Below, one piece after another: positions 1 through 64,000 of a stretch of 64,000 nucleotides of DNA (positions are counted from its first letter, which is position 1; every line of letters starts with the position of its first letter). Both the position numbers and the translations under genes were made by a program. The stretch lies in assembly GCF_003076275.1 (NCBI RefSeq), contig NZ_CP029064.1, positions 2,676,501 to 2,740,500 on the forward strand, written 5' to 3'. The DNA is from Microbulbifer sp. A4B17 (GTDB lineage Bacteria > Pseudomonadota > Gammaproteobacteria > Pseudomonadales > Cellvibrionaceae). The notes beneath the pieces are model-generated. The model was given only the letters and a program-made list of their open reading frames with translations. It was not told the DNA's origin and did not search any database.

Positions 1-242
1 ACAGCATCGCTCTCCAACTGTGTGCGCCAAAACTGCGCGGCCTGCAGATAAGCTTTTGCCGCACTTGGGTGTGCTGCATTCCAACCAGAGGAGAAGTAAC
101 CGTGAAAATGTAACGACTCAGCGTCTTTCAATCCCTGATCTATTGCGAGTACTGAAAAATCTGTTGATAGCTCGCGCATTAGTGAAACCGCCTGAATTCC
201 ACCCCCCAGCACAAGAACGTCCACATCCACTGCTTTAGCCAT
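1..242 (-). CDS. FAD-dependent oxidoreductase, N-terminal part (cut by window edge)
   Basis: The reading frame opens at an ATG read from 242 to 240 and runs off the left edge, giving about 80 residues. The N-terminus has a beta strand followed by the dinucleotide-binding loop VLVLGGGIQAVSL and, about 20 residues later, a second strand ending in an acidic residue (VLAID). This is the classic Rossmann start of DAO/GlpD-type flavoproteins, though the third loop glycine is followed by I-Q-A rather than the commoner P-A-G. The rest of the protein lies outside the window, so the substrate cannot be named. Upstream, toward the lipocalin, is a 38-base leader followed by a hairpin. Confidence 0.6.
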   Translation of the reverse strand, partial: MAKAVDVDVLVLGGGIQAVSLMRELSTDFSVLAIDQGLKDAESLHFHGYFSSGWNAAHPSAAKAYLQAAQFWRTQLESDA

Positions 243-279
243 AGCCTACCCCGGAATAAACCCTTAACTATCAACACTG

Positions 280-310
280 AAGGAACCCCTGAATAATTCA
301 GAGATTCCTT
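280..310. repeat. Imperfect inverted repeat between divergent genes
   Basis: Outer arms AAGGAA/TTCCTT and inner arms CTGAAT/ATTCAG fold into a hairpin with a short loop. It lies between the divergent flavoprotein gene and the lipocalin gene. No T-run follows on either side, so it is not a convincing terminator. It could be an operator or the remnant of a mobile-element end: a similar CCTCTGAATAATTC string occurs near 20162. Confidence 0.35.
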
Positions 311-493
311 AAGCAAAGGCTAGCACCCTGACAAGTCATAAGATCCCAATCCATTTACGCATATGACACTTCATTGAAATTCACTTTAAACATCGAATTT
401 GGTTAATCCGTTCCAGTTGGACACCCGTACAGAGATTGTCGCGTAGCTATTGAGCTATCGACTGACAAAACTGCGAACACAAGGAGCATGGAA

Positions 494-1030
494 ATGAAAA
501 GCTTGTTTAGAGGATTAGGATTTGTACTGTTTGCAATAAGCGCCCAGTACGTTATGGCAGATGATGAACTGGAGACAGTTCCCTATGTAGATGTCAATCA
601 ATACCTCGGCAAATGGTACGAGATTGCCCGACTACCGCAAATTTTCCAGCCGGCCTGTACCGCTGTAACAGCCGACTACGGCTTAAATGATGATGGATCT
701 ATCAGCGTTTTCAATTTTTGCCGAATCTTACATCCAAAGTATGGATTCCCCATTAGCATTCAGGGCACTGGAGTGCCGATTGATGAAACCAATAGCAAGC
801 TCGCCATTACATTCTTTGAAGGGAAAGCTGCCGGTGACTATTGGATATTAGAGCTGGACTCCGCCTATCAATGGTCTCTGGTCGGCGATCCTGGCCACAC
901 CAGCCTCTACCTGCTGAGCCGCACTCCGCAGCTGGATGAAGCCACCGTGGATGCTCTTTTGGATCTGGCTGTGACAAAGCACGGTTACAACATTGACCAC
1001 ATCATCATGACACGCCAGCCGACTAACTAA
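494..1030 (+). CDS. blc: Bacterial lipocalin (Blc family)
   Basis: A 178-residue exported lipocalin expected to bind lipids or fatty acids in the envelope. After a signal peptide (about residues 1-22, cut after VMA) comes the family signature YLGKWYEIARLP, the structurally conserved GxW motif of the first barrel strand. Later motifs such as DYWILELD and YLLSRTPQLDE match the Blc/apolipoprotein D core. Unlike E. coli Blc there is no lipobox cysteine, so it is probably soluble in the periplasm. The ATG at 494 is preferred over the one at 488 because AAGGAG at 481-486 is 7 bases upstream of it and only one base from the earlier ATG. It stands alone and is followed by a strong hairpin. Confidence 0.85.
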   Translation: MKSLFRGLGFVLFAISAQYVMADDELETVPYVDVNQYLGKWYEIARLPQIFQPACTAVTADYGLNDDGSISVFNFCRILHPKYGFPISIQGTGVPIDETNSKLAITFFEGKAAGDYWILELDSAYQWSLVGDPGHTSLYLLSRTPQLDEATVDALLDLAVTKHGYNIDHIIMTRQPTN

Positions 1031-1038
1031 AGAAGGCA

Positions 1039-1066
1039 GGCGGATGTCTCAACACAGACATCCGCC
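1039..1066 (+). terminator. Hairpin after the lipocalin gene
   Basis: A perfect 11-bp stem (GGCGGATGTCT pairing with AGACATCCGCC) with a six-base loop starts 9 bases after the lipocalin stop. The run that follows is only weakly T-rich, so termination may be inefficient or the hairpin may act by protecting the 3' end of the message. Confidence 0.5.
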
Positions 1067-1385
1067 GCTTCACAAATTACTTTAACTTTAAATAAATTCT
1101 TAAATATCAGTTAGTTAATTGAATTAGTTAATGTATTTTATAGAGTTTGGATTTGAGGCCCATCCAGATTTTATGAGACCACCAGCTACCTGACGCCAAC
1201 CCTAGAGCCGGCACTTAATCCGCTTGTATACTTCCAGAGGAGGTACCTGGGTAATTGAAAGTCGATACACCCCAGCCTTGGCAAGCAAGCCCTCTTTCTA
1301 CCCTCTTGAGAATGACAAGTGACCACCCCCATTCAACCGAAGCGAGTTTAGGGAAAGGCCAATCAATCACAGGCTGAGAAGCCGG

Positions 1386-1850
1386 TTACGCTACAGCCTC
1401 TTCTTCAAAAACCCTTCTGTTGACTGCAAAGGCCCAATCCAAGTGGGCTCGACAATGTGGTATGTCTAGCTCGGCATAACCTTCAAGGTGTAGCCTAATA
1501 CCACTTCCAGTACGGTCTGCTGTGTGTAACTGGCGGCCAGGAATCTGCTGGCCTGATCTTCAGATGGCTAACCTCGGCTTTCGTTGACAACAGCAGTAAA
1601 AATACGCAGAGCTTCGATGGCCCCGGCTTTAATAGCGGCAACCATTCAAGCAATGGTTTGCCATTGAAGTGATTTGGCGCTCTGTAGCGGAGAAATTGGC
1701 CTTATCGAAGATTCCGCCAGGCTTATCCAGCCTTCAAGGAACGCGGGAGCTTCAGCCATGATTGCAAGCAAGTTGGCTGCAAAGCCCATCTTGAGCAAAT
1801 GCTTAGCGCCCGCAAAGGAGAGCTGAGCAACAGAAGGGGGATAATGCCAT
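1386..1850 (-). pseudogene. Decayed carboxymuconolactone decarboxylase (AhpD-like) gene
   Basis: Reading the minus strand in pieces gives GFAANLLAIMAEAPAFLEG, then after a frame change FDKANFSATERQI, and later FLAASYTQQTVLEVVLGYTLK followed by LDWAF. These are consecutive conserved blocks of the CMD/AhpD-like family (known family pattern: NLL.VMAEAP.LLEGY, LSPTERQ, LDAGYT..QVLEVVLG). The middle block, with the Cys-x-x-Cys/His active site, is missing. In-frame stops occur after ESRG and after KVMPS, and at least two frameshifts are needed. The gene is dead and ends at a TAA complementary to 1386-1388. The original start is no longer recognisable. Flanks (1067-1385 and 1850-2018) show no other gene I can support. 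Confidence 0.75.
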
Positions 1851-2018
1851 CAGATGAATCTTAAAAAGCGAATAACTTTCCCTTATATCTCCTCCAACTT
1901 TGAGTCAAAACCACATTTCTGCGGTCCCAAAAAATGTACACATGTCCATTTCTAAACACAGAGAAACCAGTCAATTAAGAGGACTGCATACAACACCATT
2001 TTTTGACCTTAACGCTCA

Positions 2019-2064
2019 TTTAAGTCATCAAAGTGGTTCTGACCTTTAAGTCATCAAAGTTGTT
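2019..2064. repeat. Two direct repeats upstream of prc
   Basis: TTTAAGTCATCAAAGTGGTT at 2019-2038 recurs at 2045-2064 with one change, a 26-base period. A related TTTTTAACAGTCAAAGTTA follows near 2072. A spacing of about two and a half helical turns would suit tandem binding by a regulator, but no owner can be named. Confidence 0.45.
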
Positions 2065-2329
2065 TTTAACGCTTTTTAACAGTCAAAGTTACATAATTGC
2101 GATGATGACCATACATACTCATGCCTTCAAAACGAGAAAATATGCCTCAAAATCACACCTTTTAAGAAAGCTATTTTGCTAAATCCCAGGCTGGGGAAAA
2201 AGATCCATCTCTGATTAGAGGTATTTCATGCCCTTTGGAGCTTTCAGCCTTTATACTTGTCCTAAGCTATAGGTCGCCGAGCCATAAGGGCCGGACGCCT
2301 ATGAAGTAGGACGTATAAAGAGACTCCCT

Positions 2330-4429
2330 ATGCTTACCAATCGGATCGCCGCTTACTTTTCCGGCTTCTTGGTCATTGGCCTTCTTTCCACAAGCGTTCT
2401 GGCAGAGCCAGAGCGATTGGCCCCCGAAGAGGGTCAAGGTGGTACCGCACAAGAGATAGTCAGCAAACTTGAAATGCTGCACTACAACAAAATCAAAATC
2501 GGCGACGAAATGTCCGAGAATTTGTGGAACGAGTACATAGATGCACTCGACCCCACCAAGAGTTACTTCCTCGCCTCAGATATTGATGAATTCCGAGAGT
2601 GGCAAGCAAAGATGGATGACCAGCTTCGCGCCGGTGATGTCACTGCTGGGTTCAGCATCTACAACCGCTTCCGCCTGCGCATGGGGGATCGCTTGGACAA
2701 CATTCTGTCCGAATTGGAAAAAGGCCTGCCCGCCTATGATTTTTCCCGGGAAGAAACCCTGGAGCTGGATCGAGAGGAAAGCCAGTGGCCCAACTCGATC
2801 AGCGCTGCCGATGAGCTTTGGCGCAAACGCTTAAAAAGCAGCATCCTGAATCTTCGACTAACCGGAAAATCCGATGAGGATATTCAGGATCTTCTGGTAC
2901 GCCGTTACAAAGGCCAGAAGAAACGCCTTGAGCAGCAGAAGAGTGACGACGTATTTGAACTCTATATGAACTCGCTGACTCGTCTCTACGACCCGCACAG
3001 TAACTACCTGTCACCACGCTCATTGGAGAACTTTAATATGAGCATGTCCCTCTCCCTGGAGGGGATCGGTGCAGTGCTGCAAGCAGACGAGGAATACACC
3101 AAAGTTGCACGCCTGGTCCACGGAGGGCCTGCCGATCGCACTGGCAAGATTAAACCCAACGACAAAATCGTGGGTGTTGGCCAGGATAAAGAAGGTGAAA
3201 TGGTCGATGTCGTAGGCTGGCGCCTGGACGATGTCGTGGACCTGATTCGCGGCAAGGCTGGCACTTACGTACGCCTGGAGACTATCCCCACCGGTGGTGA
3301 CGGTACTCACAAGACTATCCTGATCAAGCGCAGCAAAGTGAAGCTGGAAGATCAGGCAGCCAAGAAGGCGGTGTTTGAATTCTCTGACGGCAGTAAGAAT
3401 TACAAGATCGGTGTGATTAACCTGCCGACCTTCTATATTGACTTTGACGCCTATCGTCGCCGCGACCCCAACTATAAGAGCACCACGCGAGACGTTGCCC
3501 GTCTGCTGAGTGAGCTCAAAGAGGAGAAGGTTGACGGTATTATCCTGGATCTTCGCAACAATGGCGGTGGTTCACTGCAAGAAGCCACCATGCTCACAGA
3601 CCTGTTTATTGATCAGGGCCCTGTTGTGCAGATCCGCCATGCCAATGAGCAGATTTCCCGCCACAACCGCTCGCGCTCCCGCGCCATGTATCGCGGGCCG
3701 CTGATGGTATTGATTAATCGCTTGTCGGCCTCTGCATCCGAGATCTTTGCCGGTGCAATTCAGGATTACAACCGAGGCTTGGTGGTAGGCAACCAATCGT
3801 TTGGTAAGGGCACTGTGCAAACTATGGCTCCCCTGAAGGAAGGCCAATTAAAAATTACCCAGTCCAAGTTCTACCGGGTTTCCGGAGACAGCACACAGCA
3901 CGCGGGAGTAAAGCCGGACATCGATATGCCACAGCTGATTGATGCCGAAAATGTAGGTGAAAGTGCTTACGATACTGCCCTGCCCTGGGATCGTATCCAC
4001 GCTGTGCCTCATGCAAAGTATTTCAACTTGAAGATGCTGATCCCGAACTTGATTACCAAGCACAACAAGCGCACGGAAACAGATCCAGATTTTGTTTTCC
4101 TGCGCGATCAGTTCAAATTCGACGCCGAGCGGGCTGACAAGAAGTATGTCTCTCTCAACGAATCAACTAGAGAGAATGAGCGCAAGTCCGTCAATCAGCG
4201 ATTGCTGGATATGGAAAACCGCCGCCGCAAAGCTAAAGGCCTTGAGCCCTACGAGAACTTTGAGGCTTACGAAGAAAGCGAATCTGAAGAAGTGGCCAAC
4301 ATCGGTGGCCCTGTAGAGATCAAGTTGGAAAAAGATCCAATTTTGAATGAAGCGGGCTATATAATGGCGGACTTTATCGGCCTGGCCGATAAGGCCAGCA
4401 AGGCCCCGCCCCAGGTTGCCAACTTCTAA
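2330..4429 (+). CDS. prc: Tail-specific protease Prc (Tsp), periplasmic
   Basis: A 699-residue carboxy-terminal processing protease (E. coli Prc is 682) that degrades periplasmic proteins and trims penicillin-binding and lipoprotein clients. A signal peptide covers residues 1-25 (cut after VLA). An N-terminal helical domain follows with the family motif LYDPHSNYLSPRS, then a PDZ domain at about 235-325 and the S41 protease core. The Ser-Lys dyad is visible: the middle serine of RLSASASEIF is Ser468 and the lysine of FGKGTVQ is Lys493, the same 25-residue spacing as the known Ser430/Lys455 pair. The C-terminal DUF3340-like arm is present and acidic. It is followed by a strong terminator, so it is monocistronic. 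Two direct repeats lie about 270 bases upstream. Confidence 0.95.
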   Translation: MLTNRIAAYFSGFLVIGLLSTSVLAEPERLAPEEGQGGTAQEIVSKLEMLHYNKIKIGDEMSENLWNEYIDALDPTKSYFLASDIDEFREWQAKMDDQLRAGDVTAGFSIYNRFRLRMGDRLDNILSELEKGLPAYDFSREETLELDREESQWPNSISAADELWRKRLKSSILNLRLTGKSDEDIQDLLVRRYKGQKKRLEQQKSDDVFELYMNSLTRLYDPHSNYLSPRSLENFNMSMSLSLEGIGAVLQADEEYTKVARLVHGGPADRTGKIKPNDKIVGVGQDKEGEMVDVVGWRLDDVVDLIRGKAGTYVRLETIPTGGDGTHKTILIKRSKVKLEDQAAKKAVFEFSDGSKNYKIGVINLPTFYIDFDAYRRRDPNYKSTTRDVARLLSELKEEKVDGIILDLRNNGGGSLQEATMLTDLFIDQGPVVQIRHANEQISRHNRSRSRAMYRGPLMVLINRLSASASEIFAGAIQDYNRGLVVGNQSFGKGTVQTMAPLKEGQLKITQSKFYRVSGDSTQHAGVKPDIDMPQLIDAENVGESAYDTALPWDRIHAVPHAKYFNLKMLIPNLITKHNKRTETDPDFVFLRDQFKFDAERADKKYVSLNESTRENERKSVNQRLLDMENRRRKAKGLEPYENFEAYEESESEEVANIGGPVEIKLEKDPILNEAGYIMADFIGLADKASKAPPQVANF

Positions 4430-4480
4430 ATACCGATAGGCACTGGGCGCGGCGTGCGCCCGGTCCGCGAACTAACTCTT

Positions 4481-4506
4481 AGGTCGGGCTAGCCCGACCT
4501 TTTTTA
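4481..4506 (+). terminator. Rho-independent terminator of prc
   Basis: AGGTCGGG/CCCGACCT stem with a CTAG loop, immediately followed by six T residues. It ends 15 bases before the xthA start, so xthA must carry its own promoter within or before this hairpin, or depend on read-through. Confidence 0.9.
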
Positions 4507-4520
4507 TTTTGGGGGAAGAG

Positions 4521-5336
4521 ATGAAGGTTGTTTCCTTTAACGTCAATAGTATTCGCACTCGCCTGCACCAGATGCAGGCCCTGGTAGACAACCATCAGCC
4601 CGATATCATCGGCCTACAGGAAACTAAAGTCACCGACGAAGATTTTCCAGTAGATGCGATAAAAGACCTGGGCTATGAGCTAATTTATTTTGGCCAAAAA
4701 ACACACTACGGCGTCGCCCTGCTCTCACGCCTGCCTTTTATTGATCGCGAATACGGCTTCCCAACCGATGCCAGCGACGCCCAGCGCCGCATGGTTGCCG
4801 GAAAGTTTGATATCGGTGGTCCTGAGCCCCTCACGGTTATCAATGGCTATTTCCCGCAAGGTGAAAATCGCGAGCACCCGGTTAAATTCCCGGCAAAGCA
4901 AAAGTACTACGCCGACCTGGACACCTACCTGCAAACCACTTGTAAGCCGGAAGCACCTGTATTGGTGATCGGCGATATGAATATTTCACCCAGCGACCAG
5001 GATATCGGTATTGGTGAACCCAATCGCAAGCGCTGGCTGCGCGATGGTAAATGCAGCTTCCTTCCAGAAGAGCGCGAGTGGCTTCAAAAAATTGAAGGCT
5101 GGGGGCTCACCGACACCTTCCGCGCACAAAATCCAGAAACAGATGATGTATTCAGCTGGTTCGACTACCGCAGCCGTGGGTTCGACCGCGACCCCAGACG
5201 CGGCCTGCGTATCGACTTGATTCTCGCCACCAACCCTCTTCTAGAAAAATGTGTCGGGACCGGCGTGGATTACGATATTCGGGCCATGGAGCGCCCATCA
5301 GATCACGCCCCCGTATGGGCCGAGTTTAAACTTTAA
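4521..5336 (+). CDS. xthA: Exodeoxyribonuclease III (AP endonuclease)
   Basis: A 271-residue endonuclease/exonuclease/phosphatase-fold enzyme (E. coli ExoIII is 268). It cuts DNA at abasic sites and removes 3' blocking groups in base-excision repair. Key motifs in order: NVNSIRTRL near the start, the metal-binding glutamate in [22 protein letters not shown], the DNA-loop stretch [28 protein letters not shown], and the terminal SDHAPVW with the catalytic Asp-His. The ATG at 4521 is chosen because GGGGGAAGAG lies directly before it and the product then starts [12 protein letters not shown] as usual for the family. A second terminator follows. Confidence 0.94.
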
Positions 5337-5345
5337 GCACTCGCT

Positions 5346-5375
5346 ATAGCCCACTGGTTCAGTGGGCTATTTTTA
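5346..5375 (+). terminator. Rho-independent terminator of xthA
   Basis: ATAGCCCAC/GTGGGCTAT stem with a seven-base loop followed by a T-run (TTTTTAA). It separates xthA from the arsenic locus. Confidence 0.85.
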
Positions 5376-5384
5376 AGACTATGA

Positions 5385-5404
5385 ATATATGGTTTTCCAT
5401 ATAT
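5385..5404. promoter_or_regulatory. Palindromic operator of the ars locus, copy 1
   Basis: A perfect 20-base palindrome, ATATATGGTTTTCCATATAT, 30 bases before the arsC-like start. A near-identical copy at 6241-6260 precedes the GAPDH-arsJ unit. ArsR/SmtB repressors bind AT-rich dyads over promoters, so this is most simply the binding site of the ArsR encoded at 5860. The repressor assignment is inference. Confidence 0.7.
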
Positions 5405-5434
5405 AATTGTTAAAAAGCCAAATGGAGCCCTCCA

Positions 5435-5863
5435 ATGAAAAGGCGTGTTCTGTTTGTATGTGCAGGAGATTCTGCCCGCTCACTGATGGCTGAAGCGCTA
5501 TTGCGTCATTACGGGGGCAGCTCTTACGAAGCCTGTGGTGCTGGGACCAATGCTCAGGCACCAGATCCACGAGCCCTGCAAGCACTGGAGCACCTGGGAA
5601 TTTCTACGGAGGGTCTCACTCCCAAAGTGATAGAAGATATGGCCGACCAATCTTTTGATTTGGTCATCACACTTTGCGACAAAAGCCGGCATGAGTATGT
5701 GCCCTCCCCAAAAGTCGACAAGGTAATTGCCTGGAACTTTAAGGAGCCGACAAAGCGACACTGCTTCTGCCCTTTTTACACCACGGCACGTGAGCTGAGC
5801 ACTCGTATCAAATTACTGGTCTTGGCCCAGGCCGAGGCGGATTTACGAAAAAGAGCAGCATGA
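5435..5863 (+). CDS. Low-molecular-weight phosphatase-fold arsenate reductase-like protein
   Basis: A 142-residue protein with the LMW-PTPase/ArsC fold. The phosphate loop CAGDSARS (Cys9 to Arg15, C-x5-R) sits at the end of the first strand, and DLVITLCDKSR carries a second cysteine. Thioredoxin-linked arsenate reductases use three cysteines, the third a few residues after the second. Here that place reads KSRHEY, without cysteine, while two extra cysteines occur later in RHCFCPF. It may therefore use a different cysteine, or act as a phosphatase or sensor. GGAG lies 7 bases upstream of the ATG. The stop overlaps the arsR start by four bases, so the two are translationally coupled. Confidence 0.75.
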   Translation: MKRRVLFVCAGDSARSLMAEALLRHYGGSSYEACGAGTNAQAPDPRALQALEHLGISTEGLTPKVIEDMADQSFDLVITLCDKSRHEYVPSPKVDKVIAWNFKEPTKRHCFCPFYTTARELSTRIKLLVLAQAEADLRKRAA

Positions 5864-6204
5864 ACCCAGTACAGTTTTACAAATGCCTGGCCGATGATAC
5901 ACGGCTACGCACACTACTCCTTATCGCACACGAGGAAGAGCTTTGCGTGTGCGAGTTAACGTCAGCACTTGGGTTGAGCCAGCCTAAAATTTCAAGGCAT
6001 CTTGCCTTATTAAGAAGCTCCGACCTCCTCATGGATCGCCGCCAGGGGCAGTGGGTGTTTTATCGGATCAACCCGGACCTGAACGCATGGGCAAAATCTG
6101 TACTGTTCGACACCTTGCAGGCGAACCAGCACTTTATTACCGAAGACCTCAATAACCTGATTCAAATGGGAGACCGGCCTGAGCGCACAAGTCTGTGCTG
6201 CTGA
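5860..6204 (+). CDS. arsR: ArsR-family arsenic-responsive repressor
   Basis: A 114-residue winged-helix repressor. The As(III)-sensing motif ELCVCEL (Cys-x-Cys) lies at the start of the helix before [14 protein letters not shown], the DNA-recognition helix, followed by the wing GQWVFYRI. The protein ends in a Cys-Cys pair that might add ligands. Binding of As(III) by the cysteines is known to release ArsR from DNA. It overlaps the upstream arsC-like gene (ATGA). Its likely targets are the two near-identical palindromes at 5385 and 6241, which would make the locus autoregulated as two transcription units. Confidence 0.88.
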
Positions 6205-6240
6205 TACTGCTTGCCGATCAAAGATTCAAATTATCCAGAT

Positions 6241-6260
6241 ATATATGGTTTCTCATATAT
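6241..6260. promoter_or_regulatory. Palindromic operator of the ars locus, copy 2
   Basis: ATATATGGTTTCTCATATAT differs from copy 1 (5385-5404) at two central positions and keeps the ATATATG/CATATAT arms. It lies 30 bases before the GAPDH start, the same distance as copy 1 from the arsC-like start, which supports a shared repressor acting on two promoters. Confidence 0.7.
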
Positions 6261-6289
6261 GCCTGACAGAAAACGGAGCAAAATTAACA

Positions 6290-7294
6290 ATGACCATCAA
6301 AATTGGGATCAATGGATTTGGCCGTATTGGACGGCTGGTACTGCGCGCTGCCTGGGATTGGCCTGAAGTAGAATTTGTCCAGATTAATGACCCTGCCGGC
6401 GATGCCACCACACTTGCCCACCTGCTCAACTTTGACTCTGTACACGGGCGATGGCACAAGGAAGCGAAAGCCGCTGGCAACACGATTCAGGTTGATGGGA
6501 AAACGATAGTCTGCAGCCGCAACACCACCATCGCAGATACAGATTGGCGCAACTGTGACCTGGTTGTAGAAGCTTCCGGGAAAATGAAAACCACCGAGCT
6601 ACTCCAGCCGTACCTGGATCAAGGGGTAAAGAAGGTGCTGGTCTCTGCACCAGTTAAAGAGGCTGGAGTACCGAACATTGTCCTTGGAGTGAATCAACAT
6701 ATTTACCAGCCGGACAAACACCAGATTATTACCGCCGCTTCCTGTACGACTAACTGCCTTGCTCCAGTAGTGAAAGTAATCCACGAAAATCTGGGGATCC
6801 GCCATGGTTCAATCACCACAATTCACGATATCACCAATACCCAGACCATCCTCGATGCACCCCATGCAGACTTGCGTAGAGCCCGCGCTTGTGGAGCCAG
6901 CCTGATTCCTACAACAACGGGTTCAGCTACAGCCATCGCCACCATTTTCCCAGAGCTGTCTGGTCGCCTGAACGGCCACGCCGTTCGTGTTCCCCTCGCA
7001 AACGCATCCATTACTGATTGCGTTTTCGAAGTGGAAACCGCCACTACCCCGGAAGCAGTAAACCAACTCTTTAAAGAAGCAGCAGAGGGTGAGCTGAAAG
7101 ATATTCTCGGCTACGAGGAAAGGCCTCTCGTTTCTGTGGATTACAAAACCGACCCCAGATCGAGCATTATTGATGCCCTCTCCACCATGGTCGTTAACGG
7201 CACCCAGGTAAAAGTTTACGCCTGGTATGACAATGAATGGGGTTACGCCAACCGCACGGCGGAATTGGCTCGAATGATTGGCACCATGGGCTAA
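6290..7294 (+). CDS. ArsJ-associated glyceraldehyde-3-phosphate dehydrogenase
   Basis: A 334-residue class I GAPDH. It has the NAD loop [16 protein letters not shown], the catalytic cysteine in ASCTTNC, and the C-terminal signature [11 protein letters not shown]. In ars loci this enzyme is known to use arsenate in place of phosphate, producing unstable 1-arseno-3-phosphoglycerate for export by ArsJ. Its place directly before arsJ and after an ars operator fits that role better than glycolysis. The start at 6290 gives the standard [12 protein letters not shown] opening. An upstream in-frame start at 6245 would overlap the operator. Confidence 0.92.
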
Positions 7295-7421
7295 GCAGCT
7301 AAAGTACAACGGGGCCGGAAGGAAAGAACACGCTGCACCTAAGGGGTACTGTAAATACCTTCCCATGAGTTCGTATTTTTTCTTCCCGCTTTTAGTAAGT
7401 AGCAGTACACAGAACGAGATC

Positions 7422-8669
7422 ATGCAGTTTCTTCACAACTTATCGTCGCCAATGCGCCAATACCTGCTGGTAACGGGCAATTACTGGGCATTTACTCTGA
7501 CTGACGGCGCTCTGCGCATGCTGGTGCTGCTGCATTTTCACCAGCTAGGCTACAACCCTTTACAGATTGCCCTGCTTTTCCTTTTCTACGAATTCTTTGG
7601 CGTAGTCACTAATCTTGTCGGCGGCTGGCTCGGCGCCCGGATTGGACTCAACCGGACCATGAATTTGGGGCTAGCCTTACAGGTTGTTGCTCTTTCTATG
7701 CTGCTGGTACCTAGTCAGTATCTCTCGGTCCCCTTGGTAATGGCCGCCCAAGCCCTTTCCGGTATTGCCAAAGACCTGAATAAAATGAGCGCGAAGAGTT
7801 CAATTAAATTGCTGGTTCCCGATCAGGCCAGTGGCGCTTTGTATCGATGGATCGCCCTGCTTACGGGCTCGAAAAATGCTTTAAAGGGCTTGGGCTTTTT
7901 TCTTGGTGGTGCCCTACTCGCCGCACTTGGCTTTCAAGGCGCGATTGCCTCGATGGCCATCGCTCTTGGAATAGTTTGGTTAATAAGCCTGAAATATCTT
8001 AAGCAGGATTTAGGGAAAGCCAAGGCAAAGAGTCCTTTTAAGGATGTCTTTTCCAAGAGCCCCGCAGTCAACATATTGTCAGCCGCGCGCCTTCTTTTGT
8101 TTGCTTCCCGGGATGTCTGGTTTGTTATTGCCCTGCCCGTTTTCCTGGCCAGCCAATTTAATTGGGATCACTGGCAAGTAGGTGCCTTCCTGGCATCCTG
8201 GGTGATTGGTTACGGTATTGTGCAAACCCAGGCCCCGATGTTCACAACAACACGCTCTTCTCTACCGCCGGATGGCCGAGCCGCACTTTTCTGGGCAATT
8301 GCACTTGCTACCGTGCCAGTATTGATCGCGATCGCGCTATTTAAGGGGGTTGCCCCACAGATTGCAGTCCTGGGTGGACTGTTGATCTTTGCCGTAATTT
8401 TCGCCGTAAATTCGTCCCTGCACAGCTATTTGATTGTTGCATATGCGCGGGAAGATGGCGTCTCTATGGATGTCGGCTTCTACTATATGGCAAATGCTAC
8501 CGGGCGCTTGCTGGGAACATTACTTTCAGGGTGGGTATTTCAAACCAAGGGTTTAGAGGCCTGTCTACTTATTTCCAGCGCCTTCATATTGTTGGCTGCA
8601 CTGGTATCACTGGGCTTACCTAAACATAAATCCAGTAGTCAGGAAGTTGGCAGTCTAAGTCGAAGCTGA
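7422..8669 (+). CDS. arsJ: ArsJ, major-facilitator organoarsenical efflux permease
   Basis: A 415-residue, roughly 12-helix MFS protein of the inner membrane. The first helices read YWAFTLTDGALRMLVLLHF and FFGVVTNLVGGWLGARIG, the latter with the MFS loop 2-3 pattern, and match ArsJ. It exports 1-arseno-3-phosphoglycerate made by the preceding GAPDH, which then breaks down to arsenate outside (established for ArsJ). The reading frame is open back to 7278 and overlaps the GAPDH end, so starts at 7365 or 7422 are both possible; 7422 gives the usual short N-terminal tail. There is no arsB or acr3 in the window, so this looks like an arsenate-only resistance route. Confidence 0.9.
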   Translation: MQFLHNLSSPMRQYLLVTGNYWAFTLTDGALRMLVLLHFHQLGYNPLQIALLFLFYEFFGVVTNLVGGWLGARIGLNRTMNLGLALQVVALSMLLVPSQYLSVPLVMAAQALSGIAKDLNKMSAKSSIKLLVPDQASGALYRWIALLTGSKNALKGLGFFLGGALLAALGFQGAIASMAIALGIVWLISLKYLKQDLGKAKAKSPFKDVFSKSPAVNILSAARLLLFASRDVWFVIALPVFLASQFNWDHWQVGAFLASWVIGYGIVQTQAPMFTTTRSSLPPDGRAALFWAIALATVPVLIAIALFKGVAPQIAVLGGLLIFAVIFAVNSSLHSYLIVAYAREDGVSMDVGFYYMANATGRLLGTLLSGWVFQTKGLEACLLISSAFILLAALVSLGLPKHKSSSQEVGSLSRS

Positions 8670-8813
8670 TTCACTTGAAGCTAGCTTATCGCCTGCCAGT
8701 GACTGCTGGCAGATAAGTTGTGATGCCATTTCAGCTTGAGCGATTCGATAAAACTTGGACTCAGGCATACACCCCATTATCAATAGCACCAACGCAAAGA
8801 CCAAATACCTCAT
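8655..8813 (-). CDS. Small predicted lipoprotein (52 aa)
   Basis: A 52-residue frame begins with ATG at 8813-8811, preceded by GAGGTGGG at a good distance. The N-terminus MRYLVFALVLLIMGC is a textbook type II signal peptide: one charge, a hydrophobic run and a lipobox L-I-M-G-C at Cys15. The mature part is about 38 polar residues with one further cysteine. Its 3' end overlaps the arsJ end by 15 bases in convergent orientation. No family is recognised; it may be an entericidin-like small envelope lipoprotein. Confidence 0.5.
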   Translation of the reverse strand: MRYLVFALVLLIMGCMPESKFYRIAQAEMASQLICQQSLAGDKLASSESAST

Positions 8814-8943
8814 ATAACACCCACCTCAAGTCCAAGTGCACAGCTCCATAGGAACTGCAAAAACTCGAGGTTAAAATGTCTGGATTTGGCGCTCAATGCC
8901 TATTTGCCACCACTTTCTGCCAAAACCAGTGTAAGAGTTATAA

Positions 8944-9531
8944 CTATCTAGTCACGGTCATCCTTAGCAAAGTCCGATCCTTTTTGATGTAGTGATGATA
9001 GAGGGCGGCCAGAGCGTGCCCCAGGATTAAGATCCACACCACCCACTCTCCCAGGACTTCCTTATGGATAAAATCGACCGGTTTCTCAAACTGTTCAAAA
9101 GTCATACCCATTCGATCCTGAACTATCGCAACAAAAGCTTGGGTACTTTCAAATTTAGGAATCTCGAAAAGAAAAAAATAGTCCGTATCCACACCTGTCC
9201 CGATGTATCCGGTCAGTGGGGCAATGATCATAACTAAATAGAGGAGAAGATGGCCGGTATGGGCTGCAAAGTGTTCAAAAGGAGTGGCTGGTTCAAGTGG
9301 TGGCGGCGGATTAGTCAGACGCCATATAATCCTAAGTATAACTAGCAGTCCAATAGTAATACCTATAGAAAGATGTAACTGCAAGGCAATCCAGTTCGCG
9401 GGGGTTTCCTCCTCAGTAAGCCACTGACGGTAGTAGACCGAAATATAAGAACCCAAAAACAATAAGGCCGTTAACCAATGTAGCCACTTGGCCACTGAAC
9501 CGTAACTATCTGGACGATTTCGGAGAGTCAT
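8944..9531 (-). CDS. Cytochrome b561 family membrane protein
   Basis: A 195-residue four-helix di-heme cytochrome b561 (CybB/YodB type) of the inner membrane. Candidate heme ligands are visible: His in KWLHWLTALLF (helix 1), His in LQLHLSIGITIG (helix 2), His in HTGHLLLYLVMI (helix 3) and His in LILGHALAALYHH (helix 4). These proteins move electrons between ubiquinol and periplasmic acceptors, in some cases superoxide. The start is placed at the ATG at 9531 because GGGGAAG lies 8 bases before it. The next gene upstream (9573) encodes another membrane protein on the same strand and may be co-transcribed. Confidence 0.88.
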   Translation of the reverse strand: MTLRNRPDSYGSVAKWLHWLTALLFLGSYISVYYRQWLTEEETPANWIALQLHLSIGITIGLLVILRIIWRLTNPPPPLEPATPFEHFAAHTGHLLLYLVMIIAPLTGYIGTGVDTDYFFLFEIPKFESTQAFVAIVQDRMGMTFEQFEKPVDFIHKEVLGEWVVWILILGHALAALYHHYIKKDRTLLRMTVTR

Positions 9532-9572
9532 CCCGGTCACTTCCCCATAACGTAGCTTACCGATTATTGATA

Positions 9573-10238
9573 CTACCCTAGATCCCTGTTTAAAAAATAT
9601 CTGTGCAAGCCAAAAATGAAGCTGACAATACCAACCATCTGGACAATATGGTAAATACCGTTGTAATTAAACCTCCAAATAAAATCTAATGACAATGTAC
9701 CCCCTACCTGAATAGCCATTGCGATAATACTGATCAATGCGCCAAATGCCATAAACCAACCACCCTGGAGTGGTCGTCCCCTTGCCACTGTAACCACAAT
9801 ATACCCAACAAAAGCCACGGCAGAGATTGAGAGCTGATAGATCGCAAAACCAAGAAATTTATTTTCCAAAAATAAAGAAACCACAAACACAGCAAAATAA
9901 AGTACTGATACCCATGGAATAATACGCTTAGAAAACTTCTCACTGCTCAAGTCGACGGCGACCGCAAGGACAAACGAAGAAATAAGCAATCCAAATAAGA
10001 CAAGCACACCATGCCACAAATAATCAAGCATATATTCTGGTAATGAAATCCCGTGGTATATGGCTGCCAATAGTGAAACAACAAACATCAAGCAAAAAAA
10101 ACAAATCCAGATATTTCTTTTCCAGGACGTGTTGTTGACTCGTATCAGCAGGTACATAACACCACATAAAGCTATCAAGGCTAACCCAAGATCAGTTGCC
10201 GCAGTTGTGAGCTCTATTTCGTCGTGTACAAATTTCAT
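9573..10238 (-). CDS. Seven-helix membrane protein of unknown function
   Basis: A 221-residue integral membrane protein with about seven hydrophobic segments and very short loops. Polar residues inside or next to helices stand out: IYHGISLPEYMLDYLWHG between helices 2 and 3, and FNYNGIYHIVQ before the last helix. Buried His/Tyr/Asp patterns like these occur in ceramidase/PAQR-like hydrolases and in some sensor membrane modules, but no firm family can be assigned. The C-terminus is a short charged tail. It ends 41 bases before the b561 start, suggesting an operon with it. Confidence 0.65.
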   Translation of the reverse strand: MKFVHDEIELTTAATDLGLALIALCGVMYLLIRVNNTSWKRNIWICFFCLMFVVSLLAAIYHGISLPEYMLDYLWHGVLVLFGLLISSFVLAVAVDLSSEKFSKRIIPWVSVLYFAVFVVSLFLENKFLGFAIYQLSISAVAFVGYIVVTVARGRPLQGGWFMAFGALISIIAMAIQVGGTLSLDFIWRFNYNGIYHIVQMVGIVSFIFGLHRYFLNRDLG

Positions 10239-10633
10239 TCTTCCTGGGAGATTTCCTATCGCTAGTTACTGACCTAATCGCAAACAAATAAACTTCCACC
10301 CATATGGTTCAATAAATCAACTATAAAAAGATTTGTCCAGATAGCTGTTAAGTGGCAAATAAGTTAAGAAACTTAATATTTCAGCGATAGTGAGTGTTTT
10401 TTAGGAGGGGCTGATGAATCCTCTAAAGCTATTCAGAAGTAACTAATCATCTTAGATTATAATAATCCCATTAAGTGAATTCTTATGCCAATTTCTCACC
10501 ATTAAACTTAACTATAAAATGGGCAGGTAATTACCTCGAACCACAGCTTAATATCGTTCAAGATACCATAGATCAGTGCCCCTCTAGTTTCCAAGGTAGC
10601 ACTGATATCCAGATGATCGATTTAACTTACCTG
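10239..10633. other. Intergenic stretch, no gene seen
   Basis: About 400 AT-rich bases between the membrane-protein gene start and the oxidoreductase stop. It must hold the promoter of the 10238 gene. I see no conserved RNA, repeat or convincing coding frame. Confidence 0.5.
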
Positions 10634-11656
10634 CTATTGCTCTTCAGTCATTCCATCCATTGTAATAATCACTTTACCTTTTGCACGACCTGAAGCTAGA
10701 TATGAAAATGCCTCTTTGCTCTGATCAAAAGAATAGGTCTTATCTATCACCGGAGATAGGATCCTTCTCTGGTAAAGCTCTCCAAGCTCTCTCAACTGCT
10801 CTCCATTGGCTTCCATAATAACCATTCTATAAAGGCCGGATTTTGCCTTGGCCGCTTTTATCAGCTTGCGAGACTTAAGCGCAAGTATCTTGCGGAGCAA
10901 CCAGCCCAGCCCAAGTTCTTCAGCGGTTTGTGGGTCAAGAGCACCCTTGACAGAAACTACCCGTCCTCCGGTTTTCAGAACCTTAAACGCGTCCAAAGCA
11001 TACTGCCCCCCCAGAGTATCGAACACTACATCCATATCAGATAGTAATTGCAGGTAGTCTTCCTTCTTATAATCAATAACAAGATCCGCACCGAGTGCTT
11101 TTACCCAGTCTACATTCGCACTGCTGGTCGTCGTCACCACATAAGCACCAATTGACTTTGCCAGCTGAATAGCCATAGAGCCAACACCACCTGAACCGGC
11201 GTGTATCAGTACTTTTTCACCGGGTTTCAAGTCTGCAATTTTGATCAGAGATTGAAAGGAAGTCAGTCCTACAAGCGGAATACCTGCAGATTCACTGTGC
11301 GAAAGATTTTCAGGCTTGGGGGCCAAGTGCGCAACATCAACAGTAAGATATTCCGCGATAGTGCCCACATGTTCCTCCCCTACCCGGGCAAAGACCATGT
11401 CCCCTGGACTGTATCCTTTAACATTTTTCCCCACAGCTACAATTTCACCGCTGACATCCCTACCGACGCCAACCGGAAATACTTCCCTTCGTACTGATTT
11501 GAGCTCTCCCCGCAACATCATGTTATCAACCGGATTCACACTTGCCGCATGCATACGAACCAATACCTCACTGGCCTTGGCGATGGGAATCTCGGCTGAT
11601 TGGAACTCCAGGCTACTGTTAATATCCCCATAACGAGTCATTTTTAACGCTTTCAT
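10634..11656 (-). CDS. NADP-dependent quinone oxidoreductase-type alcohol dehydrogenase (MDR superfamily)
   Basis: A 340-residue medium-chain dehydrogenase/reductase. A GroES-like N-terminal domain (GRDVSGEIVAVGKNVKGYSP) is followed by a Rossmann domain with the cofactor loop VLIHAGSGGVGSMAIQLAK, typical of the zinc-free quinone oxidoreductase branch. No structural or catalytic zinc cysteines are seen. The start at 11656 follows AAGGATG at a normal distance. It is transcribed divergently from a LysR regulator across about 150 bases, the usual arrangement for a LysR-controlled enzyme gene. The substrate is probably an electrophilic quinone or enal (inference). Confidence 0.85.
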   Translation of the reverse strand: MKALKMTRYGDINSSLEFQSAEIPIAKASEVLVRMHAASVNPVDNMMLRGELKSVRREVFPVGVGRDVSGEIVAVGKNVKGYSPGDMVFARVGEEHVGTIAEYLTVDVAHLAPKPENLSHSESAGIPLVGLTSFQSLIKIADLKPGEKVLIHAGSGGVGSMAIQLAKSIGAYVVTTTSSANVDWVKALGADLVIDYKKEDYLQLLSDMDVVFDTLGGQYALDAFKVLKTGGRVVSVKGALDPQTAEELGLGWLLRKILALKSRKLIKAAKAKSGLYRMVIMEANGEQLRELGELYQRRILSPVIDKTYSFDQSKEAFSYLASGRAKGKVIITMDGMTEEQ

Positions 11657-11807
11657 AAGGCATCCTTTTGATCGGCTCAATACAATATAAAAGCGATAAT
11701 GCCCATACCGCGAACCCGAAAACAGACACCAAACGGTAGAATTCTTTTGTCTTTATGACAATAATCAGCTAATTTCTTTGAGATTTTGATATATTATCAA
11801 GGCGATT

Positions 11808-12716
11808 ATGGACAAAATAAGAGCGTTACGTTATTTCAAGCGAGTGGTAGAACTGAGTAGTTTTACAGCGGTTGCCGAGGAGCTTCATGTTCCCGCCTCC
11901 TCAATATCCCGACGAGTGAAAGACCTGGAACACTCTTTAGGGGTCGAGCTTTTGCAGCGCAGTACTCGGCAGGTAAAGGTTACTGAACTCGGCAAGCTCT
12001 ACTACTCCATGGTAAGCAAGGCTATTCGCCAACTCGAACAAGCCGATGAATTGGTCAGTCAGACATTTGAAGCGCCCAGCGGACTAATACGCATCAGCTG
12101 CCTCCCTACTTACGGAGAACAGCACCTAACCCCCTTACTGGAGCAATTTGCAGAGCAATACCCTAACATCGTATTCGACTTAAGTTATAACGATGACTTG
12201 TCGCAGCTGGGCAAAGACCCCATTGATATCGCGATTCGCGGAGGGATTGTGCCTGACGAGCATGTCATTGCCAAACGCCTATCGGATAATGAGTTCACCC
12301 TCGTGGCTACACCGCAGTTTATCGATAAGTTGGATTATGGCCTCCCCTTAAACAAGTCGGCGATCGAGTCAATTGCTACCTTGCAATACCGGGGGCCGCG
12401 TGGCGTTATTGAGTGGTACATACTCAACGACGAGCACTGGGAGCCCCTGAAGTTGACCCCAAAAGTTATCAGCAATAACGGCAAAGCATTAACAGCAGCC
12501 GCACTCAATCACCGCGGTATGTTCTGCGTACCTTCCTGGAGTATTTGTAACTATCTAGATACAGGGGAGCTTGTACAGGTACCTTGCGAGGGTAAAGTCT
12601 CAGTCAGCCCCGGTGGCGATCTGGGAGTATTTCTTCTTTATGAGCGCACTAAATACCAAATTCCCAAAATAAAGCTCTGCGTGGATTTCATCTACGAAAA
12701 CTTGAATGGACGATAG
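11808..12716 (+). CDS. LysR-family transcriptional regulator
   Basis: A 302-residue LTTR. Residues 1-60 hold the winged helix (RYFKRVVELSSFTAVAEELHVPASSISRRVKDLE), followed by the linker helix and a two-lobed PBP-type effector domain beginning GLIRISCLPTYGEQHL. The subgroup resembles AaeR/DmlR-like regulators of neighbouring oxidoreductases. It faces the quinone oxidoreductase gene and probably controls it in response to an electrophile or aromatic compound. Confidence 0.88.
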   Translation: MDKIRALRYFKRVVELSSFTAVAEELHVPASSISRRVKDLEHSLGVELLQRSTRQVKVTELGKLYYSMVSKAIRQLEQADELVSQTFEAPSGLIRISCLPTYGEQHLTPLLEQFAEQYPNIVFDLSYNDDLSQLGKDPIDIAIRGGIVPDEHVIAKRLSDNEFTLVATPQFIDKLDYGLPLNKSAIESIATLQYRGPRGVIEWYILNDEHWEPLKLTPKVISNNGKALTAAALNHRGMFCVPSWSICNYLDTGELVQVPCEGKVSVSPGGDLGVFLLYERTKYQIPKIKLCVDFIYENLNGR

Positions 12717-13085
12717 AAGAAAACTAAAACCCCTCGCTTTACTATTTAAATCATATCGATCACTGATACTGGTTTGATCAAGATCGCCATTAGAGAATCA
12801 CTTTTCTCTCGTTACTATTCGAAAAAATTTATATTCGATTGCAAACTTATATCCCGAGTCACCAACACACTGGACATATAACAACCTCACAGGAAAAATA
12901 AAAATTGATCTACTTCAAGCTACCCGTAGATTTTCTTGGAGACATAATGAGGGGTATGCTAAGTTGAAAGATAGAAATTATGCCAAAAGTATATTTATCT
13001 ATGAATAACTAAAAGGGAGGGCTAGTACTAATAAGCCAAGCCAAACCACTTATATCAAAACAGCCGGCGACATAAGGATTGAGCC
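12717..13085. other. Intergenic stretch, no gene seen
   Basis: About 370 AT-rich bases between the LysR gene and the orphan gene at 13086. The purine-rich AAAAGGGAGGG at about 13011-13021 lies too far upstream to serve as the ribosome site of that gene. Nothing else recognisable. Confidence 0.4.
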
Positions 13086-13727
13086 ATGCCAAGTTATGAT
13101 AACTTTATCAGCTTATTAGAAAAAGATTTTGAATTAGCCTTCAAAACCTATGAACTCGACTTTAATACAGAGGCCTTCGACAGCAAACCAGATGCCTACG
13201 AAATTGAGTTTGATTTTGAATTTGTAAAACCCAACAAAATCATGATGGTAAAAAGCGGAAATTCTGGCAAGAAAGCAACATATCTCACCTGGGCTCGACA
13301 AAAAGCTGTGCCTGTAACTCTAAATAGTAAAAGTCCCCCTTACTTCTTTACCTCCCACCTCAGCAATTGTCGAATGACCTTCAAGTTCCATGACGACCAG
13401 AGTAAAAGTGTAACGGTTATCCATGTTGCAGGTGATGTTTCCCAAGGCGGGACTATCAAGGGGAGCAAGCAAAGAGATGAGCTGGAGAAGATGGTAAAAA
13501 CTCCCGATGTAACCGGAGAGAGGCGACTTTCAATAGGTGGCCCCAAAGGAGGTAGAAAAGGAGCAAACTTCAAGAAAAAGCAAGCAAAACTTGGTACCGC
13601 ATACTACGATACCTGTGCACGGGTATTCGGGGTTCGAGATGATAGTGGTCAGTGGACCTTTTACACGCAAAATATTGGTCGAAAGGACGAGCTTTTAGGC
13701 TTTTTTGAAGTTCAGCAATTTAATTAA
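13086..13727 (+). CDS. Orphan protein with a possible CNF/BLF1-like Cys-His deamidase motif
   Basis: A 213-residue protein without signal peptide or membrane helix. The centre reads YFFTSHLSNCRMTF followed by VTVIHVAGD, placing Cys95 and His113 on two neighbouring predicted strands. CNF1, BLF1 and CheD, all glutamine deamidases, share a catalytic Cys at the end of an S-x-C segment and a His 12-18 residues later. The spacing and local hydrophobic pattern fit, but the rest of the protein is not recognised. A basic glycine-rich loop (GGPKGGRKGANFKKK) at about 155-169 could bind nucleic acid or lipid. It stands alone with no obvious immunity gene. Function remains unproven; the alternative is an unrelated uncharacterised family. 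Confidence 0.55.
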   Translation: MPSYDNFISLLEKDFELAFKTYELDFNTEAFDSKPDAYEIEFDFEFVKPNKIMMVKSGNSGKKATYLTWARQKAVPVTLNSKSPPYFFTSHLSNCRMTFKFHDDQSKSVTVIHVAGDVSQGGTIKGSKQRDELEKMVKTPDVTGERRLSIGGPKGGRKGANFKKKQAKLGTAYYDTCARVFGVRDDSGQWTFYTQNIGRKDELLGFFEVQQFN

Positions 13728-13975
13728 TAATTTCGCCTACCCGAAAAAATACTACTGAAAGGTAGGCGCCCTCCAATCTCTAGCCTTCAATATCTTCACT
13801 AACATTTATAAAGCCGAAGACCAACCGAGCACAAAGTACCCATACAAAAATTATGATCCTAGTACAGCGCAATTTACGTTATTTTCTAGCCCTTTAAACA
13901 ATCAAATATCAAGCTTCATGAGATTAGCCTTTCGAACTCAGATCGCACTCGACAGCACAACTTACTGCTGACCAG

Positions 13976-14008
13976 GATCGACCACAACAGGCTTTATAGT
14001 GGTCGATC
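13976..14008. repeat. Hairpin between convergent genes
   Basis: A perfect 10-bp inverted repeat GATCGACCAC/GTGGTCGATC with a 13-base loop, just past the stop of the minus-strand gene at 14027. It has no T-run. A second dyad, CGCCTACC/GGTAGGCG, lies at about 13734-13769 after the plus-strand gene. Both may end or protect the convergent transcripts. Confidence 0.45.
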
Positions 14009-14026
14009 GTCACTGAATATCTACAG

Positions 14027-14455
14027 TTATTGGAAGAGGAACCAAAGTGCAGCCACTAGATTCAGGGACATCATTATAAAGTCAGTGACAAAGATAAAGC
14101 GCATCACACCTTTAACCTGCCAGGGCCCTTCACCTTTACGGTTTCGTAGGGCTACAGGGAGATTGTAAATAAACTGTGTTCCGTGAGTGACGGCAAAGGC
14201 CAACAGCAGCGTGGCACGCTGCAAGTCCGTTGCAAATACAGAGGGACTAATCAGTAATAAAATATTAAGGAAGGCCAATGAGAAATTAAAACCGCCAAGA
14301 AACTTTCCCGACTCTGCCAGAATGTCAAATACAGGCGTATCTCTTTGTTCTCTAGGCACCAGCAATTTGGCAAATATATGGTTTCGTAAAGAGAAGACAT
14401 TAAATCCCATCAAAAACCAAATTGTGTTTAACACCAAAACAACTTCATAGATCAT
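14027..14455 (-). CDS. Four-helix membrane protein of unknown function
   Basis: A 142-residue integral membrane protein with four hydrophobic segments. Conserved-looking polar residues sit within the membrane, such as the Asn of GGFNFSLAFLNILLL and the His of AVTHGTQFIYNLP. The ATG at 14455 follows GGAG at 7 bases and is preferred to a TTG at 14467. It lies 51 bases downstream of the PLP-fold enzyme gene on the same strand and may be the last gene of that operon. No family is recognised with confidence. Confidence 0.6.
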   Translation of the reverse strand: MIYEVVLVLNTIWFLMGFNVFSLRNHIFAKLLVPREQRDTPVFDILAESGKFLGGFNFSLAFLNILLLISPSVFATDLQRATLLLAFAVTHGTQFIYNLPVALRNRKGEGPWQVKGVMRFIFVTDFIMMSLNLVAALWFLFQ

Positions 14456-14506
14456 CGATATCTCCAATACTAGTTATTTTGCCCACCACACCAGGTCGGA
14501 AAACTA

Positions 14507-15796
14507 TCAGGTATTTCCCAATACCGGCCATAGATCCACAATCTCGCCTTTACTGTAAACCGCGATATCACCAAATTGCAGGAACACCGACTCACTCTGC
14601 GTGGGTCTTAGGAAGATCCAGTCATCTTCATTCAATAGCACCCTCTTGGAGCCATTCAGCATTTCCTGGTTGCTGGAGCGGCCATAGATGGGATTGATCG
14701 ATAAACCTTTCGGTGATTCAGGCTCTGCTTTCCAGTAGCCGCCGGAGATAAAGAAGCTTTGTTCACGGTTTGGGTTTAACCAATTAAAGGGGCCGGTGAG
14801 CCCTTCAATACCGGGTATCTGTGTCTGCGACAACTTCTTCAGTACTGGACTCGCGATATAAGCGGCCGGTAAATGATCGGATAAGGTGGGAATATCAAAG
14901 CCCGCCGGCTTAACCAGACAGGAGCCTGCTGCAATCTCATTACAGGGCGCCCTGCCTGCACGAGATTTGTACAGTTGGTAGGTGGGGCTTCCGGCCGCAT
15001 TCATTGTCGCCGCCTTAGGGAATGCCTCACCCAATTGAGCTTTAGCCTGCTCTACCCTGCTCTGGTAAATATCCAATCCCCGAGAGATTGCCTTTTCAGG
15101 CCCACCGAGAATGCCCGGCATTTTTGCGGCGTGGGCGTCGTACCCCATAAAGCCGGCAAACTCCAATTGGGGTTCCCGCTGGATAATACTAAGCATTGCG
15201 GAGAGCTCTTCCCCATTGGCAACCCCTCCTCGGTGTAGACCCACATCTATCTCAATATTGATACGCAGAGTGTGCCCGACGGAACGCGCCAGGCTGGCGT
15301 ACTGATCGAGGCGGCGGGGACTGTCCACCAACCACTGTAATTGCTGCGTGGAGTCAAAATACTCCGCCCTTCTGCCGGAATAGAAGGCTTTAGCTGCAGC
15401 AATGGGGAGAGGCTTACCTAGCAAAATATCGCTGTCAGGATAAGATTTAACCAGTTGCTGCAGAAATGGCAACTGGAACACCATGATGCGATTGGTATTT
15501 GTCCGCTTAGTTATAACATCCAATAAGTTGAGCGAGGGTAAAGACTTGGCCACTATGCGGTAATCGTATTGACCATTGAGATGGCTGGTTAATATATCGG
15601 TATTTTTTCTAAGGTTTTCCAGGTCTATCACTAATGTGGGGCCGGAAAAACCAGCGTTATCCAGGGCCTTCGAAACACTGGAAAAGTAATCGCTGTGCCC
15701 GCCCTGCCCCTGTACTTTAGGGCGCAGTGCGGCGACACCGGCTACAGCTCCCAGCGCTACCCCACCCAGTATTAGTTTGCGGCGCTTGATATCCAT
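14507..15796 (-). CDS. Exported PLP-fold enzyme of the D-threonine aldolase/alanine racemase-like group
   Basis: A 429-residue protein with a Tat-type signal (KRRKLILGGVALG) and a PLP-binding alanine-racemase-like barrel. The likely Schiff-base lysine is in DYRIVAKSLPSL, after the strand GPTLVIDLENLRKN. IEIDVGLHRGGV and EFAGFMGYDAHAAK match the barrel core of D-threonine aldolase/D-serine dehydratase-like proteins. Those enzymes end with a metal-binding His-x-Cys in a PNH-type motif; here the end reads DLWPVLGNT, without it, so the usual metal site seems absent. AGGAGG lies just before the ATG. It follows the FAD oxidase gene on the same strand (46-base gap), suggesting a shared periplasmic pathway. 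Confidence 0.78.
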   Translation of the reverse strand: MDIKRRKLILGGVALGAVAGVAALRPKVQGQGGHSDYFSSVSKALDNAGFSGPTLVIDLENLRKNTDILTSHLNGQYDYRIVAKSLPSLNLLDVITKRTNTNRIMVFQLPFLQQLVKSYPDSDILLGKPLPIAAAKAFYSGRRAEYFDSTQQLQWLVDSPRRLDQYASLARSVGHTLRINIEIDVGLHRGGVANGEELSAMLSIIQREPQLEFAGFMGYDAHAAKMPGILGGPEKAISRGLDIYQSRVEQAKAQLGEAFPKAATMNAAGSPTYQLYKSRAGRAPCNEIAAGSCLVKPAGFDIPTLSDHLPAAYIASPVLKKLSQTQIPGIEGLTGPFNWLNPNREQSFFISGGYWKAEPESPKGLSINPIYGRSSNQEMLNGSKRVLLNEDDWIFLRPTQSESVFLQFGDIAVYSKGEIVDLWPVLGNT

Positions 15797-15842
15797 TGTG
15801 CTTTCCTCCTAGAGGGTTCACTGTTGAGTGATTTTGGCCTAC

Positions 15843-17237
15843 TCAGGTAAAAAGCATTTTCAGGTAGGGATTTAAGAATTTTCCATTGGGGTCCAGTTCG
15901 CGGCGAACTTCCAGGAAGTCCCGCCAATGAGAATAAAGATTTGCAAAGTCCTGGGCTTGCAGCTTGTTTAACTTGCCCCAGTGTGGACGGCCACCATATT
16001 TCCGCATAATCGGTTCAATAGCCTGAAACAGCGGCTGGTGATCCTCTTCAAAGTAGCGGTGTATTGCGATGGATACCGAATCTTGCTTGTAAAAAGGACT
16101 CAGCCAGATATTGTCACCTTTAACGAAACGCACTTCGATGGGGAAGAAGACATCCAGATTGTTGTCCTCAATCGTACGACGTATTTCCACAAAGGCCTTT
16201 AGGCCCTCCTCACGGGGCAAGTGGTATTCCATTTCATTGAAGCGCACGTTTCTCTCACTGGCATAATTCCGCCAGGAGGATTCAACCACCACTTCCCTTT
16301 CAATATCTTCCATCGCAGTTTGCAGTGCAAACTGGCGGAGCTTCGGCGACCAGCCCAGCCAATCACGCACGGATTTCAGCGTCATCACGGCTTCATTGGT
16401 ATCTTCCCGCTCTGTAGAGAAGATTTCTTCAGTAGTTGGCTGGTGGGAATCCGCCATACACATCCCTGAGAACGGGATATAGTAAAACTCAAAATTGCGA
16501 TTGGCTTCGGCCAGTGCCGGTGCCTGATCAAGAACCTCTTCAAGGGGCGCCACCCAGGACTCACGGCGCAGGCGATAGCTGGGCTGGTTCTGCATACGCA
16601 CTTTGGTTACAATGCCCAGGCTACCGAGGGATACTTGCGCTGCCGCGAATACCTCCGGGTTTTGCTCATTATCGCACCAGAGCGTATCGCCACTTGCGGT
16701 CACTAGCTCCATACCCGTTGCATAGCTGGACATACACCCCAAGCCAGCACCAGTGCCATGAGTCGCGGTTGCCAGGCAGCCACCTAAAGTCTGCTCATCA
16801 ATATCCGGTTGGTTAATCAACGCCTGACCGATCTGCTCAAGAGGCTGCCCGATATCTGCCACCCGGGTGCCTGCGTAGATCGTTGCCTGTATCTTGTCGG
16901 AATCGTGATCGGCGACACCGGCGATACGACCCAATGAGATAATCGTATCGTCTGTGGGTACCAGTGCGGTAAAGGAATGACCTGCGCCTACCGCCCTCAC
17001 GGTACCTTGCGCTTCTGCAATCACCGTCTGTAATGCTGGAATGTCTTTGGGGGCCAGTCGATTGATAGGCATGCACTCTTGTGAGCCGGACCAATTCCGC
17101 CAGCGCACCCCAGTCCTTTTTGTCGAAGGGGCTGCAGTTTGCAATAAGGTGCGAGCAACCGACGAAATTGGCGCGGCGGCCAGTGATGCGGAGCCAATAG
17201 CGATGGAATTAATAAACTGACGACGACTAAATCCCAT
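15843..17237 (-). CDS. Tat-exported FAD-linked sugar-lactone/alditol oxidase-type dehydrogenase
   Basis: A 464-residue VAO/PCMH-fold flavoprotein resembling D-arabinono-1,4-lactone oxidase and alditol oxidase. A twin-arginine signal (FSRRQFINSIAIGSASLAAAP) precedes the FAD domain. GTVRAVGAGHSFTALV contains the histidine that in the family binds FAD covalently. QTLGGCLATATHGTG is the second flavin segment, and RPHWGKLNKL near the C-terminus is the ALO-family signature. The gene starts 4 bases after the stop of a c-type cytochrome gene, so the cytochrome is the likely electron acceptor. The substrate is unknown. Confidence 0.88.
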   Translation of the reverse strand: MGFSRRQFINSIAIGSASLAAAPISSVARTLLQTAAPSTKRTGVRWRNWSGSQECMPINRLAPKDIPALQTVIAEAQGTVRAVGAGHSFTALVPTDDTIISLGRIAGVADHDSDKIQATIYAGTRVADIGQPLEQIGQALINQPDIDEQTLGGCLATATHGTGAGLGCMSSYATGMELVTASGDTLWCDNEQNPEVFAAAQVSLGSLGIVTKVRMQNQPSYRLRRESWVAPLEEVLDQAPALAEANRNFEFYYIPFSGMCMADSHQPTTEEIFSTEREDTNEAVMTLKSVRDWLGWSPKLRQFALQTAMEDIEREVVVESSWRNYASERNVRFNEMEYHLPREEGLKAFVEIRRTIEDNNLDVFFPIEVRFVKGDNIWLSPFYKQDSVSIAIHRYFEEDHQPLFQAIEPIMRKYGGRPHWGKLNKLQAQDFANLYSHWRDFLEVRRELDPNGKFLNPYLKMLFT

Positions 17238-17241
17238 ATCC

Positions 17242-17613
17242 CTACTCCGCTGTAGCCATAAAGACGATCAATTGTTCGAACTGCTCGGGAGAGCACTCAA
17301 AACAAAGACCCAGTGGCGGCATGCCCTGGAAGCCATTGATCGCATTTTCCACCAACACATCCATTCCCTTTTCCAGTCGGGGCTTCCAGTTGGCCAAATC
17401 CCCGGTAAGGGGCGCCGCGCTGGCGCCAGTGCTGTGGCAGCTGCGGCAAGTACGGGTATATATTTCAGCGATTTCCGGATCAGTGGGCGCTAGGGAGAGC
17501 GCTCTTTGAGTTAAAAATGCCCGACTTTTTTCAGTATCCTGCGGAGGTTCAGAGCATCCTTGAATGACATTTAGTACCAAAAGCAGAGACAAGAGTTTAA
17601 AGCTCCGGCGCAT
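17242..17613 (-). CDS. Lipoprotein c-type cytochrome, probable partner of the FAD oxidase
   Basis: A 123-residue mono-heme cytochrome c. The heme motif TCRSCHSTG (C-x-x-C-H) lies mid-protein, and the methionine of QGMPPLG is a good axial ligand. FECSPEQFEQL near the C-terminus carries a further cysteine, as in cytochrome c5-like proteins, where a cysteine pair may form a disulfide. The N-terminus has a lipobox ending QGCSEP, so it is probably tethered to a membrane on the periplasmic side. The start at 17613 is preferred, with 17628 possible. It is first in a minus-strand operon with the FAD oxidase. Confidence 0.82.
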   Translation of the reverse strand: MRRSFKLLSLLLVLNVIQGCSEPPQDTEKSRAFLTQRALSLAPTDPEIAEIYTRTCRSCHSTGASAAPLTGDLANWKPRLEKGMDVLVENAINGFQGMPPLGLCFECSPEQFEQLIVFMATAE

Positions 17614-18297
17614 GGCTACCAATTCCATATGCGTACACCCACTACATTATTTTTGTTTATTTTCTTTGGCTTTTGCCAAAGTTCGGCTTGTGTACATATC
17701 GCTGATGCTATTGTTAATCATGCAGACCGCTAAAACAACTACCGAAACTGTTCGGTCTCAATAATTTTTATCGCAACTTATTTGCGTACCACTTATTGGC
17801 CCGGAGGTCTCAAACAGAGAATAGCTAGTAGCTCCCCCTATTTCATTAGCAAGTCCTGGAAATATTTTTTAACTTCATTGCTATAGAGAAGCCCAGATTT
17901 AAGGTACCCCGATATAAAAACACCTATATCTGCCAAAAATCTATATATAACTCTATATTGGGTATAGCCATGAGTACATCACAGCCCTTTACTACATTAT
18001 TAAAATTAAGGTCATCCCTCTAAGTCAGTCAGCAACTGTTAAGTCCCGTTACCGCCTGAATCTTTACATATACGCAAGCAACCTTCTTAATGACGAAAAT
18101 TGAATAGTGGCATCCAGGAAGGAGTGATTTAAATAAATGGTGTTGTATAAGAACTGACAAGCGAAGATATGTATGCCTAACGACGCATCAGTGGTGCAGA
18201 TTTCAGACTAAACGGTGGTTTAGCGAACTATAAATTAGCCGAGGCGCTCGATATAATTCATTACTTACATTTCCAACAGGCTTAGCTGACATTTCAA
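17614..18297. other. Intergenic region between divergent operons
   Basis: About 680 bases separate the cytochrome/oxidase operon from the LytS-type kinase gene. It must carry both promoters. The middle is AT-rich with TATATA runs around 17910-17965. No RNA gene or coding frame with a ribosome site was found. Confidence 0.4.
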
Positions 18298-19392
18298 ATG
18301 ACAAAGATTAAAAGGAAACCACCTTGGTCTGGAAACAGGAGGCTGATCCAGGTATGGATATTCTTAGTGGTTTGGCCATTACTAAACATTCTTATCATTT
18401 CCACTGTACTGTATTCTCTTAAACTTCTTACTACCTACACATTATTACTGGCCATAATAAAAATATGGGGTACATTTCTAACTGGCTACCTATTATTCAG
18501 TCTCATTGAAAAAATACTCAAGCTAAAACTAAAAATAACAATAGGACAGCATTATTGGTGGCTATTCAGGCTTACTGTAATTATCTTTATATTTATTGGA
18601 ACTGCACCAATCGTAGAGATCACCCCTCAACCAAATGCACCGAAAATTAAATTTTTACCGATAATAATTATACTACTTGAGTCTTTTGTCTATTTGTCTG
18701 TGATGTATATCTTCAAACAACAGGAAGACTACTACCAGTCATACTTACATACACAAAAATCAGAATTACAAGTCCTAAAAATGCAATCTAACCCTCACTT
18801 TTTGTTTAACACGCTAAACCTAATAGCAACGGAGACATCCCGAAACCCACTGAAAGCAACAGAGCTTATTTACAATCTCTCCGATTTATTGCGGGAAACT
18901 GTAAGGCTAACCAAAAGACAATGGGTAACGATCGAAGAAGAATTACAACTAGTGGAGTTATACCTGATATTACAGCAGAAACGATTTGAGGATCGCTTTA
19001 CATTTGACATAGACTGTTCACCCAGCTTGAACAAAAAACTGATCCCCTCTTTACTACTGCTTCCTGTAACAGAAAACGCCATCAAACACGGTCTAGCACC
19101 ACAAGCTCAAAAAGGCCATGTAAGTATCAATGTAGAACTAAATAATGGCAATATGGAGATAGCAGTCCATGATACCGGAGCACCATTTGATGATAGCAAT
19201 ATTAAATTTGGCGAAGGGTTGCGCATCTTAGCCGAAACCCTACGGTTACTTTTTAACAGTGGCCATTCAATGAAACTGAGTTCAACCAGCGAGGGCGCAA
19301 GCTTAGAGATTTGCTTCCCAGAACACAACTCGTGTGTAGACATGGCAATAACAGAAGATAGAAATGAAACCAAAAACTGTCGTTATCATTGA
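18298..19392 (+). CDS. LytS/YpdA-type membrane sensor histidine kinase
   Basis: A 364-residue kinase of the His_kinase (PF06580) group. Four hydrophobic segments fill residues 18-145 with almost no periplasmic domain, suggesting sensing within or at the membrane. The phospho-acceptor is in MQSNPHFLFNTLN, the diagnostic NPHFLFN motif. The ATPase domain shows PVTENAIKHGL (N box), IAVHDTGAP (G1) and FGEGLRIL (G2). It overlaps the response regulator gene by 29 bases, so they are co-translated. The locus is clearly more AT-rich than its neighbours, which may indicate a recent origin. Confidence 0.9.
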   Translation: MTKIKRKPPWSGNRRLIQVWIFLVVWPLLNILIISTVLYSLKLLTTYTLLLAIIKIWGTFLTGYLLFSLIEKILKLKLKITIGQHYWWLFRLTVIIFIFIGTAPIVEITPQPNAPKIKFLPIIIILLESFVYLSVMYIFKQQEDYYQSYLHTQKSELQVLKMQSNPHFLFNTLNLIATETSRNPLKATELIYNLSDLLRETVRLTKRQWVTIEEELQLVELYLILQQKRFEDRFTFDIDCSPSLNKKLIPSLLLLPVTENAIKHGLAPQAQKGHVSINVELNNGNMEIAVHDTGAPFDDSNIKFGEGLRILAETLRLLFNSGHSMKLSSTSEGASLEICFPEHNSCVDMAITEDRNETKNCRYH

Positions 19393-20116
19393 TGATGAAG
19401 CTGCCGCAAGACACAACTTAAAAGAAGTAATTAAAAATTTTGATGAGCTGAAAATCGTGGGAGAAGCAACAGATGGCAAGTCTGCAATAGAAACAATAAT
19501 AGTGAAATGCCCCGATATTGTCTTCCTTGATATTGAAATGCCAGAAGTTACTGGTTTTGATGTTGCTATGAAAACCCAACATGTTAATTATCAGCTGGTT
19601 TTTTTGACCGCTTATGAACACTATGCATTACGCGCATTTAATACCAATGCTATTGACTACCTGGTGAAACCTGCCCGACCAGAAATAATTACTAAAAGCA
19701 TTCACAAAATATTATGGCAGGAATTATACGCTATAGAAAAGAAAGTAAAATCAACCTGCAAGAATTGTTTAGTATTGAGCGATCACAAACAACAGAGAGT
19801 GATTGAGTATACACACATTAACTATATTGAGAGTATCGGACGCTATCGCCGTATACACCTAACTGAGACAGGCACTGAACTACACAAAACAGCTACTATT
19901 ATTTCCGAAATAACACTGGACACATTATGCGAACAGCTACCAGGTGAAGTATTTTACCGATTGCATCGAAGTTATATCATCAATAGCAGCCGGATACTTG
20001 AACTAAAAATACAATCACGACGTCATTTTATTCGATTATCTAGCTCAGATACACTTATTCCTGTATCGCGAAGCTTTCTTAATACGCTAAAGAAACGTAT
20101 TAAAGATAGAAGTTAA
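19364..20116 (+). CDS. LytTR-family response regulator
   Basis: A 250-residue AlgR/LytR-type regulator. The receiver domain has VVIIDDEAAARH at the N-terminus, the phosphorylated Asp in DIVFLDIEMPEVTGFD, and the conserved lysine in YLVKPARP. Residues about 140-248 form the LytTR DNA-binding domain, with INYIESIGRYRRIH and YRLHRSYIINSSRI as family signatures. Its partner kinase is encoded just upstream with overlap. Target genes are not evident; LytTR proteins bind pairs of direct repeats, and none was confidently seen here. Confidence 0.92.
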   Translation: MKPKTVVIIDDEAAARHNLKEVIKNFDELKIVGEATDGKSAIETIIVKCPDIVFLDIEMPEVTGFDVAMKTQHVNYQLVFLTAYEHYALRAFNTNAIDYLVKPARPEIITKSIHKILWQELYAIEKKVKSTCKNCLVLSDHKQQRVIEYTHINYIESIGRYRRIHLTETGTELHKTATIISEITLDTLCEQLPGEVFYRLHRSYIINSSRILELKIQSRRHFIRLSSSDTLIPVSRSFLNTLKKRIKDRS

Positions 20117-20487
20117 TAATTTGTTCTGTATTTTAGTCCACCTACTGCAAAGACCTAGAGAGCCTCTGAATAATTCCGTAATATCTATGCGGGTCTTGAA
20201 AGCTTCAGATGTTAGGTGCAGCTCGCCACGAATATCCCTAATCCTTTGCAAGAGCTGCAACACAGCAGCTGTGTCCTTCAAGGTCCGCCCTGTGATTACG
20301 TATTTTAAGGCACCCCAAGAGTCGCGACGCCAACTTTATCGCTAACTGTAGCTGTATACGTAGTGATCAATGCGCTAATTACAGCATAATCAAAAGCTGA
20401 AAGTAAGCTATCCCGTACTCTACTTAAACCATTGAGAATCGATACGAACAAGAATACTCTAAGGCTTTTAAATATAGTGGGTATCTT
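20117..20487. other. Intergenic stretch with a possible coding remnant
   Basis: About 370 bases. A minus-strand frame (20281-20087) reads like a protein fragment (VLQLLQRIRDIRGELHL), but it has no start context and extends into the response-regulator gene. The string GCCTCTGAATAATTC at 20161 resembles one at 288-299, hinting at mobile-element debris. No intact gene is supported. Confidence 0.35.
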
Positions 20488-21396
20488 GTGGTGGAGAGAG
20501 TGTTAGTGTCCCCCAATGGGCCGGTGTTATCACAGTTAATTCAAGGCTATTGGCGTATAGACAATTGGAATTTAACCCCGCAGGAGCGCTTAACGTTCCT
20601 AAAACAGCATCTAGACAAGGGAATTACCACTGTCGATCATGCGGATATTTATGGGGACTATTCCTGCGAACAACTGTTCGGAGAAGCACTGAAGCTGGAT
20701 AAGTCAGTTCGCAACCAAATTGAGATTGTCACCAAATGCAACATCAAATTGCTCTCTGAAAAATATCCGGGGAGAACAGTTAAGCACTATGATTCCAGTG
20801 CAAAGCATATTCAGTTCTCAGTGGATAACTCTCTGTCCCGTCTCGGAGTAGAACATATTGATATCCTGCTTCTCCACCGGCCTGATGCTTTAATGGATGC
20901 AGATGAGGTTGCCAGTGTATTTACTGAACTTCAAAAAGCCGGCAAAGTAAAACACTTCGGTGTCTCCAATTTCACTCCCCAGCAATTTGATCTGCTGCAG
21001 TCCAGGCTAAATTCTCCATTGGTGACCAATCAGGTAGAGATTAATCCCTTGAATTTCAATGTGTCTGAAGATGGAACCCTGGATCAGTTACAGCAATATA
21101 GAGTTCGCCCTATGGCCTGGTCTTGCTTAGCAGGAGGGAGAATATTTAATGGATCAGATAGCCAGGCACAACGCTTACGTGTCACCTTGAAGGAAATCAA
21201 GGACGAAATCGGTGCAAACAATATTGACCAGGTTATCTATGCGTGGGTGCGCCGCTTTCCTTCCAAGCCTTTAGCGATCATGGGATCGGGTAAAATTGAG
21301 CGTATTGAATCTGCAATTGAAAGCCTGAATTTTAACCTGAATAGAGAGCAATGGTATAAAATTTGGACTGCTTCCAGGGGGCGTGAAGTTCCATAA
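20488..21396 (+). CDS. Aldo/keto reductase, YdhF-like
   Basis: A 302-residue NADPH-dependent TIM-barrel oxidoreductase. Family landmarks: QGYWRIDNW near the N-terminus, the catalytic Asp-x-x-x-Tyr in VDHADIYGDY, the lysine in EIVTKCNI, HIDILLLHRPD, and VKHFGVSNFTPQQ. The C-terminal IMGSGKIERIESAI binds the cofactor phosphate. It matches the E. coli YdhF group, of unknown natural substrate. The start is a GTG near 20488; another GTG 18 bases on, preceded by GGAGAG, would also serve. It stands alone. Confidence 0.88.
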   Translation: MVERVLVSPNGPVLSQLIQGYWRIDNWNLTPQERLTFLKQHLDKGITTVDHADIYGDYSCEQLFGEALKLDKSVRNQIEIVTKCNIKLLSEKYPGRTVKHYDSSAKHIQFSVDNSLSRLGVEHIDILLLHRPDALMDADEVASVFTELQKAGKVKHFGVSNFTPQQFDLLQSRLNSPLVTNQVEINPLNFNVSEDGTLDQLQQYRVRPMAWSCLAGGRIFNGSDSQAQRLRVTLKEIKDEIGANNIDQVIYAWVRRFPSKPLAIMGSGKIERIESAIESLNFNLNREQWYKIWTASRGREVP

Positions 21397-21520
21397 CGCC
21401 GATTTGCAGACTGAAGAAATTAGCAATTTTCCTGCTTTAGCAGTGGATTCTTTTATTACTCAATAACCAAGCGGTACGAACTTTGATCCAGTTGCACCGC
21501 CTGGTTATCTGACAGGGTTA

Positions 21521-22228
21521 CTAACTCTGCTGCCCCATCTGGCTTGACCATTGCATCAAGCGACCTTGCGACATATTTTTATTTTTTTCATCCCCATTAT
21601 TCATAAAGGATGCCAGTTCAGTTACCAAATTCCCTTTGCGCCACTCATAAAGGAAGCTTGCAAGCACATGGAAGGCAGCATCTGAACAGTTAGAGATAAC
21701 TTGTAACTGACCATTATTATTACCCTCCAGGGAACTCAGTCTCTCCATCCACTTACCTGGGGCAAATGCGTAGTGGAATGTGATTCCGATATTGTCGAGA
21801 TGACTTCCGTAACCCTGGGTACCCAGAAGCTCTTGTCGCAAGAAGTTCCTGAAACTTGTGTACTCTTGTTGAGAAACTTGCATCCCATAATATTGAGCTG
21901 TTGGATCAGCATTCATTCCTGTGTCATCGCGCCAGCGGCCATCTATTGGTCGCATATTATTGTGTCGTCCACCAACAGATCCTTTGAATGCATCCCAGGA
22001 GCTGTTAGGGTCCCAACCAACAATGGTATCAATAACACCATTGTTACCCGTTATTAGAGCAGTATGCCCATTCCATGTTCTGCCCAGGGAGCTTTCGACT
22101 CCACCATTACCCTGCCACTGCGCATAAAATCTTGAAAAGAAAGAGCTGTATGACCGCAAACTGGACACGAAACAAATGCCCGCAAAGTGTCCCTGACACG
22201 CCCTAGGATTAAAACCTCTTCCGCTCAT
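21521..22228 (-). CDS. Orphan protein with a possible circularly permuted NlpC/P60-like active site
   Basis: A 235-residue protein without a signal peptide. It carries WNGHTALITG (His55, a histidine at the start of a beta strand) and, far downstream, VISNCSDAAFHVLASFL (Cys181, at the start of a long helix). Papain-like enzymes with the His strand before the Cys helix are known as permuted NlpC/P60 (YiiX/LRAT-like) and act as amidases, lipases or toxins. The order, strand/helix context and the N-C-S-D string fit, but overall similarity cannot be tested here. The ATG at 22228 follows GGAGG at 8 bases. Two N-terminal cysteines (RACQGHFAGICF) are unusual. It stands alone, with no obvious immunity gene or secretion signal. 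Confidence 0.55.
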   Translation of the reverse strand: MSGRGFNPRACQGHFAGICFVSSLRSYSSFFSRFYAQWQGNGGVESSLGRTWNGHTALITGNNGVIDTIVGWDPNSSWDAFKGSVGGRHNNMRPIDGRWRDDTGMNADPTAQYYGMQVSQQEYTSFRNFLRQELLGTQGYGSHLDNIGITFHYAFAPGKWMERLSSLEGNNNGQLQVISNCSDAAFHVLASFLYEWRKGNLVTELASFMNNGDEKNKNMSQGRLMQWSSQMGQQS

Positions 22229-23078
22229 GCCTACATCCTCCATAACGTCTGTGAATAAACTACGCCAGTATTAGTGTCTTGTTTTTAATAGCTTAAGAGC
22301 TCACACAATTTGCCTTGTAAACCGCTGAACCATGATTCTTATTTATCAGGGCTAAATGCAAAATGATTGATTCGCTACGCTACTCGGAATAATTTGATAT
22401 CAAACTGGTACCATCGTGTCAATACAAGAGGTTTTCGATTCAAAGAGAGGAAAAGGTTTGGGGACTAAGGTGAATCGCGAAGCTTGATGAACTTAAAATC
22501 TGCTTGATAATAACAATAAAACCATTGCCTCAGTCAAAGTAACATTAAGATTGTGTATTACAGGCTCATAATGAAAATTATTAACCTATCTTGCGCCATG
22601 GATAAAAGCTGAAAACTTATTAAGAATTTTCACAGTAACGAGTATACGAACATGAATATACTCAAAAAAATTGGCATCCAAGGCCAACTCTTTCTGGATC
22701 AGACGCATTGGATATTCCATGGATTCTAAATCCAGCTATCGTGAGAAGCTTACTTGACGGCCCCACGACTGCTTTGAGATCCGTAATCCACCCTGGAAAT
22801 TTCGGGGATCATAACTGGCTATTGTCCCAGACTCTTCATACCTGATGATATTGCTAAAGCGAAATAATGATTGCAAATTTCACAAGGATTTCAAAATAAT
22901 CAACTTGAAAAGTATATTATTCAGGGCAATGAGCAGCTTTTAATAGAGCAATTGATGATACTGCAATCGATCTATCAATAAGCATAAAAAAAGCCAAGAA
23001 AATACTGGCTAATTTTGAAAGTACACTGCGGCCGGTTAGCCACAACCAGAAAATAGATTATGGCAAACCGTTAAAAGA
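22229..23078. other. Gene-free stretch of about 850 bases
   Basis: AT-rich sequence between the orphan gene and the nuclease gene. A 25-codon frame starting near 22651 ends quickly and has no ribosome site. Apart from the terminator at 22985-23012, nothing functional was recognised. Confidence 0.4.
22985..23012 (-). terminator. Terminator of the S1/P1 nuclease gene
   Basis: On the minus strand an AGCCA/TGGCT stem is followed by a run of seven T residues, about 70 bases past the nuclease stop. Confidence 0.65.
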
Positions 23079-23903
23079 CTAATTGTTGGCGACATCGATT
23101 GCCGGGGTACCCAGAGCTGTATTTAATACAGCTGCTAAACGGACCCCACCCTGCTGCAAGCGTATTTCAACAGACTCTTGGCAACGCAAGAAGTACTTTT
23201 CCCCTAACTGTGTTTCGGTTGTATAAGCTAGGCTATGGGCCAGCTTATGCGATTCCTGCGCCCAAACCGCAACCGAAGTGGACTGCCAGAGCTGCCTTTC
23301 AGCCCCGCTGATCTTTTCTGTTTGTTCCTGGGCATAGTCCTGCCAGTCCGAAACAAGGCGGGAAACCAAATGAATATCCCAAAGTGCATGCAAATTTGTC
23401 TCAACTCCATAGAACTGGACTTGAACATCGTTCCCGCCTTTATCAGAAAACAAACCGGTATGTAGTGGTTGATGAAGATCGCCAACAAAGTGTGCGATAA
23501 ACATAAGCGCTTCTGCACGCTCTATTTTTGTGCGAGACCGGTCTGCCAATACCTCCTGATAATTTTGAATTGCCTGCAAAATACAGCCGGCAGGTGGGCA
23601 ATCACGCGCTTCTACATAAGTGTTCCAATTACGAGACAAATTTATATAGTGCAGCGGTGCAGCCCAATTGTAACTTTCATCAGCTCTAATTCGATCTGCC
23701 CAAGTTGTAGACTCAGCCAGATGTGGCTCTCCCGCCTCTTCCAGTAATAGCTCAATTTCATCAGCTACTTCGGGGTCGAGGTAATGCCATGCAATCTCCC
23801 CTACTACCCGGTGGCCATCATCCCCCCAGGCGTGTGCTTGCGTCATAGCTGTCAGTCCGAACAGTGCAACGAAGATACTCGTTACTATTATTCGTATGCT
23901 CAT
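23079..23903 (-). CDS. Secreted S1/P1-family nuclease
   Basis: A 274-residue zinc-dependent single-strand nuclease/3'-nucleotidase. A signal peptide (residues 1-25) is cut before Trp, so the mature protein starts WGDDGHRVVGEIA: the N-terminal Trp amine and the His are trinuclear-zinc ligands in S1/P1. The other ligand blocks are visible: TWADRIR, PLHYINL, FIAHFVGDLHQPLH and LHALWDIH. It is expected to act outside the inner membrane on RNA, ssDNA or nucleotides, releasing phosphate. It is divergent from an Oar-like TonB receptor across about 230 bases. Confidence 0.93.
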   Translation of the reverse strand: MSIRIIVTSIFVALFGLTAMTQAHAWGDDGHRVVGEIAWHYLDPEVADEIELLLEEAGEPHLAESTTWADRIRADESYNWAAPLHYINLSRNWNTYVEARDCPPAGCILQAIQNYQEVLADRSRTKIERAEALMFIAHFVGDLHQPLHTGLFSDKGGNDVQVQFYGVETNLHALWDIHLVSRLVSDWQDYAQEQTEKISGAERQLWQSTSVAVWAQESHKLAHSLAYTTETQLGEKYFLRCQESVEIRLQQGGVRLAAVLNTALGTPAIDVANN

Positions 23904-24136
23904 CAGGTAAGTCCGTCCGGGTAAATTTGCTGCCTACTTTAACGCCCATTTGTGACAAGTTCACGGCTGTAATAATTTATTTACATGCGCGCTACATAAT
24001 CGCTTCAGCTCTTATCCAGTACTCAAAAAAATTACATAACCACCTTAACTGAAACTTGGAACCTAAGTTGCAAGAGCAAAACTCGACAATTACTTGGGCC
24101 ACTTGAGTTGGCAATTCTTTAGACCAGGAAAAAGCT

Positions 24137-27100
24137 ATGAAACCTTCTCTGTTCCCGCGCGTATTGTTATCCGCGGCGATTATCTCCGTAGCCAGTTTGG
24201 CGCAGGTATCCCATGCACAAGAAACCGCAGCAGGTATCCGCGGTTCTATTACAGGTAGCAATGGCCAAGCAGTTAGCGATGCCAAAGTAACAGTAATTCA
24301 TACCCCATCCAATAGTCGCCGTGTAGTCGAAGTCAGCGATTCAGGTCAATTCAACCTTAGCGGCCTTCGTGTGGGTGGCCCCTACACGGTCACCATTGAA
24401 TCTGACGAAGGCGAGCGTGTAATCGAGGATATCTATCTTTCCGTAGGTGATACCCTTCCCCTGAGCTTGACCCTCAGCTCCTCCAGCTTGGAGGAAGTAA
24501 GCGTTTTGGGTCAGGCTCTCAGCACATCCCGCCTGGCAGTAGGCCCTTCCTCTCACTTCAACAGCGATGACCTGGCAAGTGCCCCATCCGTAAACCGGGA
24601 TATCAAAGACGTCCTGCGCCTAGACCCACGTGTATATGTTGACGAAGCCAACGTAGATGCCATCCAATGTGCCGGCGCTAACCCTCGCTTCAACAGCCTT
24701 ACCGTTGACGGCGTTCGTATGAACGATAACTTCGGCCTGAATAGTAATGGCTACCCTACCGAACGCATGCCATTCTCCTATGATGCCATTGATCATGTAG
24801 CCGTAGAGCTGGCCCCTTTTGATGTCCAGTATGGCGGTTTCAGCGCTTGTAACATCAACGCAGTTACCAAATCCGGCACCAATGAGTGGCATGGTTCGTT
24901 TTTCTATGATTACACCGACGATGGATTCCGCGGCGATTCCCTCGAGGGTGACGATATCGATGTGGCTAGCTTTGAAGAAAAGCGTTACAACGCCACTTTG
25001 GGCGGGGCCATTATTGAAGACAAACTGTTCTTCTTTGCTGCCTATGAAAAACTAGAGGGCGTTGCCACTTTTGATCGCGGCCCAGCCGGTAGCAGCTCCG
25101 CAACTGAAGTCCAGGGTGTTTCTCAGGAACAACTTGATGAAATTATCCGTATCTCTAATGAAGTATATGGTTACAACCCAGGAGGACTGCCTACCAGCCT
25201 GCCGGAGGAAGACGAAAAACTTCTGGTTAAACTGGATTGGAACATCTCCGACGACCATCGCGCGGCATTTACCTACAACTATAACGATGGTTTCTCTATC
25301 GCTGAAGCCGATGGCGATGCCGATGAGCTCGAATTATCTAACCACTACTATGAACGCGGTGCAGAACTCAACTCTTACGTGGCTCAGTTGTTCTCAGACT
25401 GGAGCGACATCTTCTCCACTGAGATGAAAATTGGCTACTCGGAGTTGGACAATCGCCAAAACTCCCTGGGTGGAACTGATTTCGGTGAAGTACAAATCAC
25501 CACTTATAATGACCACGATAACGATGGCAGTGATTCCCGTGCAACGGTTTACTTGGGAGCAGATGACTCACGTCATGCGAACAAGTTGAGCTATGAAAAC
25601 CTTACTTTTAAGCTCGCAGGTAAACTGCTATTTGGTGAACACAATTTAACTGCAGGCTATGAGCACGAAAACTTCGATGTTTACAACCTGTTTATCCAGG
25701 AAGCTGCCGGCGAATACCGCTTTGATAGCATTGAAGATTTTGAAGCTGGCATCACCAACCGAGTCACTTATGAAAATGCGGCCGGCACCAACAATATCCT
25801 GGATGCCGCCGCTGAATTTAGTTACAGCATCGACACCCTATACGCTCAGGACGAATACACCTTTGCAAATCTCGACCTGACCGTTGTCGCCGGCCTGCGC
25901 TACGATCGCTATAGCAGCGATGATAAGCCAGTGGCAAATGCTGATATCTTTTCCACATATGGTTTCTCCAACCAGCACAACATGGATGGCCTGGATCTAT
26001 TGCAGCCACGCCTCGGGCTCAGCTGGAATGTTGATGACAACCTAGAACTACACGGTGGTATCGGCCTCTATTCCGGTGGTAACCCCAATGTGTGGATCTC
26101 CAATAATTACTCCAACAATGGCGTACTTCAAATTGAAGCGCAGGATAGAAGCGGTACCTCACTATTCGATATGGATTGGACCAACAATGGCGATCCAATC
26201 TATGAAGTTCCTCAAGAACTCTACGACATGGTCGCCAATGGCGATGGCTCCGTAGGCGGGGTTAACTTGATGGACCCGGATTTTGAACTGCCATCCATTT
26301 GGAAATACGCAATTGGTGGTAGCTACGAGTTTGATTCAGGATACTTGGTTTCCGCAGACTATTTGTACAGCGATTATCAGGATGCCGCTATTATTCAAGA
26401 CATTTCGCTTGAACAGGTTGGTACTACTGCCGACGGACGCCCAATTTATGACAGCACCAATGGTCGTAGCCAAGACTTTATGCTGACCAATGTGGATGGC
26501 GACTCAGGCTATTCCAGCGTTTTCTCTCTTGGTTTGAGCAAATCTTTCGACTTCGGACTGAGTGTTGCAGTTGGTTACGCCTTTACTGAAGCTGAAGATG
26601 TTAACCCAATGACGAGCTCAGTGGCCTACTCCAATTACACGACTATCGCTACTGCGGATGCACAGGACCCAGGTACTGCAACTTCCAACTATGTAGTTCC
26701 ACATCGCTTCACCTTGAAGCTGGACTACACTCAGGAGTTCTTCGCGGGATACGAAACACGCTTCACCTTATTCGGCTCTGCCAACGAAGGTGTTCCCTAT
26801 AGCTACACATTTGGCGACCAGATCTTTGGTGATGCCGGTTGGGGGCGTGGCTTGCTCTACGTGCCCACGGGTGCCGATGATGTCAATGTTGTATTTGCAG
26901 ATGACTTCGATACTGATGCCTTCTTTGCCTGGGTCGACTCTGAAGACCTGGATAGCGGGACTATGGAACGCAATTCACTTAACAGTAATTGGTGGACAAA
27001 GTTCGATCTACGTATAGACCAACAACTACCAGGATGGCGTGCGGAAGACCGGGTAAACGCGTATTTTGTAATTGAAAACCTGGGCAATCTGCTAAATGAC

Positions 27101-27274
27101 GAATGGGGTGTCATGTATGAAGGTGGATTCCCTCGCTACCAGTCTGCAGTAACTGCAACCATTGATGATCAGGGGCGCTATGTGTTCGAGGAGTTCCTAG
27201 ACCCAGCAGGGCAAACCCGAGTGACCGATGCCTCCCTGTGGAGCGCACGAATGGGAATACGCTACGAATTCTGA
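24137..27274 (+). CDS. Oar-like TonB-dependent outer-membrane receptor
   Basis: A 1045-residue outer-membrane protein. After the signal peptide (about 1-28) comes a carboxypeptidase-regulatory-like beta domain (GIRGSITGSNGQAVSDAKVTV), then a plug domain (DIKDVLRLDPRVYVDE, FNSLTVDGVRMNDNFG) and a long barrel rich in Asp/Asn/Tyr, ending in the aromatic beta-signal GIRYEF. It resembles Oar proteins, which lack a typical TonB box and transport or export unknown substrates. An AGGAAAAAGCT site precedes the ATG. It is monocistronic, with a terminator after it. Its neighbour, a secreted nuclease gene, is divergent; a link through nucleic-acid scavenging is speculation. Confidence 0.9.
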   Translation: MKPSLFPRVLLSAAIISVASLAQVSHAQETAAGIRGSITGSNGQAVSDAKVTVIHTPSNSRRVVEVSDSGQFNLSGLRVGGPYTVTIESDEGERVIEDIYLSVGDTLPLSLTLSSSSLEEVSVLGQALSTSRLAVGPSSHFNSDDLASAPSVNRDIKDVLRLDPRVYVDEANVDAIQCAGANPRFNSLTVDGVRMNDNFGLNSNGYPTERMPFSYDAIDHVAVELAPFDVQYGGFSACNINAVTKSGTNEWHGSFFYDYTDDGFRGDSLEGDDIDVASFEEKRYNATLGGAIIEDKLFFFAAYEKLEGVATFDRGPAGSSSATEVQGVSQEQLDEIIRISNEVYGYNPGGLPTSLPEEDEKLLVKLDWNISDDHRAAFTYNYNDGFSIAEADGDADELELSNHYYERGAELNSYVAQLFSDWSDIFSTEMKIGYSELDNRQNSLGGTDFGEVQITTYNDHDNDGSDSRATVYLGADDSRHANKLSYENLTFKLAGKLLFGEHNLTAGYEHENFDVYNLFIQEAAGEYRFDSIEDFEAGITNRVTYENAAGTNNILDAAAEFSYSIDTLYAQDEYTFANLDLTVVAGLRYDRYSSDDKPVANADIFSTYGFSNQHNMDGLDLLQPRLGLSWNVDDNLELHGGIGLYSGGNPNVWISNNYSNNGVLQIEAQDRSGTSLFDMDWTNNGDPIYEVPQELYDMVANGDGSVGGVNLMDPDFELPSIWKYAIGGSYEFDSGYLVSADYLYSDYQDAAIIQDISLEQVGTTADGRPIYDSTNGRSQDFMLTNVDGDSGYSSVFSLGLSKSFDFGLSVAVGYAFTEAEDVNPMTSSVAYSNYTTIATADAQDPGTATSNYVVPHRFTLKLDYTQEFFAGYETRFTLFGSANEGVPYSYTFGDQIFGDAGWGRGLLYVPTGADDVNVVFADDFDTDAFFAWVDSEDLDSGTMERNSLNSNWWTKFDLRIDQQLPGWRAEDRVNAYFVIENLGNLLNDEWGVMYEGGFPRYQSAVTATIDDQGRYVFEEFLDPAGQTRVTDASLWSARMGIRYEF

Positions 27275-27290
27275 TCTTACCTTTCACAGC

Positions 27291-27319
27291 AAGGCCATAG
27301 TTTTACTGTGGCCTTTTTT
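27291..27319 (+). terminator. Terminator of the Oar-like receptor gene
   Basis: A GGCCA-t-AG/CT-g-TGGCC stem-loop followed by a T-run, 18 bases after the stop. Confidence 0.8.
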
Positions 27320-27447
27320 GTTTCACTACTCCAAAAATCAGCTATTTCTACCAATTATTTCAGTAGTTACTGAGTGAATCAGTTTTCAAAGCTGGGACTC
27401 TGCTTACCATCAAAAGCCGCAAGGCGAAAAATATAAGCAATTGGAAA

Positions 27448-27477
27448 TAAAAAAGCCGCATTTACTTGCGGCTTTTA
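27448..27477 (-). terminator. Terminator of the hybrid sensor kinase gene
   Basis: On the minus strand AAAAGCCGCA/TGCGGCTTTT with a five-base loop runs into T residues, 30 bases past the kinase stop. Confidence 0.85.
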
Positions 27478-27505
27478 TACTGAATATCAAAGCAAGACAA
27501 ATAAG

Positions 27506-29719
27506 CTAGGCACTACCCAACCAGCGAGCCAGGGTTTCCCGAAGGAGATCTTTACTGAGAGGCTTTGTCAGATAATCATCCATACCGGCAGCCAGGCATC
27601 GGCCTTCAAACTGCTCTTCAGTGGTACTGGTTACTGCAACAATTGGCAGACGGTCATCCGGACGATGCTCAGATTCCCAGCGACGCAGAATTTCGATAAT
27701 CTGGGCGCTGTGGTCCGTATTTTGTTGGCAGTCCACCAACACAAGGTCGTAATGACCCTCCGACAGGCGAACCAGTGCATCATCCGCGTCTACAGCTATA
27801 TCTACCTGATAACCTAAAGCCTGAAGCATTTCTTCGGTCACCCATTGGTGGGGACGAGACTCTTCGACCAATAGCAAAGAGTAATGGCGTGGCTGGTCGG
27901 CGCCTCCCGTAACTACCCTGCGACAACTTCTTTTTACCCCACCAAACAATAAAGCGACCAGGGCATCGTGCAGCTCTTTACGGGTTACAGGACGCCCCAA
28001 ATACTGGGCTGATGGCAATAACTGCTGGAGGTGAGCGAACTCACTTTTCTGCCCAAAGCCACCGAGGCATACCAGGCGGCTTTCTTTGTCCCCCTCCCCT
28101 TGGGATTTTTCAAAGAAGGGGGTGATGCAATTAAAGAGAGTTGAGTCCCCCATTGCCGGCGCCATCATTACCAGCTGATCACGTTCAACCGCTTGGCGAA
28201 GTAGCTGTTGAACCTCACACTCACAACCTTCGCACCAGCGAATAGATTTTACATCCATCCCAAAAGAGCGCAGCACCTGCACAAGCCCGGAGATAAACAG
28301 TCCTTTTTGGTGGATCAATAGAACTTCAGTATCCTGTAACTTGCGGTCGGGGGTGAGATAAGTCCTCTGGTTTTGTTCGGTGGAATACTTGATTACGACC
28401 TGATACCGGTTGCCATCCGGTGTTGAATGCAACTGTAGATAGCCCCCCATGGCCTCTGCCAGGCCCTTGGCAATCGACAGGCCAAGGCCCGTAGTTACCT
28501 GGGTGGTATCCATACGGGAGAAGGCACCGAACAGTTCGCTCTCATCCGGCAATATCTCACCGCGTCCGTCATCCATCAGGGTGATCGAGAGTTGGCCTTC
28601 AACCGTGGTGATCGGGTTGTAAGATACCTCCCCCCACAATTCTCCTCTCTGGGCAATGCCTGTAGCAGAATCCACCAGGTTGCGTATCAGTTGGGCTGTC
28701 TTGCGGTTATCGCCTATCACCATCACCGGGAGATTGTCATCAATCTGGAAGTTGAACTCCAACTCCTGGCTATGGGCTGCTCTCGCTGCAAATTTGAACG
28801 ATTTCTCGACTGTCTTGACCAGGTTAAAAGGTCCCTGGCGCAACCGGATATCTTTGCGTGCCACACGGGTGAACAGGCCTACATTATCAACCAGCTTAAG
28901 CTGCTGACTGCTGGCTGTCTTGGCCAGCTCCACCCACTCCCGCTGTCTGTCGCTTAATGGCTCTGCTTCCAGCAGTGCCAGGGCACCAAGGGAGTCAGAC
29001 AACTGACTGCGAAATTCCTGACCGATATTGGCAATAAACTCATTGGTCAATTCAACTGCCGCTTCAGAGTGTTTGCGCGCAGCAGCCAAACTGCTGGCCC
29101 GCTGTTGCAACTCTTGCATCGCTGACAGGCGCTCCCAATAGTTCTCGGACTCACGCCGTCCCTGATGAGCTGTCAACCAGATAAAGGCGAGCGTAAGGGT
29201 CCCGTAGATAGTCCCTAGAATCATGCCTGAGAACAGGGCCATTAGCGCTGCGGGTAATAGAGAGGTTGCGGTGAACCAGGACAGGAATCGGTGATAGGGA
29301 GAGAATACGGTTGTAACGCTGGAGCAAAAGATTACGGAGTAGATCCACAGAAAGTGGGTCTCGGGAGCGAACCCCATCAAGTAGACAAAATAAAATAGGG
29401 TAATGCCCCACCAGGCTGAACCGATAATCGAGAACAAAAAGTAGCGATTGCGCCAGCGATTGGGTCCGGAACTATAGAGATGGTCAAAGCGAAAAACGTA
29501 GTAGCCCCTAATCAGGGTCAGCACTACCAGGCCGACGCCCATAGTCAACAACAGGCGTGGAGCCTCAAGACGCATATCACCGATAGAGGCGGCAATCAGA
29601 AACGCAAAAAGGGAGAGCACCATGCCTCGCCGGGTATACTTGGCGATACGCATATCCGTTGCTCGGCAAATACGTCTGTCTTTTTGAACCTTGAGTTCAG
29701 GGCGATCAAATATGGACAT
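27506..29719 (-). CDS. Hybrid sensor kinase lacking the phospho-acceptor histidine
   Basis: A 737-residue membrane protein. About six hydrophobic segments fill residues 30-185, followed by a coiled coil and a HisKA-like helix pair at 225-270. The H box should read like FLANMSHE; here it is EFIANIGQEFRSQL, with Gln234 (codon CAG) at the histidine position. The ATPase domain keeps DDGRGE (G1), LFGAFSRMD and TGLGLSIAKGLAEAMGG (G2), though the N box is divergent (NLVDSATGI). A degenerate receiver-like stretch (about 450-590) is followed by a complete receiver with Asp663 in DLVLVDCQQ and the lysine of YLTKPLS. It probably cannot autophosphorylate in the usual way and may act through a partner kinase. 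Confidence 0.85.
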   Translation of the reverse strand: MSIFDRPELKVQKDRRICRATDMRIAKYTRRGMVLSLFAFLIAASIGDMRLEAPRLLLTMGVGLVVLTLIRGYYVFRFDHLYSSGPNRWRNRYFLFSIIGSAWWGITLFYFVYLMGFAPETHFLWIYSVIFCSSVTTVFSPYHRFLSWFTATSLLPAALMALFSGMILGTIYGTLTLAFIWLTAHQGRRESENYWERLSAMQELQQRASSLAAARKHSEAAVELTNEFIANIGQEFRSQLSDSLGALALLEAEPLSDRQREWVELAKTASSQQLKLVDNVGLFTRVARKDIRLRQGPFNLVKTVEKSFKFAARAAHSQELEFNFQIDDNLPVMVIGDNRKTAQLIRNLVDSATGIAQRGELWGEVSYNPITTVEGQLSITLMDDGRGEILPDESELFGAFSRMDTTQVTTGLGLSIAKGLAEAMGGYLQLHSTPDGNRYQVVIKYSTEQNQRTYLTPDRKLQDTEVLLIHQKGLFISGLVQVLRSFGMDVKSIRWCEGCECEVQQLLRQAVERDQLVMMAPAMGDSTLFNCITPFFEKSQGEGDKESRLVCLGGFGQKSEFAHLQQLLPSAQYLGRPVTRKELHDALVALLFGGVKRSCRRVVTGGADQPRHYSLLLVEESRPHQWVTEEMLQALGYQVDIAVDADDALVRLSEGHYDLVLVDCQQNTDHSAQIIEILRRWESEHRPDDRLPIVAVTSTTEEQFEGRCLAAGMDDYLTKPLSKDLLRETLARWLGSA

Positions 29720-29765
29720 TGTGACCTTCCCTGGGAGACTGGGTATCCGATGCCATTGAAGCCCC

Positions 29766-29969
29766 CTAGCCTATTCCGAGTACTTCAACCATAACGGTTT
29801 TTATAAGAAATCCGAGCAACCCGAGGCCCAAGGCGAGGAACAAAATAAAGGTTCCAAATCTCCCGGCCTTGGAATCTTTTGCCAGATTCCAAACGATAAA
29901 CACCATGAATAGAATGAGTGCACCGATTCCCAACCACAGGGAGTATTCTTCAAACTGCTCAAATGTCAT
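29766..29969 (-). CDS. DUF2788-type small membrane protein
   Basis: A 67-residue protein with an acidic N-terminus (MTFEQFEEYSLWLG) and two transmembrane helices separated by the basic loop NLAKDSKAGRFG. The size and pattern match the DUF2788 proteins of gammaproteobacteria, of unknown function. It lies 46 bases upstream of the sensor-kinase gene on the same strand, and may be co-transcribed with it. Confidence 0.75.
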   Translation of the reverse strand: MTFEQFEEYSLWLGIGALILFMVFIVWNLAKDSKAGRFGTFILFLALGLGLLGFLIKTVMVEVLGIG

Positions 29970-30078
29970 GCGTACATTCGCTTAAAAAATTGGCGCGCAT
30001 TGTACAGTGCTTAAAGGCAACTGGTAAGTCATTGGTAAAATCTAGTCGATCACCGCTTCATTTGGCGTAACTATAGAT

Positions 30079-30351
30079 TCAAGCCCCTTGATAGTAATCC
30101 CCATCTTCTGAAGCGTGAGTGCCACAACGAAGCCTGCGGACTTCTTTATCCCGGTAGCGGCTATCATGCCAGCACCTCGGGAGCGGTTCACCAGACAGGA
30201 AGCATAAGTCAGTTTTATCGAAAACTTCGGGATCTTGAATTTCCTCTCCCCAAAGGTAGCGACCGACTACAGTCAGCTCGTAAGGATTGGAAAGTGTGAC
30301 GATATCAGCCACTTCTACCAAATGCTTGGAGGATATGTCTTTAAAAAGCAT
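30079..30351 (-). CDS. Conserved-looking hypothetical protein (90 aa)
   Basis: A 90-residue acidic, soluble protein opening MLFKDISSKHLVEVADIVTL. The centre holds FDKTDLCFLSGEPLPRCWHD, with two cysteines and a histidine that might form a metal or redox site. There is no signal peptide or helix in the membrane. No family is recognised. A purine-rich AGGAAAAAGGTGCC stretch precedes the ATG at a suitable distance, which supports translation. The 147 bases to the gspM stop hold a GGCCTGA/TCAGGCC hairpin at 30456-30480. Confidence 0.6.
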   Translation of the reverse strand: MLFKDISSKHLVEVADIVTLSNPYELTVVGRYLWGEEIQDPEVFDKTDLCFLSGEPLPRCWHDSRYRDKEVRRLRCGTHASEDGDYYQGA

Positions 30352-30499
30352 AGTGGCACCTTTTTCCTCGTTACTAAACTAGTATAGGGCTAAAGATGAC
30401 AATTCCGCCTAAAACCTCCTGGCCAAGGAATTTACGTAAGCGGTAGCTGGGGGAACTGGCCTGAATTCTATACTCAGGCCGTTCAGTGATGGGTGACTA

Positions 30500-30988
30500 T
30501 TAGCCTTCAATCGTCAATCGGGCAGATACCATACCCTCGTCGGCAAGAGCATCGAGGTTGATTGTCCGAACCGCCATTTTTTCCTGCATCAAACGATTGA
30601 GCCAGGGTTGCAGATCTTGATAGCGGACTTCCTCTATCCACAGGCGAATACGATTATCACCCTCTGGTTCAAAGCGCTTGATTACAATCTGGTTTTGTTT
30701 GGCAGCACCAGTGACCCGCTGCAGCAGAGTTCCTGAAGCGCCGCTTGAACCGCCGCCAGCTGGCTTAATTCGCTCCAGTGTTGGGCGCTGGCTTTGCATC
30801 CAGTTTACCAGTTCTCGGGTTTCCTCAGCTCGCAAGCGGGACTCATCAAAAAAGCCTTTTGCTGGGGAGTACAAACCATAGACAATAAAAATAATCGCCC
30901 CGAATATACTCAACAGACCCAGAGCTCTCTGGTCATTGGGCGGAAGTGCCTGCCATTTCTGGCGCCACTGTTCGATCTGTTCTTTCAT
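30500..30988 (-). CDS. gspM: Type II secretion protein GspM
   Basis: A 162-residue inner-membrane component of the type II secretion platform. A short cytoplasmic N-terminus (about 25 residues) is followed by one transmembrane helix (ALGLLSIFGAIIFIVYGLY), a coiled-coil segment and a ferredoxin-like periplasmic domain (LLQRVTGAAKQNQIVIKRFEPEGDNRIRLWIEEV) that pairs with GspL. It is the last gene of the gsp operon; no gspN follows. The start has a weak ribosome site. Confidence 0.9.
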   Translation of the reverse strand: MKEQIEQWRQKWQALPPNDQRALGLLSIFGAIIFIVYGLYSPAKGFFDESRLRAEETRELVNWMQSQRPTLERIKPAGGGSSGASGTLLQRVTGAAKQNQIVIKRFEPEGDNRIRLWIEEVRYQDLQPWLNRLMQEKMAVRTINLDALADEGMVSARLTIEG

Positions 30989-31044
30989 TATGTTGCTACC
31001 ACCAATCTCTTCTTACGTTTGGCTGCTCAATTACACCGCTGGCT

Positions 31045-32385
31045 TTAACGTAAGCGGATACGACCTGAAACGCCCTTCTTCAATTCATTCGCACCTAACA
31101 GGTCCGCTTTAATACCGCCGCCAGATAGCTTGCTGACAAATGCATCCAGATCCGACAGGTTTTCTGCCTGAAGCTGCAATACCATTTCCCCACGCTGACC
31201 ATCAAAACGCAGTGACTGCAATTTCAGTGCGCCGCCTTTGTGAGCGATCCAAATCTTGCTTAATTGCTGCATCTGGTTAGAAAAAGCACCGCCCTGATTT
31301 CCCGCACCCTTCAGGAAGCCCTCAAGCTGCCGGCGCATCTGTGCGGACGGCCGTGTATTGGGAAACAACTCGGTAAACATCGCCCGGGCTTCGTTTTCAG
31401 CTTGGTTACCTTGCCACTGATAAAAAGCTCCGGCCCCTACGAAGAACAACAACTGGACAACAAAGCAGGCTGCGGCAACCTTTGCCGGACGCATCCACCA
31501 AACCGCAGCACTCTTACTACTGGATAACTGATAATCCCCGGTTAACAGGTTTGTCAGGGATCCCGGCTTAAATCGTTCAATCAAAACTTCTTCCGCTGGG
31601 CGCTGGTTCAGCTGCAAGCCGTCACCAAACTGGGATTCCAGCTCCGCAACAACCAGCCCATCAGATTCGCCAGCACCTAGCAACACCACCTTCGTGCTAT
31701 CGATCGGCTCGCCACTTTCGGCATCTCCGTCGGTTTCAGTATCGCCGCCATCATCCAGCAGTGAGCCCAGTAACGGCTGCAGGAAGTCGCGATTCACCGT
31801 CAGGCCCTGCCCGGCACCTTTCCAGATATGCGCCTGCCCGCCATCCAGCCACAGGCGAATATCACCGTCGATCAAACTCAGTAATTCATATTCGGGCACT
31901 ACGGCAGCTAACGGCCATTGGAGGCGCTCCATCTGGGAGTGAAGCGCTTCTATTTTTTCTATATCAATAGCGTAAACACTGCAGAGGTCACCGGACCGGG
32001 GCCTGCAAGCAAAATGCAAATCCTCCACATCCTGGGCCAAGTGCTCTTCAACCATATAGCCAATGGCACTGGCCTGGCGGCGAGCGGCCTTGGGTATGGT
32101 TTCGAGGCCGCTCCATACCCAGTTACCTGGCACCATTAGCAGCGCCTTAGCTCCCTGGGGCAGATTGAGCTGAGGAACTTCGGGCTCCTCCTCTGGAACT
32201 ACAAAATCCGGATTAAATGCCTGGGCAAATTCCTCATCCAGGGCAACCTGTTGCCAGATACCCTCTTGCCACTGATGCAAGCGCAGAGTCAGGTCAGCTG
32301 TTTCACTCAGCCGCAACAGAACCAAAGACGATTGTGGGGGCGCTGCAGGGGCTTCAATCTCGTTAATGCTTTTCTTTTTAAACAT
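31045..32385 (-). CDS. gspL: Type II secretion protein GspL
   Basis: A 446-residue bitopic inner-membrane protein that recruits the ATPase GspE to the platform. The cytoplasmic actin-like domain (about 20-270) includes ALLMVPGNWVWSGLETIP, followed by one membrane helix (KVAAACFVVQLLFFVGAGAFY) and a periplasmic ferredoxin-like domain (LKLQSLRFDGQRGEMVLQLQAENLSDLDAF). It lies 11 bases after gspK. Confidence 0.92.
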   Translation of the reverse strand: MFKKKSINEIEAPAAPPQSSLVLLRLSETADLTLRLHQWQEGIWQQVALDEEFAQAFNPDFVVPEEEPEVPQLNLPQGAKALLMVPGNWVWSGLETIPKAARRQASAIGYMVEEHLAQDVEDLHFACRPRSGDLCSVYAIDIEKIEALHSQMERLQWPLAAVVPEYELLSLIDGDIRLWLDGGQAHIWKGAGQGLTVNRDFLQPLLGSLLDDGGDTETDGDAESGEPIDSTKVVLLGAGESDGLVVAELESQFGDGLQLNQRPAEEVLIERFKPGSLTNLLTGDYQLSSSKSAAVWWMRPAKVAAACFVVQLLFFVGAGAFYQWQGNQAENEARAMFTELFPNTRPSAQMRRQLEGFLKGAGNQGGAFSNQMQQLSKIWIAHKGGALKLQSLRFDGQRGEMVLQLQAENLSDLDAFVSKLSGGGIKADLLGANELKKGVSGRIRLR

Positions 32386-32396
32386 ACAATTTCTAA

Positions 32397-33398
32397 CTAT
32401 TCGCTCTCTTCAGTGCTTTCGTAGTCGAGTAGCTCCTGCATCATTTGACCAGAAAAGGCCCGGCGCTGGCGCTGGCGTACCCGAACCGAGCCATCTGTGC
32501 TATCCCGAACAAGGGCGGATTCCCAATACTGCCGGTATTCGCCATCTTCCCCGAGTTGGACAGCAATACGCGCCAGAAAGTGCTGGCTTTGATAGGTAAA
32601 AGGTCCCGAGTTGGCGATTTCGTAGTCCGCATATTCACTCGAATCACTGATATAGCCACCAGACTCGCGGAGCTGTACCAGTTTGGAAACACTCGCAGAA
32701 GGTTCAACCGCCTCAATCAGCTCCTCGGAAGCCGTGTTGATATTTACCAGGGTTCCTGTTTCCGGGAGGGCGCAGAGAAAAGGCACTAGCTTCTGCCAAT
32801 CCTCCATCTCCATATCCACTACCGATGACAACTCAGAGATATCACTAATCATTATGTCCGGAGTTCTATGGGCAAGTTCCCTACCGAGATAGCCGTCGTC
32901 CTCTGTCCCAGAGGTTCGCGGGGTATCGCCGTCGTCCACCCAGTCTGCAATTGACTTGGCCAACTCAGACTTGCCAGTGACGTTATTCACCAAACGCTGG
33001 AAGATCTCGAATTGATCACTATCGCTGCTATCAGACAAATTATTCACGTTAAAACATGAATGTAAGTCCTTGATATTCATGCGAATCTTACCGTTATCCG
33101 GATTAAACTGCAGAACTGGGAATGCCCAGGCCTCAAGGGCGTGATCCGCAGTTTCCTCCTCTTCCTGGTCTTCCTCGAAATCCTCCAACAGTGCTACCCG
33201 AGTCCAGGCTTCAGCAGCTTCAACAAATTCTGCAAGCTGCGTATTAGCAAGCAGTGCACCGCTACGAGAAATCGCGATTTGATCCCGCAAGATGGCGTGG
33301 GACACTGCCGCGATGGCTATCACCATCACCAGTAATACAACAATCAGAGCTACCCCTCTTTGACCACCCAGCAGCGTCGGCATGTTTCTACTCTTCAT
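32397..33398 (-). CDS. gspK: Type II secretion minor pseudopilin GspK
   Basis: A 333-residue tip pseudopilin. The prepilin cleavage region reads GGQRGVALIVVLLVMVIAIAA; as usual for GspK, the residue at mature position 5 is not glutamate. The large globular domain carries SCFNVNNL and the calcium-site region VDDGDTPRTSG. With GspI and GspJ it forms the tip that starts pseudopilus assembly. It lies 3 bases after gspJ. A start at residue 6 (MPTLLGG) is possible. Confidence 0.93.
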   Translation of the reverse strand: MKSRNMPTLLGGQRGVALIVVLLVMVIAIAAVSHAILRDQIAISRSGALLANTQLAEFVEAAEAWTRVALLEDFEEDQEEEETADHALEAWAFPVLQFNPDNGKIRMNIKDLHSCFNVNNLSDSSDSDQFEIFQRLVNNVTGKSELAKSIADWVDDGDTPRTSGTEDDGYLGRELAHRTPDIMISDISELSSVVDMEMEDWQKLVPFLCALPETGTLVNINTASEELIEAVEPSASVSKLVQLRESGGYISDSSEYADYEIANSGPFTYQSQHFLARIAVQLGEDGEYRQYWESALVRDSTDGSVRVRQRQRRAFSGQMMQELLDYESTEESE

Positions 33399-33401
33399 TG
33401 C

Positions 33402-34130
33402 CTAAGTACCGTCGCCATCATCACCGTCGTCATCAGAAGAGCTGTCTTCCTCTGATAGTATCTGGAAAACACGACGAATCTCCCCGTACTGCCGAGTGAC
33501 AATGACGAACTCTATAGCCTGGGGAAGGCGCGTATCCGCTTCGGTTGTGGAAGTAGTTGTGCTGAGGGGCGGCCACTGAGCAACCCAGGCATTGCTGTCC
33601 GGGTCCAGATATTGAAGACTCAAGCTTTCAACCCCCATTAGAAGGGGCTCAGCGATGGGCTCAGAATCGGGAGATCGATCCAAGACCTGCCAGCGACCGC
33701 GCAACAGCAGCCCACCGATATCCTCGCCCTCCTCTCCAGTACCGATAGTCAGAGAGTCAGATTCAAGATCCTCGGCGTAACCGATGCTATAGCTCAAGCG
33801 CAACAACTCTCCCCGAGGTTCACCAGTGAGGTTTGCCGCACCAAGACGAGTAAACTCCAGCTCGTCTTCATCACCGCGCAACGCGGGCTCGTAGCCGCTA
33901 TAGGCATTTTTAACTGCACGAGCAGTAACCTGGCGGAAATCATTATCTATGCGGTACATCGCCATGGAAAAGCGGCGCAGCTGCTCCGCTCTCTGGTCCA
34001 CCATCTCTTCGGTATCAAAAAAGAGCCCCAACAGAGAAAAAGAGCCAACACTGATAATCGCGACCAGGATTAAAACAACGAGAACTTCAACGAGGGTAAA
34101 GCCCGATTGGCTGGGAAGGCGCATAGACAT
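33402..34130 (-). CDS. gspJ: Type II secretion minor pseudopilin GspJ
   Basis: A 242-residue minor pseudopilin with the prepilin peptidase site SQSG/FTLVEVLVVLIL near the N-terminus (Glu5 present) and the GspJ motif RRFSMAMYRIDNDFRQV. The C-terminus ends in a very acidic Ser/Asp-rich tail (about 15 residues) not usual for the family, possibly a calcium- or salt-adapted extension. It lies 5 bases from gspI. Confidence 0.92.
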   Translation of the reverse strand: MSMRLPSQSGFTLVEVLVVLILVAIISVGSFSLLGLFFDTEEMVDQRAEQLRRFSMAMYRIDNDFRQVTARAVKNAYSGYEPALRGDEDELEFTRLGAANLTGEPRGELLRLSYSIGYAEDLESDSLTIGTGEEGEDIGGLLLRGRWQVLDRSPDSEPIAEPLLMGVESLSLQYLDPDSNAWVAQWPPLSTTTSTTEADTRLPQAIEFVIVTRQYGEIRRVFQILSEEDSSSDDDGDDGDGT

Positions 34131-34135
34131 TTCAG

Positions 34136-34507
34136 TTACTCCTCCGCAGCCCAGGCATCCAGGGTCAAGGTTGGGTATTCTGCATCCAGGTGGCCTACCT
34201 CAATAATGATATGGCGCAAGCGCTCATTGCTGGTGGCTTCCACACGAGCAGTCACTTCCCACTCCTGCTGTCCGAGTACCACCTGATCTGTTTGTTCACC
34301 CAATGGGGGCCAGGGAGTCTGCACGCGAACCTGGGAGAGTACCTGTTGGGCAACCCAGTTTGCAGAGAGGCGATCTTCCATCACCCGCTGTTGGCGAACA
34401 CTGCGCTGCATAGCCTGCAAAACACTCGCAGCAATAACCCCAAAAATCACCAGGGCTATCAGAACTTCAACCAGAGTAAAGCCGCGCTGGGTACCCTTAA
34501 AATTCAT
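34136..34507 (-). CDS. gspI: Type II secretion minor pseudopilin GspI
   Basis: A 123-residue minor pseudopilin with leader MNFKGTQRG and mature start FTLVEVLIALVIFGVIAA. The GspI signature NWVAQQVLSQVR follows. It forms the tip complex with GspJ and GspK. The start overlaps the end of gspH by 11 bases. Confidence 0.92.
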   Translation of the reverse strand: MNFKGTQRGFTLVEVLIALVIFGVIAASVLQAMQRSVRQQRVMEDRLSANWVAQQVLSQVRVQTPWPPLGEQTDQVVLGQQEWEVTARVEATSNERLRHIIIEVGHLDAEYPTLTLDAWAAEE

Positions 34508-35072
34508 CGGCCTGCCACTCTAGCTGCAATCCATTCAGACTGGTGTAAGAAATGGTTGCACCACGAACATCGTCACCATTCTCGACAAGGTACATGGCAA
34601 CTTCCACTGGAAGTACCTCTCCACTGGAGAGGGCGACAAACTGCGGGATCACACGATCTTCATCGGTCTCTTCCGCAAACTCCGTTGATTCTACCGAGGG
34701 CAGTTCAGCCTCGGTAATTACCTCAAGTCGGATAATTTCCGGCAGTTCATGGGTGGCAAAACGCGCAGCGCGCCTGCCAGTCACCACCGTATCCAACGGC
34801 AGCCAAGTCATGGTTTCCTGCTCAAAATGCACCACACTGTAGGTGCCCTGCTCAAAAACAACGCCATAGTGCATTTTGTCAATAAGGGCCCGGTCTGCCA
34901 CCAACTGCAACAGGGCTGACAGGCGCTGGGCTTCTTTTTGCCAGACACGCCCAGCCGAGTTCCCCATCGACAGAGTCGCCATCCCCGCCAAAGAAGCGAT
35001 GATGACGATCACTACCAACAGCTCAATCAGCGTAAAGCCACGGCTTCGACCGATTCTGTACATTGAATACAA
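34497..35072 (-). CDS. gspH: Type II secretion minor pseudopilin GspH
   Basis: A 191-residue pseudopilin connecting the tip to the shaft of major pseudopilin. Leader and mature start read RSRG/FTLIELLVVIVIIASLAG; the C-terminal part is a GspH-type beta domain (HYGVVFEQGTYSVVHFEQETM). It starts 10 bases after gspG and overlaps gspI by 11. Confidence 0.92.
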   Translation of the reverse strand: MYSMYRIGRSRGFTLIELLVVIVIIASLAGMATLSMGNSAGRVWQKEAQRLSALLQLVADRALIDKMHYGVVFEQGTYSVVHFEQETMTWLPLDTVVTGRRAARFATHELPEIIRLEVITEAELPSVESTEFAEETDEDRVIPQFVALSSGEVLPVEVAMYLVENGDDVRGATISYTSLNGLQLEWQADEF

Positions 35073-35082
35073 ATTTCAGGTG

Positions 35083-35511
35083 TTACAGGTCAGTAACGTA
35101 GATATCAGCAGCTTCACCCTCGCCACCTGCTTTGCCATCAGCACCGAGGGTGAACAGGTCGTAGGCACCGGCACTGCCCGGGCTGATGTATTGATACTCG
35201 TAGCCCCAAGGATCTTTTGGCGCTTTCTTAAGGTAAGGCTCAGTCCAGTTTTTTGCCTCGGGGAAACCGGAGGGACGGGATACCAGTGCCTGCAAGCCCT
35301 GATCAGAGCTGGGATAAACAAAGTTATCCATGCGGTAAAGATCCAGTGCAGTCTCAATTGCTTTCAGGTCAACCCTGGCCGCTTTCATACGAGCTTCCCC
35401 GGTCTTACCAAGAACGTTAGGTACAACCAGTGCACCAAGGACCCCGAGAATTACGATAACCACCATAATTTCAATCAGGGTAAAGCCACCACTTTTACGT
35501 AGGGTTTTCAT
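35083..35511 (-). CDS. gspG: Type II secretion major pseudopilin GspG
   Basis: A 142-residue major pseudopilin. Leader MKTLRKSGG is followed by FTLIEIMVVIVILGVLGALV (Glu5 present) and the GspG core KAARVDLKAIETALDLYRMDN, YPSSDQGLQALV and DPWGYEYQYISPG. The acidic calcium-binding loop is near the C-terminus (SLG replaced by FTLGADGKAGGEGEAADI). GGAGAG precedes the ATG. A perfect hairpin lies 39 bases upstream, and the mini-pseudopilin gene just beyond it. Confidence 0.95.
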   Translation of the reverse strand: MKTLRKSGGFTLIEIMVVIVILGVLGALVVPNVLGKTGEARMKAARVDLKAIETALDLYRMDNFVYPSSDQGLQALVSRPSGFPEAKNWTEPYLKKAPKDPWGYEYQYISPGSAGAYDLFTLGADGKAGGEGEAADIYVTDL

Positions 35512-35549
35512 TTTTCTCTCCTAGTTCACTCAAACTCTGGGAACCCCAA

Positions 35550-35573
35550 GGGTCACGATACCCTTCGTGACCC
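35550..35573 (-). other. Hairpin in the gspG leader
   Basis: A perfect 9-bp dyad GGGTCACGA/TCGTGACCC with a six-base loop lies between the mini-pseudopilin gene and gspG. No T-run follows on the minus strand, so it looks like an RNA-processing or stabilising element. That would let the abundant major pseudopilin be made in excess of other operon products. Confidence 0.55.
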
Positions 35574-35620
35574 CAATTATTTAAAAGTCACCAAATTACT
35601 AAATTACACGATTCCCCAAC

Positions 35621-35722
35621 CTAAAGCAGCAACATGCCCAGCAAAACTGCTGCTCCCAGCCCAACGAGAATCTTCGACGCCTCTAGCAGTGTAAAGCCGG
35701 CGTTGTTGCGCAAGGATTTCAT
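35621..35722 (-). CDS. 33-residue mini-pseudopilin between gspF and gspG
   Basis: A complete small gene preceded by GGGAGG at a normal distance from its ATG (35722-35720) and ending in TAG. The product starts MKSLRNNAGFTLLEAS: a basic leader, the prepilin peptidase glycine, then F-T-L-L-E with Glu at mature position 5. The rest is a hydrophobic helix ending GMLLL. After cleavage only a 24-residue membrane helix would remain, with no globular head. The leader resembles that of GspG (MKTLRKSGG), so it could be a truncated gspG duplicate kept for a purpose, or a decaying relic. The intact leader, ribosome site and clean stop favour a real peptide. Confidence 0.65.
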   Translation of the reverse strand: MKSLRNNAGFTLLEASKILVGLGAAVLLGMLLL

Positions 35723-35778
35723 ATCGACCTCCCAAGGCACCTACACACTCACTCTTTGACCTACACCTCATTTGAGCA

Positions 35779-36999
35779 TTAAACGACCAATTCGTTCATG
35801 CTCAGGATTGGCATCATAATGGCCATGACGATAAACAGTACGATAGCCGCCATAATCAGTAGCATCAGGGGCTCAAAGATACTGACAAAGGCAGTAACCG
35901 CACCCTGCAAATCCTGCTCTTGTGAATCCGCCGCCCGCTGTAGCATTTCATCGAGAGTACCCGAGGACTCACCACTGGCGATCATATAGATCATCATTGG
36001 TGGAAAGTAGCCCACATCTTCTAGTGCCTTTCGCAGGCTCCCCCCCTCACGCACACTTTTTTGAGCGGCGTCGAGGCGATCTTTGAGGAAGGTATTAGTC
36101 ATCACCCCACTGGCGATACCCATGGCCTGAACCAGCGGCACACTGCTGCCCGTGAGAATCGCGAGGGTACCCACATAGCGGGCACTCTGGGTACCGCGCA
36201 TCATCCAGCCAATAATTGGCAGCTCCAGCAAGCGGTGGTGGAAACGATATCGGATCGCCGGGCGCCGCAGCATCATTACAGCGCCAAATATCAACGCTCC
36301 GATTGCTGGTGGCACCAGCCACCCCCAGGCAGAAATGAAATCACTCATGGAGACCAGGATGCGGGTAGCAAGCGGCAAAACTTGCCCGGTTCCAGTAAAT
36401 ACCTCAATAACATCGGGCACCACGTAAACCATCAACCCGGTAACTACCAGCACACAGATAAACACCAAAACGACCGGGTAGATCAGCGCAAGCTGCACCT
36501 TCTGCCTAAACTGCTGCTGCCCTTCCGTGTAGTCACCGAGACGATCCAGGACCGCGTCCAAGTGACCCGAATGCTCCCCCGCTTCAACCGTAGCGCGATA
36601 GAGTTTGGGGAACGCCCGAGGAAAGCTGCTCAAAGCCAGTGCAAAGCTGTGCCCTTCCAGGATCTTACCCCGCACAGCCAATACCACGCGTTTGATTTTT
36701 TGGTTGCGAGTCTGGTTCGCAATGGCTCCAAGAGTTTCTTCCAGAGGAATACCCGCTCGAAGCAAGGTAGACATCTGACGAGTCAACAGAGCCAGGTTTT
36801 TTACACTCAGCCCAGGACTGCCAGACAGGAAACTGGCTCCGCCGCCCTTCTCTTCCTTCTCCGTAGCAGCACTGACTTCCAGGGGCACCATGCCCTTGGC
36901 GCGCAATTGCTGACGTGCAGCGCGCGCGCTATCCGCCTCAAGCGTACCGCGGCTCTTGCGGCCGGATGCTGCCAGCGCTGTATACTCAAAAGCTGCCAC
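35779..36999 (-). CDS. gspF: Type II secretion platform protein GspF
   Basis: A 406-residue polytopic inner-membrane protein of the assembly platform. Two T2SSF domains (about 70-195 and 270-395) are separated by membrane helices (VQLALIYPVVLVFICVLVVTG and the C-terminal FEPLMLLIMAAIVLFIVMAI). The N-terminus FEYTALAASGRKSRGTLEADS is the usual cytoplasmic start that contacts GspE. It begins 3 bases after the gspE stop. Confidence 0.95.
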   Translation of the reverse strand: MAAFEYTALAASGRKSRGTLEADSARAARQQLRAKGMVPLEVSAATEKEEKGGGASFLSGSPGLSVKNLALLTRQMSTLLRAGIPLEETLGAIANQTRNQKIKRVVLAVRGKILEGHSFALALSSFPRAFPKLYRATVEAGEHSGHLDAVLDRLGDYTEGQQQFRQKVQLALIYPVVLVFICVLVVTGLMVYVVPDVIEVFTGTGQVLPLATRILVSMSDFISAWGWLVPPAIGALIFGAVMMLRRPAIRYRFHHRLLELPIIGWMMRGTQSARYVGTLAILTGSSVPLVQAMGIASGVMTNTFLKDRLDAAQKSVREGGSLRKALEDVGYFPPMMIYMIASGESSGTLDEMLQRAADSQEQDLQGAVTAFVSIFEPLMLLIMAAIVLFIVMAIMMPILSMNELVV

Positions 37000-37001
37000 A
37001 A

Positions 37002-38498
37002 TCAGGACTCCTGCGTAACTCGTAGCACTTCCTCAAGGGAGGTCCTACCCGCCAGTACTTTTTCTATACCATCATCGCGGATGCTGGGGCCGAGTTTTCG
37101 GGCTTCGGCAACCAACTTACTCTCTGAAGCGCGATCGTGGATTAGTTGACGCATCACCTCGTTGAGCGGTACCAACTCATAAATACCAATACGACCGACA
37201 TAACCGCTATGGTTACACTCTTCACAGCCATTGGGTCGATAGATAATCGCTTCATCCTCAGGACCAACGCCGAGAACTTCACGCTCGCTGCTATCAGCCA
37301 CATGGGGCTGCTTACATTCGGGACACAGGACCCGCACCAGGCGCTGGGCCAAGACACCAATCAGGCTGGACGACAGCAGGAAAGGCTCAATTCCCATATC
37401 CACCAAACGGGTTACCGAGCCCAGCGCGGTGTTGGTGTGCAGGGTTGAAAGCACCAAGTGCCCGGTCAAACTCGCCTGGATCGCAATCTGCATGGTCTCC
37501 AGGTCGCGAATCTCACCAACCATCACCACATCGGGGTCCTGACGCAAAATCGCGCGAAGCCCTCGGGCGAAAGTCATATCGGCCTTGGTATTTACCTGGG
37601 TCTGCCCCACACCTTCCAGGTTGTATTCCACCGGGTCCTCTACCGTGAGAATATTTTTCTCTCGGTTATTGATACTACCGAGGCCGGCATACAAGGTGGT
37701 GGTTTTACCGGAGCCTGTTGGTCCGGTCACTAGAATAATGCCATGGGGATGCGCCAACAGGTCTGTCATCACGCTCAAGTCGCGGTCTGCCATACCCAGT
37801 TTGCTCAGGTCCATTTTACCCGCCTGCTTATCCAGCAGACGCATTACAACCCGCTCACCGGCCGATGAGGGCATGGTGGAAACACGCACATCCACTTCAC
37901 GGCCGGCCATCAATAAGGAGATACGACCATCCTGGGGCACGCGTTTCTCGGCGATATCCAGCTTTGCCATTACCTTGATACGGGATACCAGTAATGGAGC
38001 CAGTGCCCGCCGGGGCTGTAGTACCTCGCGAAGCACACCATCCACCCGGAAGCGCACTACAAGGCGCTTCTCAAAGGTTTCAATATGAATATCCGAAGCG
38101 CCCTGTTTGAGCGACTCGGCAAAAATTGCATTGATCAATTTGACGATGGGTGCATCGTCTTCCTGCTCCAACAAGTCTTCTGTCTCTGGCAGCGAGTCGG
38201 CGACTGCTGCAAGATCCAAGTCTTCACCCAGGCCCTCGACTTCAGAGAGGTTGCCCCCCTCCCTGTTTTCGTACAGGCGCTGTAAAGCCCCCTGGAAAAC
38301 GTCTTCTTCTACGGCCTCCAAAGATACAGCCGCACCGCTGATGCGCTGTACTTCGGCAACCGCCGATGGACTCAGCGGCGCCACATATTGGCAGAGGGGT
38401 TTGCCTTCCTGCTCTGTTAACAGAACCCTATGACGCTTTGCAAAAGCGTATGGAAGGCGGCGGATTGTTGGAGTCCCTGTTCCTGTTTCAGCCGTCAT
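37002..38498 (-). CDS. gspE: Type II secretion ATPase GspE
   Basis: A 498-residue hexameric ATPase that powers pseudopilus extension from the cytoplasm. An N-terminal GspL-binding domain (about 1-110) is followed by the N2 domain (FAESLKQGASDIHIE) and the catalytic domain. Walker A is GPTGSGKTTT (about 259-268), the Asp box and Walker B include LRQDPDVVMVGEIRD, and the His box is TGHLVLSTLHTN. The tetracysteine zinc motif CPEC...CEEC is near 400-440. Its start overlaps the gspD stop by four bases. Confidence 0.96.
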   Translation of the reverse strand: MTAETGTGTPTIRRLPYAFAKRHRVLLTEQEGKPLCQYVAPLSPSAVAEVQRISGAAVSLEAVEEDVFQGALQRLYENREGGNLSEVEGLGEDLDLAAVADSLPETEDLLEQEDDAPIVKLINAIFAESLKQGASDIHIETFEKRLVVRFRVDGVLREVLQPRRALAPLLVSRIKVMAKLDIAEKRVPQDGRISLLMAGREVDVRVSTMPSSAGERVVMRLLDKQAGKMDLSKLGMADRDLSVMTDLLAHPHGIILVTGPTGSGKTTTLYAGLGSINNREKNILTVEDPVEYNLEGVGQTQVNTKADMTFARGLRAILRQDPDVVMVGEIRDLETMQIAIQASLTGHLVLSTLHTNTALGSVTRLVDMGIEPFLLSSSLIGVLAQRLVRVLCPECKQPHVADSSEREVLGVGPEDEAIIYRPNGCEECNHSGYVGRIGIYELVPLNEVMRQLIHDRASESKLVAEARKLGPSIRDDGIEKVLAGRTSLEEVLRVTQES

Positions 38499-40504
38499 TT
38501 AGCTTCTTCTACCTCCAACACCTCAACATCCACTTCCTCTTCCAGTGATTCAATGGCGGCACCATCTATAGAACCATCTACCGGCGCAGGGCTCTCGTTA
38601 TAGGTGCCTGTTGGCGGCATCATGTCAGGCAGTACATCACCGCGGTGCCAATCCCAGATCAGGCTGGTGCGGTCTTTCAGGAATATTTGCTTCTGCTGCA
38701 TATCCATGTAGCGCTTGCGAGTCTCTTCATAGCCAGCAACCTGACTGCTGAGGATTCTTGGGCGCAGGAACACCATCAGGTTAGTTTTGCTAACGCTCTT
38801 TTCAGTATTTCTGAATAGACGACCAATACCTGGGATATCGCCTAGAAGGGGCACTTTGGACACAGTTTCACTAACCTGATCCTCCATCAAACCACCCAGC
38901 ACCAGAATAGCGCCGTCATCGATCAATACTTTGGTGCGGATCTCGCGCTTACTGGTAACAATGTCAGAAGCACCTTCCGCCGCTGCCGTCGCAGACGAGA
39001 GGACATTTTCAACCTTCTGCTCAATCTCCAAAGTCACTGAGTTATTGTTGTTTACACGAGGAATAACTTTGAGAGTGGTACCCACATCCTCACGCTGAAT
39101 GGTGGTAAAGGGGTCATCATTGCTACCGGACAACAACTGCTCACCAGTAATAAAGGGTACGTTCTGGCCGACTAGAATCTCAGCTTCTTCATTATCCAAA
39201 GCCATAATGGTCGGTGTAGACAGGATATTGGTATTACTCTCTGACGCGACTGCATTAATAGCAGCACGAATATCACCACCACTGAGGTAGCCCAGGTGTA
39301 ATGCACCAGCTCCCACCAAATCAGTCACCGGAAGTGAAAATGGATTGGGATCACCATTCTCGTCCTCACCTAACTGATTATTCCAGCCCGCAACAGCATT
39401 GTTGCCGGAACCAGCAATCCAACTAATACCCAGTTCGTTACCAGTGCCCTCTACGACCTCTACGATAATTGCCTCGATAAGAACCTGGGCTCGGCGTACA
39501 TCCAACCTGGCAATAACACCCTTCATAGTTTCAAGGAGAGCGGGTGGAGCAGTTAATACCAGCGCGTTGAGCGACTCGTTAACCTGAATACTGACTTCAA
39601 TATTTGCCGCTTGCTGGTCTTTCTCTGTGTTCTGGATACTACCGCTCATGCCTTCGAGGATAGGTTTCAGGTCTGCCGCATTGGCATACTGGATATAGAC
39701 AACAGCGGTGTTACCCTCGCCATCCAGCGGTGCATCAAGGCGGCCTATTACCGTCTTAATCTGTTGGCGGGTAACCGGGTCTCCGGTCAGGAGAATACTG
39801 TTGGAGCGTTCATCAACAGAAATACGCAGCGGCTGCACTTCCTTACCCGCTTTGCCCCCACTCGATTGAAGCAGGTCGGTTAGAACTTGCTTTACTTCCT
39901 TAGCGGAGGCAAACATCAGCGGCACCACTTCAATATCGATAGCGCCAGCGCGGTCAAGCTGCTTTACCAGGCGGATAATCTGATCAATATTGGCAGCGCG
40001 ATCAGCAATAATCAGGGTGTTGGTATCTGCATAGGCAGCCAAGTGCCCAGTTTGCGGGATCAGTGGGCGCAACATGGCGATCAGCTGTGAAGCGGAAATA
40101 TTCTCAACCCTTACAGTGCGAACAACCAGGGATTCCGCCGGAGCTCGCGTGGTCTCATCGGCGACGGGTATCGCTTGTTGCTTGGCAAGTGCATCAGGAA
40201 CCACTTTCCAGGTTCCGCCCTGCTCCACCAAACTAAAACCATTGACCTGAAGCACCGACATAAATACATCAAAGGCTTCATTGTGAGTCATTGGGTCGCC
40301 CGCAACTACGGTGACCTTACCTTTAACATTAGGGTGGACAATTATATTTTTGCCAGTGAAGTCGGCGGCCCAATTAATTAGATCGCGAATATCTGCATTG
40401 TCGAGAGAAAGGGTAACCCGCTCCGGGCCCTGAGCCAGCGTTGCAGTACAAACAAAAAAACTCAATCCGACCGCAATCAGCCGCCGATAAAACATCTTCA
40501 TCAT
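38495..40504 (-). CDS. gspD: Type II secretion secretin GspD
   Basis: A 669-residue outer-membrane secretin. A signal peptide (about 1-24) is followed by the N0 domain (RVTLSLDNADIRDLINWAADFTGKNIIVHP), the N1-N3 KH-like repeats, and the secretin barrel with NVPFITGEQ and VPLLGDIPGIGRLFRNTEKS, the family signature. The C-terminus is an acidic S-domain-like tail where a pilotin could bind. It overlaps gspE by four bases. Confidence 0.95.
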   Translation of the reverse strand: MMKMFYRRLIAVGLSFFVCTATLAQGPERVTLSLDNADIRDLINWAADFTGKNIIVHPNVKGKVTVVAGDPMTHNEAFDVFMSVLQVNGFSLVEQGGTWKVVPDALAKQQAIPVADETTRAPAESLVVRTVRVENISASQLIAMLRPLIPQTGHLAAYADTNTLIIADRAANIDQIIRLVKQLDRAGAIDIEVVPLMFASAKEVKQVLTDLLQSSGGKAGKEVQPLRISVDERSNSILLTGDPVTRQQIKTVIGRLDAPLDGEGNTAVVYIQYANAADLKPILEGMSGSIQNTEKDQQAANIEVSIQVNESLNALVLTAPPALLETMKGVIARLDVRRAQVLIEAIIVEVVEGTGNELGISWIAGSGNNAVAGWNNQLGEDENGDPNPFSLPVTDLVGAGALHLGYLSGGDIRAAINAVASESNTNILSTPTIMALDNEEAEILVGQNVPFITGEQLLSGSNDDPFTTIQREDVGTTLKVIPRVNNNNSVTLEIEQKVENVLSSATAAAEGASDIVTSKREIRTKVLIDDGAILVLGGLMEDQVSETVSKVPLLGDIPGIGRLFRNTEKSVSKTNLMVFLRPRILSSQVAGYEETRKRYMDMQQKQIFLKDRTSLIWDWHRGDVLPDMMPPTGTYNESPAPVDGSIDGAAIESLEEEVDVEVLEVEEAK

Positions 40505-40561
40505 TATTTATCTGGCTCTAGTAAATGTTCAAAAAATCAAAACAATCTAGGTTGATAGTTT

Positions 40562-41254
40562 TTATTTGGGCTCACGCTGAGCACGGCGCTCGCGAGCCAA
40601 TTCACGCAGTTGCTCCATTCTCTCCCGAATATTCTGCTGGTTCTCACCCCGTTGAGCAGTTGTCCTGGAACTGGAGCTTGACGTTCTCCGTCTGGAACTA
40701 CTGACGCCTTTTAGTGGCACGTTTGGTCTACCGTCTACTTCTGGGTATGTCAGTTTTTCCATCCTGCCATTACGACGAAGAACCACATGGTCAACCTCAA
40801 CAGAATAAAGTTCGGCTCCACCTGGCAACCGGTCACCGACATACAAACGCTTAGAGGGTTTACCTTTCTCCGACACCAAAGCACTGGCTTTGGTTTTATT
40901 GGAACTATCAAAAACACCGGATAAAACAATATTCAGCTGGGTCAGAGGAATATTTTCGAGGTCGACTTCAGGGACTTCCGTAGCCTTTTTGGGTTCAGCA
41001 CGACCAAAGAACGGCGTACTGGGGAGACTGGCAGCACTGGGAGGAGGGGCACCTCTCGGACTTTTGCGCTCCACGAGCAGGGACTCCTGTGGATCGCTTG
41101 GGGCCAGTAAGGAGCCATAGGCAAACAAATTGCCGGACAACCACAACAGGCCAACAGCTGATGCCGCCATGGTGCCACGGGAAAGTCCTTTACTCGACTC
41201 ACCCTGGGCAAACTTACTGCCAAATGAGCTTACGGCTCGCGCTAGAGGGGACAT
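40562..41254 (-). CDS. gspC: Type II secretion protein GspC, short form without PDZ
   Basis: A roughly 230-residue bitopic protein linking the inner-membrane platform to the secretin. One membrane helix near residues 25-45 (SAVGLLWLSGNLFAYGSLL) is followed by a proline-rich linker and the homology region (PLTQLNIVLSGVFDSSNKTKASALVSE to KLTYPEV). The usual PDZ or coiled-coil end is replaced by a Ser/Arg-rich linker and a short basic helix. It is first in the gsp operon. The ATG at 41254 fits GTGGG 7 bases upstream; 41260 is also possible. Confidence 0.88.
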   Translation of the reverse strand: MSPLARAVSSFGSKFAQGESSKGLSRGTMAASAVGLLWLSGNLFAYGSLLAPSDPQESLLVERKSPRGAPPPSAASLPSTPFFGRAEPKKATEVPEVDLENIPLTQLNIVLSGVFDSSNKTKASALVSEKGKPSKRLYVGDRLPGGAELYSVEVDHVVLRRNGRMEKLTYPEVDGRPNVPLKGVSSSRRRTSSSSSRTTAQRGENQQNIRERMEQLRELARERRAQREPK

Positions 41255-41410
41255 GAACATACCCACATATAAGTTCAACTTTCTGAGGTTATTGGTTTTT
41301 GACGCCTATTTTCTTGCCTCAGCCCGGGAAAGGCAACGCTCCTGCCAACTTAAACGCTGCAAACCCTCATTTCGTCCCTTAAATTGCACACTAGTTCCGC
41401 AGGTTGTCAC

Positions 41411-41445
41411 CAAAAAACGAAAAAAGGCGGCATGACGCCGCCTTT
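41411..41445 (-). terminator. Terminator of etfBA
   Basis: On the minus strand AAAGGCGGC/GCCGCCTTT is followed by a long T-run, about 30 bases past the etfA stop. It isolates the ETF genes from the gsp operon that follows on the same strand. Confidence 0.88.
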
Positions 41446-41475
41446 ATTAATGCCGACTAGTATAGCAATCGGGCA

Positions 41476-42405
41476 TTACAGCTTGGTTTCAAGCTCAGGT
41501 ACCGCTTCAAACAGGTCTGCTACCAGGCCGTAGTCAGCAACAGAGAAGATCGGCGCCTCTTCGTCTTTATTGATAGCCACGATTACCTTGGAGTCTTTCA
41601 TACCTGCCAAATGCTGGATTGCACCGGAAATACCAACGGCAATGTACAGATCAGGAGCAACGATTTTACCGGTTTGACCAACCTGCATATCGTTAGGCAC
41701 GAAGCCTGCATCCACAGCGGCACGGGAGGCACCAACAGCAGCACCCAGCTTGTCGGCCAGCTTATACAGCATTTCGAAGTTTTCACCGTTCTGCATGCCA
41801 CGGCCGCCAGAGATTACTACGCTTGCTGCAGTCAACTCAGGACGGTCGGATACAGCCAGCTCCTCGCCGACAAAAGAGGACACGCCAGCGTCATCTGCAA
41901 TATCTACAGACTCAACCGCAGCACTTCCACCTTCAGCCGCCACAGCGTCAAAGGCAGTGGTACGTACAGAGATTACCTTGATGGCATCGGAACTCTGTAC
42001 AGTGGCAATAACGTTACCGGCATAAATCGGGCGCTTGAAAGTGTCTGCACTTTCAACAGCGACGATGTCGGAAATCGGCTGAACATCCAATAGCGCAGCA
42101 GCGCGTGGCAGCATGTTCTTACCAGTAGTAGTGGCTGGAGCCAGGATGTGACCGTAGTCTTTACCCAAGTCCGCTACCAGCTTGGCAACATTTTCAGCCA
42201 GCTGGTGCTCGTAAGCGGCGTTATCTGCCAGCAGTACCTTGGAAACACCTTCCACTTTAGAGGCAGTTTCCGCTACAGTGGCACAGCCAGATCCAGCTAC
42301 CAATACTGCAATATCACCGCCAATAGCTTTAGCAGCAGCGATGGTGTTGAGCGTAGCGCCCTTCAGCTCGGCGTTGTCGTGTTCAGCAATAACCAGAATG
42401 CTCAT
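41476..42405 (-). CDS. etfA: Electron transfer flavoprotein alpha subunit
   Basis: A 309-residue FAD-binding subunit of ETF, which carries electrons from acyl-CoA and related dehydrogenases. The N-terminal half opens [22 protein letters not shown]. The C-terminal FAD domain shows the signature [52 protein letters not shown] and the final [21 protein letters not shown]. It overlaps etfB by one base. Confidence 0.96.
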
Positions 42406-43154
42406 CAGATTACCTTCGCCTCGTTTTTCAGTTTCTCTACCAGTTCAGCAACGTCAGCAACTTTAATACCTGCTTGACGCTCAGCCGGCGGCTCAACCTT
42501 CAGGGTTTTGGTGCGGGGAGTGATATCCACACCCAGCTCATCCGGGGTGGTGGTATCCAGGGGCTTGCGCTTTGCCTTCATGATGTTAGGCAGGGAAGCG
42601 TAACGCGGTTCATTCAGGCGCAGATCGGTGGTGACGATAGCCGGCAGTTTCAGCTCAACAGTCTGCAGGCCGCCGTCGATCTCTCGGGTCACCTTAACAG
42701 TATCACCTTCTACAGCAACTTCAGATGCGAAGGTACCTTGCCCCATACCGGTCAGCGCACCCAGCATCTGGCCAGTCTGGTTGTTATCGCCATCGATGGA
42801 CTGCTTGCCCAGAATAACCATTTGAGGCTCTTCTTTTTCAACAATCGCCTTCAGGCACTTGGCTACCGCCAGGGGCTGCAGCTCGGCATCGGTCTCAACC
42901 AGGATACCGCGATCGGCACCCAGAGCCAGTGCAGTGCGGATTTGCTCTTGGCATTGCTTGGAGCCCATGGAAACGGCGACTATCTCGCTGACAACGCCTT
43001 TTTCCTTCAAGCGCACCGCCTCTTCTACTGCGATTTCGCAGAAGGGGTTGATAGACATTTTGACGTTGGCTGTATCAACGTCAGAGCCGTCCGCCTTCGG
43101 GCGAACCTTGACGTTGTAGTCAACAACGCGTTTCACAGCTACAAGAACTTTCAT
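42405..43154 (-). CDS. etfB: Electron transfer flavoprotein beta subunit
   Basis: A 249-residue AMP-binding subunit of [23 protein letters not shown] at the start and [44 protein letters not shown] and [22 protein letters not shown] are the conserved family blocks. It is co-transcribed with etfA and divergent from the ETF-QO gene. Confidence 0.96.
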
Positions 43155-43508
43155 GGAAATCCCGTCTCAAATATGCTTTTTAACAGCCGCGACTGACAAT
43201 TCACGTCGCGAACGGATACGGTGTTCTGGTCAAACAAGTGTTTGAACGGCGTGTATGGTGGCGGTTCTATAGCGCAAAATCAATAGTCAAATGGAAGTCC
43301 CTCCTGCCATTCACAAAATCTATTTCCGGGAATAGGAACCACCTATCCACTCCCAGTAAGCCGTTGAAATACAGCGCATTTGCCATAGCAAATGAATAGT
43401 CATGCAATTGGTAGGGTTGATTAAACGCCTATATAATCCGCCAGCAATATAAATGATAAGGCCGGATTGGCCGCAAAAAAGTTGAATACAACTGCTGAGG
43501 AGAGTGCC
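43155..43508. other. Divergent promoter region of etfBA and etfD
   Basis: About 350 bases between two oppositely directed genes of the same electron-transfer pathway, likely holding both promoters and shared control sites. No palindrome stood out well enough to name a regulator. Confidence 0.5.
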
Positions 43509-45146
43509 GTGGAACGCGAATCAATGGAATACGATGTAGTGATCGTGGGTGCCGGCCCCGCTGGATTGGCCGCGGCCTGTCGTATTCGTCAGCTCAATGA
43601 AGACGTCTCTGTGTGTGTCGTGGAGAAAGGCTCTGAGGTAGGAGCTCATATCCTGTCCGGTGCTGTATTTGAGCCCACCGCCCTGAATGAACTCTTCCCC
43701 GACTGGAAAGAACGTGGAGCCCCCCTCAATACTGAGGTAAAAGGTGATGATATCTACGTCCTGCGCAGCGAAGAGAACTCTATCAAAGTCCCCAACATGT
43801 TCGTGCCCAGTACCATGCACAATGAGGGCAATTACATTATCAGTCTCGGCAATCTATGCCGCTGGCTGGGAGAGCAGGCAGAAAACCTGGGGGTGGAAAT
43901 CTTCCCCGGCTTCGCCGCTGCTGAAGTTCTATACAACGAAGATGGCTCCGTAAAAGGTATCGCCACTGGCGATATGGGCATCGGTATGAATGGCGAGCAG
44001 AAGGACTCCTATATGCCCGGCATGGAGCTGCACGCCAAGTACACCCTTTTCGCTGAGGGCTGTCGCGGCCACCTGGGCAAACAGCTGATAGAACGCTTCA
44101 AGCTGGATGAGGATACCGATCCACAGCATTACGGCATCGGCATTAAAGAAATTTGGAAAGTCCCCGCAGACAAACACCAGCAGGGCCTGGTTGTTCATAC
44201 TGCCGGCTGGCCGCTGGATCAAAGCTCCACCCACGGTGGCGGCTTCCTTTATCACCTGGAAGATAACCAGGTTGTCGTTGGCTTAATTACTGACCTCGCC
44301 TACAGCAACCCTCATGTGAGCCCATTTGACGAGTTTCAGCGCTATAAGCACCATCCGGTAATCAAGCAGTACCTGGAAGGTGGCGAGCGCGTCGCCTATG
44401 GTGCCCGCGCGATTGTTAAAGGCGGCCTGCAATCCCAGCCGAAGATGACCTTCCCCGGTGGGCTACTGATCGGTGACAACGCCGGCACCCTTAACTTTGC
44501 CAAGATCAAGGGCAATCACACTGCGATGAAGTCCGGCATGATCGCCGCTGAGTCGGTAGTTGAAGCCCTCGCCGCTGAGCGCAATAGCGAAGAGTTAACT
44601 GATTACACCACCAAGTATCGCGACAGCTGGGCTTGGAAAGAGCTGCACATGCAGCGCAACTTCGGCCCAGCCCAACACAAATGGGGTAATATCCTTGGCT
44701 CCGCCTACGCCTTTGTGGATATCAATATCTTTAAAGGCAAGCTTCCCTGGACCCTGCGCGACACCAAAGCAGACCACGCACAGCTTAAGCCCGCTGCGGA
44801 CTGCGCAAAAATTGACTACCCGAAGCCCGACGGCGTCCTCAGCTTTGACAAGCTGTCTTCTGTGTTTATTTCAAACACTAACCACGAAGAAGACCAGCCT
44901 TGCCACCTGACCCTGAAAGACCCAGAGGTTCCATTGAACCACAACCTGCCGATTTACGATGAGCCCGCTCAGCGCTACTGCCCTGCCGGGGTCTACGAGG
45001 TAGTTGAAGACACCAACGGCAAGCGCTTCCAGATAAACGCTCAAAACTGCGTGCACTGTAAGACTTGTGACATCAAGGACCCTACCCAAAATATTGTTTG
45101 GGTAACCCCAGAAGGTGCAGGCGGCCCCAACTACCCAAATATGTAA
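43509..45146 (+). CDS. etfD: Electron transfer flavoprotein-ubiquinone oxidoreductase
   Basis: A 545-residue FAD and 4Fe-4S enzyme that passes electrons from ETF to ubiquinone at the inner membrane. The FAD loop VVIVGAGPAGLAAACRIRQL is at the N-terminus, the quinone-site region includes GGFLYHLEDNQVVVGLI, and the C-terminal cluster ligands lie in YCPAGVYE and NCVHCKTCDIKDPTQNI. The GTG at 43509 is chosen because GAGGAG precedes it and the product then begins MERESMEYDVV, as in pseudomonads; the frame is open to 43467. A strong terminator follows. Confidence 0.95.
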   Translation: MERESMEYDVVIVGAGPAGLAAACRIRQLNEDVSVCVVEKGSEVGAHILSGAVFEPTALNELFPDWKERGAPLNTEVKGDDIYVLRSEENSIKVPNMFVPSTMHNEGNYIISLGNLCRWLGEQAENLGVEIFPGFAAAEVLYNEDGSVKGIATGDMGIGMNGEQKDSYMPGMELHAKYTLFAEGCRGHLGKQLIERFKLDEDTDPQHYGIGIKEIWKVPADKHQQGLVVHTAGWPLDQSSTHGGGFLYHLEDNQVVVGLITDLAYSNPHVSPFDEFQRYKHHPVIKQYLEGGERVAYGARAIVKGGLQSQPKMTFPGGLLIGDNAGTLNFAKIKGNHTAMKSGMIAAESVVEALAAERNSEELTDYTTKYRDSWAWKELHMQRNFGPAQHKWGNILGSAYAFVDINIFKGKLPWTLRDTKADHAQLKPAADCAKIDYPKPDGVLSFDKLSSVFISNTNHEEDQPCHLTLKDPEVPLNHNLPIYDEPAQRYCPAGVYEVVEDTNGKRFQINAQNCVHCKTCDIKDPTQNIVWVTPEGAGGPNYPNM

Positions 45147-45160
45147 TCTGGTTGATATTC

Positions 45161-45188
45161 AAAATGGCGCCTTGGGCGCCATTTTTTT
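45161..45188 (+). terminator. Terminator of etfD
   Basis: AATGGCGCC/GGCGCCATT with a three-base loop and seven T residues, 15 bases after the stop. Confidence 0.9.
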
Positions 45189-45225
45189 GCGCGCGGATTT
45201 TCAAATTTTCTTAAGCCTGCCCAAA

Positions 45226-45258
45226 CAAAAAACCAGGAGACATCAAGTGCTCCTGGCT
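45226..45258 (-). terminator. Terminator of the TonB receptor/lipoprotein operon
   Basis: On the minus strand CCAGGAG/CTCCTGG with a ten-base loop is followed by six T residues, about 25 bases past the receptor stop. Confidence 0.85.
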
Positions 45259-45280
45259 TTCGGTAAGTCCAACAAAAAAA

Positions 45281-48010
45281 TTAAAATTTATACTGAGCAC
45301 TCAGAGCAAAAGTCTGTCCGATTTGCTCCTCAAAAACGATCACACCTTCGCGCTCGATTTCAATAGACTCATCAAGCAGGTTTTGCATTTTTGCTTTAAG
45401 TGTTATCTCCTCAGTTGGATACCAGGAATAAGTCAGATCCAAAGAGTGGAACGGTTGCTCAAAAGAGTCAGGCGCAGAATTACGCCCAGCTAAATACAGG
45501 CGCTCGCCGAAGACATTGTAACCCAGGGTGGCAGAATGATTGCCGTCAGGGCTGTCAAATCCAACCAGCATATTAACCACATACTCTGAGGCCCCAGTCA
45601 TCTCACGCTCAGGATTCGTTGGCGCATCAGCTTCGTCACCCGCAACGATCTCAGAATCCTGGAAAGTAACATTTCCCTGGATAAAAAAACTATCCATTGG
45701 GTCAGCGATAAATCCAAGGCTCTTCATACCCTCAATCTCAATACCAGTGATCTCACCGGACTCCGCATTGATAATTTCGCGGGCAACATTGGTGTCACTG
45801 GAGGCAGCTTCAAAGAATTCAATGGGATCAATAATATCTTTGTAGAAGGCAGATACTGTCAAGCTATCACCACTGTCAAAGAACCACTCTGCACGAATAT
45901 CGAAATTAGTGATTTCTGATGGGCGCACATTAGGGTTACCCTTAATTTGCTCATCAGTAATTGGATCGATATAAAATGCATCAGTAATTTCGCGCAAATC
46001 AGGGCGAACTGCCGTCTTTGAGGCTCCAAAACGCAATTGGAAAGTCTCGGCCCAAAGGGCTCCCATGTATGTCAAAGATAAAGATGGGTAAATATCGTCT
46101 TCTGCATATACCGCCTCAGCCAGCTCATCGGGGTCTGTAGTTACCTGAGGATCACTAATCGAATAACCGTAAGGATTCCATTCCAGCGCGGCCTGGCTAT
46201 AGTCCTCCCAACGAGCACCGGCAGATACACGCCAAGTTTCGCTAAAAGTCCAGTCAAACTTACCAAATATTGCGTCAGTGGCAACCGCAGCCAAGTAGCT
46301 CTGCTTATTGCTGCCTGAGCGGGTGAAAACAAAGTCATTGTCATCGTTAGTAATGTTGTCATCACTGAATACATCACCCAACTCATCATCTAAAATGGAA
46401 TCATCCGCAACACTGAAAATATCCAGGCTTAATTCAGTTTGCTTATAGCTCCGCGCCTTCTCTGTGCGAGCGAAACCACCACTAAGTTCCAGGCTCGACG
46501 AAGAGAATTCCAGCGGTAAAGAAATCGACCAGCCATAGTTTTGAACTTCATCTTCAAGCTCAGTGAAACGAAAGCCAGCGCTGCTCGCAGCCACATCAAC
46601 AGTAGAGCTTATAACCGCACCTGTCTCTGGGTCGGTAACAGTATCAGCCGAAACATTGACCTGATTGGGAATGTCGGTAGTTGCTGTTGCATCGGAGAAG
46701 AACCAATCAAAAGTTAATTCTTCAGGCGCCCGATCAAGCAAAGCAATCGACAGAATTCCTTTGGTTTCAGGACCTAATGCATGAGAGCCTTTGATTTGGT
46801 TTAACTCTAATTCTCGCTCCTCATACTTGAATTCATACTCTCTAAAACCAGCACCATCTGAAAGCAAACGGTTTTCATTAAAGTAATCTCGAATCGAGGT
46901 TTCATCGTCTGTATTCCGCAAGAACAAGCTTGTAGTCTCGATGGAATGCTCATCCGCAAAGTGCACCCCCAAATTTAGGTTACCGCTGATATCCACGGAA
47001 TATGTGGACTTTGTTCGATAGTCAACCTGCTCTTCAGGGGCACCAAAATCGCGTACGATCCGGTCACTTTCTCGCCACTTATTTTTATATGAACCTCCTG
47101 CGAGAAACCCAAACTCCCAATTATCACCAATGTAGAAACGGTTACCAACACTGGCTTTTATGTCTGCATCAGGATCGCTGGACTCTTCCTTAATAGAAAT
47201 ATCGCGATTCAGGCTAAGGGCCAGATCACGATTAAGGGCCTGCGCAGCATCGTAGGCCTCTTGGTCGGTCGCATATTCATTGCCCTCTGCTATAAGAGTA
47301 TCCCTTATACCAGCAACACTTAAGTCACCCTTAAAACGTCGTAATGCCGTTTCGATATCACTCGATAGGGCACGAGTACCATCATCAGTACCATAGATAT
47401 CGTCATCCCCACCCTTGTAGCTAAGGACATCGCCACTGACCTCGCTATTTGTGCCTGTGCCAATTTCAATTGAGTAAGTAAGGTCATCAGGAATGCCTTT
47501 GGTGCGAATATCAACATTACCGCCACCAAAGCTAGCGGCCTGGTTGGCAGAGTAACTCTTCTGGACTGCAAGAGAATCCACTACTGAGGTAGGGAAAAGG
47601 TCTAAGGGAATAACATTACGAGTAAGGTCTGGCGAAGGTACCGTTGCACCATTCAAGGTTGTACTAGAGTAACGCTCGCCTAGCCCTCGAACATAAACAA
47701 ACTTTTCATTTATCAAAGATAAGCCTGAAACACGTCGCAATGCCGCTGCTACCGTTGAATCTCCTACCCTGCTAATCATTTCGGAGCCCAGTATATCCGT
47801 AACAACCTCCTCCTCCAGACGCTCACTTACTAACGCCTCTGCCGAATCACGCAAACGCCCCTGAACCATAACCTCTTCAATTTCTGGTGCTGCAACCGGC
47901 GATTCTTCAACCAGATCTGCATCCTGTCCAAATACTCCAGGAGCAAAAGTAGAGGCCGCAGTTATAGCTAAAACCAGCGGCGCCCTTTGAAATTTTTCAT
48001 ATTTAGCCAT
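45281..48010 (-). CDS. TonB-dependent outer-membrane receptor
   Basis: A 909-residue receptor. A signal peptide (cut near GVFGQDAD) precedes the TonB-box-like EEVMVQGRLRDS, the plug domain (SRVGDSTVAAALRRVSGLSLINEKFVYVRGLGERYSSTTLNGA) and a 22-strand type barrel ending FALSAQYKF. It lies downstream of a secreted lipoprotein gene in the same operon, separated by a hairpin. Receptors of this plug type with a co-encoded surface lipoprotein act like SusC/SusD-style uptake pairs, but the substrate is not evident. No TonB-ExbBD genes are nearby. Confidence 0.92.
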   Translation of the reverse strand: MAKYEKFQRAPLVLAITAASTFAPGVFGQDADLVEESPVAAPEIEEVMVQGRLRDSAEALVSERLEEEVVTDILGSEMISRVGDSTVAAALRRVSGLSLINEKFVYVRGLGERYSSTTLNGATVPSPDLTRNVIPLDLFPTSVVDSLAVQKSYSANQAASFGGGNVDIRTKGIPDDLTYSIEIGTGTNSEVSGDVLSYKGGDDDIYGTDDGTRALSSDIETALRRFKGDLSVAGIRDTLIAEGNEYATDQEAYDAAQALNRDLALSLNRDISIKEESSDPDADIKASVGNRFYIGDNWEFGFLAGGSYKNKWRESDRIVRDFGAPEEQVDYRTKSTYSVDISGNLNLGVHFADEHSIETTSLFLRNTDDETSIRDYFNENRLLSDGAGFREYEFKYEERELELNQIKGSHALGPETKGILSIALLDRAPEELTFDWFFSDATATTDIPNQVNVSADTVTDPETGAVISSTVDVAASSAGFRFTELEDEVQNYGWSISLPLEFSSSSLELSGGFARTEKARSYKQTELSLDIFSVADDSILDDELGDVFSDDNITNDDNDFVFTRSGSNKQSYLAAVATDAIFGKFDWTFSETWRVSAGARWEDYSQAALEWNPYGYSISDPQVTTDPDELAEAVYAEDDIYPSLSLTYMGALWAETFQLRFGASKTAVRPDLREITDAFYIDPITDEQIKGNPNVRPSEITNFDIRAEWFFDSGDSLTVSAFYKDIIDPIEFFEAASSDTNVAREIINAESGEITGIEIEGMKSLGFIADPMDSFFIQGNVTFQDSEIVAGDEADAPTNPEREMTGASEYVVNMLVGFDSPDGNHSATLGYNVFGERLYLAGRNSAPDSFEQPFHSLDLTYSWYPTEEITLKAKMQNLLDESIEIEREGVIVFEEQIGQTFALSAQYKF

Positions 48011-48058
48011 CACTCAGGCCTCTTCTCATTCCCATTGAATACGGTCTCAAAATCAAAT

Positions 48059-48092
48059 AGGGCGCCGACTCCATCAGCGAAGGCGGCGCCCT
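48059..48092 (-). other. Intercistronic hairpin between lipoprotein and receptor genes
   Basis: A perfect 9-bp dyad AGGGCGCCG/CGGCGCCCT with a 16-base loop, followed on the minus strand by a weak T-rich stretch. It lies between the first gene (lipoprotein) and the second (receptor). A partial terminator or RNA-stability element here would lower receptor output relative to lipoprotein. Confidence 0.6.
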
Positions 48093-48132
48093 ACAAGATC
48101 AGGAGATAAACTCCCAACCGCTACCTAGACTG

Positions 48133-49785
48133 TTACTCGAACCAGAGAGGTTGAGCACGGCTACCCTCGTGCAGACCGTAAGTCCAACCTTTGGTCCAGT
48201 CAGAGCCATCCTGCTCAAGAGCGCCTAAATACGCTCGGTCCAGAACCGTAGATACCGTAGGATCGTCGTCGTTAATTACCTGGGCATCAGAGTCAACCGT
48301 GTACATAGCCGGGGTTCCCCCCAACAATACAAAGTTTGTGGCTGAGTCGAGGGTCGGATCCACTGCGCCAGAAATATCCTGGAACTGATTTCCAGAATCT
48401 ACAGCCCAAGTCTCCAGATCGAAGGAATCTTCATCAGTTTTAGTACGGTCTTCGCAAGCAAAAATGTTAGAAGTCAGGGCGACTTCGGTACCAGAAGAAG
48501 CTTCGTCGCGGGTCTGCTCACTCTCAACGCGCAAGCAGTAATTGTCCCCCTCAAGACCAGTTTCATCAGCCATGAAAGACGCAACGATCATAGAATTGGT
48601 GATCATCGGATAAATACCCTCGCGCAAGCGCCAGCCCGCGCCCGGATCATGAGTACCCTCCTCCTGGGGAGAAATAATGCAAGTCAGGCCATCAATAACT
48701 GGACGACTGTTCAAACCTCGAGCAATCAAGGAGGAGTAATCAGTAGCATCACTGTATGACCCGATACCATCAGCCTCTATACAGTGATTGCCATCGGTCT
48801 CACTCTGGATAACCAGCGCATTGGTAATGGAGCCACGGTAACCTTCGTCAATGTCGATAGAGTCATCACGCACGTAAAGAGCCACATAATTCTCTACATC
48901 TACAGCGCCACCAAAAAACTCAATACCGTCATCGTAAGTTGAGTAGGTTTGAAGGTTGCTAATAACAGTACCGTTACCTACAGCATCAAACGCAATACCG
49001 TTCAGTTCATCACCACTCGCCACCTCAGCACCGGTGTGCTTTACAACAACGTAAGAAAGCTCACCGGAGTTGTCAGCGTTATTATCACCACCGTAGTAAG
49101 AAGTGTTATCGTCGGTAGAGCCTTCAGCTGCAACATGGCACTCGCCAGATAAGGTGAAATCATCTGCACCAACGGTGCCCGTATATTCACATTTATTAGT
49201 TACACCAAAGCCATTAATGACCATGCCTCCCCACTGGGAAACATCTTCGGCACCTGCAGTTCCAAGAACATCCGTTTCTGAGGTAAAGGTAATAGGCGCC
49301 GATTCAGTACCACGAGCGAAAACCTGTGAACCACGGTTAACAACCATAAATGCAGAATTATCTTTAAAAGCAATAGTGGCTCCAGCTTGGATCTCAAGCT
49401 TTACGCCATCCCCACCTTCAGTGATACCAGCGGCCTCCATGTCGGTATCACTGGCATAACTCTCACCAACGAATAGACTTCCAGTGAATATATGGGCACC
49501 ATCATCGTCGAGGGCGGAGAGATACAAATCTTCATTCAGAGGATTAGATGCTGAAACAAACTCGGTGTCGTAGTAACAGTTGCCACTAGAGTACTCACCC
49601 TGAACCCCTGTACTTTCAATAGTCGCACAAGGATTTTCAGTACTACCGCTTCCAGAATTATCTACGGAATTATTGACAGAGTTATCGACAGTTTTTGGTT
49701 CAACGCTTACGCCGCCACCATCACAACCAGCTAATAACGCTGCAATAGCAGCAGCCAGCAACAGCTTCTTCTGTGCTCGTTTCAT
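48133..49785 (-). CDS. Exported lipoprotein with a predicted beta-helix, partner of the TonB receptor
   Basis: A 550-residue protein with a type II signal peptide (LLLAAAIAALLAGC, lipobox at Cys20). A low-complexity Asn/Ser linker with DNSVNNSVDNSG repeats precedes the main domain. This shows repeated short strands and turns of parallel beta-helix type (GDGVKLEIQAGATIAFKDN, SAPITFTSE, WGGMVINGFG, GELSYVVVKHTG). Cysteine pairs suggest disulfides, for example CEYTG...SGECH. It lacks the multi-cysteine or heme motifs of electron-transfer lipoproteins. The start at 49785 follows AAGGGGGG at 5 bases. As first gene of the operon it is probably the surface-exposed substrate binder for the receptor; polysaccharide or protein binding are both possible. 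Confidence 0.75.
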   Translation of the reverse strand: MKRAQKKLLLAAAIAALLAGCDGGGVSVEPKTVDNSVNNSVDNSGSGSTENPCATIESTGVQGEYSSGNCYYDTEFVSASNPLNEDLYLSALDDDGAHIFTGSLFVGESYASDTDMEAAGITEGGDGVKLEIQAGATIAFKDNSAFMVVNRGSQVFARGTESAPITFTSETDVLGTAGAEDVSQWGGMVINGFGVTNKCEYTGTVGADDFTLSGECHVAAEGSTDDNTSYYGGDNNADNSGELSYVVVKHTGAEVASGDELNGIAFDAVGNGTVISNLQTYSTYDDGIEFFGGAVDVENYVALYVRDDSIDIDEGYRGSITNALVIQSETDGNHCIEADGIGSYSDATDYSSLIARGLNSRPVIDGLTCIISPQEEGTHDPGAGWRLREGIYPMITNSMIVASFMADETGLEGDNYCLRVESEQTRDEASSGTEVALTSNIFACEDRTKTDEDSFDLETWAVDSGNQFQDISGAVDPTLDSATNFVLLGGTPAMYTVDSDAQVINDDDPTVSTVLDRAYLGALEQDGSDWTKGWTYGLHEGSRAQPLWFE

Positions 49786-50337
49786 ATTTCCCCCCTTCAG
49801 GAAGTTCAACCCAAAACTTTAACTGCCTTGCCCCACCAGTTTTATTTTTCAAAAACTAAAACTGGAATGGTCAAGTAATTTAAAAACCATATTTGTTTTA
49901 TTCGCCGTAGCGATTTGGACGGAGGGAAGTTTAGAAATGCAGTGTTGCGGATTTGTTACTTATTGAGATATTTCCGTTAATTATCGAATTAATATTTTAT
50001 TTCTTTCAAGTAAAATACATTTATATTGCGGTACAATTTCAAACACTATTTTTTTAATAAAAATGAAACACAAAAAAACTCAAAAAATAGTACAAACATA
50101 CATATTTCCTGACAAACTCTTCTCCCCTCCCAATATACGCCAACCAAAGCATTTGATTCTGAAAAATTGAAGGGCGAAAGTTCGGCACGAGAGTAAAGTT
50201 AGAGGCAATAGAATCAGGAAAATGTACCACTATATTTGAAGAGCCCAGCAAGGAGAGATCGAATTTCCTGATTGCGACCTCAACCCATGAAGAGGAACTG
50301 AGCTCCTTAACATATAGCGGCAGGAGTTTGAGGTTAT
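49786..50337. other. AT-rich promoter region upstream of the lipoprotein/receptor operon
   Basis: About 550 bases, strikingly AT-rich from 49960 to 50110 with poly-T/poly-A runs. It must include the operon's promoter and control sites. No convincing gene: short frames here lack ribosome sites. Confidence 0.45.
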
Positions 50338-50913
50338 TTAATTACATGAGCCAAGCAAGAACTCTTTGCCATCACTATGAACAAAAAGCTTTTCTTTATG
50401 ACCATTCTCTTCCAGAGCCCACTCTACTAATTGGTAAAAGACATCCCTGGAGATACGAGCCTGCAAACCACCACGAACCTCAAGATAGGGAACCGGTTGG
50501 GGAGGAGCACCAAAATCTCTTAACCGCCATTGGCTACTATCCTTCAGCTCGACGACATCACCAACGTTAGTCGTAAATAGCAATTGCTGAAGGGCATCTC
50601 CAGAATTCCGCGCCACTTGGGTAACCACAAATGGAGCATCCTCCACCGTGATTCGCAGCTTTTCAGCCGGGGTGACAAGGAAGTACTCATCCCCCTCCCT
50701 CTTGAGAATACTGGCAAATAGCTTTACGAGAGGCTGACGACGGATTTCTGTACCTTCGTGGATCCAACGGCCATCAGACTTGATGACCATATCCATATCC
50801 CCACAAAGATCAGGATTCCACCTGTCGACAGGGGGATGCCCATGAAATTCAGCCTGTAATTTTTGCAGCTGCTGGAATAGGGGCTCAGCCAAGGGCAGAC
50901 CCCGCAGAATCAC
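50338..50913 (-). CDS. DUF1285 family protein
   Basis: A roughly 190-residue protein with the DUF1285 signature: PPVDRWNPDLCGDMDMVIKSDGRWIHEGTEIRRQPLVKLFASILKREGDEYFLVTPAEK. The fold is known from structures in Pseudomonas relatives; the function is unknown. The frame is open to 50982, but the family core starts later and the end of the TetR gene overlaps, so a GTG at 50913 is proposed. Coupling to the TetR gene is likely. Confidence 0.8.
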   Translation of the reverse strand: MILRGLPLAEPLFQQLQKLQAEFHGHPPVDRWNPDLCGDMDMVIKSDGRWIHEGTEIRRQPLVKLFASILKREGDEYFLVTPAEKLRITVEDAPFVVTQVARNSGDALQQLLFTTNVGDVVELKDSSQWRLRDFGAPPQPVPYLEVRGGLQARISRDVFYQLVEWALEENGHKEKLFVHSDGKEFLLGSCN

Positions 50914-51571
50914 TGTGATGGCTGGTCTGGCTTCCCTCTGGCGCTTTGCGAGAGGACATATCGCCGATATGTACACCCACATCCATAATAAACTCCATCA
51001 ACCCTTCCCTGTCCTCTATCACATTGGCAAAAGACTTGGAATGGTAAAGTTCTACCGCCCCCTGCACCAGCGCCCAATAAGTAGAGTAATAGAAGTAAGC
51101 GGGAACATTCTTCAACATGCCCTGCTCCATACGGCGCTCAAACACCCGATTTAGGGAGCTGGCATTGGAGTTGCGGATATTATGTAACTCCGCAATCATT
51201 TCAGGAGCCAGGTTTAACGCGATAATTTTCTCTTCCAGACGCTGGAAGAGCCTATCTTTGCCTGGGTCGGCCATGCGGGATTCAAAATAGGCCCGGGCCG
51301 GTGCAGTAATGTCACCTTGCTCAGCCAGAGCCACGGCAGTCTTGAGGCGTTCGGCGAGGGACTTCTCGTAGTCCATCAGCAAGCGCATGTAGATTTCTGT
51401 CTTGGAAATGAAGTGCTTGTAAATCGTTCCCTTCCCAATATCCACACGCTCGGCAATCTGTTCGACCGTGACCTTCTCTTCACCGTGCTCCAACAGAAGC
51501 TCCAGAGCCGCATCCAGGATACGCTGCTCCCGCGCGCGGAACCTCTGAACCTTCTCTTTTGCCTTATCCAT
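50885..51571 (-). CDS. TetR-family transcriptional regulator
   Basis: A 228-residue regulator. The N-terminal helix-turn-helix reads ILDAALELLLEHGEEKVTVEQIAERVDIGKGTIYKHFISKTEIY, the standard TetR DNA-binding segment; the C-terminal ligand domain is helical and unassigned. The start at 51571 follows AAGG at 8 bases. It overlaps the DUF1285 gene, and the two probably form one unit. The pairing of a TetR regulator with DUF1285 is common in pseudomonad-like genomes, with fatty-acid or membrane stress suggested but not established. Confidence 0.88.
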   Translation of the reverse strand: MDKAKEKVQRFRAREQRILDAALELLLEHGEEKVTVEQIAERVDIGKGTIYKHFISKTEIYMRLLMDYEKSLAERLKTAVALAEQGDITAPARAYFESRMADPGKDRLFQRLEEKIIALNLAPEMIAELHNIRNSNASSLNRVFERRMEQGMLKNVPAYFYYSTYWALVQGAVELYHSKSFANVIEDREGLMEFIMDVGVHIGDMSSRKAPEGSQTSHHSDSAGSALG

Positions 51572-51900
51572 ACTTCCGACCTTCTTTGCCCTTAAAAATG
51601 GGGACTGAAATTGACTATTCATTCATGAATGATAGGCAATTCAAGTCGGTTGGAAAAGTGAATCGGGGAATTAGACTGCCTAATATTGAAAATATTAGTC
51701 TATTTTGCTCGATTTTTATTCAAAACGAGCCTAATTTAGACGAAAGGGTAACCTTTAAGTTTAGCATGTGGTGACATTTGGCAATCTAAAGTGGAGGAAA
51801 AAGCCAGGAAGTTTAACGATTAAGGGACGCCGGGGTATTCCATCACCCCTGGTACTTTAGAACTACATCTGGAATAGCAGAAGGAACGAGCGGACTGCAG
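51572..51900. other. Intergenic stretch of about 330 bases
   Basis: Contains the TetR promoter and, at about 51828-51850, a CCGGGGT/ACCCCTGG hairpin past the stop of the gene at 51901. No gene seen. Confidence 0.4.
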
Positions 51901-52581
51901 TTACACAGATTTGAATTTCAGTTCTAACAAAGGTGCCACTACATCACTATCCTGCGTGCGAATCCAAAGCATTTCCTCCTCAGAATAGAGTTCAGCAACA
52001 ATCGCGTTTGCCAACTCACAATCATGGGAGATCAAGTGCTGCGCCAACCACTCTGCAGCAAAACTACGCTCCTTGCCGAGAGTACCCTGTGAGCGCTTGT
52101 ACAAATTTTTAACAGCCTTCCGCGTATATTCAATCGTGGCTACACCTGGCGTAGCCTCAACCATCTTGCGGTGCAGCTTCTTGCTTTTTTGATTAATAAT
52201 ATAAGGAAGCACCTGCCCTGAAACATAGTCGTGGGTGACAGCACCTTTACAGGGGCAGTTGTAGGACTTTCTGTTCGCAAATATTTTCTTCAGCGCATTC
52301 AGGTGGTTATTGGTTTTGTAAGCAGATCGAGCTGCCAATCCAGCATAACCAATAGACAGTGCCGTCCCAGCGACAACCAAGCCAATTCCTGTTGCCGAAG
52401 TTGCTGCCGCTGCACCGGTAGCCAATCCTGTCAAAGTGGCTCCTGTAGCCGTCTGCGCCCCCCATACCCCGTAGTATGCAGCGGAGCCAACGCCCCCAGC
52501 CACAGCCTTCGCAGTACGGTGCCTGCTGACAACTTTGCCAAAGTTGAGTGGTGGACGGATATCAATATTACTTTGTGGCAC
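51901..52581 (-). CDS. Orphan protein with a glycine/alanine-rich membrane segment
   Basis: A 226-residue protein. Residues about 27-83 are a hydrophobic, glycine- and alanine-rich pair of helices (AVAGGVGSAAYYGVWGAQTATGATL, TGAAAATSATGIGLVVAGTALSIGYAG), like glycine-zipper pore or translocation modules. The C-terminal half is soluble, with YNCPCKGAVTHDYV (Cys-x-Cys and His) and a helical end. It starts at a GTG preceded by GGAG. There is no signal peptide and no neighbouring partner. Glycine-zipper segments of this sort occur in contact-dependent effectors and in phage or bacteriocin proteins, but no firm family is recognised. Confidence 0.6.
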   Translation of the reverse strand: MPQSNIDIRPPLNFGKVVSRHRTAKAVAGGVGSAAYYGVWGAQTATGATLTGLATGAAAATSATGIGLVVAGTALSIGYAGLAARSAYKTNNHLNALKKIFANRKSYNCPCKGAVTHDYVSGQVLPYIINQKSKKLHRKMVEATPGVATIEYTRKAVKNLYKRSQGTLGKERSFAAEWLAQHLISHDCELANAIVAELYSEEEMLWIRTQDSDVVAPLLELKFKSV

Positions 52582-52928
52582 CTGTGTTATCTCCTACTAC
52601 TCTTATTCAATTTTTGTGAGATAGCTGAAAACCAATTAGTCCAACTGTCCCAGCAACTATTGGCGCTTTATAACACAAAAATAAGTAAGAATTCGACAAG
52701 TCGCATTAGTCAATAGCACAGGGTTTCAAATTGACAGAACAAACCGGCAACTCTCATAGGTTGAAGCACTGCCGACCAAAGGACAGTGGCATCTGTGACC
52801 AAAATATACCTACCGTTCAAAATATGAATGGGGTTAGAGAGTTTTGCTGTTATTATCCTTTTGATTAAGAGCATATGCTCCCGTCTGGAAATTGTATTCA
52901 GTGGAATAGGTAACGAGCAAAACCCCTT
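52582..52928. other. Divergent promoter region, orphan gene and tesB
   Basis: About 350 bases between divergent genes. AT-rich; no repeat or RNA found. Confidence 0.4.
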
Positions 52929-53777
52929 ATGTTGGAAAAATTAGGTAAATTACTGGATGTCGAAGAGCTGGATCGAAATCTCTTCCGCAGTCGTCATCAC
53001 GTTGAAAACTATCGAAAAGTGCTTTTTGGTGGGCAAGTCTTAGGCCAGGCACTGATGGCAGCAACTCGCACTGTTGAGCATCGTCTACCCCACTCCTTAC
53101 ACGCCTACTTCCTCCGCCCAGGTTCAAGTGAACTCCCGGTGATCTATGAAGTAGACCCCATTCGCGATGGCGGCAGCTTTACTACTCGCCGCGTTGTCGC
53201 CAAACAGCGAGGGCGCGCTATTTTTAATATGTCCGCCTCTTTCCAGATAAGGGAGCCCGGATTTGACCACCAGGCCGACATGCCCTGTGTTGAGATCCCC
53301 GCCCCTGAGAGCCTAAAAAACACTCAGGAATTAGCCCTGGAAGCTGGACTGGTTAGCCCACAGTACGACCAGCGACGCTATATGATCGATTTTCGCCCAG
53401 TAGATCCCCAAAGCTATTTTGGCGCAGAGACTCGTGAAGCCAAGTGCATGTTCTGGTTGCGGGCAGAGGGCGAGATGTCTGACGATCCGATGGAACACCG
53501 CGCAGCACTATGTTATGCATCAGATATGGGACTGCTCGGAACTTCCCTTCAGCCTCACGACATATCCCTGTTCGATCCCCAGTTGATGCCGGCGAGTGTT
53601 GATCACGCCATGTGGTTCCATCGCGATTTCCGCTTGGACCAGTGGCTACTCTATGTAACCGATAGCCCATCAGCAACGGGCGCCAGAGGCTTTACTCGCG
53701 GCCAGATTTTCACTCGCGATGGAACACTGGTGGCCTCCACTTGCCAAGAAGGATTGATCAGGCAAGTTAAAAATTAA
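52929..53777 (+). CDS. tesB: Acyl-CoA thioesterase II
   Basis: A 282-residue double hot-dog thioesterase that hydrolyses medium- and long-chain acyl-CoA to free fatty acid and CoA. The first fold shows RKVLFGGQVLGQALMAATRTV and LHAYFLRPGSSELPVIYEVD; the second holds LCYASDMGLLGT, DHAMWFHRDFRLDQWLLYVT and SPSATGARGFTRGQIF. The catalytic Asp (D of YASDMG), Thr/Gln set of E. coli TesB is recognisable. It stands alone. Confidence 0.94.
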   Translation: MLEKLGKLLDVEELDRNLFRSRHHVENYRKVLFGGQVLGQALMAATRTVEHRLPHSLHAYFLRPGSSELPVIYEVDPIRDGGSFTTRRVVAKQRGRAIFNMSASFQIREPGFDHQADMPCVEIPAPESLKNTQELALEAGLVSPQYDQRRYMIDFRPVDPQSYFGAETREAKCMFWLRAEGEMSDDPMEHRAALCYASDMGLLGTSLQPHDISLFDPQLMPASVDHAMWFHRDFRLDQWLLYVTDSPSATGARGFTRGQIFTRDGTLVASTCQEGLIRQVKN

Positions 53778-54226
53778 TTCAACACCTATATAAACCCCTT
53801 TAGTGAGCACCCTCGAGCCAAGCGTGCTCACTATTTCAACGCTCTGTACAATAATAATTGTGCCAACAAAATCTAGAAGCAATGTCCGGTTGATTATGAG
53901 GGGGAGAGCACAAAGTACAATCGAATGCAGAGCATACTATTTGGCCGCTCTAACATTCACCACCCAGTCTTTAATTTTTAAATACATCTCCCACTAAAAC
54001 ATTAAAAATTATTAGAAATAAATCTATTTTTGCAATATAGAGGCTTTCGATTCCCAGCCCCAAAGTGACCAGAAGTTACGTATACTCGCCTTGTAAAAAA
54101 CGCCCATTAGCGTGAACAGATCCAATTTATTTTTGTAAAGTCACCACTTCAGAATTAAGTGGAAGCCAATACATAGGGCTTCCGTGATATGGTACGAGCA
54201 TATAATTCTTAAGATTGATTTCAAAA
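53778..54226. other. Intergenic stretch of about 450 bases
   Basis: Lies between tesB and the LysR gene. A short dyad GAGCACCCTCGAGCC/AGCGTGCTC (near 53802-53830) follows tesB and might end its transcript, though without a long T-run. No gene seen. Confidence 0.4.
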
Positions 54227-55147
54227 ATGGATTTTAAACAAGTTAGATATTTCCTTGCACTGGCAGACACCAGAAATTTTACTCGCGCAGCTGAAAAGTG
54301 CCATGTGTCGCAACCTGCATTAACACAAGGCATCAAAAAACTGGAAGCAGAACTTGGCGGGATCCTGGTACATCGTGAAGGTCGCCACGTAGAAATGACA
54401 GAGCTGGGGCGTAGTTTGCGCAGTAGCTTCGAACAAATTGACCGTACACGCCAGCTGGTGAACATGACAGCACGCGCTATCACCTCTGGAGAAGCTAGCG
54501 AGCTAAATATTGGCGCCATGTGTACTATAGGCCCGAAAGCACTATCCGGGATGCTGAATCAGTTTCACAGGAGCAATCCCGGAATATCTATTGTAATTCA
54601 CGATGTAACACCACCTGCCGCCGAAGAACTCTTATTAACAGGGAACCTTGATGCCATTTTTTGTTTTCCTCAGACTGTAATGCATCCGAGGATTCAGTAC
54701 TTGCAATTGTTTGAGGAGCCGATGGTTGTAGCTTGCCCGTCCAACCATGAACTACTAAAGAATGACTCTATCTCTATTTCTGATCTCACAAATCAGCAAT
54801 ATATTGAGCGCTTACACTGTGAGCTAAGACAGAGAGGGCAAATATTCAATAAAGAACAGGAGCTAGCTCTCGATATCATATTTCGTAGCGAGCGTGAAGA
54901 TTGGATTCAGTGCTTAATTAGGGAAGGTGTGGGAGTTAGTGTGATCCCCCTACACTCCCTAATAAAGCCAGACCTTGATTATCGCCCCTTAGCAGACCCA
55001 CCCTTGTCACGCAAAGTAGGACTAGCCACAATCAATAATGTTATCGCACCGCCGGCATTGAACAAATTTGTAGGTGCCGCGGCCAGCTTTGACTGGAACT
55101 CTTTAGAACAAAAGAAACCCAGTATAATAGCTGATGAAATAATTTGA
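54227..55147 (+). CDS. LysR-family transcriptional regulator
   Basis: A 306-residue LTTR. The N-terminal winged helix reads VRYFLALADTRNFTRAAEKCHVSQPALTQGIKKLEAELGG; the effector domain starts SELNIGAMCTIGPKALSG. The overall pattern resembles the OxyR-like/CynR-like regulators that sense small molecules. The ATG at 54227 is preferred to an in-frame TTG at 54215. The stop abuts the convergent cytochrome P460-like gene; a regulatory link to it is possible but not shown. Confidence 0.86.
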   Translation: MDFKQVRYFLALADTRNFTRAAEKCHVSQPALTQGIKKLEAELGGILVHREGRHVEMTELGRSLRSSFEQIDRTRQLVNMTARAITSGEASELNIGAMCTIGPKALSGMLNQFHRSNPGISIVIHDVTPPAAEELLLTGNLDAIFCFPQTVMHPRIQYLQLFEEPMVVACPSNHELLKNDSISISDLTNQQYIERLHCELRQRGQIFNKEQELALDIIFRSEREDWIQCLIREGVGVSVIPLHSLIKPDLDYRPLADPPLSRKVGLATINNVIAPPALNKFVGAAASFDWNSLEQKKPSIIADEII

Positions 55148-55804
55148 TTACCTTATTTCCGGCAACTCTAGTGGAGTAACCAAAGGTCTATAAAGATCCA
55201 TAAACACCATATCTTCTGACGCATTAGCCATATGGCAGCCTGCACAGCTAGCGATATCCATTACTTTTGTACTAGCGGCATATGGAGGTGCATGATGACC
55301 AAAATTAAAATACCCCCAACCATTCGACTCTTGGAATCGCGTAGAATCTTTAACCGAAACATCCATTCCATTAACCGGCCCGGGGAAATACCCTCGCCCC
55401 GAAGATTCATAGCGTGAACCATCCGGTTCGGTTACCTTACCCCCGGTAAGCTGCAATTCCTTCAACATAATGGTTCCTTCCGGCCATTTACTATGCTTCC
55501 GGTAATACTCAAAAGCCTTAGGTTGAACATAAACATTGTGATACTCAGGAAAACTGGCACCCCCTCCATTAAGCCCGTTTGGAGTTATTGGAGAACCAAT
55601 AAATACCCAACGCCGAAAGCTCTTTGGCTGCACTAACTCCAGTTTATTATCACCGATCCACTTAGGCTCAATGTCAATATGTTCATAGCTGGCTGCAAAT
55701 TTCGACGGGGCACTTTTATAGTTTTCACTCGCAAGGGTTGCTGCAGTATAATGAAATACTATCGCAGACAGAGTACCTATAATAATTTTCCCAGAATTTC
55801 TCAT
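55148..55804 (-). CDS. Cytochrome P460-like heme protein
   Basis: A 218-residue exported protein of the cytochrome P460 family. A signal peptide (1-26) precedes RRWVFIGSPITPNG and FPEYHNVYVQPKAFEYYRKH, the family core, then a single C-terminal heme motif SCAGCH (Cys187-His191). P460 proteins from ammonia oxidisers convert hydroxylamine, but relatives in heterotrophs have unknown roles, often in detoxifying reactive nitrogen species. The start at 55804 follows GGGAG at 7 bases; the frame is open farther upstream. It ends next to the stop of a LysR gene. Confidence 0.85.
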   Translation of the reverse strand: MRNSGKIIIGTLSAIVFHYTAATLASENYKSAPSKFAASYEHIDIEPKWIGDNKLELVQPKSFRRWVFIGSPITPNGLNGGGASFPEYHNVYVQPKAFEYYRKHSKWPEGTIMLKELQLTGGKVTEPDGSRYESSGRGYFPGPVNGMDVSVKDSTRFQESNGWGYFNFGHHAPPYAASTKVMDIASCAGCHMANASEDMVFMDLYRPLVTPLELPEIR

Positions 55805-56274
55805 AATATTCTCCCACAGTGCAATTTGGACTGCCGTCTGTGCGTTTAAGCAAAATGACTTGCAATGAATATATGAAACCACCTCTGAAATGCCCAATAG
55901 GTATGCATAATAGAACTATAAGTGAGGCTTATAGCTGCTGACTTTAATCAATCATTTGAGGGGGCTTTTTCTAAGCTTATAAAATATACAAGGCATATAA
56001 ACTACTTCCAGAGCATGTCGAGAGTGTCTGTAGATCCTTTAGGTTTCTCTGGAAAGCTAAAACTGAATTCATCAATCATGATGAGACTGCTGGCTGATTG
56101 ACCAGACTAAGGAATAAAGCGCAATAACCGTCTTCCGTAGAGAGACTATTTTGAGCTAACCAGCCATTTAGAATAGGGGCTCGCCTTTTGGGCCTCGCGA
56201 TTCTGCTCACTTTGAATCAGAACTGGACATCCCTGCCAAAAATTAATTGACACGGAACTATGTGGTCAGACACG
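55805..56274. other. Intergenic stretch of about 470 bases
   Basis: Between the P460-like gene start and the tRNA-Pro terminator. It must hold the P460 promoter near 55820-55900. No other gene or RNA was recognised. Confidence 0.4.
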
Positions 56275-56300
56275 AAAAAGCCCGCATTAGCGGGCTTTTT
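56275..56300 (-). terminator. Terminator of tRNA-Pro
   Basis: On the minus strand AAAGCCCG/CGGGCTTT with a short loop is followed by T residues, directly after the tRNA end. Confidence 0.88.
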
Positions 56301-56308
56301 CATCAATA

Positions 56309-56385
<77 letters not shown>

Positions 56386-56394
56386 AGGACGCGA

Positions 56395-56423
56395 ATACTA
56401 CCCATCCGGTTTTGAAAGATCAA
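56395..56423 (-). promoter_or_regulatory. Promoter of tRNA-Pro
   Basis: On the minus strand TTGATC and TAGTAT are separated by 17 bases, with a G/C-containing start region, 10 bases before the tRNA. Confidence 0.7.
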
Positions 56424-57424
56424 GCACTTTTTGGCGCGAATATCAGGGTGCCAAAAGGAAGCGTTTTTACATGTACTCCCACACACCCCACCCTCAACTT
56501 ACAGTTTACGCGCTTAAATCTAACATGATTAATGATGGTACATCGGGAGGCAGGAAGTGATTTTGAATATCGATTTATTCAGGTTTTTCACATTTCGAAG
56601 GTTGCCCACAATTATAAACTGTTCCACTGCAATAGATATAAACTCCCAGCCTAAGCCCAGAGGGCTCCAGGGGTAAAGTACGCGCGTTGGAAACTTACAT
56701 TTAAATGGAGTCAGTGGTAGAGAATTCCCATTGGTCGAACATCAATCCTAGTGATGGCTCAACAATAAAGTTGAAAAGTAGATACATAGTCTCCCGCGTG
56801 ACACTTCAGATATAACTCTAATAGTCATCAATAAAAATTTGAGCGCCCTAAGACCAGAAAATACAATGATTTTAGTAAATTAAATAGCGCCATTTAGCCC
56901 TTCCCCATAAATGAGGGATAAAAAAAGCCAACTTCATAGCAATTTGCTATTAGAGCCGTAAACAACTATCAGCGCCGATCACCAATGTGCACTTAGCGAA
57001 CCAAAAACACTCTTTTAATTTCAATACTCCTAGTTATTTATCGAAACCGAAAAACCTCAACGCTTAATGATCAACAACCTAGACAAGGATTTACCACCTT
57101 CTTTTCATTAAAATTAGCAAGATATACCCATAAAATTTGAACAGATTTCTTGACCATCTTTACGTCTCTATTACCTTTTTATTTCCCTCAATAAAAACTT
57201 CCAAACTTTCCCTGCACTTCTGAAATGCTTCTCTATACTCAGATCAGCCAGCTGGATGTCCGTCGCGAGATACATCAAGTTCAAAGTTAGAAACCGATTC
57301 ATTATCAGCAGGCTGACCCTAAAAACGGAGCTCTATCGGGCTCCAAAATTCTCACCCGGAAACCATGAAATAACCTAGGCGATAGCTGCCCCTATCGTTA
57401 AAGGTCTACTCGAGGAGTACGTTC
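56424..57424. other. Long gene-free region before the repeat-protein cassette
   Basis: About 1 kb of AT-rich sequence with no frame that has a start, ribosome site and protein-like composition. A ribosome site GAGGAG sits 7 bases before the ATG at 57425. The length is unusual and may reflect a regulatory leader, decayed DNA or an RNA gene; no conserved fold was recognised. Confidence 0.5.
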
Positions 57425-58279
57425 ATGTACCAACCATACGCATATGCTCAAGGGATCCCTGGACAACCACAAAACTATACGGTACCTCCGATCAATCCTG
57501 TTATCGGTCTCACCCCGCATCAACCATATCTTCCCCTGCAACAATTGGCACCACAAGGACTGTTAGGGGAGTTTGTGAGCCGAGCAGCACCGGTTATTGG
57601 CGGAATTGTGGGCGGCCCACAGGGTCAACTGATCAATGCACTCGGTGGGCTGGGACAGTTACTACCCTTCCAGGCAGTACCGCAGGTCCCGCAACAATTT
57701 GCTCCCCATGTTCCCCAGCAGTTTGTACCGCAAATTCCCCCGCAATACGCTCATCAATTTGCCCCCCAAGGCTACCTCAGTGAACTGATAAACCGCGCAG
57801 CCCCCGTGCTGGCTAACTACATCAATAACCCGCAAGCACAGCTGATCAATGCAGCCACCCAGCTAGGGCAATATTTGCCCTACCAGGCGGCTCCTCAACT
57901 GGCACCTCAAGGCCTTCTGGGTGAATTCGTAAGCCGTGCTGCCCCTGTTATTGGTAACTACATTGGTGGACCCCAGGGGCAATTTCTGAACAATGTGGCG
58001 CGCTTAGGCCATTTACTGCCCTTCCAAGCCGCTCCACACCTCGTCCCTCAAGGGTACATCGGTCAGCCGGTCAATCAGTTGGCCCCATTTATCCCCGAGC
58101 AGTACGGAACTGTACCTCCACAGGCTTTCACTCCACTGAACCAACCTGTGCCATTCCAGGCTGTACCACAACCACCCCAGCAACCCTTCCAAAGTTTGGC
58201 AGGGATTGGTCAGCCTTTGGCCTACCAGGCGATGCCACAACCAAACTCAGCTTTGCAACAGCAGGCCTACCTGCACTAG
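57425..58279 (+). CDS. Proline/glutamine-rich protein with three internal repeats
   Basis: A 284-residue protein of unknown family. Three copies of a 43-44-residue unit occur at residues 42-85, 113-155 and 160-203, each reading approximately APQGxLxExxxRAAPVxxxY, then a GGPQxQ-type turn, a short helix LxNxxxxLG, and LPFQA. A degenerate fourth unit covers 208-247. Between and after them run Pro/Gln spacers (PQVPQQFAPHVPQQF). The repeat helices are hydrophobic and amphipathic, yet there is no signal peptide and few charges. GAGGAG precedes the ATG. It is the first of three genes with the I9-like protein and a subtilase, so it may be the protease's substrate, a scaffold or a secreted structural protein (inference). 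Confidence 0.65.
   Translation: MYQPYAYAQGIPGQPQNYTVPPINPVIGLTPHQPYLPLQQLAPQGLLGEFVSRAAPVIGGIVGGPQGQLINALGGLGQLLPFQAVPQVPQQFAPHVPQQFVPQIPPQYAHQFAPQGYLSELINRAAPVLANYINNPQAQLINAATQLGQYLPYQAAPQLAPQGLLGEFVSRAAPVIGNYIGGPQGQFLNNVARLGHLLPFQAAPHLVPQGYIGQPVNQLAPFIPEQYGTVPPQAFTPLNQPVPFQAVPQPPQQPFQSLAGIGQPLAYQAMPQPNSALQQQAYLH
57548..58166 (+). repeat. Coding repeats of the Pro/Gln-rich protein
   Basis: Three diverged 130-base units start at about 57548, 57761 and 57902, with a weaker fourth near 58046. The third is closest to the first in protein sequence (LLGEFVSRAAPVIG in both), which suggests duplication followed by exchange. Synonymous positions differ, so the duplications are not recent. Confidence 0.65.
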
Positions 58280-58370
58280 AGACGCATACGGGACGGGGCC
58301 TTGCGCCCTTTCCCATCAGGCGAGCTCGCCTCAGGACAACTTCAAATAGCGCAGTAATAGTGAGAGAAAA

Positions 58371-58604
58371 ATGAAGAAGTTTGAGCAATATGTAGCTGTG
58401 CCCAATCGGAAAGTATCAGCGAGTACTCTGGAGCTAGAGGAATTAGTGAAGGAAGCTTCGAATTGCCCCGATGTGAAAGACGTTACTTTACGAAAAAGTA
58501 ACGTCACGCTCGTGGCCACACCTGATGCCGTCAATGATTTAAGAAAGAAACTTGGGGGCAAGGTAATTATTGACCCGGATCAACCGATTCATCCTCTCAA
58601 TTAG
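58371..58604 (+). CDS. Small protein resembling a stand-alone I9 propeptide/inhibitor
   Basis: A 77-residue protein with no signal peptide. The second half, VTLRKSNVTLVATPDAVNDLRKKLGG followed by KVIIDPDQPIHPLN, has the layout of a subtilisin I9 prodomain: a beta strand, a helix, and a strand ending in an acidic pair with a tail that could reach the protease cleft. In I9 domains that C-terminal tail occupies the active site. The next gene is a subtilase, 79 bases downstream, that has no obvious I9 domain of its own, so this protein may be a separate chaperone or inhibitor for it. Similarity is by pattern, not search. Confidence 0.55.
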   Translation: MKKFEQYVAVPNRKVSASTLELEELVKEASNCPDVKDVTLRKSNVTLVATPDAVNDLRKKLGGKVIIDPDQPIHPLN

Positions 58605-58689
58605 GACTGAAACCCACTCGATTCACAACTTTCAGATGTTTTGCACGCGTGCTAAGTCAGTACCGCACTGAAAGCGAAGGAACATGAAC

Positions 58690-60597
58690 ATGACTGAATC
58701 CCGACAAGAAAAGGCCGCAGGAGAACCTTCGGTCGAGGTTGCAGAAAAAGTCGAGTTGCTTATTTCGCCTCGCCGTAGCCTTATGGCCAAGTCCATAGGC
58801 GTGCAGCCATTGAGCGCGGGCTCAATGCACAACGTGATCACCACCATTGCAAGACAAGCCGGCTGTGAAGTGCTTCGCGAAATACGCCCAGGTAGAAAGC
58901 TGAAAACACTCTCATCAGCAGATGAGGCGACCAGTATTTATAAAGTTCGTATGGATGTGGATGCTGCCGCAGCTCTCTACCAAACGACACCTCCAAATGT
59001 GGCTGTCGAACTTGACTCCCTACTCTCCTACGGGCAGGCAAGTTACTCCCCGACCTTTTCCGCCGTTTTTGCACAACAGCCAGGTCTACTGCGTGAGTAC
59101 CATGTCCAAGCTCAGCAGGTACACTTCCGCGTTATCGGTGCAAAAGGCGAACCGATACGCGACGCACAAATAATTATTGAAAGCGCTGGATTTCCTCAAG
59201 AAGGCGTTACCAATAATAAAGGGGAAGTAGCCCTCAATATTTTTGCGCAAAGTGGCGGCGCTCAGGTGAAATCACTTCTGATCCGCCCAGCCAAAGATTT
59301 CTGGAACAAATATATTCGCTGCCCATCTCTATCCCTTTCGGGTGTTAACCTGGTGAAGCTCCAGCCCCTAAGTGAGGCAATACCCAACTTCCCCAATGAT
59401 GCATCATATGGCTGGGGACAAAAGTACATGGGCCTGGACCAGCTGCCCGATGAATATACCGGCAAAGGCATCAAGATCGCGATCATTGACTCCGGCGCGG
59501 ACAACAAGCACCCGATATTGGGCCACTTAAAAAATGGTATCGATGTAACCAACAACTACGATACCGAGAGCTGGGCTCAAGATATCGTCGGCCACGGCAC
59601 CCACTGCGCAGGAATCATTACCGGGCAACCCCCAGGATCCGAAGCCATCCGAGGTTTCGCCCCGGAAGCTGAAATTTACATTTTTAAAGTTTTCCCTGGA
59701 GGGCAATTTAGCAGCCTGATCGATGCTCTCTCGCACTGCATTGAAATCGGCGTCGATGTGGTGAACATGAGCCTCGGCAGCTCTGAATCATCAGAAGCAG
59801 TTGAGCAGCAAATCGAGGAAGCTGTACAACATGGCATAGCTTGTATAGTCGCTGCAGGTAATAATGGCGGCGCAGTTCAATACCCCGCCAGATCACCCAA
59901 TACCATGGCCGTGAGTGCCTTCGGAATGCTGAATGAATTCCCCAAGGACTCCTGGGAAGCGCAAACAGTCATCCCCTCAACAGCCACAGCAGACGGTCTG
60001 TTTATTCCGACATTCAGCGCTTTTGGACAGGAAATATCCGTCGCCGCACCCGGGGTAGGCATAGTCTCATCTGTCCCAGACAAAGGATTTGATGTGCAAT
60101 CGGGCACATCAATGGCTGCGCCACACATTACCGGTATGGCTGCTCTTTTACTCGCTCATCATCCTTTATTTAAAGGTGTATTTAGACAAAAGGATGTATC
60201 TCGGGTGACCGGCCTATTCCAGCTTATCCGCTCCCTGGCCGCGCCAATGCCGCTAGGCGCAGAGAGAGTGGGTGCCGGTGTTCCCAAGCTGTTCGGGGTC
60301 GGGTCAGCTTTTGAGTCCGCGAAAGAACATGCCCGGGCCGGTGGTGTCCACGCCACTACGACACAGGGACCACCCCCTGCAACCCCCTACTCTGGCTTTA
60401 CCATGAGTCCCCTACATGGCTTCCCGCCTCAGACATCGCCCAATTGGCAGGGGCAATTTGTGCAGGGGGGTTACTACCCATCGGACCTGGCTGCAGTTAG
60501 CCCGCAGCAATCGGTAATGGGCAGTTTTCCAGACGGATTCGCACTGAGCGCCTATGGCATGCAGTTCGTTGATCCCCGTGCGATCCGATATTGGTAA
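58690..60597 (+). CDS. Subtilisin-family serine protease without a signal peptide
   Basis: A 635-residue S8 protease. Catalytic residues are clear: Asp267 in IAIIDSGADNKHP, His302 in GHGTHCAGI, Asn391 in AAGNNG and Ser474 in SGTSMAAPH. The N-terminal 110 residues form an unassigned domain (VELLISPRRSLMAKSIGV onward). Residues about 145-185 (VHFRVIGAKGEPIRDAQIIIES) look like a carboxypeptidase-regulatory-type beta domain. The last 70 residues are Pro/Gln/Gly-rich, echoing the spacers of the upstream repeat protein. No signal peptide or anchor is seen, so it acts in the cytoplasm or leaves by another route. The ATG at 58690 fits AAGGAAC better than 58684. Confidence 0.88.
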   Translation: MTESRQEKAAGEPSVEVAEKVELLISPRRSLMAKSIGVQPLSAGSMHNVITTIARQAGCEVLREIRPGRKLKTLSSADEATSIYKVRMDVDAAAALYQTTPPNVAVELDSLLSYGQASYSPTFSAVFAQQPGLLREYHVQAQQVHFRVIGAKGEPIRDAQIIIESAGFPQEGVTNNKGEVALNIFAQSGGAQVKSLLIRPAKDFWNKYIRCPSLSLSGVNLVKLQPLSEAIPNFPNDASYGWGQKYMGLDQLPDEYTGKGIKIAIIDSGADNKHPILGHLKNGIDVTNNYDTESWAQDIVGHGTHCAGIITGQPPGSEAIRGFAPEAEIYIFKVFPGGQFSSLIDALSHCIEIGVDVVNMSLGSSESSEAVEQQIEEAVQHGIACIVAAGNNGGAVQYPARSPNTMAVSAFGMLNEFPKDSWEAQTVIPSTATADGLFIPTFSAFGQEISVAAPGVGIVSSVPDKGFDVQSGTSMAAPHITGMAALLLAHHPLFKGVFRQKDVSRVTGLFQLIRSLAAPMPLGAERVGAGVPKLFGVGSAFESAKEHARAGGVHATTTQGPPPATPYSGFTMSPLHGFPPQTSPNWQGQFVQGGYYPSDLAAVSPQQSVMGSFPDGFALSAYGMQFVDPRAIRYW

Positions 60598-60631
60598 CTA
60601 AAGTCCATCATCTTTTAGACTACGAAAGCCT

Positions 60632-60670
60632 AGGCAAGACCGTAGTAATTCTACGGCCTTGCCTTTTTTT
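60632..60670 (+). terminator. Terminator of the subtilase cassette
   Basis: A long stem (AGGCAAG-CCGTAG pairing with CTACGG-CTTGCCT) with a five-base loop and seven T residues, 35 bases after the subtilase stop. It ends the three-gene unit. Confidence 0.9.
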
Positions 60671-60978
60671 GGACTCTATTAACCCTTACCACAGACGCAA
60701 CCCAATCAACACTTAAAAGCTCCCGCCTAGTTACTTGACTCCCCTTGGTTACATTTATGGGAGGTCTCATACTTTATAAAATAAATTTGATAACGACTTA
60801 ATAAGTGTATTCTTTAAAATATATGCTATCTCTATTGTGGCACCAAGAAACCCCATAACTCTGGACTGCCTCGTCACTCGCTGGCAGCTTGTGACCAGTT
60901 TGCTTGAAGGTGACACAAGGGCACCTGTAGGCTTAGATACTGTCGAAACGACTAATTGTTAGATTTCCTGCCGAAGAA

Positions 60979-62208
60979 ATGATGCTCAAACAACTACTAA
61001 CACTACCGCTACTACTCGCCACTCTATCCCCTGCTGTTCGGGCTTATGAGATCCTTTATAGTGCAGAAATCTCACCCGATTCAAAGCTGGCTGAGGTAGA
61101 AATGGCGCTCAGCGGTGAAGATATGCCAAGCAAACTCGTTCTAAACTTGAGTTCTGGGCGCTACCAGGACCTGGAAAGTGACGAGCCCCTGGAAATAAAG
61201 GGTGACAAAGCAACCTGGCGACCTGAGGGAAAGAAGCCTGTCCTCAAGTACAGCTTTGTAATCGACAACCAGCGCAGTAACGGGGGTTATGATTCCCGAA
61301 TCACCAAAGATTGGGCAATTCTTCGCAGTGACAAATTGATTGCACCAGTATCGGCAACCAGCCGTGGCCGCTCTACCGCCCGACTTAAGCTGGAACTTCC
61401 AGACCAATGGTATGCGGCTCTACCCTACCCTGAGATTAAAGAAAATCTATATCAGCTATCAGACCCGAAGCGTAAGTTTGTAAGACCCAAGGGTTGGATG
61501 ATTGTAGGGAAAATTGGCAGTCGGCAGGATGTGATAGCCGGTACGGAAACTCGTGTCGCAGGCCCAAAAAATGAAAACATACGGCGGCAGGACATCCTGG
61601 CCTTCCTCAACTGGAACCTGCCAGAATTGAAGAAAATCTTCCCCCTCTTCCCTGATCATCTATTGATCGTAACCGCTGACGATCCCATGTGGCGCGGCGG
61701 ACTGTCGGGGACACGCTCACTATATATGCATGCTGACCGGCCTCTGATCAGCGGCAACCGCACCAGTAGCATGATCCACGAGTTAGTTCATGTGGGCACG
61801 GGGATTCACGGTGACGATGAGAGCGATTGGATTGTAGAGGGATTAGCTGAATTTTACTCTCTGGAGATTTTAAGGCGAACTGGTGGCATCAGTGAAACCC
61901 GCTACCAGGAAGCAATGGATAAACTGATTAAGTGGGGTAAGAAGGCCCCTTCATTACTGGTTGAGCGCTCGTCCGGCCCTATTACCGCCCGTGCGGCTGG
62001 CGTAATGCAGCAACTGGATCGCGAGATTCGCGAAGCCAGTAACGGCAAAGCAAGTATTGATGACGTCGCGCAAGAACTGGCTCGCACACGCGGGGAAGTA
62101 ACGCTGAAAAGATTTAGAGCATTGTCTGAGAAAGCGGCCGGTAAGCCCGTAAAGGCATTAGTCACAGAAAACCTTACAGACCAGGTGAAAGACTCCAGCA
62201 ACCAGTAG
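60979..62208 (+). CDS. Exported gluzincin-type metallopeptidase (M1/M61-like core)
   Basis: A 409-residue protein with signal peptide (1-22, cut after VRA). An N-terminal beta-sandwich (about 23-140) precedes a peptidase domain with the zinc motif HELVH (His267, Glu268, His271) and a third ligand, Glu287, in DWIVEGLAEFYS. The layout HExxH followed by a glutamate in a W-x-x-E-G motif is that of the M1/M61 clan; the short length and beta-sandwich suit M61 glycyl-aminopeptidase relatives, which would act in the periplasm or outside. The start could be 60979 or 60982. A GC-rich hairpin follows. Confidence 0.8.
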   Translation: MMLKQLLTLPLLLATLSPAVRAYEILYSAEISPDSKLAEVEMALSGEDMPSKLVLNLSSGRYQDLESDEPLEIKGDKATWRPEGKKPVLKYSFVIDNQRSNGGYDSRITKDWAILRSDKLIAPVSATSRGRSTARLKLELPDQWYAALPYPEIKENLYQLSDPKRKFVRPKGWMIVGKIGSRQDVIAGTETRVAGPKNENIRRQDILAFLNWNLPELKKIFPLFPDHLLIVTADDPMWRGGLSGTRSLYMHADRPLISGNRTSSMIHELVHVGTGIHGDDESDWIVEGLAEFYSLEILRRTGGISETRYQEAMDKLIKWGKKAPSLLVERSSGPITARAAGVMQQLDREIREASNGKASIDDVAQELARTRGEVTLKRFRALSEKAAGKPVKALVTENLTDQVKDSSNQ

Positions 62209-62217
62209 ACAAAAAAA

Positions 62218-62249
62218 AGCCCTGACGACGGGGGGGAGAGCGTCAGGGC
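62218..62249 (+). terminator. Hairpin after the metallopeptidase gene
   Basis: A 9-bp stem GCCCTGACG/CGTCAGGGC with an A-rich left flank and a G-rich loop, 9 bases after the stop. No T-run follows, so function as terminator is uncertain. Confidence 0.5.
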
Positions 62250-62538
62250 CAAGACCATTAGGAGTGAAACTTGGAGGATTTCATCCTTGCTTCCAGGTGA
62301 CAGCCATGTGAGCCACCCTACCAGCATTACTAAACACGTTGGGGGAGATGTGTTAGCCAGTTAAAGACAGTATCGAACACCGATCAGAGATTGCCAGCAC
62401 ACCCTAAAATTAATTTAGAACAAATAGAAATAGTTTTCTGAGCACCAGCGCTAAAAGTTATTACGACCCCCCACCACCATCAGAAGGTAACTTTTCCTAC
62501 TTTTTTTCACTTGTTTGCAACATTGACGAAAACAATGC

Positions 62539-62566
62539 TTGACTAATCCTCTAGAGTCCCTAAAAT
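62539..62566 (+). promoter_or_regulatory. Promoter of the tRNA-Cys/tRNA-Leu unit
   Basis: TTGACT, 16 bases, TAAAAT, followed by a GGCGCCC discriminator. GC-rich discriminators of this kind are typical of stringently controlled stable-RNA promoters. Confidence 0.7.
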
Positions 62567-62676
62567 GGCGCCCACTTACACAGTGAAACGCACGTAAGTA
62601 TAAGAAAACGCTAGGATTTTTCAGATTTATCAGATAGAATTCGCAGCGTTCTTTTCCGCCAAAGGCGGATGAAAAA

Positions 62677-62750
62677 GGCTAGGTGGCAGAGTGGTCATGC
62701 AGCGGACTGCAACTCCGTGTACGCCGGTTCGATTCCGACCCTAGCCTCCA
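62677..62750 (+). tRNA. tRNA-Cys (anticodon GCA)
   Basis: A 74-base cloverleaf including CCA. Acceptor GGCTAGG/CCTAGCC, anticodon stem GCGGA/TCCGT with loop CTGCAAC (anticodon GCA) and T arm CGCCGGTTCGATTCCGACC-type. It is co-transcribed with tRNA-Leu, 90 bases apart. Confidence 0.97.
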
Positions 62751-62840
62751 TTTTTCTCTTCATTGCAGTATCCTGTTGAATGCAATGAAAGTGAGAATGA
62801 AGGGCAACTTTTAAACATCGCCCTCTCTCGCAAAGGATCT

Positions 62841-62927
62841 GCCCGGGTGGTGGAATTGGTAGACACAGGAGACTTAAAATCTCCCGGCTTCACGGCCGTG
62901 CCGGTTCAAGTCCGGCCCCGGGCACCA
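62841..62927 (+). tRNA. tRNA-Leu (anticodon TAA)
   Basis: An 87-base class II tRNA with CCA. Acceptor GCCCGGG/CCCGGGC, anticodon loop CTTAAAA (anticodon TAA), a long variable arm (CCGGCTTCACGGCCGTG region) and T arm GCCGGTTCAAGTCCGGC. The 3' ends of such tRNAs are common integration sites for mobile elements; the gene-poor stretch after it would fit a decayed one. Confidence 0.96.
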
Positions 62928-63138
62928 CTAGATCCTTAAAAATCAAGAAGTTACAGACCTTTTGGTGCAAATTTGGTGCACTAACTTCCCCTTCCCTCAT
63001 GCGACACAAACCCCAGTGGTAAATATTTTTTCTTAAGCGAAAAAGATAGAGCTCCCACTTTCAACACTTATAGTATCCACTTCATGCGATGATATCACCC
63101 CGTACTACGCAAGGGGCAGCTCTGCTCTTAAGTGAACA
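62928..63138. other. Gene-poor stretch after tRNA-Leu
   Basis: Contains the nearly adjacent direct repeat TTTGGTGCA at 62961-62969 and 62972-62980. No integrase, repeat of the tRNA end or coding frame was found within the window. Confidence 0.4.
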
Positions 63139-63154
63139 CTGTATTTTCATACAG
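63139..63154. promoter_or_regulatory. LexA (SOS) box, copy 1
   Basis: CTGTATTTTCATACAG fits the LexA consensus CTGT-N8-ACAG exactly, with A/T-rich inner bases. On the plus strand it precedes GGGGAG and an 18-codon frame (63191-63247, MSPYTFTLTTLEAAP) that overlaps the end of the minus-strand gene. Confidence 0.75.
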
Positions 63155-63206
63155 TACATGCAAGTAGGTAATGATTAGGCGGGGAGCAACATGAGCCCCT
63201 ACACCT

Positions 63207-63404
63207 TTACCCTAACAACGCTCGAAGCTGCTCCTGCTTCTCTGTAAGAGTATTTAGCTCATCCACTAAACAGTTAACAGCCCCACCCAGATGGTTGGCT
63301 TGCGCTATAAGGATATCCTTGATTTTTGGATCAGCGGTATCAGCAGTCATATGTATTGTGTCCAGGTAAGCTTGTATCTCAGCTTGAAGCTCTATAAATG
63401 CCAT
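63207..63404 (-). CDS. Small helical protein within the SOS-box locus
   Basis: A 65-residue protein starting MAFIELQAEIQAYLDTIH, with AAGGAG 9 bases before the ATG at 63404. It looks like two or three amphipathic helices (IKDILIAQANHLGGAVNCLVDELNTLTEKQEQLRALLG) and carries one cysteine. There is no signal peptide or membrane helix. It follows a 20-codon frame with a strong ribosome site, and a LexA box lies about 160 bases upstream, so it may be SOS-induced (inference). No family is recognised. Confidence 0.55.
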   Translation of the reverse strand: MAFIELQAEIQAYLDTIHMTADTADPKIKDILIAQANHLGGAVNCLVDELNTLTEKQEQLRALLG

Positions 63405-63440
63405 TACTATCAACTCCTTCTTTCTGTTGGGTGCAGGTCG

Positions 63441-63503
63441 TCATACTGCCAGTCCCAATAATGCATGTGCGCCCTGAGCACCCTGGTTAGAAGGGGTGCT
63501 CAT
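63441..63503 (-). CDS. Very small peptide gene (20 codons) downstream of a LexA box
   Basis: The frame encodes MSTPSNQGAQGAHALLGLAV and is preceded by AAGGAGG at 9 bases, as strong a ribosome site as any in the window. It lies 60 bases downstream of LexA box copy 2 and 36 bases upstream of the 65-residue gene. It may be a leader peptide coupling translation, or a small peptide in its own right. Confidence 0.4.
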   Translation of the reverse strand: MSTPSNQGAQGAHALLGLAV

Positions 63504-63562
63504 GTACTTCAGCCTCCTTTTTGGCTGGGCACTTAACGGCACGAGAGTAACTTATCAGAATA

Positions 63563-63578
63563 CTGTATGTTCATACAG
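63563..63578. promoter_or_regulatory. LexA (SOS) box, copy 2
   Basis: CTGTATGTTCATACAG, consensus CTGT-N8-ACAG, differing from copy 1 at one position. On the minus strand it overlaps a plausible promoter region (TATTCT just after the box) leading to the 20-codon and 65-residue genes. Confidence 0.8.
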
Positions 63579-64000
63579 CACCATCTATATTGGCCGCTCT
63601 CATGTAGCCGCCCTTTCGACCATTAAATTGTGTCCCAAGCGGGCCTGCTTGTTCAAGTTTGCAAGACAGATAATAACTCTAAGAAAGCGAGTGGCAACCA
63701 TGTTCATACGCGCTACAACGTGGCGTATTGGAGAATTTTTCCCTTCAAATCAATTAAATAGTGAATTTTTATAAAACGGCGAAATTGAAGTAATACACTA
63801 GGGATTGAACAGACTTGCGGCACCTTCAACCAAATTTACAGCCAGAAAGTGCTGCTACTATCGCATGTGTATGTTTTTTAATAACAGGAGAATGTGAGAC
63901 CGAATAGAGAGGTCTAGCAGCTAATACGCCATGGCCTTAGTTGGTGGCGAGGACCCCCTGATTACGGAGTTCGTCGTCCTCGCTCAACAGTAAAGCCGGC
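63579..64000. other. Window end, no intact gene seen
   Basis: About 420 bases without a convincing gene. A GCGAGGAC/GTCCTCGC inverted repeat with a 24-base loop lies at 63945-63984 near the edge; its role cannot be judged without the next sequence. Confidence 0.35.

Follow-up and report, generated by a model that had tools for sequence, protein, structure and literature searches.

We identified a cassette of three genes in Microbulbifer sp. A4B17, within a window of 64,000 nucleotides (the whole stretch of DNA that was analysed; contig NZ_CP029064.1, positions 2,676,501 to 2,740,500), that encodes a repeat protein, a small protein and a protease of peptidase family S8 (Table 1). The genes are linked, carry conserved motifs at conserved spacing, and show an association between the small gene and an intact serine motif in the protease. 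Profile homology identifies the small protein as a free-standing homologue of the prodomain-like domain that the S8 protease itself bears at its N terminus. We give about even chances to a model in which the cassette combines a subtilase, a propeptide-like inhibitor acting in trans and a repeat protein serving the protease as partner, perhaps as substrate.

Table 1. Features of the cassette in the window
Feature	Positions	Strand	Basis
Repeat protein, 284 aa, P/Q-rich, C-terminus Tyr-Leu-His	57425..58279	+	ORF
Repeat unit 1, PQGLLGEFVSRAAPVIGG...LLPF	57551..57670	+	repeat parse
Repeat unit 2, PQGYLSELINRAAPVLANY...YLPY	57764..57883	+	repeat parse
Repeat unit 3, PQGLLGEFVSRAAPVIGNY...LLPF	57905..58024	+	repeat parse
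Small protein, 77 aa, putative free-standing homologue of S8 N-terminal domain	58371..58604	+	profile homology
Small protein DPD cap motif and tail; Ile-His-Pro-Leu at the subtilisin-propeptide P4-P1 spacing	58572..58601	+	motif role as given in parts of PMC6993865
S8 protease, 635 aa, start codon common to relatives (alternative 58684, 637 aa)	58690..60597	+
S8 N-terminal prodomain-like domain	58744..59037	+	homology to small protein
Weak carboxypeptidase-regulatory/Ig-like segment of S8	59110..59238	+	E 0.02-0.15, under cut-off
S8 catalytic domain; codons Asp 59488, His 59593, Asn 59860, Ser 60109	59461..60171	+
Terminator-like hairpin, then T run	60632..60664	+	-23.6 kcal/mol, z -4.8

Linkage of the three genes

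The order repeat gene, small gene, S8 gene, closed by a terminator, was given in a preliminary description of this DNA and is confirmed by the open reading frames and the hairpin. Two observations speak against chance: our first searches, of 58 genomes, found the complete trio in 5, the repeat gene being split across two contigs in one of them, and those Microbulbifer cassette pairs with computable dS have dN/dS values of 0.035-0.075 (no ratio was obtained for pairs that include the window, where synonymous sites are saturated). The same gene order recurs beyond Microbulbifer: it is widespread in one other family, and two genomes belonging to another class have it as well. One set of 195 genomes of the other family was searched separately with each profile; the S8 protease was recovered in 37 genomes, the small protein in 34 genomes (33 of them within the S8 set) and the repeat protein in 35 (34 within the S8 set), and the three genes thus stay together in relatives. 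The functional linkage proposed in the preliminary description is therefore supported by an order held across classes of Pseudomonadota and by co-occurrence in independent whole-genome searches. That an ordinary protease merely adjoins two unrelated open reading frames would fit the low count of the first searches, but is contradicted by this order and co-occurrence in distant genomes, and we find it barely credible.

A search of 369 genomes of the class with the small protein as sole query yielded, at E<=0.001, no genome but that of the window; the best other match (E 0.006) lay inside an 862-residue frame, and there was no match on plasmids. The seed of the small-protein family included the window sequence, so gene position and motif also carry part of the link to other genomes.

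The small protein resembles the N-terminal domain of the protease

The profile of the small proteins matches that of the cassette S8 proteases with a probability of 97 and E 1.1e-10, and at E<=1e-3 the small-protein HMM recognises 40 of 57 S8 frames, with 4.5e-15 as its best value, but none in the 25 control S8 loci (best E 2.3). The match is weaker close to the window: E 0.026 for the profile against Microbulbifer S8 proteases alone, and only E 0.25 for the HMM against the N-terminal domain of the window S8. The preliminary description had proposed a separately encoded propeptide beside a protease lacking an I9-like domain of its own. The first part stands in the sense that the small protein, encoded by its own gene, shares homology with the S8 N-terminal domain; it is not the protease's missing prodomain, since residues ~20-116 of the S8 protease already make up a divergent domain of prodomain-like type, to which the small protein is homologous. 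This domain call rests on homology, because the AlphaFold model of the S8 protease reached a pLDDT of only 33 (3 sequences).

Acidic helix-cap residues of the I9 type and a substrate-like C-terminal tail, features described in parts of PMC6993865, are both present in the small proteins. The cap motif [E/D]x[D/N] occurs in 42/42 of them, ExD in 45 of the 46 S8 frames inspected, the remaining one being truncated, and F, L or I stands at D+6, the propeptide P1 spacing, in 37/42. The tails differ between the two: F occupies the P1-like position in 28 of 42 small proteins and in 0 of 45 S8 N-terminal domains. These observations bear on the idea that the small protein only folds the protease in trans, without regulating it. 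Propeptides do assist the folding of subtilisins (as described in parts of PMC6993865), but the S8 protease already bears a domain of the small-protein family, and the small-protein tail is the more P1-like of the two; we consider this explanation quite improbable.

None of 36 small proteins matched Pfam Inhibitor_I9 (PF05922/MEROPS I9) at E<=1, nor did 8 cassette S8 proteases at E<=10 or the window S8 at E<=1, and the three places that the model matches in the window's genome all lie outside the cassette. Four small proteins match DUF5678 instead; the window protein falls under the cut-off of that family and has no library model above cut-off. Its topology was predicted at pLDDT 81, and the structure matches listed by Foldseek and VIA-align are generic ferredoxin-like folds, with no I9 chain among the 50 matches listed by each. 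PDB profile searches with the Microbulbifer small proteins retrieved multi-copy ubiquitin chains, no single stretch passing in the best of these, and we regard the matches as spurious; the wider small-protein family gave nothing below E 0.24 in the same kind of search.

The serine motif of the protease is intact where the small gene is present

The preliminary description of a complete S8 protease without a signal peptide holds: the catalytic domain matches Pfam S8 at E 4.1e-45, the catalytic Asp, His and Ser and the oxyanion Asn that define the family align in place, and the N-terminus, judged by eye, is hydrophilic and without a signal peptide. The carboxypeptidase-regulatory/Ig-like segment that precedes the catalytic domain reaches E 1.1e-5 in a distant relative, also under cut-off. 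Counted from the alignment, Asp, His, Asn, Ser and the GTSMAxP motif are intact in 42/42 loci carrying the small gene. The five S8 loci without it comprise two that have lost catalytic residues, two that retain them with only the motif around Ser altered (L140 and G845), and one that is fully intact (L173). Locus L180 has assembly Ns upstream of the serine motif and is therefore not counted among these; L182 carries the small gene, yet its S8 frame is broken by a stop codon. A tree of the S8 proteases kept 10 of the 25 controls and left out L047, L140, L180 and L182 as well as the window S8, which a length filter removed; 4 other Microbulbifer S8 proteases stayed in the tree, which came with a warning of long branches meeting.

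Two Streptomyces plasmids encode an S8 protease that lacks the catalytic Ser and Asn, and even there a Q-rich protein lies ahead of it; cleavage may therefore not be the function that the loci share. Such retention would fit a repeat protein that is a self-assembling structural or condensate protein, with the S8 fold as scaffold or trimming maturase, the small protein as folding aid, and peptide release not central. We hold this explanation to be rather unlikely: the serine motif is intact wherever the small gene is present, and the repeat units described below end in a recurrent motif.

The repeat protein

The P/Q-rich protein with three repeats noted earlier is a 284-aa open reading frame in which 16% of the residues are P and 17% are Q; its three 40-aa units begin at residues 43, 114 and 161, and it has relatives in 4 other Microbulbifer genomes. 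A family-wide parse covering 45 of 46 loci (none in L181; L080, L152 and L160 are mis-framed or interrupted) gives 3.39 GxxxGxxxG per repeat unit, against 1.01 in shuffled sequences. Since the unit pattern of this parse requires LPF-like ends, we recounted from unit starts alone, which are present in 39/45 proteins: LP[FYL] lies 34-58 residues past the start in 111/123 units, with 34 expected at random positions in the same proteins. This regularity argues against a purely structural role, with which the Q-rich linkers and a unit identity higher within one repeat protein (0.83) than between repeat proteins (0.70) would also fit. The repeat proteins of the cassettes end in [TYFM][LIVM]H. The likeness between LPF and the small-protein tail was spotted post hoc, among loci that are kin; the tail does not single out the site in 6/37 loci.

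The window repeat protein has no library model above cut-off and no match to Pfam glycine-zipper families at E<=1; a relative (L103) scores 15.4 bits (cut-off 24.2) and 14.7 bits (cut-off 25) against such families, under cut-off. Matches of another relative (L144) to Pfam DUF3104 and PE, though above cut-offs, were taken as compositional.

Proposed mechanism

We propose that the cassette comprises an intracellular subtilase, a trans inhibitor related to its prodomain-like domain, and a repeat protein serving as cognate partner, most likely as substrate. The small protein would dock on the S8 protease like a subtilisin propeptide, with [E/D]x[D/N] capping helices of the catalytic domain and the tail sitting in the S4-S1 pockets, so that the protease would be kept off inside the cell; we infer inhibition in trans as probable. 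Once the inhibitor was removed or outcompeted, the protease would cleave the repeat protein at the end of each glycine-zipper repeat, just behind L-P-F, and release hydrophobic peptides of about 40-48 residues. We infer this cut site and release from the repeats, and rate the repeat protein as a substrate cut at LPF plausible at slightly less than even chances. Insertion of the peptides into membranes is a guess from the glycine zipper, and membrane activity is doubtful. Our best guess for the putative role of the cassette is peptide maturation or regulated proteolysis. A broader proposal is more speculative and unlikely: a widespread bacterial module would store a cytoplasmic glycine-zipper polyprotein with a dedicated subtilase, a duplicated prodomain mimicking the LPF site would act as safety catch, active sites would tend to decay where the catch is missing, and the peptides would disrupt membranes of self or rivals.

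The signal-less protease and glycine-zipper repeats would also suit a defence or cell-death module, in which a signal from stress or phage would remove the inhibitor and the S8 protease would free membrane-inserting peptides that kill the cell. The cassette has a patchy distribution and adjoins a tRNA gene, two near relatives lack it at that site, and the window S8 matches a PADLOC subtilase model (E 4.3e-32). That model, however, bears only the name 'subtilase' and its match spans the catalytic domain; the S8 protease alone matches (this model and, weakly, IetS), without partners matching the same system, and the window repeat and small proteins have no PADLOC match at E<=0.1. A constant fourth gene was sought among the neighbours and not found, the commonest neighbour cluster occurring in only 11/45 loci. 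We therefore regard a defence role as improbable.

Comparison with known systems

We did not find the cassette described in the literature searched, coverage of which is partial; under the preferred model of a subtilase, a trans inhibitor and a repeat-protein substrate, it could be a new way to store and release peptides, with the conserved repeat protein possibly a multi-copy peptide precursor. Known glycine-zipper proteins (Pfam Rick_17kDa_Anti, Gly-zipper_Omp) share its dense GxxxG spacing, whereas the cassette protein has no signal peptide (by eye) and has several units, LPF ends and the [TYFM][LIVM]H C-terminus. As is proposed for the cassette S8, the S8 protease QhpE is cytosolic and processes a peptide precursor encoded in its own operon (parts of PMC7876137), but its precursor is a modified subunit rather than a repeat protein, and those parts mention no separate propeptide-like gene; no modifying enzyme is seen in the cassette, and the window S8 scores 73.5 bits against the QhpE model (NCBIfam NF049966), under the cut-off of 165. 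Bacillus subtilis offers a bacterial parallel to the proposed inhibition, in that its intracellular subtilisin Isp1 has a protein inhibitor, IPI, that is a separate molecule (parts of PMC3901451), although IPI has an Ig-like fold, unlike the predicted fold of the small protein.

Stand-alone propeptide-like inhibitors of subtilases occur in fungi, plants and protists, and the examples given in parts of PMC6993865 are Plasmodium SUB1-ProM, P. ostreatus proteinase A inhibitor 1, the yeast proteinase B inhibitor, Arabidopsis SPI-1 and TgMIC5. Like the cassette small protein, these mimics are small, free-standing and propeptide-like, and they have a C-terminal tail as well as acidic cap residues; subtilase genes adjoin that of SUB1-ProM, and SUB1 has its own propeptide, as the cassette S8 has a prodomain-like domain. 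They differ in being eukaryotic and, in those parts of the source, no repeat protein is mentioned in the unit; the cassette small protein, a putative inhibitor, has no Pfam I9 match. The small protein is thus a bacterial candidate for such an inhibitor, and one whose origin is readable from its homology to a domain still present in the S8 protease of the cassette.

The Cassette in Microbulbifer

The 5.04-Mb genome carrying the window encodes a repeat protein, a small protein, and an S8 protease (subtilase) in that order. All three genes are present together in 5/58 genomes searched, all five being Microbulbifer and one having its repeat gene broken across two contigs, and dN/dS is 0.035-0.075 for every gene in the pairs for which dS could be computed (those among three relatives plus one pair with a fourth, pairs with the window being saturated). 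Four carriers, the window among them, have the cassette flanked on one side by a tRNA-Pro gene (or sequence matching it) and on the other by an M61-like gene, the latter present in 40/40 genus members searched. The close relatives G029 and G009 lack the cassette; their thioesterase and M61-like genes are separated by 1.1 and 1.3 kb that include the tRNA-Pro-like stretch. Given these empty sites, the cassette is a discrete unit, gained or lost whole. The same spacing is 0.5 kb in one more distant cassette-less relative and 3.2 kb in another, and the stretch fetched from a third contains no thioesterase.

Between its thioesterase and tRNA-Pro genes the window also encodes a LysR regulator and a cytochrome P460, neither of which was matched in the stretches taken from three further carriers (L042-L044). 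Elsewhere it has an ORF with a long hydrophobic Gly/Ala-rich stretch and no notable Pfam or NCBIfam match.

Features of the cassette and of the related loci (positions in the window or, for L-numbers, in stretches taken from other genomes and plasmids)
Stretch	Feature	Position	Strand
Window	Repeat protein, 284 aa, P/Q-rich, three 40-aa repeats	57425-58279	+
Window	Small protein, 77 aa	58371-58604	+
Window	S8 protease	58690 (start codon common to relatives) to 60597	+
Window	Hairpin and T run	3' of S8 gene, after 60597	
Window	LysR regulator and cytochrome P460 gene	54215-55897	
Window	226-aa ORF	51901-52581	-
L079	Q-rich protein and S8	5156-7704	
L080	Q-rich protein and S8	about 5000-7647	
L103	Probable transcription regulator	9145-9969	-
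L104	Probable transcription regulator	4045-4869	+
L081	Shorter S8 with small gene	4674-6424	
L082	Shorter S8 with small gene	4593-6399	
L083	Shorter S8 with small gene	4821-6420	
L047	525-aa S8, then 117-aa protein	7268-9191	-

Distribution Outside the Genus

Counting the window's own, 6/398 Pseudomonadota genomes score >300 bits against the S8 profile. The three genes stand in identical order in G697, of the same class as the window, and in two genomes of a single genus in another class, G738 and G768; G423 and G754 have a shorter kind of S8 without the small and repeat genes. A refined S8 profile (>400 bits) matched 37/195 genomes in the family of G697, which we take to be Burkholderiaceae, and 6/198 in that of G738. 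Independent searches of the same 195 genomes returned the small protein (>70 bits) in 34, 33 of them within the S8-positive 37, and the repeat unit in 35, 34 of them within that set, as against ~6.5 shared genomes expected if the genes were independent, a figure that ignores kinship of the genomes.

Exceptions include a decayed remnant in G850 (L223), with the small gene running into an S8 fragment, partner genes that are divergent by eye in G818, and G845, where the small gene is missing and the repeat gene, ending in TLH, is degraded; in G965, G976, G884, and G889 the absent neighbor would fall past the contig end. The small gene is present in 42 of the 46 loci read (S8 >400 bits): the HMM identifies 41 (L178 and L179 weakly), and L172 was recognized by eye. 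Over 40 loci the repeat and small genes are separated by a median of 86 bases (range 51 to 345), and the small and S8 genes by a median of 35 (-24 to 987). In a catalytic-domain tree, which came with long-branch warnings, a branch (support 96/90) separates 43 cassette S8s from 10 control S8s and 9 shorter relatives. In both genomes of one genus (L103 and L104), a probable transcription regulator, BTAD-like by eye, lies directly upstream of the repeat gene.

The Small Protein and the Protease N-Terminal Domain

An HMM built solely from small proteins matches the S8 N-terminal domain in 40/57 S8 frames (E<=1e-3, best 4.5e-15; window's own S8, E 0.25 only), whereas 25 control S8 loci give no hit, their lowest E being 2.3. 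In profile-profile comparison (probability 97, E 1.1e-10) the small family aligns to roughly residues 20-116 of the S8, the alignment with Microbulbifer S8s alone being only suggestive (E 0.026). These matches and this alignment make the small protein a free-standing homologue of a domain still present in the protease, correcting the preliminary description, in which the protease lacked an I9 domain of its own. Four small proteins matched DUF5678 rather than I9, the match of the window protein being under the cut-off.

The last residue of the BPN' propeptide is Tyr77. In subtilisin propeptides an acidic pair caps catalytic-domain helices, the cap Asp of BPN' being residue 71 (PMC6993865). The cap motif [E/D]x[D/N] occurs in 42/42 small proteins, and ExD in 45/46 S8 frames, the 46th being cut short. 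At the BPN' spacing from cap Asp to last residue (D+6), small proteins have F in 28/42 and F, L, or I in 37/42; S8 domains have L in 16/45, M in 9/45, and F in 0/45.

Wherever the small gene is present (42 loci), the S8 has Asp, His, Asn, and Ser plus GTSMAxP, one of these S8s (L182) being broken by a stop codon. Of five S8s without the small gene, both Streptomyces plasmid copies, which are close kin, lack Ser and Asn. Those of L140 and G845 have all catalytic residues but carry RTSAAAA and GTSMAAS where GTSMAxP would stand, and that of L173 is intact. The association of the small gene with an intact active site is what a restraining role of the small protein on an active protease would predict, though numbers are small. 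The Streptomyces loci (L079 and L080), where a Q-rich protein directly precedes the S8, have the arrangement of a pseudoprotease form of the cassette.

The Repeat Protein and a Proposed Mechanism

Among 123 units found from their PQG start alone in 45 parsed proteins, 111 have LP[FYL] 34-58 residues after that start, whereas random positions would give 34. Units are most often 46 residues long. GxxxGxxxG occurs 3.39 times per unit in 120 units chosen with an LPF-like end, vs. 1.01 in shuffles, and 37/45 proteins end in [TYFM][LIVM]H (YLH in the window). Divergent repeat proteins include those of G738 and G768, with seven and six near-perfect 47-residue repeats. No library model matched the window protein over cut-off, and PADLOC and PHROGs gave nothing at E<=0.1; relatives gave a few short family matches, two above Pfam cut-offs, which we think compositional.

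The small-protein P4-P1 tetrapeptides (LSLF, LKPF, LTPF, IHPL) resemble the repeat ends (LLPF, MLPF, FLPF). In 31/37 loci <=9% of repeat-protein tetrapeptides score as well as the repeat-end site, the fit being poor in L144, L149, L155, L156, L164, and L169, and a median of 2.3% of other small-protein tetrapeptides pick the site as well. Because the likeness was spotted afterwards and the loci are related, we treat it as a lead.

We propose that the small protein likely holds the protease inhibited inside the cell and that the protease, once released, could plausibly cut the repeat protein after LPF, which would free hydrophobic glycine-zipper peptides. Since the Streptomyces S8s adjoin a Q-rich protein although they lack catalytic Ser and Asn, binding may matter for the S8 besides cutting; the same adjacency is also consistent with a less likely alternative in which the repeat protein is structural rather than a peptide precursor.

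Comparison with Known Systems

Our literature search found no description of the three-gene cassette. Plasmids of Rhizobiaceae and Paracoccus (L081-L083 and L089-L092) encode S8s that are shorter (about 500 aa) and signal-less, each with a gene for an 80-83-aa protein 2-15 bases downstream, a second pairing of protease and small gene; the 80-83-aa proteins of L081-L083 gave no match to the small-protein HMM. In L047 the C-terminal half of the 117-aa protein is propeptide-end-like by eye. As far as the cited sources describe them, the three-part unit is absent from the nearest functional parallel, Plasmodium SUB1 and the propeptide mimic encoded separately from it (PMC6993865), and from the two nearest bacterial parallels found, the cytosolic processing protease QhpE (PMC7876137) and Isp1 with IPI (PMC3901451).
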